Part shown: positions 1 through 32,881 of the stretch, piece after piece
Layout: every line of letters begins with the position of its first letter
Position numbering within the stretch: position 1 is the first letter of the stretch
Virus record (IMG/VR): IMGVR_UViG_3300017782_000099
Coordinates: 1-32,881 of that record
From: a virus
Strand: one strand, 5' to 3'
Length of the DNA: 32,881 nt
The notes under the pieces: generated by a model
What the model saw: only the letters and a program-made list of their open reading frames with translations
Databases searched by the model: none
Told to the model about the DNA's origin: nothing
Made by a program: the position numbers and the translations under genes

Positions 1-3000
1 GACAAGGTTACCACATCACCATCAACCCATACTACTTTAATGCCGCCATCTATTGGGTTATCAGTTTTAATTCCTGCGCCCATGAAGTACACTAAATCAT
101 CGGGCATATCAGTTCGATCACCTACAACAGCATTTTGTGTTGTGGATACACCACTTAAATTAATACTTGCAATACCTGTACTCGGATCAAGGTTTACGCC
201 TCCGTTCACAGTACTTTGATTCACTACCCATAGCCTACCGTGCCATGCAACAACATCATTATTGTTGTGGCTGTACCGACGAACAGTACCTCGGTCACCA
301 CCATCGATGTAGTATGAAGCACCATACTTAACAATGTGATGACTTTCAGATATGCCATAAGTATGTGTGCTAGTTTCACCATCACCTAATGTATCAGGTG
401 AACCGCCACCCCATACGTTGTATGTGATCGGCAATGTTGCGTTACCAAGAGATGCGATCTTCAACTGATTCGATGCTCTTAGGTGATGTACTCGTACCCA
501 TCGTGCTTCACCGTTACCGATTGGCACATACGCAAGGAACAATGCACCAACAGCACCATACCACGAGAATTCAATCTTAAGCATCGTTACTTTCGTGAAG
601 TCAAATTCATATTCTGATACAGCATCTGTCCAAACACCGTCCTCATCAAGAACTTCCATTCCTGGTCGAACAACACCAGTATTACCTGTTGCTAAATCGC
701 TATAAACCCTCTTAGATGTTTTGCCATCTAGTTTATCGTGACTGAAGCGTGAGCGTGGAATTCGATATTCATAAACACCCCAGAATTCTGGTTTAACATT
801 ATTCTTAATCCAGTTAATATATTCAGGATCAAAATTAATATCATCATATTGTTGACGAATCTTAACAATATCTATATCAGAAGTCGGTGCAAGTGATGTG
901 TCGATATGCCCAAGATAACTAGCAGTCACATCAGTCAATTGTGTTGATGACGAGTATCTTAATGGCCATTGCATCCCAACAGGGAATGGATCAGTGTTTT
1001 CAGTAATTGTCACATTAGGTGCATTTGATCCATCTAATTGTTGAATAGTTTTGTCAGGTCTTGTAGAATTGTCCGTTCTGTAAACAGCAGGATCATATTT
1101 AACATCACCTATGAACGGAACGACAGTTTCAACAAACATTTCATCAGGGCATAAACTACTGCTTCTATAAGCATGGATATCTTCACCTGCTTGATTTTGC
1201 AAACTGAACTCACGACCAGTAGGACCATATACACGACTTACTGTATAGATTTGATCATACGGTGCTTCAACAGGCGTAATTGTAACATTGCCGCCAGCAA
1301 TGTCTAACTTGGTTATATTATTTGCTGTTGCAAAGTTATTTTGAGTTGCAGTTGTTACTATACGAACTTTTTGCCCAAAGGTGACAATACCTTTTGTCAT
1401 TGTGAATCTTGTCGGTTCACTTGAAACAGGAGCATCACCAGGCAGTATTTTAATTTGTTCTACTTCTTTTAGTAAATTCGGATCATTGACAGCGGCATGA
1501 ACCATTAACAACCCATCACGCAATGCGATTAGATTGCCCGCAAATCCACGATCACCTAATTCTACACCTTGCGTTGTTTCAGTCGTAAAGTTGTCAATAA
1601 TGATTGTCGCCAATCCGTTACCTATAGCAGTCAATCTAGACACCGCTGAACTTGCATTCGAACCAAGTTGCAATGTTGCATCATTCAAATCTGATACTAT
1701 CCAATCTTTAAGATGTGTATGTTTAGCGATCTCCTGAGTTATACCTGCGGCAGTTTGTGTGTAAATTGATAATCCTGATGCTTTATAATACATAGAAGCA
1801 TTATAAAGTGTTTCAGCATTACCACCGCCTGATAAATCATTCTTATATCCGTTGATAATATATTCAAGATCTCGAACACACTTATATTTGATATTTAAGT
1901 AGAATTCATTCAATGCTGTTGCTTGTGTGTTGCTGAGCGTCACACCAGAACTATTTACAGTAATGGTTGAACCTGGAGCATATGGATAATATTGTCCTGC
2001 TGATAATCCTGTGCCATCAGAAGTCAACACAGCGCCAACTAGTGCATTCAGTTCGCCTGCTGTTTCTTCAGTAGGCATAAACAAAGCATTTAAATTATTG
2101 TTTTGGAACACATATGTTTGATAATCATCTTTAGTATCAACATTAGTGCCTCGCTGGAAAGATGAAACAAAATATGAATAATAATGTTTTCTTGTATCAA
2201 GCAACGTATCAATTCGTGCTTTATCGCCAAACGACATTGCGCCATTAGCCGTTCCGTTGGTTTGCGCTTGATATGCAGAAATTCTATTATTCTTATCAGA
2301 CATGCCAGAATTGCCAAAGAATGTTATAGGTATATCTAACAATCCTGATGTGCCACTAGCATTACCGAGGCGTGTTGCAACTGCAGAACTATTTCCTGCG
2401 TATACTTCGGTTCCAGCGCCAGCAATATTAGCCTTTAATCTAGTATACAATCCTTCCTCTGCGTTCGAATCATTTAATTCAGCAGTAGTATAATTCTTAC
2501 AATTTATTTTCGTGTGAGCATTTCCGCCCCACTCCAGATCCATACAGATCATATCTAACCAGAATTTAGCATCACGATGACACTTATCCCTGTAGATATC
2601 ACGTTCAGTTTGCGTTGAAAGCGTATTATTGTAGTATTGATAAAGAGCACTGCTCGTGTCTGCAAGTTCGTCTGTAAAAGCATCCCGTGCAAGGTTGATA
2701 CTATCTTTTAATAGTTCATTTATTTCACGAGTAAAATATTTACCCTTTAATGCAGTTCCTTCCTTACCTACAGAACGATAATCATCTGTTTGATTAAAGG
2801 GAATGGCAACATCTACTGTTGGAGTGGATGCACCAGTTTGATCAGGTTTTCTCAAAAACTCTGATGTCAAACCAAAGGGTGAACCCGGGAATTTAAGCAA
2901 TGATTGCGTTCTACGCACAACAGAGAAGTTATCACCTTGCCCTGATTGCTTTGACTCCCAATAATATCCGTCAAAGTTATCAAAAATACCGTATTTACGA

Positions 3001-3476
3001 ATAACTGGGTTACGAGCAAAGTGCGAATCGTTTACTGATGTTTTAACACCAAAGGTTGCCGCAGATACACGACCTGGTTGGTATCTGAAGAAACGCTTAG
3101 AAGTCAATACTGCCTTTCTATCACGAGGTGCTTCAACAAGCGCACCTGCTTCATTGGGCAAATGTTTGATCCCGTAACCATTACCGCCCGCTGCATTGTA
3201 ATACTGAGGACTAGATGACCATTCTGTTGGGTTCACATCGTATGTATTAACATCAGCAAAGATACCAAGAGCAACTTCTGATCTAGGAATACCTAGTAAC
3301 GATAGTGATACTTCTGATTGGACTTTATTTTGTTCAACAACAGGAATAGCAGTTTGATCACTAGCCAATACAACAGGAATTGATTTCGCCGCTGGTTGTT
3401 GACCTGGAGCAACTGGGGTAGTTCTACCTACATTGACTACTCTCGAGTTGTTGTTAATATTTGTTAAACTAGACAT
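1..3476 (-). CDS. Large virion structural protein, C-terminus cut by the window edge
   Basis: An open frame of about 1158 codons starts at the ATG read from 3476 and runs off the left edge without a stop in the parts I translated by hand. It starts 3 bases after the spike gene stop, so it is probably co-transcribed. The N-terminus (about residues 30-75) has the pattern IPVVLASDQTAIPVVEQNKV followed by a conserved-looking LLGIPRSEVALGIF segment, a style common in virion proteins of marine T4-like phages (my recollection of the family, not a search). The middle is helical and holds two related segments of the form KCxRD...DLxxGGNAxT (about 2505-2586 and 1808-1884), an internal duplication. The rest looks beta-rich. 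No enzyme motif was seen. The role is inferred from position after the fibre genes: a peripheral tail, fibre or baseplate-associated protein. Confidence 0.85.
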   Translation of the reverse strand, partial: MSSLTNINNNSRVVNVGRTTPVAPGQQPAAKSIPVVLASDQTAIPVVEQNKVQSEVSLSLLGIPRSEVALGIFADVNTYDVNPTEWSSSPQYYNAAGGNGYGIKHLPNEAGALVEAPRDRKAVLTSKRFFRYQPGRVSAATFGVKTSVNDSHFARNPVIRKYGIFDNFDGYYWESKQSGQGDNFSVVRRTQSLLKFPGSPFGLTSEFLRKPDQTGASTPTVDVAIPFNQTDDYRSVGKEGTALKGKYFTREINELLKDSINLARDAFTDELADTSSALYQYYNNTLSTQTERDIYRDKCHRDAKFWLDMICMDLEWGGNAHTKINCKNYTTAELNDSNAEEGLYTRLKANIAGAGTEVYAGNSSAVATRLGNASGTSGLLDIPITFFGNSGMSDKNNRISAYQAQTNGTANGAMSFGDKARIDTLLDTRKHYYSYFVSSFQRGTNVDTKDDYQTYVFQNNNLNALFMPTEETAGELNALVGAVLTSDGTGLSAGQYYPYAPGSTITVNSSGVTLSNTQATALNEFYLNIKYKCVRDLEYIINGYKNDLSGGGNAETLYNASMYYKASGLSIYTQTAAGITQEIAKHTHLKDWIVSDLNDATLQLGSNASSAVSRLTAIGNGLATIIIDNFTTETTQGVELGDRGFAGNLIALRDGLLMVHAAVNDPNLLKEVEQIKILPGDAPVSSEPTRFTMTKGIVTFGQKVRIVTTATQNNFATANNITKLDIAGGNVTITPVEAPYDQIYTVSRVYGPTGREFSLQNQAGEDIHAYRSSSLCPDEMFVETVVPFIGDVKYDPAVYRTDNSTRPDKTIQQLDGSNAPNVTITENTDPFPVGMQWPLRYSSSTQLTDVTASYLGHIDTSLAPTSDIDIVKIRQQYDDINFDPEYINWIKNNVKPEFWGVYEYRIPRSRFSHDKLDGKTSKRVYSDLATGNTGVVRPGMEVLDEDGVWTDAVSEYEFDFTKVTMLKIEFSWYGAVGALFLAYVPIGNGEARWVRVHHLRASNQLKIASLGNATLPITYNVWGGGSPDTLGDGETSTHTYGISESHHIVKYGASYYIDGGDRGTVRRYSHNNNDVVAWHGRLWVVNQSTVNGGVNLDPSTGIASINLSGVSTTQNAVVGDRTDMPDDLVYFMGAGIKTDNPIDGGIKVVWVDGDVVTL

Positions 3477-3479
3477 ATG

Positions 3480-6400
3480 TTATTTAATCCTTCCGGTTGC
3501 TATTACAAACGTATCTTCTACTTCTAGTATACCGCCTGCCCCGCCTGTCGCATCAGCGATGTTTGCGTTAGGCCATGTAATTTGAATTACTGCCTCTTCA
3601 TCGGTTCCGCCTACACCTGTAATTTCACCGTAGACATCAGGGTTTCCTGACCCAGGTGAAAATCCATTATGAGCGTTTAAACCAAGATCTTTTGGTTTTA
3701 CTTTCCTACCTACAGACATATATTTATAATCCCGAACAATGACAGTGTAAATTACATCGCCACCACTTTCGCTCCACACACCAGGATTACCTGCACCGTT
3801 TACAATCATTGCAGCATCAACCGAAGTAGTTATCGATGCAGAGTATCCTAGTCCGATATGATCTGGGTCACCTGCTGTTGATGCAAATCCTTTTGATGCA
3901 TTACGATGGTAAATTGTGTTAGTAGGATCTTTCATATAATCAACTGTGTACGGTTGACCTGCAAGTTTAATCTTTCGAACAGTATCAGCAGGAATCGTGT
4001 ATTGGAATCCGCCTTCGCTTGGCAGATTATCGCTTTCTGCTCTATCCTCAAATCCTAAGAATACATTTCTTGTTAATGTATGATTTGTTCCTGTAGCAAG
4101 ATTTTGTTCACCTGTACCACTGCCGTTTGTGAATGTGACTTTACCTGTAGCTGCAGGACCATTCTGTGCATCAACCCTACTAGTATATAATGAAACAGTA
4201 TCGCTGTCAACTTTGTATATGAAATATGTTTCACCACTAGTTAAAAGATTGGGTGCAGTGTCATTCGAAGGAGATACGCCTCCATTTGAATTATATATAA
4301 CAGGGTCTCCTGTTTCAAACTTATGACCAGAACTCAATTCGCTTACACCCATTGAAGCATATGGTGCCATATCAACAGGCAAAGGATTTGCTGCAGTAAA
4401 CGTATCACCCACTCCAGGATTACCCGAGAAAGTAGGACTAGATGCCAAGGCATTAATTAATGTTTGATTTACAGGATTTTGTTCTATTCTGTATTCTCTT
4501 CCGCCAACAATTGCATCAGCAAATATTAGTACAGATGTTTGATTCAAGTTAATTGCATTATTAGCAAAATCAAAAGATGTATCTAGTGTTGCATCAAATG
4601 ATGATGTGACAATTCGTTGTGACATACCCAATGGAGGTTGTAAATCGTCAATCCAAACTGACTCTTCTCCGCCTACTGGTTTCTTGATTGCAAATATTTT
4701 ATACTCAGGTCCTGAACCTAAGTTAAAGTTTTCACCGTTTTCCTGATATTTGTGCTTATCAGAATCAAATGATGCAGGGCCACCTGCTTGCAAACTTGAT
4801 GATGTAAGATCAATATTGATTAAATCATACTCTGAATTGTAAGAATCAGGTGTAGGTAAAAACTCTCCTGACGGGCCAGTGATAACATTTGGAGATGAAA
4901 TCATGAACTTTGACCCAAATACAACCAATCCTGATCCACAGTTTGCGATAATATTACCTTCAATCGCTGCTTTATCAGTAAGTGATACATCAACACTTCC
5001 TTTCGAGAAGTTCTCAAATCTATTTGATGATACAAATGTGTTTGATCCACCGTCAGCAATCAACGGTGCATATACGTGACGATCTGTGATACCTGAATCT
5101 AGGAACTCTGATGCAACAATTTTAAGGTTAATTGGGTCAGGCGCATACACACCACCACCAATAGGTTTAGAGAGACGAACTTTATCGACAAGTATGCTAT
5201 TGTTAAATTGTCCAAAATTAATACAATAGTTTACAGTAGCATCACTAGTATCATCGAATTGAATTGAGTTAATCGAATTTCCATCAACATCAAATCCGAC
5301 AAAACTGGTATTTAGCAATCGAAGTCCTGCTGACTCAATCATCGCTGAAGAGGATGATGCTGCTGAACCTCCCCAACCTGACCAAGGCAATCTTGTCAAC
5401 TTAGTATTATATGCATACCCAGCAATACTAAATGAATTTGGAATTGCTAATTTTGATATAATATATGTTTTTGGATTGAATTGAATTGCCTTACGACCAC
5501 TCTGTGAATTTGTATTAATTGCAGATTGTATTAAACTAGTATCATTATGTGATACCCACACACCTGCACTTTCACCTGCATCCATGATTATGTTTCCTGA
5601 CAATTCAACATCAATATATGTGCTGAGTGAAGGATTTACAACATTCTCGTATGTGATTCCTTGAATAACTGCATCAACCCATCCTCGTCCACCATTAGCG
5701 GCAGATGGCACTTCAGATGGTTTAAAGTGGACAGTTTTTTCTGGGATGTATGTATTATCTTCTTGATTTTTTCCACTGTGTGTCAATATATCATCAGTGT
5801 AATAATCAATCCAATTGTTCTGTTTTAATTCTTTTGGTCCTAAAACAGCAACCAATTTTGGTTCACCTTTAAGTTGTTCTTCTGTAGTATTTACTTGTGC
5901 TATTCGTCTGTAAATACATATTCCCCGACCAGGAGTTATTCCTGATAGTGTTGAACCCGTGTCGTTATATGTGAATTGCAATTTAACAAAGTTTTCAACG
6001 CTAAAATCTTGTAATAATCTTTGTTGATTATTAGATAGATATTGTGGCACTTCCAGTGCAGGAACTTCTGAACCACTTGGTATACTAATATTGGTTGATT
6101 GTTCAGCGGTAGGAGGAGTCACTTTACCTGTGTTCAAATCCCATTCGCAAATGCTATATGTGAGTTTTTGGAAAGGTGCATCGATTTGAACAGGAGTTAA
6201 TGTGTGACTTGCACCCGATCCCGTATTTATAGTTGCAGCTGCAGAATCAGTTGTCGCTGCTTTTAATTGTAAAGTATCAGTTTGAGCGTTGAACACATAA
6301 TACGTAGTGCCACTAACTAAACCTATATCAGTTGTTGAACCACCTGAATTGTATATTACAGGTTCGTTTTCAACTAACCCATGTGCTGTAATAGTGATTG

Positions 6401-7268
6401 TGTTTCCTGCATCATTAATATCAGTTGCAGCATTAAACGTAGGTGTGTTGCCGCCAACTTCAGCATCGGTGAAGGTATTAAATCCTTCTGTTTGAATAGA
6501 AAATGCTGCTTGATTAGGCAAAACTGCTTGCGTTTCTGCTGAATCAGCACCAAATATACGAATATTTTTTCCTACTTGATATGAATCAAACCTTGCACCC
6601 TGTTCACGTTTAGTATAATCAGCGCCAACACCGGGTATTTGCCCTTCTGTTTTTATTCTAATTGTGTTTGTTTCATTTGATGGATTAACTATAGGTGCAT
6701 AACCAACAGTATCAAAGAAACTGTCTATCACATTACCTTCATCAAATGTTACATTAAGTTTATTAAAATATTTTGCAAAGTTTTGATCAAAAAATGCTTC
6801 TACAAGAGAATCATTATAGAATTTATTAGTACCTTCATTTATGTTAGTTGTCGTAATAGGTACAGGAGCAGCAGAGTATTCACCATTTTCTTTCTTATGA
6901 TATACAAGTTTATTGTCCTGAGGTCTAATTCTAATAAATCCGCCTGTACCTCCACCCTCTTCTAATGCATTATCTAAATCATGTATATCAGTCGGTATTG
7001 TTGGCTTACCAGTTACATTCGCCCATGCTTGATAAAAACTTCCGTGTTGACCGTCAAGAAGATCTGCATTCAATCCTGCATTTGAAGCATTAAGCCCAGT
7101 TTTTAAATAATTGATTTGTGCCGGGGTTGTCGCTGATTCCAGAATATTTGTTTTAAGAGTACCATAAGTAATCTTTGCTGATGTCCCAACAGAGTCAACA
7201 GTTACGGCAAAAACATCCTGATCATTCAGTCCTGTAATTGCAGTTAAGTCAGTAAATTTTATTGCCAT
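3480..7268 (-). CDS. Tail spike/fibre protein with predicted beta-helix core
   Basis: A 1262-residue protein. The N-terminus carries the fibre-type motif NADLLDGQHGSFYQ (about 67-80), found in many phage fibres. Residues about 530-800 look like a right-handed beta-helix of the pectate-lyase type: a start like WVDAVIQ, then short strand-turn repeats rich in N, G and D (SNRFENF, EGNIIANCGSGL). Two copies of a module with the pattern HGL..nePVIYNSGG...sGtTYyV...dT..L lie at about 289-360 and 979-1065; a third relative is in the gp7-type protein. By family logic this is a trimeric receptor-binding or polysaccharide-degrading spike, but no catalytic acids can be assigned by eye. The start is supported by AGGAAAGG about 9 bases upstream and a late promoter box 33 bases upstream. 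Enzymatic activity is inference. Confidence 0.85.
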   Translation of the reverse strand: MAIKFTDLTAITGLNDQDVFAVTVDSVGTSAKITYGTLKTNILESATTPAQINYLKTGLNASNAGLNADLLDGQHGSFYQAWANVTGKPTIPTDIHDLDNALEEGGGTGGFIRIRPQDNKLVYHKKENGEYSAAPVPITTTNINEGTNKFYNDSLVEAFFDQNFAKYFNKLNVTFDEGNVIDSFFDTVGYAPIVNPSNETNTIRIKTEGQIPGVGADYTKREQGARFDSYQVGKNIRIFGADSAETQAVLPNQAAFSIQTEGFNTFTDAEVGGNTPTFNAATDINDAGNTITITAHGLVENEPVIYNSGGSTTDIGLVSGTTYYVFNAQTDTLQLKAATTDSAAATINTGSGASHTLTPVQIDAPFQKLTYSICEWDLNTGKVTPPTAEQSTNISIPSGSEVPALEVPQYLSNNQQRLLQDFSVENFVKLQFTYNDTGSTLSGITPGRGICIYRRIAQVNTTEEQLKGEPKLVAVLGPKELKQNNWIDYYTDDILTHSGKNQEDNTYIPEKTVHFKPSEVPSAANGGRGWVDAVIQGITYENVVNPSLSTYIDVELSGNIIMDAGESAGVWVSHNDTSLIQSAINTNSQSGRKAIQFNPKTYIISKLAIPNSFSIAGYAYNTKLTRLPWSGWGGSAASSSSAMIESAGLRLLNTSFVGFDVDGNSINSIQFDDTSDATVNYCINFGQFNNSILVDKVRLSKPIGGGVYAPDPINLKIVASEFLDSGITDRHVYAPLIADGGSNTFVSSNRFENFSKGSVDVSLTDKAAIEGNIIANCGSGLVVFGSKFMISSPNVITGPSGEFLPTPDSYNSEYDLINIDLTSSSLQAGGPASFDSDKHKYQENGENFNLGSGPEYKIFAIKKPVGGEESVWIDDLQPPLGMSQRIVTSSFDATLDTSFDFANNAINLNQTSVLIFADAIVGGREYRIEQNPVNQTLINALASSPTFSGNPGVGDTFTAANPLPVDMAPYASMGVSELSSGHKFETGDPVIYNSNGGVSPSNDTAPNLLTSGETYFIYKVDSDTVSLYTSRVDAQNGPAATGKVTFTNGSGTGEQNLATGTNHTLTRNVFLGFEDRAESDNLPSEGGFQYTIPADTVRKIKLAGQPYTVDYMKDPTNTIYHRNASKGFASTAGDPDHIGLGYSASITTSVDAAMIVNGAGNPGVWSESGGDVIYTVIVRDYKYMSVGRKVKPKDLGLNAHNGFSPGSGNPDVYGEITGVGGTDEEAVIQITWPNANIADATGGAGGILEVEDTFVIATGRIK

Positions 7269-7277
7269 TTGGAATTG

Positions 7278-7285
7278 CCTTTCCT
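7278..7285 (-). promoter_or_regulatory. Strong ribosome binding site of the spike gene
   Basis: On the minus strand this reads AGGAAAGG, about 9 bases before the ATG at 7268. It fixes the start codon of the spike gene and lies between that start and the late promoter box. Confidence 0.75.
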
Positions 7286-7300
7286 ATTAAGTATAATGTT

Positions 7301-7308
7301 TATTTATA
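7301..7308 (-). promoter_or_regulatory. T4-type late promoter box (TATAAATA)
   Basis: The minus strand reads exactly TATAAATA, the consensus late promoter element of T4 recognised by the phage sigma factor gp55. It sits in the 43-base gap after the glycine-rich fibre gene and 33 bases before the spike ATG, the expected place for a promoter driving the spike and the left-edge gene. Function is inferred from sequence and position. Confidence 0.7.
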
Positions 7309-7311
7309 ATT

Positions 7312-9894
7312 TTAAAGCGATGATCCTAAGTCAGGTACAACTTCTATTTCGCCTCTTGTATATTCAGCAGGTAATGTAGAATTATTTAAATGTTCTTGAC
7401 TATTAACTTTAATTGCTGATCCTGGTTGTCCGCCTGTTGCAACATCGACTAATGCAAGATCACCTCTATTAAGATACAATGTGTTCCAATAATATGCAGT
7501 AGCATCGCCGCCAGCGAACCCAAATGCGCCACCGCCGCCACCGCCACCACCGATTAAATCTATTCCATATTGAGGAAGGTTATTGAATTCACGATCTAAA
7601 ATATCAATCGCATATGTTGGAGGAAATACTCCGTTTAAAGTCCCTACACCTGTTTTGCCACCTTCACCTACATTTGATCCATATCCTCCGACAGAAACAA
7701 AATAATTATCTTTGTGTGCTTGATGCATATTGGCAGGAAAATATCGTGCCTTATATGAATATGAAACTTCATTAGAAGGATACGGTTGCACACCGCCATG
7801 AGCGCCTGTTCCTATAATAGCTGCGGTTGTAGCATAAGCTATATCACCCGTAACAAACCGGATGGTACCTAATTTAGTTCTCGTCACCTTAAGACCCATG
7901 TTACGCTTTTCTACTTGATAATACAAATACTTATGTCTGTCGCCAGATGAACTAGTGTTATTATTTTTTGTGAATCCGCCGCCATGTCTATAAAATGCGT
8001 TTGCGCTACCTGTGTTGATACCGCCACCAGCAAATGTGTTTGTGCGATTAGAGTGAGCACCCATAGTTGCCGTTACTCTTTTGTACACAACAGCCGCATC
8101 TAAGTCTGACTGTGTCCATGAACTACTACCATAACCCCCGTTTGTCGCCGATTTATTTGTCCAGTGATTGTTTTGATACTTAAAGGTGCCATTAGTTTTG
8201 TAGTAACCTATAACCTTCGGGGGGTGGTATAAAGTTCCAAATTCCCACCCGCCGCCATAGTGAATTGCAACACCTTCAATTTCTCGAACGTCATTTACAT
8301 AATCACTCCAAATAACAACACCCTCTTCTACTACTGCACAAAATCCTTTACCCGTGCTGTCAATATGCCCAACAATCCATCCATTAGTAAACCCTGCTGC
8401 AACATTATGAATGAGTGCAGGCGCTGCTGTATTTGCTGATTCATTATATTCATTAATATAACTAGGCTTAGTGTAAGGCAATAAATGTGTGAATGGTTGA
8501 TCATATGAGTCAGTAATTAATGTTCCGCCTGCACCGCCTTGCTGAGAATTTTGTGCAATCGCAGCAGTATATGGATACGTCTTAAGCATACTAGATGACC
8601 TGCCGCCATGAGATAAAATTTCTCTGTCACCTGTGTATATTCCATCATCACCCTTCAAACCAATATCATTTAACAAATCTGCGAAAGTGCTACCGGCCCA
8701 GATGTTTACAATGGCGCCGGGCGTCTCGACCCTAACAGGATCAAAGGTGGTCATGCCTGCTGTTATCCCTGCTGTATTTGCATGGTTATAACTGGGTATT
8801 CTATTATCGTCAGGCCTGTTATTAAGATTATATTTACCAGCACGTCCGGCACCTGCGCCTCCACCGCCGCCTGTACCAAAAATATCACCATTCTGCGCTT
8901 GATACCATCCTGCTGCGCCGCCACCGCCACCGGCCATGATGGCAGGAAGTTGCGTTGCATTTTCATCTTGTTGCATAGTTATTGTGACTTCGCCGTCATG
9001 ATCAATTGCAAGCGCATCGCCGCCATTTTGACCGTTTCTTGCCGCAGAGGACTTGTCCTGTTTCGCATCACCGCCATCACCGCCACGACCTAAAATTCTG
9101 CCTTTCACAATAAATTCTAAATGAATTGATGGCAACACACCTGATATCTTTATTGCAGGTTCGTTTACATCACCACTAATGAATGTGACATGTTCAGGGA
9201 CAATAAAGGTTATTTTTTCAATTTGATCAGCAAATGTAATATACGAATCAATAGTTTGCAAAACTTCAAGTAAATCAGTACTCGGATAATGAAATTTCGG
9301 ATATGCGCTTTGGGGTGTGAACCCGTACTCAACACCACCAAATAGTCCTTCGTCAAGAACTACAGTTAGGTCGCCATTATCTACGTCTATCGAATCCGCT
9401 TTTTCTGTGCCGTAAAAATCTGAGAATGAAATAGGAAAACCTTTTGATGGTATAACTAGATTATCTGTGTCACGATATTTTACTTTGTATCTTAGGGGAT
9501 CAGTACCAGGTACAGGATTCGGGTCTATTACATATTGCGTTTCTCTCCTCCCGTCAAACGGAGCAGCAATTAAAGACGGAGTTAAATTGTTAGCTACTGC
9601 ATAGTCAATATCAACTTGATTAAGCTTATCTTCTAGATTGAGATTATATTGGCCGAATGGCGCACCCTTAATTGTAAATGTGTTGTCAGCATTTTTTTGC
9701 ATGAACACGCCATTTGCGTATGCCACACTTTCTGTAACAGTAAAATCGATTCCTGATGCTAAACCCTCACCTAAATAATACTCACTGAATGAGTCAGGTT
9801 TATTGCCACCAAACTCTTGCCTAATCTCTCGCATAGACAAGGGAGTATCATTAGTATTATCATCCGCATCGATATTAAATTTTTTAATTGCCAT
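7312..9894 (-). CDS. Glycine-rich tail fibre protein / adhesin candidate
   Basis: An 860-residue protein. The N-terminus has the pattern IRQEFGG...SFSEYY (about 24-40) and a related ISFSDFYG (about 155-162), motifs known from fibre and minor tail proteins with glycine-rich tails. After a segment at about 225-270 that ends in ILGRGGDGG, glycine islands recur (about 321-328, 341-352, 451-457, 547-549, 623-640, 736-752) and end in a run of eight glycines at 782-789. This resembles gp38-type adhesins of T-even phages and other polyglycine-sandwich proteins, in which glycine islands alternate with variable loops; that comparison is inference. It starts 10 bases after the S74 fibre gene stop, with AAGGA upstream of the ATG. 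It is probably a receptor-contacting fibre component. Confidence 0.85.
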   Translation of the reverse strand: MAIKKFNIDADDNTNDTPLSMREIRQEFGGNKPDSFSEYYLGEGLASGIDFTVTESVAYANGVFMQKNADNTFTIKGAPFGQYNLNLEDKLNQVDIDYAVANNLTPSLIAAPFDGRRETQYVIDPNPVPGTDPLRYKVKYRDTDNLVIPSKGFPISFSDFYGTEKADSIDVDNGDLTVVLDEGLFGGVEYGFTPQSAYPKFHYPSTDLLEVLQTIDSYITFADQIEKITFIVPEHVTFISGDVNEPAIKISGVLPSIHLEFIVKGRILGRGGDGGDAKQDKSSAARNGQNGGDALAIDHDGEVTITMQQDENATQLPAIMAGGGGGAAGWYQAQNGDIFGTGGGGGAGAGRAGKYNLNNRPDDNRIPSYNHANTAGITAGMTTFDPVRVETPGAIVNIWAGSTFADLLNDIGLKGDDGIYTGDREILSHGGRSSSMLKTYPYTAAIAQNSQQGGAGGTLITDSYDQPFTHLLPYTKPSYINEYNESANTAAPALIHNVAAGFTNGWIVGHIDSTGKGFCAVVEEGVVIWSDYVNDVREIEGVAIHYGGGWEFGTLYHPPKVIGYYKTNGTFKYQNNHWTNKSATNGGYGSSSWTQSDLDAAVVYKRVTATMGAHSNRTNTFAGGGINTGSANAFYRHGGGFTKNNNTSSSGDRHKYLYYQVEKRNMGLKVTRTKLGTIRFVTGDIAYATTAAIIGTGAHGGVQPYPSNEVSYSYKARYFPANMHQAHKDNYFVSVGGYGSNVGEGGKTGVGTLNGVFPPTYAIDILDREFNNLPQYGIDLIGGGGGGGGAFGFAGGDATAYYWNTLYLNRGDLALVDVATGGQPGSAIKVNSQEHLNNSTLPAEYTRGEIEVVPDLGSSL

Positions 9895-9904
9895 TACAGG
9901 TCCT

Positions 9905-11467
9905 TTACTTTCCCTTTAATTCGTCAACCTGCTGTTTCAATTCCTTTATAGCCTCAACAAGTAACGCAACTGTGTTATCATACCTAACTGCCTTTTTACC
10001 ATTTTCAATTTCATAAACAGCTTCGGGTAACACTTGCTCTAACTCTTGTGCAATAACACCTGGGACTCTTCCCTTTTCTGGAGCATCAATATAATTAAAT
10101 GTGTATCCGTTTATCGCATCAACCTTATCAAGTGCGTCTGTGATAGGTTCGATATTTTCTTTTAATGATCTATCAGATGCATTACCAAATGCAGTAATAT
10201 CACCTTCAGCAATGAAATTACCTTGAGTTGTGCTAAACGAAAATCGCTTATTAATCCCACCTAAAGCACCATAAAAATTTATACTATCAGGCGCAATTAA
10301 ATCGATTTCTAAACTTGAACCGGCATTAATTTCAAGTGCTCCGCCATTGTTAGTTCCAGAGACAGTTGAGATGTGCGCCTCGGAGGATGTCGCAGGAGTG
10401 TCAAATTTCCTAAATGAAATTTTTGTTTCATCATCAACAAGAAACCCAAAGTTTGAAATGATAGATCTGTCTGCAGCGGAGTTGGCCGTTTTCTTAACAA
10501 AGTGTCCAGTCAAATTTTCGGTAGAAGTTCCTGTTACATGCCCAAATGTATCAAATGTCAATCCAGTAAGCACCGTTGTCGGAGATGTTTCAAGAACATT
10601 GGCCACACTACTTGTGTCTGCGTGTGAAATTGTTCCGCTAGGATTGTCTGAATTAAAAGTTGCTATTGTTCCTGCCAACCCACTTCCGACTGTCAATGAT
10701 TGAACACCTTGAGCTGAACTGAAGTCAACTGCTAACTCTGCTTCAATTGCATTCCCTTCACTACCATTAAACTGTATTTGTCCTGTTACATGCCCAGCAT
10801 TTTCTGCTATAGGTGCAGTAGCACCGCCAAAATTAATAACAGTGTTATCAGTAAATGATACTGCAGTCGAACAAGTCGATTGTATCAAACTTGGAAGTAT
10901 AGCATTATCTATTTCTAAGTTAGTTCCTGTCAATACCGCTTTTGTGAAATCAGTCACAACACCAAAAGGTCTTTCGATTGTTAATTGCCCGTCAGGATAC
11001 TGTGCTGCATTGTTCGGATCAGTATCAGGGTTTTGGAGGGTTATTTGTAATGCACCGTGATCCTTTCCGTTTGCAGGTACAGGACCTATCGCAATACTTT
11101 GATCTCTTACATCGCCGTTCGGAGTATTTTCTATTTGAAACTGAATGGAACTAGACAACCCACTTGCAGGAACATTGAAAATTTGTTTTTGTCCTGAAAC
11201 AATTGTATTGTAATTAAGAGTCAGATTATCTGCTACCTGTAAAGGTGTTAATGCATTTGTCTTAACACCAATTGTAGGATTGTTTGACTGAATGAATGCA
11301 AGGGTCGGAGTGGCAGGATTATATGTCGTGATAATATTACCAGTGTTGTTCTGATTATCACCCATAGTGACAACATTATTCAATTCACTTATAATCTCAT
11401 TTGTGGTTGTCCACCACTGCTGAAACGTCATGCTTGCATCTATGTTGCTGATATTATCTATTGCCAT
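9905..11467 (-). CDS. Tail fibre protein with C-terminal S74 self-cleaving chaperone domain
   Basis: A 520-residue protein. The C-terminal 90 residues match the S74 intramolecular chaperone family: SDRSLKENI at 431-439, GVIAQELEQVLPEAV at about 470-484, then a heptad-like tail (ALLVEAIKELKQQVDELK). In that family the domain trimerises the fibre and then cuts itself off just before the serine, using a serine-lysine pair; S431 and K436 fit it. Upstream are beta-rich repeats typical of fibre shafts, such as LTFDTFGHVTG. The start overlaps the end of the 66-residue gene by 14 bases. It probably assembles as a trimeric fibre or baseplate-attached pin; the exact T4 counterpart is unclear. Confidence 0.9.
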   Translation of the reverse strand: MAIDNISNIDASMTFQQWWTTTNEIISELNNVVTMGDNQNNTGNIITTYNPATPTLAFIQSNNPTIGVKTNALTPLQVADNLTLNYNTIVSGQKQIFNVPASGLSSSIQFQIENTPNGDVRDQSIAIGPVPANGKDHGALQITLQNPDTDPNNAAQYPDGQLTIERPFGVVTDFTKAVLTGTNLEIDNAILPSLIQSTCSTAVSFTDNTVINFGGATAPIAENAGHVTGQIQFNGSEGNAIEAELAVDFSSAQGVQSLTVGSGLAGTIATFNSDNPSGTISHADTSSVANVLETSPTTVLTGLTFDTFGHVTGTSTENLTGHFVKKTANSAADRSIISNFGFLVDDETKISFRKFDTPATSSEAHISTVSGTNNGGALEINAGSSLEIDLIAPDSINFYGALGGINKRFSFSTTQGNFIAEGDITAFGNASDRSLKENIEPITDALDKVDAINGYTFNYIDAPEKGRVPGVIAQELEQVLPEAVYEIENGKKAVRYDNTVALLVEAIKELKQQVDELKGK

Positions 11468-11654
11468 TTTTTTCTATCTCTTCTATTCTAGATTTTAAAT
11501 TGTTGACACACTGTTCTAATTTATCAACTTTTTGTAACAGTTGATCAAATTTCTTTTCTTTAGACTTTCTCATCTTCGCTGCTTGATATGCAGAGACATC
11601 AGTATTAACTAATGCAGATGATTCAGTCCTTATGTATCCTTGATTAGTATTCAT
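11454..11654 (-). CDS. Small coiled-coil protein (66 residues) in the tail operon
   Basis: The start codon overlaps the stop of the DUF4815 gene (TAATG), and the end overlaps the S74 fibre gene by 14 bases, so it fits tightly into the operon. Residues about 5-30 hold SALVNTDVSAYQAAKMRK, and residues about 35-62 have heptad spacing of L, V and I (FDQLLQKVDKLEQCVNNLKS), predicting a coiled coil. It has no signal peptide or membrane segment. Function is unknown. Its place between a giant baseplate-type protein and a fibre protein suggests an adaptor, oligomerisation helper or assembly factor, which is inference. Overlaps at both ends and the clear coiled coil argue that it is a real gene. Confidence 0.8.
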   Translation of the reverse strand: MNTNQGYIRTESSALVNTDVSAYQAAKMRKSKEKKFDQLLQKVDKLEQCVNNLKSRIEEIEKNGNR

Positions 11655-14600
11655 TATGTCAGCGCTATTGCTCTGTAATCATATACGTGTGGGTATATGT
11701 TTGATCCTGTCCCTGCTTGTTCATGCTTCAATACAATCTTAATCTGGAATGCATCAAAATCTGATACTTCAGGTGTGCCGCCGCCAGTGATAAATGCTTG
11801 CTCATCAAACTCATAATCAAATTCACGGAAGTCATTTACATTTGTAGAACTACTATACATTGAAGGATTATGATTTTTCAAAGAAACCCAATCTGTATAA
11901 TTGTCAGGATCGGAAGGCAACAAGAATCTTACTTGAACATCTATTTCTGATCCTGCAGGTCTAAATGCTGCAAGAATAACTCTTAATCCCTCTGCAGGAT
12001 GATCAGGTTGCAATACAACTTTCTTAGACACGTATTGAGATGTGTTATCCTCAACATTTGACATAGTGTAATTATATGCCTGAGTTAATGCCAGAGAAGT
12101 ATCAACTGTAGGAGTAGTCATTCTGTATCCATTGTTAGTAAGACCTACACGGAATCTAAATTTATCTATTGTGTTCAACTCACCATCTTCAATGATAAGT
12201 TGTTTAGATGGTATAAATCGTTGCTCTTCGCTCAAATACGTATTTCTAGCTAGTCCTATTTGTTGACCAGAATTATTAATACCCAAGTTTTCATCGTGTG
12301 AAGCGCTATGCTTGAATAAGTGTAACGATGTGTTTGTCACCAACGTATTCAATTCCATAAGTTGCGGCTGCACAAACGATATTGGAGCATTGTATATTGT
12401 TTGAATTCTTGCCGCCGCACCTGACTGAGCGCCTCTTAATATTTGGTCGCCATTAAGCAAGAACTTCGTATTAGATCCTGGTGCCGATGTACTCTCTTTA
12501 ATAGCAAGTTTAGTAATATTATTAGGATCAAATGATGCGACCTTACCGCCAACACCTTGAGTTATTGTACAAGTAGTATTTGTTGCAAAGGATGCTGGTG
12601 GAGCATCTTTCAGTTTAACATAATGCATACTCGAATCATTTGCATCAGGTGTAATTGATTCAACTATTGATACATGTGTCTTTTCGGTTCCTTGTGTAAG
12701 TATAACTAAACTTTCATTTGTAATAAACTGAAGGAAGTTAGTATTCTGTGTCGCTGTTAATGACCCAACTTGCAACTTCCTATCACTTGTTATCACTGAT
12801 TGGAATTGTTGTATTTCTGCTCCTGCAGACGCTTGCGCTTGAACATACACAAGTTCATCTTGTACAAAAAATCCTGAATTATTTGACAATGTAAAGAATT
12901 CCATATCTTTAGGAATAAGATCTACATACCCAGGTTCTGTTGTGAAAATCTTTTTGTACATCTTGAATTTTATATCTTCATTCTGGTATGATTGCCATGC
13001 TCTGTTATTTGTTGATGTGAATAGAACACCCATACCCCAGTCGGTTGCAACCCTTACGCTATCGTCAGTGATTGTTGGTTCACCTACTCTTGCAGTAAAG
13101 ATACGATAATCTGGATCTGTTGCATCAGGTATTATAACAAGAGAATACTCTTTACCAACTTCTAATTTTATAGGATTATCGAATGTAACTACAGTTGGCG
13201 TTTCAGCATCATCAGATACATTAATTAAACTCCAATCAACATGTTTTGACCCTGTAGGTAAAACTTTTGCTGTAGGATAGCCGTTTTGAACCTCTCTCAT
13301 CTGGACTGTGATACCATTCTTTCTATCTGCAGGTGATTTCTTTTTGAACCATACATCAATTTTATCAACAAACAAATAAGAAGAACCTTCGCCGTGAACA
13401 GTATCAACATAAAATGTTTGTGCTAAAGGATCATTCGTATGAACATATTGTCTAATTTCACGTTCCTGCAAAAAGATCTCTGATTCAATTTCAGGATCTG
13501 CCATTCGTATGTTTGTTCCAAGATTTGTTTCAGACATAGCAAACGCATACGAATGATATGTCTGTCTTGCAAAAGATGTTCCAGATGAATCAATATCAGT
13601 AAATTGACTAGCGTCTGAAATAGTTAAATCAGCATCACCAATATGGAACATGCCTTCAGGCAAATCAAATACAGCAAACAGTTTACCGAACTCATCTGTG
13701 GTAACTTGTGCGCCGACAGCGCCGTTCTTAAATACATCATTCGCCTTGATACTTCTTCCGCCTGCGCCTGTCGTGATATCTGCTTCATATACACCGCCGG
13801 GAGCAACAAATTGTGAAACGGGTTTCTTGTCAAAATAGAAATAATGTCTTGTGTTAGGTCTGAGTCCAGCAACATACACTTTGATCGATTTCGCTGCCAT
13901 AAACGGTTCCATTGCGAAATCAGTTATATACTTACCCAAGGCTTGCTGGGACACATATTCATTCATTTGTAAAGAATCTTTTCTATACCAATCATTATAA
14001 GTAGTTGTTTCATAATAACCCTTTGCTGCTTGTTCATGGGTCACGCCGCCAATTGTTGTATGCGAGAAAGTATCCTGACTCATCGGATAATATTTTTGCA
14101 TATTATCTAAAAAGTCAACAGCAAATTGATGGAAATCAATTTCTATATTCACATCAGGGTTTTTGTGTATGTCGTAACTAGCATCAAATTGAGGTGCCAT
14201 TTGCATGCTACCAGAAAACTTATAAAAGTTTGATGCAAGGTTTCTAGTGTTAGTTGCATTCTCTTGGAATAACATCACTTCGCTTGATGTCGAAGATAGC
14301 GTTGTAACATCTTCAAAAGTTGTCACATTCGATGAAGTATCTATTTTAAGATCAACAGTTGTTTGTTGCATTTCAGGAGCGAGTATCGATCTTGATGGAT
14401 GTATAGACGCTTTAAATTCACTATCTGTCAAATCAGCAATGTCAAGATTTTTAAATTGATCAACAAGGATACCATTTTTAAATCTGTTGTTTCCGTTCGC
14501 ATCAGGTATAAATCTATCTTTGGTTGACTGTTCAAGAAGAGATAATGCTAAAATTTCAGTTTGTATATTGACCTTTCTTTCTAACTTTTGAAGGTCTTCC

Positions 14601-17152
14601 ATTGAAAGTCTACGTGTAGTATTTCTTTCAACAACAATAGCATTCGAATTATTTTTAGATAAATCATTACCTGGCACAAGAATATCTGCGATTCCGAATA
14701 CTGTATCATTATACACTTTTCCTGGACTATCAGCAGGTTGACCTTTAATCAACACAAAGTTCTGAGATTTATCAATCGCTAATTTATCATATCTAGGCAA
14801 GTAGTATTCCTGTGTTCCTGTAATCGGTGTATTGGCAACAATAGCAGGAGAACCTCTATCAGGATCAAATGCTAACTGTTGAACCGTGACAGGTGCTGCG
14901 TTACCTGGCGCTGTAAAGTATTGTGTTGAAATATCTGCATAGGGTCTGAAATCGTAACAATCTAACAACCCATAAATGACACCATCACGACCTCTAAATG
15001 ATTTCATTAAATCAGCGGCATCGGTAACACCAGAATAACTATTAGGTGTTATGTATCCTCCGTTTACAACTCTTCTCAAGGCAACAACATTAACTCTTAT
15101 GGTGGTGCTATCATCTTCCATTGTTTGACCTTGTTTCAAACTCAAATATGAAACGTCATAATAACCATCTTTCTGATTGCCTATAAGAGAAAATCTTGAT
15201 GTAACATCAACCCAATTGCCTGAACTTTCTTCGTATTCAACTTTATTGAGCCTAACACAATTAGGCAGACCTAAACTTGCAAAGTTTAAAGGTTTACTAA
15301 ATGTTGTTGATACCCACGAGGAAACATCTTCTAATGTATCATGAGTTGTACCTGAAACTTTAGCATTATAATAGATGTGCGTTATGTTGTGACCTGTCGG
15401 GAACTCTACTTCAATATTATTAGTACCGGTCTGGTATGTTGTTTGAGTCGTCTCAACATAGTGATTGGCATCAGATACACCAAATACACCGCCCGAACTT
15501 AATGTTGCTTCAACATAAGGAGTTATTGTCAAAGTTCCGTTTAAAGTTTCGTCAATTTGCACCATTGATGTGTTTGTAGTGTTTATTGGATTATTCGCAT
15601 ACGATTCGATTTGCTTTTCGATATAGGCTACATTAGAAATACTCTTCATTCCTGTTCGCCCAGATTCAAAAATCATTGTTGATTTGTTCGCTTGCGAAAT
15701 GTTGCTAATAGAAGATGTTGCGATAACTGGCGTTTTATTTGCTGCCACTGTTGACCCAATAAACCCTATTGTGTCGAATCGGTTTGCATCGACTTTATCG
15801 ATTCCATATATATACATTCTAAGTTTGTTTTCGCCGACACCTTCAATACTTCGTATTGAACATGTGCCGATAGGTTGATCATCGGTGCCTTCTACGTTTG
15901 CATCACCACTTGGATTATAATCTGTTGAATATAAATTATATCTTGATGAGAAGTCAAATGCCTCAAAATTTGTTGTGCCAGATACATCAACAGTTAACCA
16001 TGCACCGTACTCAACACCCACTGATTGATTTGTCTTTGTGTTTGTTGACGCTTCAGGTGTAATTTCTAATCTTTGATTACCCACAGTTTGTACTTCATAC
16101 CCGAATGCATATGCTTTACCGGGACTTACAACTGCATAGAATTTTCCGTCATCCGAATCTTTTTCAGTTGTTACCCTGAAACCATCTACGACATAGTTAC
16201 CTGATTCATCAAATGTTCTCTTAGCAAGTTCTCGATTTATAGAGTTGAATTGTGTTTCACCTCTAACAAAAACTGTTTCCCCTCTTTCGATTCTTAATAG
16301 CGCAAAGAAATCTACTGGGCGTGTCGTTGTTGTGTATACTGCTAGTTTAGGTTGTAACTTTAATCGATCAGCACCAGGAGCATTTTGATTATTGAAACCT
16401 TGAGCGTTGTCGAGCAATGAAGAATCTAATGCTGAATTGACAATTGTCTCTTCGATGTCGAAACCGACAGAAACATTGTCCGGCACATCTGTATACTTAG
16501 ACGCAATAATTAATTGTTCGCCGACATAATTGAAATGTCCATTTTGATAAATGATGCCATCAGTTACAGTTACTGCGAGAGACTTGCCTACATTATTAAC
16601 AGTGCCATCGGTTGCAGTTGATGATGCAGCGGTCACATTTGAAACAACACTTTCTGTTTGACCCTCAAGTTGTCGTGTGATAGTTAGTGACTCACCACCA
16701 ACAAATTGCTTATATTCTGTTCCTGTTGTAGCATCTGGTATACTAGATAGCAAGTATTTAACGAAGAATGTTTTAAGGTTAGGTGCATCTGTTTGAAAAC
16801 CATTTGCGCCTGCGTAAATTTTTGCTTTTAGACCTGATGTTTCACCCGAAAGGAAATATGAAATCTCATCTGTTGATGCGAATATTGATAAATCTGTGAT
16901 CGCTGACTGATCATTGATTTTAACGAAGGACATTTCATTATCAACAGTTGGGTTTACACCTTCGATAATCGTGCCGTCTTGGTATACGTTATTGCCAAAT
17001 CTTTCAATTTGATTCTGGAGGGTCGTTTGCAGTTGAGTTAACTCTCGTGCTTGTACCGCTCGTGCAGGTTTAAACAATACACGAACGTATTGTTTTGTTT
17101 CATCGTAATCATCATGATACGGCGCAATATTTAAGTCTGTGTTAATACCCAT
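11654..17152 (-). CDS. Giant DUF4815-type virion structural protein (gp10-like position)
   Basis: An 1832-residue protein, the largest here. The N-terminus (TDLNIAPYHDDYD, then VLFKPARAVQARELTQLQ at about 25-42 and NQIERFGNNVYQDGTII) is the signature of the DUF4815 family found in T4-like marine phages. The C-terminal 150 residues look like a separate beta domain (RVILAAFRPAGSEIDVQVRF). It follows gene 8 with a 17-base gap carrying AAGGA before the ATG. T4 has gp9, gp10, gp11 and gp12 after gp8; here this single protein occupies that place. A role as peripheral wedge or fibre-docking protein, analogous to gp10, is inferred from order only. No catalytic motif was seen. Confidence 0.88.
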   Translation of the reverse strand: MGINTDLNIAPYHDDYDETKQYVRVLFKPARAVQARELTQLQTTLQNQIERFGNNVYQDGTIIEGVNPTVDNEMSFVKINDQSAITDLSIFASTDEISYFLSGETSGLKAKIYAGANGFQTDAPNLKTFFVKYLLSSIPDATTGTEYKQFVGGESLTITRQLEGQTESVVSNVTAASSTATDGTVNNVGKSLAVTVTDGIIYQNGHFNYVGEQLIIASKYTDVPDNVSVGFDIEETIVNSALDSSLLDNAQGFNNQNAPGADRLKLQPKLAVYTTTTRPVDFFALLRIERGETVFVRGETQFNSINRELAKRTFDESGNYVVDGFRVTTEKDSDDGKFYAVVSPGKAYAFGYEVQTVGNQRLEITPEASTNTKTNQSVGVEYGAWLTVDVSGTTNFEAFDFSSRYNLYSTDYNPSGDANVEGTDDQPIGTCSIRSIEGVGENKLRMYIYGIDKVDANRFDTIGFIGSTVAANKTPVIATSSISNISQANKSTMIFESGRTGMKSISNVAYIEKQIESYANNPINTTNTSMVQIDETLNGTLTITPYVEATLSSGGVFGVSDANHYVETTQTTYQTGTNNIEVEFPTGHNITHIYYNAKVSGTTHDTLEDVSSWVSTTFSKPLNFASLGLPNCVRLNKVEYEESSGNWVDVTSRFSLIGNQKDGYYDVSYLSLKQGQTMEDDSTTIRVNVVALRRVVNGGYITPNSYSGVTDAADLMKSFRGRDGVIYGLLDCYDFRPYADISTQYFTAPGNAAPVTVQQLAFDPDRGSPAIVANTPITGTQEYYLPRYDKLAIDKSQNFVLIKGQPADSPGKVYNDTVFGIADILVPGNDLSKNNSNAIVVERNTTRRLSMEDLQKLERKVNIQTEILALSLLEQSTKDRFIPDANGNNRFKNGILVDQFKNLDIADLTDSEFKASIHPSRSILAPEMQQTTVDLKIDTSSNVTTFEDVTTLSSTSSEVMLFQENATNTRNLASNFYKFSGSMQMAPQFDASYDIHKNPDVNIEIDFHQFAVDFLDNMQKYYPMSQDTFSHTTIGGVTHEQAAKGYYETTTYNDWYRKDSLQMNEYVSQQALGKYITDFAMEPFMAAKSIKVYVAGLRPNTRHYFYFDKKPVSQFVAPGGVYEADITTGAGGRSIKANDVFKNGAVGAQVTTDEFGKLFAVFDLPEGMFHIGDADLTISDASQFTDIDSSGTSFARQTYHSYAFAMSETNLGTNIRMADPEIESEIFLQEREIRQYVHTNDPLAQTFYVDTVHGEGSSYLFVDKIDVWFKKKSPADRKNGITVQMREVQNGYPTAKVLPTGSKHVDWSLINVSDDAETPTVVTFDNPIKLEVGKEYSLVIIPDATDPDYRIFTARVGEPTITDDSVRVATDWGMGVLFTSTNNRAWQSYQNEDIKFKMYKKIFTTEPGYVDLIPKDMEFFTLSNNSGFFVQDELVYVQAQASAGAEIQQFQSVITSDRKLQVGSLTATQNTNFLQFITNESLVILTQGTEKTHVSIVESITPDANDSSMHYVKLKDAPPASFATNTTCTITQGVGGKVASFDPNNITKLAIKESTSAPGSNTKFLLNGDQILRGAQSGAAARIQTIYNAPISFVQPQLMELNTLVTNTSLHLFKHSASHDENLGINNSGQQIGLARNTYLSEEQRFIPSKQLIIEDGELNTIDKFRFRVGLTNNGYRMTTPTVDTSLALTQAYNYTMSNVEDNTSQYVSKKVVLQPDHPAEGLRVILAAFRPAGSEIDVQVRFLLPSDPDNYTDWVSLKNHNPSMYSSSTNVNDFREFDYEFDEQAFITGGGTPEVSDFDAFQIKIVLKHEQAGTGSNIYPHVYDYRAIALT

Positions 17153-17169
17153 TTAATTTACTCTTTCCT

Positions 17170-19038
17170 TTAAAAGTCGAAAATAAGTTTTACTTTTTCT
17201 TTAGATTCTTTGGTTCTCGTAATAGGTGCAAAATCAACAAAATGTAACACCTCACCAGTGTAAGGTTGATATGTTTGTTGTACAACAGTATTTATAGATG
17301 CATCAGCACCCGAAGTAATAGTTGATGCAAAAGTAGTTGTCGGCGATTGCTCAGTTTCTTTGATTTGAACAACATTTCCACCTACACTAGTGAACACAGA
17401 ACTTGTTGCCGTAACTGTATCCACTAAATAAATGTCAGTTCTGTCATCAATACCATTGCCTAATATATCTAACTTTTTAATTTCATGAATTGTACCTGAA
17501 ACTGTTTCACCTGATATTGTTTGACTGACGTAATATCCCGGTTGGGCTTGCGAATCTGACAGATCTGAACTAAACCGCAAAACAACCCTATTATCAAATG
17601 TGTCAGGAGACTCCATCACTTGCCCACCATCAATAAGCGAAGTAGTGACTGGTTGAATTATATCACCGACACCATATACAACACCTGATGTCCCTGCAAT
17701 ATTATTCCATGCTGCCTGATCATTAGTGACACCGAGATTTGTTATTTTGTATTTTTCGCCTGGGATCATCGAAGTAGTTAAATTTAAAGTTTCGAAATGA
17801 GGATTCTTAATTATCCCAACTTTAGTGTATGTATTAGAATCAGGCGTATTTGTTGTTATATCAGAAACAAATGTTGTTAATGTTTCTATACGACTCATAA
17901 ACAATTCATGCACAGGATTTGAACCGTGTCCACCTGCAGGTGAATGCACAACACGAAGCTCTGAATTTTCCAGAACAACATCTGATACTGGCCCAGGTTT
18001 CATCAAATGTGCAGATGCAAAATTGTATCCATCACCTTTGTTTTTAAAGTTTATGTCCACTAAATTGCCTGATGAATTTATAACCCCATATGCAACTGCT
18101 TGTTCTGTGGAACCTGCTGATGAATCTGGTACACTTATTTTTACTTTAGGCACAATTTCAACAGCCTCTCCTGCAGTCGCTGAAAGTAAATTCGTTGAAA
18201 TAGTCAAAACAATTTCTTTTGAACTCTGTGAACTCTGATTAAATTCACTAGAGATAATATCATAAACATTGCCGCCTTCAGTCCCATCAGGGAATCTCAA
18301 ATACATACCTTTGTATTGATCAAGAGATGTTTTAACGTCCTTTGCACATGACACGATTACTTGATACTTCGGCGGATTAGCACTTAGCAATTGTGGCGCA
18401 GCAGCGATGACACCCGATGACGGGTTATCATTACCTATAACGTACCCGCTATATGCTCCTGCAGGAGACGTCTCTATTAAAATGTCACTTATCCCTTGTT
18501 TTGAATTATCAACAATGTTATCATCTTGAATATAAGGCAACAATTGAGATGTGCCAAATAGGATATATTGCGCAGGAGGAACAGTGAATAATAGTTTCCA
18601 CACATACCCATCAGTTTGTGTTGTTTCGAATAATGAATCAAGGTTTGCTGTTGAAGGATTTGTCGTTGACGGTGATCCGTTATTGTTCCTTACACACTTT
18701 AAAACTTTATATGATGCTTCATTAATAGTGCCATCAAGAACAGTCACATAGAAATTCTTTGTACTCATATCTTGTGTATCATCAAATGCATCATATACTG
18801 TGCCTGATGACCAAGGATTGATGGGAAACATATATCTTACATCATCGCTTGTTATCTTATTGCCGAATATAACTTTACGCTCAAAATCTCTTATATCGCT
18901 TTGAGAGTTAGAAATACTATTGCCTGCACTATTCGATGATGCCATTATATAATAGTCATTTTTAGCGGCGTCAGAAAACGAATCAACAAAATCATTCGTT
19001 GATTCGACTCTAAAACTTTCAGTTACAACCTTTGCCAT
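17170..19038 (-). CDS. 8: Baseplate wedge protein gp8
   Basis: A 622-residue protein with features of the gp8 family in its N-terminal quarter: FPINPWSSGTVYDAFDDT at about 71-88 and DGYVWKLLFTVPP at about 143-155. In T4, gp8 is a dimeric wedge protein that joins gp10/gp7 to gp6. T4 gp8 has 334 residues, so this one is nearly twice as long; marine T4-like phages commonly carry long versions (recollection, not a search). The gene order gp25-gp6-gp7-gp8 supports the call. Its ATG lies 25 bases downstream of a late promoter box and has AGGAAAA before it. The extra C-terminal half (about 330-622) is beta-rich and of unknown role. Confidence 0.85.
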   Translation of the reverse strand: MAKVVTESFRVESTNDFVDSFSDAAKNDYYIMASSNSAGNSISNSQSDIRDFERKVIFGNKITSDDVRYMFPINPWSSGTVYDAFDDTQDMSTKNFYVTVLDGTINEASYKVLKCVRNNNGSPSTTNPSTANLDSLFETTQTDGYVWKLLFTVPPAQYILFGTSQLLPYIQDDNIVDNSKQGISDILIETSPAGAYSGYVIGNDNPSSGVIAAAPQLLSANPPKYQVIVSCAKDVKTSLDQYKGMYLRFPDGTEGGNVYDIISSEFNQSSQSSKEIVLTISTNLLSATAGEAVEIVPKVKISVPDSSAGSTEQAVAYGVINSSGNLVDINFKNKGDGYNFASAHLMKPGPVSDVVLENSELRVVHSPAGGHGSNPVHELFMSRIETLTTFVSDITTNTPDSNTYTKVGIIKNPHFETLNLTTSMIPGEKYKITNLGVTNDQAAWNNIAGTSGVVYGVGDIIQPVTTSLIDGGQVMESPDTFDNRVVLRFSSDLSDSQAQPGYYVSQTISGETVSGTIHEIKKLDILGNGIDDRTDIYLVDTVTATSSVFTSVGGNVVQIKETEQSPTTTFASTITSGADASINTVVQQTYQPYTGEVLHFVDFAPITRTKESKEKVKLIFDF

Positions 19039-19063
19039 GTAAAATTTTCCTAAGTGTTTGTTT

Positions 19064-19071
19064 TATTTATA
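19064..19071 (-). promoter_or_regulatory. 8: T4-type late promoter box (TATAAATA)
   Basis: An exact TATAAATA on the minus strand in the 35-base gap between the gp7-type and gp8 genes, 25 bases before the gp8 ATG. It would start transcription of gp8, the DUF4815 gene and the fibre genes. This is inferred from match and position. Confidence 0.72.
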
Positions 19072-19073
19072 CG

Positions 19074-22000
19074 CTATGAATTGAAATCTACTATTGTTGT
19101 TCCAGGTAATTCAACTAACGATGCGAAAAGAGCAGGAATGAATAGCGCATCGCTTGCTATCCCTTCGCCTGTAGTGTGTGCCGTAAATAGATCACCTTGT
19201 TGCATTGTTCGAGTAGGATCATCTGTGAGTTCCTTGTACAATGCTGAACTTGATGGTTCAGACCCTCGATCAATAATCACGTAAACAGTATCTATTACCA
19301 ATTGTCCCGCAGTTACAGTCAGATGATTATCGCCAAAAATGGGCCCCAATGAACTATCAAGTGTTTCAAAACGTAGCGGCATAAATCCGTCATCAGTTAT
19401 GCGTGGATCTAAATCATCTAAATATTCGGTGCCAGAGTTTTTGAACACATCCAGGCTGTATGAACCGGAGCCCATGAAAGAAAGTTCGATAGTTGCTGCA
19501 TTTTCCTCAACAAGATTAGCTAGTGCTCGAATTCTCGCATCAATTGCTGGGTTGCCGCTAGTGGCAGTATTAATATTACCAGTTTGATTGAATGAACCAA
19601 TGAACGGGTCAAATGCAGGATAGTCAAGATTAATATCAACACCGTCATCAACTACAGGATCACTAATATCAAGATAAATGAGACCTTGTGGATCACGTTG
19701 CATCACAAGTGCATGAAGAAGTGGCGCTCGACCTTCCAGAGCATTAATACTTTGTAGCAACGCTGCGTCCTTCAGTGTATTCAGATTTACTGTCGGGCTA
19801 GCAACTAACAATCGCAATTCAGTGGGATGCTGAGCAATGCTCGAATCAATTGCAGGTTGTACATTATTAGTTGATGTGATTAACGGTGTTCCAAAAAACT
19901 TAGTTCCCGCAACATGCACAGTACCTTTTAATGTTTCTTCATAAACAGTAGGGTCTAGTATAGTCGATACATCATATGAATAATTTTGATAGTAGTCGTT
20001 ATCATGTATGTATCTGTTGCTATCGGACAAGTGTGATTTTGTGGTTATCCATCTACCTTCTGTTATGCCCGGTCCCGATACATCTGCACTACCCGAACCC
20101 ACAACATTTCCGTATTTAGTTGCATTATTAGGATCATTGTTTACGAGAGAAACATCTTCGCCGTTCACGTATCGGAATCCTGACTTGGTTATATCAATGT
20201 CAGTTATTTGACCTTGCAAGAAATCTGCTTTACCTTCAATTAGAGCATTCTCGCCAGCAATCCCTTCACCTTCAAGTCGTGTTATAGATTCGATGTTAAG
20301 TTGTTGTCCGCCAAAGGTGATCGCTGAACCATTAATATTAAAGGGATAAAAAGTCAATTGTTCGAATACGAAAGTATTATTACTAGAGTTTGCTCGTAAT
20401 AATCTTGCTTTAGAAGTATAGGTTACAGAAGTTGAGTCAAGTAAAACAAATTCTCCAGCATCATTTGTTGCAAGATTAGGAACATCAAATGTTTGTTCTA
20501 AAATGTCACCTTGTTCAATAATAAAATTTGATTTGTCGAATCTAATTTCTAGCGGGCCATATTTAAAAGTTCTTACTGCATCGTTAAATATGAATGTTCT
20601 AACATCATTTTGAAAATCTGCACCTGAACTCGTAACCTTAATAGTATCAATAGTCCCTAATGTTTGCGTTTTTGCGCCGAGAGCATTTGCTAATTTAGTT
20701 CTGTAATCTATATGTGAGGCGTTACCTGACATGGGATAGCTTAATTCTGTTCTATTAACAAGTTGTCCGCTACCTAAGTATTCACCTAATGTATCCTTAT
20801 ATCCTTGCATAACACTTGCGACAGATCCCGATTGATAAGAACTAGGACCGAAGAACAATGTTCCGTGATTATTACTAGATGCATTAAACGGTTCTACTGT
20901 AAAGTCAGTAGGAGTATTTGCGATTGTTATAGAAGTTGCCGAGGCATTATCTCTTTCCGATGCTGTCCAAGTAATCTTATTAGTAGGAGTTACGCCTGTT
21001 ACGTCTGACAATGCAGGATGAAGGGAGAAATCTAGTTGATCGCTTGCATATACAAAGTATGTAGTGCCAGATGTAAATGGCGCAAACGTGCCACCCGTAA
21101 GTGTTACTGTAACCGCTTCGCCAGTTAAAAATCCGTGACCCGTAACTTCAATTAAATTAGTTGTTGCATTCAGATCTGTATTGTTGTTGATTGTAAGCAC
21201 ATGGGATTCAGCATTTCCATTACGACTAACAATCTCATACAGATTACCCGGAAGTATTTCACCTGCTCTCTCAGTTAAAACTTCTTGGTATGTGATGTTA
21301 CCTTGCCCATCATCAACCTCTATAGGCGTATGTCCCAATCTTACGTTTGCGTAATCACCAATCTTATCAGTAAAGAATGTTACAGTTTCTTCATTTGTAA
21401 ATGATTCAACTTCAAAACTTGCAGAATTATTAAATTCAGAAAGTGCGGTTATAAGTTTACTCTCTCCATTAAGCAAAATCTTTGCTTTGATAGTTGAGGG
21501 GAACTCTACAACCTGTGTCAAGTCAGATTGTAATCTAACGTGGAATGCACCTTCGTCTGTATAGGGTGCCGTGTTATTAATCGGTAATGGGTTTACGAAA
21601 TCAGGGTCAGTTGCTGCATCGTGTGCAACCACAAATAATAGAGGATGCTCGTAAGCAACGACAGCAGCATTACCCTTAAATGTAAACCGGGGATCAGGAC
21701 TTCCAGTTTCACCATCAAGTGACATGACCACATTATTAGTTAATGGATCTGCTGAAACCGTATCACCCGGATTTATATCAACAGTAAACTCGGCACCATC
21801 AACGACTAAAACTTGTGTTGATTGTAATATTCTGTTATCACTGACTTGTTCAAATGATTGTGAAGGTAAAGGTATTGATGTATCATAACCCCAACCGCCA
21901 TTTTTCAATTGCCAGTCAATCGCCCCTGTAGGAATAGATGATACTTCACGTACAACTGCTTCACCTTGAATACCAAACTTAGATGACACTACATTTAATC

Positions 22001-22703
22001 TGTCACCAATTTTATTATCCGATGTTGCATTTGCTTGTGAAATAGTAACATCGTTTAAGGAGCCTTTAATTAACTTACCCGGGAACGACTCGACACCATT
22101 ACGTGTTATCTTTATTGAATCGTCAGATGTAAACTTGCCATATACATTTGATATATACGCTATAGGAAGTTGAACACCATTAATATTATAGAATACTATT
22201 TCATCAACAAACGCAGTTGCTTCTGACGTATCCCCTTCAAGTATATCGCCACCCTGCACAGGAAAGGCAGAAATGTCTGTCACTGGTTTAAACTCTATGT
22301 ATGTTGAGAATGCCCATTTAGAATCTGACAATGTTAATACGTTTGACGAGGGATAGAATACTTCAGCATTTTCTTTATAAAATAACTTGAACATTAATTC
22401 AAGTGCTTCAGATGTACCTTTTGTGCGATACAAATCAGCAATGTTTTTTACGATGAATGGAATGTCATCTGTAGAGGAATCAGGAAAAGGTAATCCATGT
22501 AAATACTTATTCTTATAATGCTTTAAGAAAGTATCTATAGTATTATCAATATCCCCTAATGCACTAAAGTTTCGATTATTCGACCCATCAAGAAATTCAT
22601 AATACGATTTTACGAACGCAACAAAATCAGGACCATCTTCCTGATAAATCTTCGGAAATTGATCCGGTACATGAGACGAAATCGAACTTGGTCGATATTC
22701 CAT
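19074..22703 (-). CDS. 7: Baseplate wedge initiator gp7-type protein
   Basis: A 1209-residue protein (T4 gp7: 1032). The N-terminal 120 residues are distinctive: FPKIYQEDGPDFVAFVKSYY at 16-35 and IADLYRTKGTSEALELMFKLFY at about 88-109, a pattern typical of the gp7-position protein in marine T4-like phages. In T4, gp7 runs the length of the wedge and starts wedge assembly with gp10. Its ATG overlaps the gp6 stop (TAATG), which implies translational coupling. Residues about 514-590 hold a module (HGFLTGEAV...SGTTYFVY) related to two modules in the spike protein. The middle is beta-rich. The gp7 assignment rests mainly on gene order and the N-terminus. Confidence 0.78.
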   Translation of the reverse strand: MEYRPSSISSHVPDQFPKIYQEDGPDFVAFVKSYYEFLDGSNNRNFSALGDIDNTIDTFLKHYKNKYLHGLPFPDSSTDDIPFIVKNIADLYRTKGTSEALELMFKLFYKENAEVFYPSSNVLTLSDSKWAFSTYIEFKPVTDISAFPVQGGDILEGDTSEATAFVDEIVFYNINGVQLPIAYISNVYGKFTSDDSIKITRNGVESFPGKLIKGSLNDVTISQANATSDNKIGDRLNVVSSKFGIQGEAVVREVSSIPTGAIDWQLKNGGWGYDTSIPLPSQSFEQVSDNRILQSTQVLVVDGAEFTVDINPGDTVSADPLTNNVVMSLDGETGSPDPRFTFKGNAAVVAYEHPLLFVVAHDAATDPDFVNPLPINNTAPYTDEGAFHVRLQSDLTQVVEFPSTIKAKILLNGESKLITALSEFNNSASFEVESFTNEETVTFFTDKIGDYANVRLGHTPIEVDDGQGNITYQEVLTERAGEILPGNLYEIVSRNGNAESHVLTINNNTDLNATTNLIEVTGHGFLTGEAVTVTLTGGTFAPFTSGTTYFVYASDQLDFSLHPALSDVTGVTPTNKITWTASERDNASATSITIANTPTDFTVEPFNASSNNHGTLFFGPSSYQSGSVASVMQGYKDTLGEYLGSGQLVNRTELSYPMSGNASHIDYRTKLANALGAKTQTLGTIDTIKVTSSGADFQNDVRTFIFNDAVRTFKYGPLEIRFDKSNFIIEQGDILEQTFDVPNLATNDAGEFVLLDSTSVTYTSKARLLRANSSNNTFVFEQLTFYPFNINGSAITFGGQQLNIESITRLEGEGIAGENALIEGKADFLQGQITDIDITKSGFRYVNGEDVSLVNNDPNNATKYGNVVGSGSADVSGPGITEGRWITTKSHLSDSNRYIHDNDYYQNYSYDVSTILDPTVYEETLKGTVHVAGTKFFGTPLITSTNNVQPAIDSSIAQHPTELRLLVASPTVNLNTLKDAALLQSINALEGRAPLLHALVMQRDPQGLIYLDISDPVVDDGVDINLDYPAFDPFIGSFNQTGNINTATSGNPAIDARIRALANLVEENAATIELSFMGSGSYSLDVFKNSGTEYLDDLDPRITDDGFMPLRFETLDSSLGPIFGDNHLTVTAGQLVIDTVYVIIDRGSEPSSSALYKELTDDPTRTMQQGDLFTAHTTGEGIASDALFIPALFASLVELPGTTIVDFNS

Positions 22704-24454
22704 TAGATTGCCCTTGTGCTAACTGATGTATCGCTTTGTCGTAATCTAAAGATACGATCTTTCGGTGCCGTGAAATCACGAGCAGACGTTTTAACTGTAA
22801 TCTGTATTGCTTGTCCTACGAAACTTGTTACAACAACATCTCTTAATACAATCTGTCCTGTCGTGTAATCAATTGTACCTAAACTATTTTTATATACAGA
22901 TCGTAATGGATCATTCGCAACAATTGCTTGAATAACACCTTTACCATTATCCTGCAATTCAAGTAATACATTATCCATAGTAAACTGTGAAGAAGTTAAA
23001 CATGGCTTATAATCAACCAATCCATTAGCATCATTATACGGATACGGTTTTAATAATTGTGTATTAAAGTTAAATGTAGGACTATCTAAAGTATTCAAAT
23101 TAGGTTTATAATCAATCGTAGGATCAGCAGTAATTGACACAGATGAAATAGAATCATCACTCAACGACAACTGATAACTCAGATCAGATAAACTTAATGT
23201 CGAAGCGAACGTATTTAAATTATCTTCTGAATACGTAGTGAGTGCATCTCGAACGAGCGCTTCTAAAGCGGCAGGAGTCACAATCGTTGTATTACGTGAA
23301 TAAGATACATGAATATTTAATTTAGAAAATATAAATTTCGCTTCTTGAAAGATCGGTTCGATAGTCAAAGGACTTTTCGTTTTAATATAATCTTTATATA
23401 ATGCTAATTCTGTTTCCGCAGCACCATCACGACCTTGTACATCAACAACAACAATCACACGACCAAACTGTGGAGGCGTTGCTTCATCACCACCAAACAC
23501 CGAGATATTTTCTATTTCAGGAAACTGTGTCTTGAGCAATACTTCGTAATCGGAAGCAGTTACAGCACGATCCTGAACTTGAAACGCTTTTGGAGCAAAC
23601 TGTTTTACGGATTGTATTGATTCAGCATCTGCGCCGCCTACGGATAATCCTACAGGAGTCACAACAACTGATGATGCCCCTATTGCTCCAGCATTCGTAC
23701 TAAACGATTTAACACCGTTTGCTTCAACACCCGAACTCACACGATACGATACTTCAATGACATCTGTAGCAGTTGGTTGATAACCGAATAAAGTTTGCCC
23801 AAATTGTATCGAGTATCTATCATTTAATTCTGGTTGTAAATAGAATACATTATCATTTTGCGATACACCAAATATCCCTGCTTTATATTCATACTCAACA
23901 CCATTCACAAATACACGAATAGATCGAGTATCAATTGATGAATTACTGAGTATTGTATTATCATGGCTTAATACTTCTGCAATATTACGACCTTCAAATA
24001 CCGCCATATTATCAATACCAAACGTATTTGAACTTCCGATTCTTGTAGCAACATGCGCTTTTGTAGTAATGAAACTATATGACACATTACCACATCTACC
24101 TATAAATGGAGTTGCACGAGGAATAACAAATGTATTACTTGGTTGACTTGATGTGATTACAAGATTCAATAATGAACCCGATGATCTTTTTGAACGTGGT
24201 AAATAATTTAATTCTTTTGCATGAGATATAATACTATTCTTCAATACAGCGGAATCTAAAAATGTTTCCCCTAGTGTCATATTATAGTATTGCATATTAT
24301 GATACGCATTATACGCCATGATGTCAACCAAAACATTCATGTTTGATCCTGCGAAATCATAACCTACGAATTCATCTTGATTAGATAAATGATCAAGTAA
24401 ATTATTTTTAACTTGATCGAAATCAAGGTTCGTATATGGTGCTATCTTTGCCAT
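22703..24454 (-). CDS. 6: Baseplate wedge protein gp6 (Baseplate_J-like core)
   Basis: A 583-residue protein (T4 gp6: 660). The N-terminus TNLDFDQVKNNLLDHL followed by FAGSNMNVLVDIMAYNAYHN (about 35-54) and LNYLPRSKRS (about 82-91) is typical of gp6. A central segment, GVKSFSTNAGAIGASSVVV followed by FAPKAFQVQDRAVTASDYEVL and a QFPEIENISVFGGDE stretch, matches the Baseplate_J fold shared with P2 gpJ and type VI secretion TssF-related proteins. In T4, gp6 forms the ring around the hub that holds the wedges together and drives the dome-to-star change. It lies 4 bases after gp25 and overlaps gp7 by one base, so the three wedge genes form a coupled block. Confidence 0.9.
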   Translation of the reverse strand: MAKIAPYTNLDFDQVKNNLLDHLSNQDEFVGYDFAGSNMNVLVDIMAYNAYHNMQYYNMTLGETFLDSAVLKNSIISHAKELNYLPRSKRSSGSLLNLVITSSQPSNTFVIPRATPFIGRCGNVSYSFITTKAHVATRIGSSNTFGIDNMAVFEGRNIAEVLSHDNTILSNSSIDTRSIRVFVNGVEYEYKAGIFGVSQNDNVFYLQPELNDRYSIQFGQTLFGYQPTATDVIEVSYRVSSGVEANGVKSFSTNAGAIGASSVVVTPVGLSVGGADAESIQSVKQFAPKAFQVQDRAVTASDYEVLLKTQFPEIENISVFGGDEATPPQFGRVIVVVDVQGRDGAAETELALYKDYIKTKSPLTIEPIFQEAKFIFSKLNIHVSYSRNTTIVTPAALEALVRDALTTYSEDNLNTFASTLSLSDLSYQLSLSDDSISSVSITADPTIDYKPNLNTLDSPTFNFNTQLLKPYPYNDANGLVDYKPCLTSSQFTMDNVLLELQDNGKGVIQAIVANDPLRSVYKNSLGTIDYTTGQIVLRDVVVTSFVGQAIQITVKTSARDFTAPKDRIFRLRQSDTSVSTRAI

Positions 24455-24458
24455 GGAA

Positions 24459-24866
24459 TTATCGTGTCCTATCTAGCAGTATATTAAATGATACTGGGTT
24501 ATCTGTATTTATTATGCGAAACAGTATTGTCACGTATACTTGGTTACTATCAATATCCCCTAGTACATCAACCCCCAATAAATCACATCGTGGTTCAAAT
24601 GTTTCGATAGCATCTGTAACAACTGTTTTAATTAAATCATATGTTTGTGGCGTGGCGCCTTCGAATAACAACTTATCTAGATCACATCCAAATTGTGGTT
24701 GAAATGGACGTTCCCCTTTATTTGTTAATACAATATTCTTAATACTTTCTTTAATAGCGTTTTCGTTTAACTTACGTGCTATATCTTCCTTGCCAGGAAT
24801 AATCGTCAGATCCTTAAAGAAATCTGATGCGACTACCTTTGGTATTTTATTAGGTGTTAATGCCAT
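24459..24866 (-). CDS. 25: Baseplate wedge protein gp25 (GPW/gp25 family)
   Basis: A 135-residue protein, close to T4 gp25 (132). It shows the family core: NAIKESIKNIVLTNKGERPF at about 36-55, then QPQFGCDLDKLLFE, and the conserved EPR triad at 91-93 (FEPRCDLLGVDV). In T4 and in type VI secretion systems (TssE), this protein bundles with gp6 and gp53 and contacts the first sheath ring, starting sheath assembly. The ATG has AGGA about 10 bases upstream and a late-promoter-like box 25 bases upstream. The small size, EPR motif and position directly before gp6 make the call secure. Confidence 0.95.
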   Translation of the reverse strand: MALTPNKIPKVVASDFFKDLTIIPGKEDIARKLNENAIKESIKNIVLTNKGERPFQPQFGCDLDKLLFEGATPQTYDLIKTVVTDAIETFEPRCDLLGVDVLGDIDSNQVYVTILFRIINTDNPVSFNILLDRTR

Positions 24867-24890
24867 GTACTTATTCCTGGGTTTATATAT

Positions 24891-24898
24891 TATTTATG
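24891..24898 (-). promoter_or_regulatory. 25: Late promoter box variant (CATAAATA)
   Basis: The minus strand reads CATAAATA, one base from the T4 late consensus, in the 32-base gap before gene 25. Its spacing to the ATG (25 bases) equals that of the exact box before gene 8. It would let the gp25-gp6-gp7 block be transcribed separately from the hub genes. The mismatch lowers confidence. Confidence 0.55.
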
Positions 24899-26827
24899 TT
24901 AAGTTGCATCAACGCTTTCAACATTAGCAGGCGGCGGAACAGGAACTGCTATAGCATCACTCGTAGGTAAAGGCGGTGGTTGTTGCGGTGGTGCAGATGC
25001 CCCAACAGCTGGAGCAACATAATATTGCCAATTATCCATTTGATGGAATCTTAATGCACCCCTAACAACATAACTAGATAATCTATTTAATGCATCAATC
25101 CTTGCTTCAGATGCAGGTAAAGTAGTATTAATCGCATTATCTTTTTCCTGTCGAAACTTTTTACCAAGATTATACCCACGCTTGTGTTTCAATAGTGTTA
25201 TTTCATTCGCATCGGTTATTATCGTTTTAACTCCTGCACGAGACGCCGCTATAGTATATGCCAATGCATTATCTATATTATCATCAAACAATATTTTTAC
25301 ACCAAATCCTTTCTTCTGAAATTTATTGGGTGTGTCGTACTTCCAAGCATGAGACACTCGTACATCGGTACCTAATTGTCGTGCCATATCTATTATTTGT
25401 ACCCATAATGATTCATGCACATTTGTCCAACCCGGTCCTGGAGCACCAGTATCACGACCTGCTTTATCAACATGTGTTAATACTCCTTCACCATCAGTAT
25501 TATTATAAGCACCTTCAAACTTAATAGGACCTATTCCACTCACAATACTCGTATCAGATTTTAATGCTTTTACCCATTCTCGTTCATTTTTCGGTAAATG
25601 TCTTGCCTTTTTCACCTTCGGATATTCCTTCATAATGTCAATTTCTAGTACATCCATCATTCCAAGATCATTAGTCATACCTATACCATCATTATTTTCA
25701 CCGTATAACTGCTTATATGCTTCAACTATATCCCACACATTACCGCTTAAATTACGTTGTGTATCACGTATTTCTTCTTTTTTCGCACTCACATCAGCGG
25801 GATCCATACGTGTAGCCCCTGAATCAACCGCCCTTTCTGATGCCTTTGCACTCATACTTGCAGCAGCTTGCTTGGTTGAATCAACACCTGATACCACAGC
25901 TATCAATTTAGTTAATGGTTTTTCACCGGATGCTTGTATAGCTTCACTCACTTGACATAAGCGAAACATCAATAATCCCAATGTCTTTAAGTCAATTTTC
26001 TCAAATCCAGACGCAAGATTAGCAACCATTTTCTCTACACCATCCATCATTCCGTTTTTATTTTTGTCAGATGTAAAGGCATTTATTCTATTTGTCGCAT
26101 CAGTTACGGCACCATCAATGTCTTTTAAACCCGCACTAATCGACCCTGCCGTCTTTTGAACCTTCTGTAGCACACCATCAATTGTCTTTTGTAAGGTCTT
26201 TTGAATCGTATCTAGTTGCAATTGTGCTAGTTTTTGATCAATAAGATCTTTTAAACTTGGGGGATTTAACGGATCAAACTTCAAACCAGGTATGCCATCT
26301 AACGAATCTGCCTTGGATTTAAGTGCATTTAATAACCCACCAATACCAGCAATCGCTAATCCGAACTGCGCACATTGACCTCCTGATAACGATTTACCCA
26401 TATTATCATCAAAGAATCCTGACATTAATCCAAGTGTTAAGACAACAGGTGCCGGTATTTGCGCACCAGGAATCCAATCAGATACGTCTAATGACACTTG
26501 TCCGGGCTCTGGATCCGTTAATGCTGCCCCTGTTTCTGATGCGAATATGGCAACTTCGGGAGTTGTCAACGGTCCTAAATCTAATCTTTCTTTTAATTTT
26601 TCATAATCTTTTGCGAAATCCTCATATGTATGAGTCGCATCTTTATCAACTTGTGCCATTTCATCAAACTTTTCATTCAATGCTTTTGTAGCAGCACTTA
26701 AATCTTCTGTATTTAATCGTTTCGTAGGATCAGCTAGATTGAGAAGATCATCATCTGTAAGTAAATTAGCAAATGGTTCGCCTGCTTCCTTAACAGCTAG
26801 CGCAAATTGTGATGGGCAATTACTCAT
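24899..26827 (-). CDS. Baseplate-hub-region protein, helical with possible degenerate M15-like region; function unknown
   Basis: A 642-residue protein overlapping the gp5-like gene by 8 bases. Seen in order: a charged helical N-terminus (1-110); a small-residue and hydrophobic stretch (about 125-170); a long helical region (about 190-420) containing an EF-hand-like loop DKNKNGMMDGVE at 254-265; a segment at about 465-540 whose order of elements (helix, strand around DVRVSH, then KKGFGVKIL, then AASRAGVKTII) recalls M15 D-Ala-D-Ala peptidases; and a proline-rich tail (about 605-635). The M15 zinc ligands seem absent: Q504 and K511 stand where H and D would be expected. I do not recognise a T4 counterpart. 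Position between hub spike and gp25 suggests a hub or cell-wall-contact protein, perhaps compensating for the missing tail lysozyme; this is inference. Confidence 0.8.
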   Translation of the reverse strand: MSNCPSQFALAVKEAGEPFANLLTDDDLLNLADPTKRLNTEDLSAATKALNEKFDEMAQVDKDATHTYEDFAKDYEKLKERLDLGPLTTPEVAIFASETGAALTDPEPGQVSLDVSDWIPGAQIPAPVVLTLGLMSGFFDDNMGKSLSGGQCAQFGLAIAGIGGLLNALKSKADSLDGIPGLKFDPLNPPSLKDLIDQKLAQLQLDTIQKTLQKTIDGVLQKVQKTAGSISAGLKDIDGAVTDATNRINAFTSDKNKNGMMDGVEKMVANLASGFEKIDLKTLGLLMFRLCQVSEAIQASGEKPLTKLIAVVSGVDSTKQAAASMSAKASERAVDSGATRMDPADVSAKKEEIRDTQRNLSGNVWDIVEAYKQLYGENNDGIGMTNDLGMMDVLEIDIMKEYPKVKKARHLPKNEREWVKALKSDTSIVSGIGPIKFEGAYNNTDGEGVLTHVDKAGRDTGAPGPGWTNVHESLWVQIIDMARQLGTDVRVSHAWKYDTPNKFQKKGFGVKILFDDNIDNALAYTIAASRAGVKTIITDANEITLLKHKRGYNLGKKFRQEKDNAINTTLPASEARIDALNRLSSYVVRGALRFHQMDNWQYYVAPAVGASAPPQQPPPLPTSDAIAVPVPPPANVESVDAT

Positions 26828-28565
26828 CTTCTAGTGTCTCCGTTGATAAAGGATCGTTCGTATTACCAGGACTTGGTATTGTGCCTACTTGATCTTTTTG
26901 TTTATAACCTTTTTCTTCACCTTGTGATGATGGTGGTTGAGGTCCCGCACCGTGTAATACAAGATTACCTTCTTTAAATGCTTCCTTATTTACACTAGCT
27001 GCTTTCTGTAAATCTTTCTCATCATCTGATCCTGATGCGTCTTTAGTACGTGTCAATGATGCGATTTCTGCTAATATAGATGATGCAGGACCATGTATAG
27101 AATGTTGTCCTAATATTGTACCCGCAGTATCAGCACCGCCACTTGCCATATAAACATAATCATCTATATGAACTTGTGTGCCACGAACGTGTGTATTAGC
27201 AGCTGATCCTATAGCTAATTTATCAGTTGCATGAATATTTGTAGTACCCGTTGAAGTCATACTTGTTGTTGCACCGGACTTGACAAATGTATTTGCGGAT
27301 GATATACTTGATAGATCACCACCTGATGTTTGTAAACGCATACCTGCTGATGACTTAATATCAATATAACCTTCTGAGTCCTCAAGCGCTGCACTGCTAG
27401 GCGGTGTATCTGCAGGGGTTCCTTTCGTTTCGATACGTAAATTGTTTGCGCTTTGTATATCGATTTGTCCTAAATGATGTGTATCGGCATCAGCAATACC
27501 CTCGACTTTCGCATTCGGTTTTATTTCCGTAGCAAGTCTCATCGAACCTGAAGTCATATCTATGTTATTATTACCGCCTGTAGCGTATAAGTAGATTCCA
27601 TTATTACTTGATTCAAGCGTTGTTAAATCTAATGATTGTATTTTTAACTTGCTTTCAGATACGATATTAAAGTCAGCGGCAGATTGTTGTTGCATATCTG
27701 CATGAGTATTCAATATCATCTTGGCGCCTGAATTGATCGTTGTTTCGCCACGAGACGTTAATGTAAAGTTTTCACATTCAATATCGAGATCACCACCAAA
27801 GTACATTTTACCATTCATGTCAACTTTTAATGTATAATCTTGACCAATCATTGTATTCACATCGCCAACAGTATCCTCTACAACACCTCCACCAATCATT
27901 TGTTGTAAACCATTCGTGCCACATGTTTTAATTAATATATCACCATTATCATTAAATTGTATAATAGAACCCGTGTGATGTACAATTTGTAATTGACCTT
28001 CTTCTGTCATTAACATATATTGTTGATCGTCTACAGATGACATAACACGATTGTCAAGATCTCTTTCTGGAATGCCGCTTAACTCTTCTGTATGCTTACG
28101 ATTAAAAGCATCTAATAAATCATCGTCATTTGTTCTTGTAGGAACCGCACTCGCAATAACACCTTCTATCTCATCAATGCCTTCACCCCCCTGTGCAGGA
28201 TGTAAAGGAAACTTACCAAACATATCAGCGCTTACAGTATATTCAGCAAGTTCAGTTCCATTAGTATCAGTACCTGCAGGAGCCTGCGAGTTATAGCCTG
28301 GGATACGACCCAAGACAATAGGATGTTGTCCTTCGAATCCATCCAAGAACGCACCCAATACCCAATCACCTACAAGTGGCACAGATGATACCGCACCATA
28401 TGTACCATCAACAACAGGCGCCCATGGTAAGTCCTCGGCAGACACAACTCCCGGATCAAGATCATGGAATCCTAATGCTTTAACTTTAACACGACCTAAG
28501 TTCTGCCCATCCTCACGAGCAACTACGAATCCAACAAAGTGTGTAAATTGTCCAATACCTGCCAT
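26820..28565 (-). CDS. 5: Baseplate hub spike, gp5-like, without lysozyme domain
   Basis: A 581-residue protein. Residues 1-90 form an OB-fold typical of gp5/VgrG spikes (FVGFVVAREDGQNLGRVKVK, then GDWVLGAFLDGFEGQHPIVLGR). Residues about 185-480 show strand repeats of the needle-like beta-helix (GQLQIVHHTGSIIQFNDNGD, TLKVDMNGKMYFGGDLDIEC, LTSRGETTINSGAKMIL). In T4, gp5 (575 residues) carries a T4-lysozyme domain between these parts; here only about 90 residues of linker (91-180) fill that place and no lysozyme catalytic pattern is seen. The protein would form the trimeric membrane-piercing spike on the gp27-like hub encoded just upstream (6-base gap). AGGA precedes the ATG. Confidence 0.9.
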   Translation of the reverse strand: MAGIGQFTHFVGFVVAREDGQNLGRVKVKALGFHDLDPGVVSAEDLPWAPVVDGTYGAVSSVPLVGDWVLGAFLDGFEGQHPIVLGRIPGYNSQAPAGTDTNGTELAEYTVSADMFGKFPLHPAQGGEGIDEIEGVIASAVPTRTNDDDLLDAFNRKHTEELSGIPERDLDNRVMSSVDDQQYMLMTEEGQLQIVHHTGSIIQFNDNGDILIKTCGTNGLQQMIGGGVVEDTVGDVNTMIGQDYTLKVDMNGKMYFGGDLDIECENFTLTSRGETTINSGAKMILNTHADMQQQSAADFNIVSESKLKIQSLDLTTLESSNNGIYLYATGGNNNIDMTSGSMRLATEIKPNAKVEGIADADTHHLGQIDIQSANNLRIETKGTPADTPPSSAALEDSEGYIDIKSSAGMRLQTSGGDLSSISSANTFVKSGATTSMTSTGTTNIHATDKLAIGSAANTHVRGTQVHIDDYVYMASGGADTAGTILGQHSIHGPASSILAEIASLTRTKDASGSDDEKDLQKAASVNKEAFKEGNLVLHGAGPQPPSSQGEEKGYKQKDQVGTIPSPGNTNDPLSTETLEDE

Positions 28566-28571
28566 ACTATA

Positions 28572-30059
28572 TTATCCTGTTATATCTGATGATGTTGTTG
28601 TGGAGTCAAGAGACGGTGGACTAGACGATCCTGGTTTATTGGGTTCGCCACCTCCACCACGTAATGATTTACTATAAGATATAGTCGTCTTCCATTTATT
28701 ATCAATTATCTTATGAGTCATACCCGCAACCATTTGTGTTCCGCCAAAATATTTATCTCGCATCGCATGCTTCTTCATAGACAATACAGTATACTCTGGA
28801 ATTGTTATATCAATCAATTGTCCTGGATATAAAGCAACACGACCTGGAATAGTCCCTCCCATTAAACTACTATTAAAGAAATAATCAAAAACGGGTTTCG
28901 TACTTAATCCTTCTTTATAGTGAGGATACTCTCTATCATAATTTGCTGCTCGTTCGTAGTTCTCACCAATATTCTTATAATCTTTAAATACATAACCTTC
29001 ATCAATATGGTTGACATCTCCAGTCGTCTGTGTTATAAACTTCTTAGAGTTCTGTAACTGTGGTCGTTCATCCACGTTGTTGTAACCTAGATAGTTGTCT
29101 TTGTAATGATAATAGTAATGATTGATGTCTCGATTGCCTAGATCGATCTCTGAGATACGTGCTGAATACGCTTGCTTTTTGATCGCTTCCATCGAGTTGA
29201 TAGACGGAAAGGTGCCGTTTGATATGAGTTGCTGCGCACGATCTTGTCCGTCAGGAGAATTGTCATCTGGACCGTTAGAATATTCAAATGAATGCAAGGG
29301 ATCAATTAAATTTAATCGATTCTTTTCTACTAAGTATTCCGAGGTACAAAAATAAAATTTCTCTCTCGTCTCGAAAAAACTAAAGAAACTGCTTGAATTT
29401 TTTTCGCTGTACGCTCGTCTTCCTATCATCTGTATTGCTTGCTCTGGAGATAATCCTGGAATGACTATAGTGTATTTGCCTTCTGTGGGTTCGATCTCTA
29501 TCTCTTTTGTTATACTTAATGCGGTTCCTGCCTTACATTTCGTGGGACATTGCTCTACGATTAGATCGTTATAGTATTCTTTATAGATGCTTTCGATCAT
29601 TTCTGAATGACGCATGTTTCTATATGCTTTATTGATCTGTTTTGTATCAGAAAAGATCTTTTGTGCTGATGTAAAGTATAATCTATACTGTAATCCTGTC
29701 TCTTTACGTTCATCGAGCATGGATATTTCATCGATTGCGTATATAAAATAAGTTTCTTTTTGTAGTTGAGTTGCATCGTTAAATGTTTCGTAGTCGTAAT
29801 ACTCTATATGTAGATACTCTTCTCCTCGCACATGAAAAAAATTACCTTCTGCATTGTCTGTAACTGTAGGATATATCAAACCATATGAGTCGACTATGTC
29901 AATGTATCCATCAATGTATGGATTGCGTATCGATTCGTTAATAGATATCTCGATATAGTTGCCTGTTATATCGATACTTTCATTCGTTTCATGAGAAATT
30001 AATAGAAGTTTTGAGACATCTACATAGCCGGCATGAGGTTGTATCTTAGGACTAGTCAT
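28572..30059 (-). CDS. 27: Baseplate central hub protein, gp27-like
   Basis: A 495-residue protein (T4 gp27: 391). The start, LLISHETNESIDITGNYIEI then NPYIDGYIDIVDSYGLIYP, and a region with SEMIESIYKEYYNDL (about 150-165) fit the hub fold of two tube-like beta barrels. A later segment (GRVALYPGQLIDITIPEY at about 405-425) fits the second barrel. The C-terminal 30 residues are rich in S, T, P and G, like the flexible serine-rich end of T4 gp27. In T4, a gp27 trimer carries gp5 and continues the tail tube channel. It is encoded between gp53 (8-base overlap) and the gp5-like gene (6-base gap), which supports the role. Direct similarity to T4 gp27 is weak by eye, so the call leans on context. 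Confidence 0.7.
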   Translation of the reverse strand: MTSPKIQPHAGYVDVSKLLLISHETNESIDITGNYIEISINESIRNPYIDGYIDIVDSYGLIYPTVTDNAEGNFFHVRGEEYLHIEYYDYETFNDATQLQKETYFIYAIDEISMLDERKETGLQYRLYFTSAQKIFSDTKQINKAYRNMRHSEMIESIYKEYYNDLIVEQCPTKCKAGTALSITKEIEIEPTEGKYTIVIPGLSPEQAIQMIGRRAYSEKNSSSFFSFFETREKFYFCTSEYLVEKNRLNLIDPLHSFEYSNGPDDNSPDGQDRAQQLISNGTFPSINSMEAIKKQAYSARISEIDLGNRDINHYYYHYKDNYLGYNNVDERPQLQNSKKFITQTTGDVNHIDEGYVFKDYKNIGENYERAANYDREYPHYKEGLSTKPVFDYFFNSSLMGGTIPGRVALYPGQLIDITIPEYTVLSMKKHAMRDKYFGGTQMVAGMTHKIIDNKWKTTISYSKSLRGGGGEPNKPGSSSPPSLDSTTTSSDITG

Positions 30060-30630
30060 TTAGAATTGTTTTCATCTCGTCAATGATTTGAGCAACGTAC
30101 TCGTTTGATATGACTTGAATGTTTCTTTTCTTTTCATTCTCGTACACTTCGTAATCATAATATCTTTGAGCAACGAACTCGGAAGAAGCATACTTACCGC
30201 CTTCCTGTGTCTTGCGTGAAATTTTTAAATCGTCATTCAGAAGTGAAACGTAATAAACTATGTTGTCTAGTATGGTTTCGTTCTTTGTCCATTCAATGAC
30301 CTGAATATCTTCTGGCGTGTATGATAAATTTAAAGCAGTTTTGCATTCCTCGGCATATTTTTCAGCAATGAAACGCTCGAGAACAGGAAATGGTTTCCAA
30401 AAATCTGTGTAAGGATCTATAATATCGTTTGCCATTCCTACCAACCATGATAATCCTGCATCGCCGTAATAATAATATGCGACTGACTCCATCGTATCGT
30501 TTTCTTTAAGTGTGTATGGGAGGAATACAGTCGGGTCACCTTGAATTTTTTGTAGGATGTCTGCACGTCTGGACAGATCAACCATCTCCTGTCCGTTCCA
30601 ATTTGTTGTTGGGAATGATTTAAAATACAT
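30052..30630 (-). CDS. 53: Baseplate wedge protein gp53
   Basis: A 192-residue protein, against 196 in T4. The N-terminal FKSFPTTNWNGQEMVDLSRR and the LysM-like segment at about 37-80 (LPYTLKENDTMESVAYYYYG, then LSWLVGMANDIIDPYTDFW) are characteristic of the gp53 family. In T4, gp53 clamps neighbouring wedges together around the hub next to gp25 and gp6. It sits 5 bases after the tail-tube cap gene and overlaps the gp27-like gene by 8 bases. No odd features were seen. Confidence 0.93.
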   Translation of the reverse strand: MYFKSFPTTNWNGQEMVDLSRRADILQKIQGDPTVFLPYTLKENDTMESVAYYYYGDAGLSWLVGMANDIIDPYTDFWKPFPVLERFIAEKYAEECKTALNLSYTPEDIQVIEWTKNETILDNIVYYVSLLNDDLKISRKTQEGGKYASSEFVAQRYYDYEVYENEKKRNIQVISNEYVAQIIDEMKTILND

Positions 30631-30635
30631 ATAAG

Positions 30636-31955
30636 TTACCTATCGACTGGAGGATTCGCAAGGAATTGTGTTTTGGATGGATATTGATTTCGAAGATCTT
30701 GATTGTTTGAACTTAATTTTTTACCAGCGGCGTTGTAGAAATCATAAGTCGTTCGACCTCTTGAGTTACTTCCGGAGGCGACTTTATACGCAACTGCTCT
30801 ATCATTTACATCTCCTTCACCCGTTGTTGCTCCTGTGTCTTGCGCACCGTTTTCTTCAACAGGATCTGGTTGTTGATCACCGCTTGGATCATCTTGAAGA
30901 GCAGTTTTAATCTCGGACACTGATTGAGTATCGGAACCTGCATCATCAGATGGATCTTTTGTTGCTTCATCTGTGCCTAAGTTACCCGGCAACCCTTCTC
31001 TATAGTCAGCACGAGTACGAATTTCGCTTTCTGTTGTGTTCATCGAGCAACGAATAACAGCAGCGTTGCCTCCTTTGTTTAGAACAACACCACTACCACC
31101 TGCAGTATAATCAACATTAAATTGATTCGCCATCAAAAATTTATTAGTTCGGAACACATAATTCATTCCGCCAGAAACGCCAACTAATTTTATTTGCATC
31201 AATGCAGGATATGTTAGCAAACCTCTGCTGATTGTTCTCGAAAGAGTTTTTGAATCAAGACCTTTCAATGGAGATTTGTAGTCAGGATGAATAAAATAAT
31301 TTATTGTTCTGATAATATCATCTAATCTTTTTTGATCTTCAGCATTTTTTGGCGAGAACAACCATTCAAAGTTTTGAATTTTTAGATCAACGCCATCGAA
31401 TATAAGCGTTGTTTGATTGTTTAGTGCGGATCCTGCTGATGCTGATATTGCTTGACCTATTTGTGGTGCTATCTTTCCTGCGAGCGCTTTAGTAATGAAT
31501 ACTGTTGCATCAGCACCTGCTGCGATTCCACCTGCAAATGCTTCACTAAAAAACTCTCCTAACTTTGTTTTATCGGCAGTCGCAAGATCTGCTTTAATAT
31601 TTGCACCTGCTTCACCGCCAACTGCACCACCTAATATATCAGATGTTAATGATCCTAGTATACCTAACTGTGATCCTGCAACATTAAGTCGAGACGATTC
31701 CATTAAATTTTGAGGTAAAGGCATTGCAATAGAGCACTTAGGTCCATATTTTGCCTTTCCTGTAGCAGCAGCACTGTATTCATACTCATAAAATTTTATG
31801 ATCATTTGGTGCGGAGGCATTACACCTGGATAATTTAATTGAACTAAGGCGTCTTCGCTTTGACCTGATGCTATTGTTTCACTAACATTTTTAGTGATAT
31901 TAGAGACTGCACTGTCTGCAACACCTTTAATCGCTTTTGTTATTGGTTCTGCCAT
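30636..31955 (-). CDS. 48: Tail-tube cap/initiator protein (gp48/gp54-like) with extra C-terminal region
   Basis: A 439-residue protein, longer than T4 gp48 (364) or gp54 (320). Residues about 38-95 (QLNYPGVMPPHQMIIKFYEY, then SIAMPLPQNL) and about 183-310 (NFEWLFSPKNAEDQKRLDDI, then GMNYVFRTNKFLMANQFNVDY) have the tube-like beta fold with the FxW...P..aed...i...I pattern seen in gp48. Between them is an alanine- and glycine-rich stretch. The last 115 residues are an acidic, Q/D/E-rich linker and a small terminal segment (TTYDFYNAAGKKLSSN) not expected in gp48. In T4 these proteins cap the baseplate and start tube polymerisation. Which of the two T4 proteins it matches is uncertain. It is first in the leftward operon, behind a late promoter box and AGGAC. 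Confidence 0.75.
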   Translation of the reverse strand: MAEPITKAIKGVADSAVSNITKNVSETIASGQSEDALVQLNYPGVMPPHQMIIKFYEYEYSAAATGKAKYGPKCSIAMPLPQNLMESSRLNVAGSQLGILGSLTSDILGGAVGGEAGANIKADLATADKTKLGEFFSEAFAGGIAAGADATVFITKALAGKIAPQIGQAISASAGSALNNQTTLIFDGVDLKIQNFEWLFSPKNAEDQKRLDDIIRTINYFIHPDYKSPLKGLDSKTLSRTISRGLLTYPALMQIKLVGVSGGMNYVFRTNKFLMANQFNVDYTAGGSGVVLNKGGNAAVIRCSMNTTESEIRTRADYREGLPGNLGTDEATKDPSDDAGSDTQSVSEIKTALQDDPSGDQQPDPVEENGAQDTGATTGEGDVNDRAVAYKVASGSNSRGRTTYDFYNAAGKKLSSNNQDLRNQYPSKTQFLANPPVDR

Positions 31956-31969
31956 TTACTTTTGTCCTG

Positions 31970-31977
31970 TATAAATA
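31970..31977 (+). promoter_or_regulatory. 4: Rightward T4-type late promoter box (TATAAATA)
   Basis: An exact TATAAATA on the plus strand, 34 bases before the gene 4 ATG, in the 56-base gap between divergent gene sets. It would drive gene 4 and the SNase gene. It faces the leftward box at 31994-32001, so each box lies in the predicted 5' leader of the other transcript. Confidence 0.7.
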
Positions 31978-31978
31978 C

Positions 31979-31996
31979 ATAAAGTGATAACTTTAT
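31979..31996. repeat. Perfect inverted repeat between the two facing promoter boxes
   Basis: Two 7-base arms, ATAAAGT (31979-31985) and ACTTTAT (31990-31996), are perfect inverted repeats around the 4-base centre GATA. With one mismatch the symmetry extends three more pairs outward into both TATAAATA boxes. It could be an operator-like dyad, a hairpin in either leader RNA, or a by-product of the two facing boxes. Confidence 0.7.
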
Positions 31997-32001
31997 TTAT
32001 A
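31994..32001 (-). promoter_or_regulatory. 48: Leftward T4-type late promoter box (TATAAATA)
   Basis: An exact TATAAATA on the minus strand, 38 bases before the ATG of the tail-tube cap gene. It would be the first promoter of the leftward hub operon (tube cap, gp53, gp27-like, gp5-like, hub-region protein). Confidence 0.72.
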
Positions 32002-32015
32002 TGAGCGACTTATGA
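32001..32015 (+). other. Four-codon upstream reading frame overlapping the gene 4 start
   Basis: ATG AGC GAC TTA TGA begins 11 bases before the gene 4 ATG and its TGA overlaps that ATG (ATGA). Gene 4 lacks a clear Shine-Dalgarno sequence, so this could couple translation to its start. It could equally be chance in a short AT-rich leader. Confidence 0.3.
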
Positions 32016-32458
32016 CTTACCAAGGAAAATTTAAACCTCGCAACCCACAAAAATATCGAGGCGACTCGACAAATATTATTTATCGTAGTGGTTGGGAATT
32101 AAAATTGATGTCTTATTTAGATAAGCATCCTGGCGTATTGTTATGGAATAGTGAAGAAATTGTTATTCCGTATCGTTCACCTATTGACGGAAAGATGCAT
32201 AGATATTTTCCTGATTTTTATGTTGAGATGATAAATAAAGATAACAAGAAAGAAAAAATTTTAATAGAAGTGAAACCAAAATATCAATGCTCGCCTCCTG
32301 TTGCAAAAAAATCAGGAAGCAAACCAACAAAGCGTTACATCCGTGAAGTAAAGGATTGGGGTATCAATAGCGCAAAGTGGAAAGCAGCACAAGAATATTG
32401 TATTGATAGAGGGTATCGCTTTCAAATAATGCACGAGGACCATCTGGGAATAAAATAA
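32012..32458 (+). CDS. 4: Head completion protein gp4 (TnsA-like PD-(D/E)XK nuclease fold)
   Basis: A 148-residue protein, matching T4 gp4 (about 150). It shows the TnsA-N-like nuclease core: YRSGWELKLMSYLDKHP with E29, HRYFPDFYVEM with D68, and ILIEVKPK with E86 and K88, the expected E...D...ExK active-site set. In T4-like phages gp4 acts on the filled head, with gp2, to make it competent for tail joining; the nuclease fold suggests trimming of DNA ends, which is less well established. It is transcribed away from the tail operon and is followed after one base by the SNase gene, so the two are probably co-expressed late. Confidence 0.93.
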   Translation: MTYQGKFKPRNPQKYRGDSTNIIYRSGWELKLMSYLDKHPGVLLWNSEEIVIPYRSPIDGKMHRYFPDFYVEMINKDNKKEKILIEVKPKYQCSPPVAKKSGSKPTKRYIREVKDWGINSAKWKAAQEYCIDRGYRFQIMHEDHLGIK

Positions 32459-32459
32459 T

Positions 32460-32881
32460 ATGTATGATTATAAATGTAAAGTAGTAAAAATTGTTGACGG
32501 TGATACTGTAGATGTAGATATTGATCTAGGTTTTGGTGTTTGGTTGAAGAAAGAACGTGTAAGAATTATGGGTATCGATACTCCTGAATCACGTACACGA
32601 GACAAGGTTGAAAAGAAATTTGGATTGGCGGCAAAAGCACGCCTCAAAGAATTATTAGGTCCTAACCCAGTGTTACGTACACAGATCAGTAAGAAGGGTG
32701 AGGATATGAAGGGTAAGTTTGGTCGTATCCTTGGTGACTTTGATGTCTATGATGCAACTACAGATGCATGGCGTCCAGTCACAAAAATTATGATTGAAGA
32801 GCATCATGCTGTTCCTTATCATGGTCAAAGCAAACAAGATATTGTTTTTGAGCATTTAGAGAACAGAGGACACTTAATCAA
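32460..32881 (+). CDS. Staphylococcal-nuclease-like (thermonuclease) protein, cut by the right edge
   Basis: This frame is open from the ATG at 32460, one base after the gene 4 stop, to the window end (140 codons, no stop). It has the SNase fold signature: VDGDTVDVDIDLG at 12-24 (D15), VRIMGIDTPESR at 34-45 (R35, D40, T41, E43) and GKFGRILGDFD at 85-95 (R89). These correspond to the calcium-binding and catalytic residues of staphylococcal nuclease (D21, R35, D40, T41, E43, R87), so the enzyme looks intact as far as it is visible. No signal peptide is seen, so action inside the infected cell or in the virion is more likely than secretion. SNase-like proteins occur in marine T4-like phages; the target (host DNA, phage DNA ends) is unknown. 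Confidence 0.9.
   Translation, partial: MYDYKCKVVKIVDGDTVDVDIDLGFGVWLKKERVRIMGIDTPESRTRDKVEKKFGLAAKARLKELLGPNPVLRTQISKKGEDMKGKFGRILGDFDVYDATTDAWRPVTKIMIEEHHAVPYHGQSKQDIVFEHLENRGHLI

Follow-up and report, generated by a model that had tools for sequence, protein, structure and literature searches.

Facing late promoter boxes in the compact gap that separates gene 4 from a baseplate gene in a T4-superfamily phage

Face-to-face promoters that can interfere with one another occur in the temperate switch of phage 186 (pR/pL); in temperate-switch pairs the starts lie tens of base pairs apart, the antisense overlap is long, and repressors decide lysogeny. Late promoter boxes are themselves classical, and in T4, where late promoters depend on gp55, gp33, and gp45, they precede genes 4 and 53. 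A promoter of this type has its box a short way upstream of a late gene and lacks a conserved -35 element. The Grainger group has described opposed promoters of another kind in E. coli and Salmonella, with starts within 25 bp, at which one bound polymerase blocks the other; these bidirectional promoters have a single pseudo-symmetric -10 element between outward-pointing starts that are typically 18 bp apart (PMC12825309, PMC10268837).

The divergent gap described here lies near one end of a window of 32,881 nucleotides (positions 1 to 32,881 of IMG/VR virus record IMGVR_UViG_3300017782_000099, the whole stretch of DNA that was analysed). It shares with T4 genes 4/53 the 8-bp box, a predicted leader of 20-30 nt, and the facing order of gene 4 and a baseplate gene. 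It differs from the T4 53|4 junction in its spacer (16 bp against 7), in its predicted 5' ends (which overlap by 6 nt, whereas those of T4 are 3 bp apart), and in the partner gene (gp48 rather than gp53). Like the E. coli and Salmonella promoters, it has two opposed promoters predicted to be close enough for a polymerase bound at one to block the other. Unlike them, it has two separate boxes on the outside with the starts between, so that instead of outward starts 7-25 bp apart over overlapping -10 elements we predict transcripts that overlap by 6 nt. By its letters alone the gap is a face-to-face pair with overlapping transcripts (predicted starts 31983 and 31988), but unlike pR/pL it would comprise two late promoters of the same class, with no adjoining repressor gene. 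We found no account of the facing pair in the literature searched, which is weak evidence given its incomplete coverage of T4 late transcription.

The 56-bp gap (31956-32011) reads TTACTTTTGTCCTGTATAAATACATAAAGTGATAACTTTATTTATATGAGCGACTT, and its features are collected in Table 1. The preliminary description had two TATAAATA boxes facing each other here, 16 bases apart, and a letter-by-letter reading bears this out exactly: the plus-strand letters at 31994-32001 are TATTTATA, that is, TATAAATA on the minus strand. Both agree without mismatch with the 8-bp late box TATAAATA, for which variants such as CTAAATA are also accepted. The GAG ahead of gp4 is kept at the same place in many relatives, with other bases in the rest. 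The gp48-type gene is the first of a long minus-strand gene run, and the genes next after it have matches to a baseplate wedge subunit, to a tail protein, and to a hub/tail lysozyme family.

Table 1. Features in and around the divergent gap (window coordinates)
Feature	Position	Strand	Remarks
Gp48-type baseplate tail tube cap	30636..31955	-	phrog_230, E = 9e-28
Likely Shine-Dalgarno of gp48	31965..31968	-	AGGA, 9 nt, ATG read directly; adjoins plus box
Late promoter box TATAAATA for gp4	31970..31977	+	Exact match; predicted +1 at 31983, 29-nt leader
Spacer, 16 bp	31978..31993		Both predicted start sites inside (31983, 31988)
Inverted repeat ATAAAGT-GATA-ACTTTAT	31979..31996		Perfect 7 bp; not conserved, probably chance
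Late promoter box TATAAATA for gp48/baseplate operon	31994..32001	-	Exact match; predicted +1 at 31988, 33-nt leader
Possible weak Shine-Dalgarno of gp4	32003..32005	+	GAG, direct reading; adjoins minus box
Gp4-type head closure protein	32012..32458	+	phrog_218, E = 2e-58

A single box is weak evidence here, because seven exact boxes were found in the window against 3.9 expected, a mild enrichment. That single boxes are so frequent in AT-rich DNA might suggest that the pair is a product of chance, but simulated 56-bp pieces rarely contained an exact facing pair: 26 of 200,000 (~1e-4) when drawn from the AT-rich composition of the gap itself, and 0 of 200,000 when drawn from that of the window. 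Exact conservation in 68 related loci already refutes chance, to which we give practically no credence. Elsewhere in the window, minus-strand exact boxes at 3721-3728 and 6224-6231 (inside the long minus-strand gene 3480-7268) and at 17289-17296 (inside 17170-19038) lie away from obvious gene starts.

Conservation was assessed in IMG/VR loci fetched via gene 4. Two of the 80 loci (L010 and L053), whose DNA stops short of the junction, were set aside, leaving 78 with readable upstream DNA. Both boxes are present without mismatch in 68 of these, and none of the 78 has a pair with one or two mismatches. The ten loci without the exact pair belong to the most diverged, with gp4 identities of about 62% or below, and four of them keep a looser facing core, TAAATA/TATTTA. 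Counted from box to box, the 68 loci fall into 26 distinct cassettes, whose spacers measure 10, 15-16, and 19-22 bp; all 16 box positions are invariant, while the spacers differ. Wherever both flanks are readable, a gp48-like gene stands on the left and a gp4-like gene on the right. On this comparison of sequences the facing box pair is real and conserved. It had been set beforehand that loss of a box in relatives with this gene order would count against the proposal, and the boxes passed that test (68/78). The fixed spacing that had also been expected gave way, with spacers of 6-29 bp across junctions. A fixed helical phase was likewise rejected, as spacers of 6, 7, 10, 15-16, and 19-23 bp in conserved or cultured junctions exclude any one phase.

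Gene 4 is divergent from a baseplate gene or another gene in most of the T4-superfamily records examined, its partner being gp53 in T4 and, in some cyanophages, a gene without a name. The 53|4 junction of T4 and RB10 reads TATAAATA-7-TATTTATA (77349-77371 in T4 coordinates), and the gene-4 junction of JS98 has the same boxes and spacer; AB-Navy1 has a facing pair with a spacer of 15. CTAAATA, a published late-promoter variant for Aeh1 (PMC1524935), replaces the standard box in phiM19 and phiN3 (CTAAATA-21-TATTTAG) and in S-PRM1 (CTAAATA-19-TATTTAG), and variant boxes are also seen at the junction in P-HM1, S-MbCM25, ACG-2014f, and Variovorax phage V45v66. Spacers among the cultured phages span 6-23 bp. 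There are exceptions: the Vibrio phage PVA8 (Schizotequatrovirus) has back-to-back boxes in the 66 bp that separate gene 4 from its neighbour (L330 1435-1500), and Salmonella phage GG32, Aeromonas phage phiA8-29, and Vibrio phage K388 have a single clear box. Facing putative late promoters at this junction are common to T4 and most relatives examined. In phiM19, where a set of structural genes was checked, late-type boxes within 70 bp upstream are limited to the facing pair and one box ahead of a gp25-like gene (L319 437-20465); with so few other late-type boxes, the pair may drive two long late operons.

All 15 related contigs examined have a single copy of the exact facing pair, sited at the gene-4 junction, and the same is true of T4, RB10, and AB-Navy1; JS98 has a further copy at inh|uvsW. 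For the back-to-back control pattern, 27 records gave a single hit. We also scanned IMG/VR for both patterns without regard to genes, obtaining at least 120 matches each, so that the results are proportions and not totals: among the matches listed, 30/120 facing pairs lie within 80 bp of a gene-4 start, compared with 2/120 back-to-back pairs at a gene-4 start (Fisher p = 4e-8). Other junctions carry the same layout. T4 inh|segE keeps the facing pair seen at JS98 inh|uvsW (L355 42022-42043; T4 record 112021-112042), the homing endonuclease gene segE lying directly behind the apparent uvsW late promoter in T4. In phiA8-29 and Vibrio phage K388, facing late-type boxes (CTAAATA-10-TATTTAG) lie between the DNA end protector gene and the tail tube gene, gp2|gp19 (L367 1054-1077, L368 1089-1112).

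In T4 the late box spans -13 to -6 from the start (PMC1524935), and the starts in the window are therefore predicted at 31983 (+) and 31988 (-), close to the preliminary placement of two facing starts near 31984-31988. The resulting distances to the late structural genes, 29 and 33 nt, fit a T4-type late promoter, and the predicted 5' ends of the two leaders overlap by 6 nt. Across 12 facing junctions with gaps of 33-56 bp and spacers of 6-23 bp, predicted leaders are 19-33 nt. At solitary T4 late promoters the median leader is 22 nt (19-23 for genes 9, 18, 20, 22, and 24), the facing T4 promoters at 53|4 and inh|segE have leaders of 21-23 nt, and the two other gene-proximal boxes of the window have leaders of 27 and 20 nt. 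The spacer equals the two leaders plus 10 minus the gap, and it follows from the leader-length rule that two normal late promoters in a gap of less than ~60 bp must face. The T4 26|51 junction is a borderline case of this geometry: TATTTATAAATA, a perfect palindrome, fuses two opposed late boxes (L355 46451-46462; T4 record 116450-116461) with leaders of just 12 and 16 nt, and is closer to the E. coli bidirectional type.

The gap very probably serves a T4-superfamily phage as a late promoter that works in both directions, two ordinary promoters packed together in little DNA. Each box would be an ordinary gp55-type late promoter with its predicted start at the usual 20-33 nt from its own start codon; with just 56 bp available, the boxes would have to face, each inside the leader of the opposite gene and beside that gene's ribosome-binding site. 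An open complex on one promoter would cover the other box, so that one template would fire in one direction at a time, and promoter clearance would then free the site. The sequences show directly that the boxes are present, conserved, and unique as a pair in the genome, and how the leaders are laid out; promoter activity, start sites, and mutual exclusion we infer. Compaction of two standard late promoters is the most economical reading of the layout, with exclusive firing a likely by-product and selection for exclusion possible. The literature examined yielded no mapped start site at the T4 53|4 junction.

The transcription bubble extends from -12 to +2 (PMC7892883), which predicts bubbles at 31971-31984 and 31987-32000 in the window, nearly abutting; in T4, with its spacer of 7, they would overlap. 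Upstream crosslinks of polymerase and clamp are reported near -39 (PMC2988020). With the bubbles abutting or overlapping and the polymerase body and clamp reaching upstream, simultaneous occupancy is not expected, and from this geometry polymerases at the two promoters should sterically exclude each other. The preliminary proposal that each polymerase would cross the opposite promoter agrees with this, a polymerase on one being predicted to lie on the other's box. Opposed E. coli polymerases compete only if at least one direction is strongly activated, and their competition lowers noise (PMC12825309). Exclusion might consequently not matter if firing is rare, while clamp activation of late promoters makes competition plausible. 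The junction offers a clear and conserved case, T4 included, in which two activated promoters would be expected to exclude each other, and promoter competition under sliding-clamp activation could be tested in a standard system. The spacer rule also predicts whether divergent late promoters face, overlap, or stand back to back, which should be useful in annotating uncultured phages; a pelagimyophage study reported that its own late-promoter prediction failed (PMC7029224).

Other accounts of the pair can be weighed against compaction. Each box stands directly upstream of the opposite gene's ribosome-binding site, as might be expected if only one were a promoter and the other an A/U-rich leader element kept for translation. 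That is unlikely, however, given that none of the 16 box positions varies across the 68 loci and that both leaders are as long as those of solitary late promoters. In addition, both boxes have become CTAAATA together in phiM19 and S-PRM1, a paired change that argues for one sigma factor reading both. Another question is whether the facing geometry was itself selected, competition fixing the ratio of head-closure to baseplate output or lowering its noise. The boxes are perfect across a long divergence, these genomes have almost no other facing pair, and exclusion seems unavoidable, to the point of overlapping predicted bubbles in T4; competition and lower noise have moreover been shown for opposed sigma70 promoters when activated (PMC12825309). 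Leader length alone nevertheless accounts for the layout, partner gene and spacer vary, the same layout is found at other late/late junctions, and PVA8 has a non-overlapping order, so that we regard such selection as a tentative and rather doubtful alternative to compaction.

The layout is not special to gene 4, since it is also seen at inh|uvsW, inh|segE, and gp2|gp19. The role first suggested for the pair, balancing head against hub output, is weakened by the varying partners (gp53 in T4, the unnamed cyanophage gene) and by the shared layout at inh|uvsW and gp2|gp19. More elaborate still, and improbable, would be a promoter hub of ancient origin, common to T4-type phages, where the DNA-tracking sliding clamp gp45 picks by its orientation which of the two mutually exclusive late promoters fires on each template, replication geometry thereby setting the ratio of head-closure to baseplate transcripts.

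The spacer also holds the inverted repeat that had been proposed to force mutually exclusive firing. The perfect 7-bp repeat around GATA is present (arms ATAAAGT at 31979-31985 and ACTTTAT at 31990-31996), with 3 bp of its right arm inside the minus box and an axis (31987.5) displaced by 2 bp from that of the two boxes (31985.5). Its conservation did not hold up: it is found only in L001-L004, near-identical loci that share the window's spacer letter for letter, and an equal dyad occurs in 6% of random gaps, or 11% when both boxes stay in place and the randomisation is confined to the spacer. A perfect repeat between two boxes invites reading as an operator or RNA hairpin enforcing exclusive firing; its absence outside four loci with an identical spacer and its chance-level frequency largely refute this, and neither predicted transcript holds both full arms. 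Such a role is very improbable, and the dyad looks incidental. The RNA-RNA contact proposed for the two leaders fared no better, as their 5' ends overlap by just 6 nt and 96% of mononucleotide shuffles give a stronger duplex than the two leaders do (-7.1 kcal/mol), so that their pairing is not unusual. Many relatives (L005-L065, e.g., L030 2946-2965) carry TTAGTCTA or TTAGACTAA in mid-spacer between differing flanks, a shared motif that may reflect common descent or a function in the initiation region.
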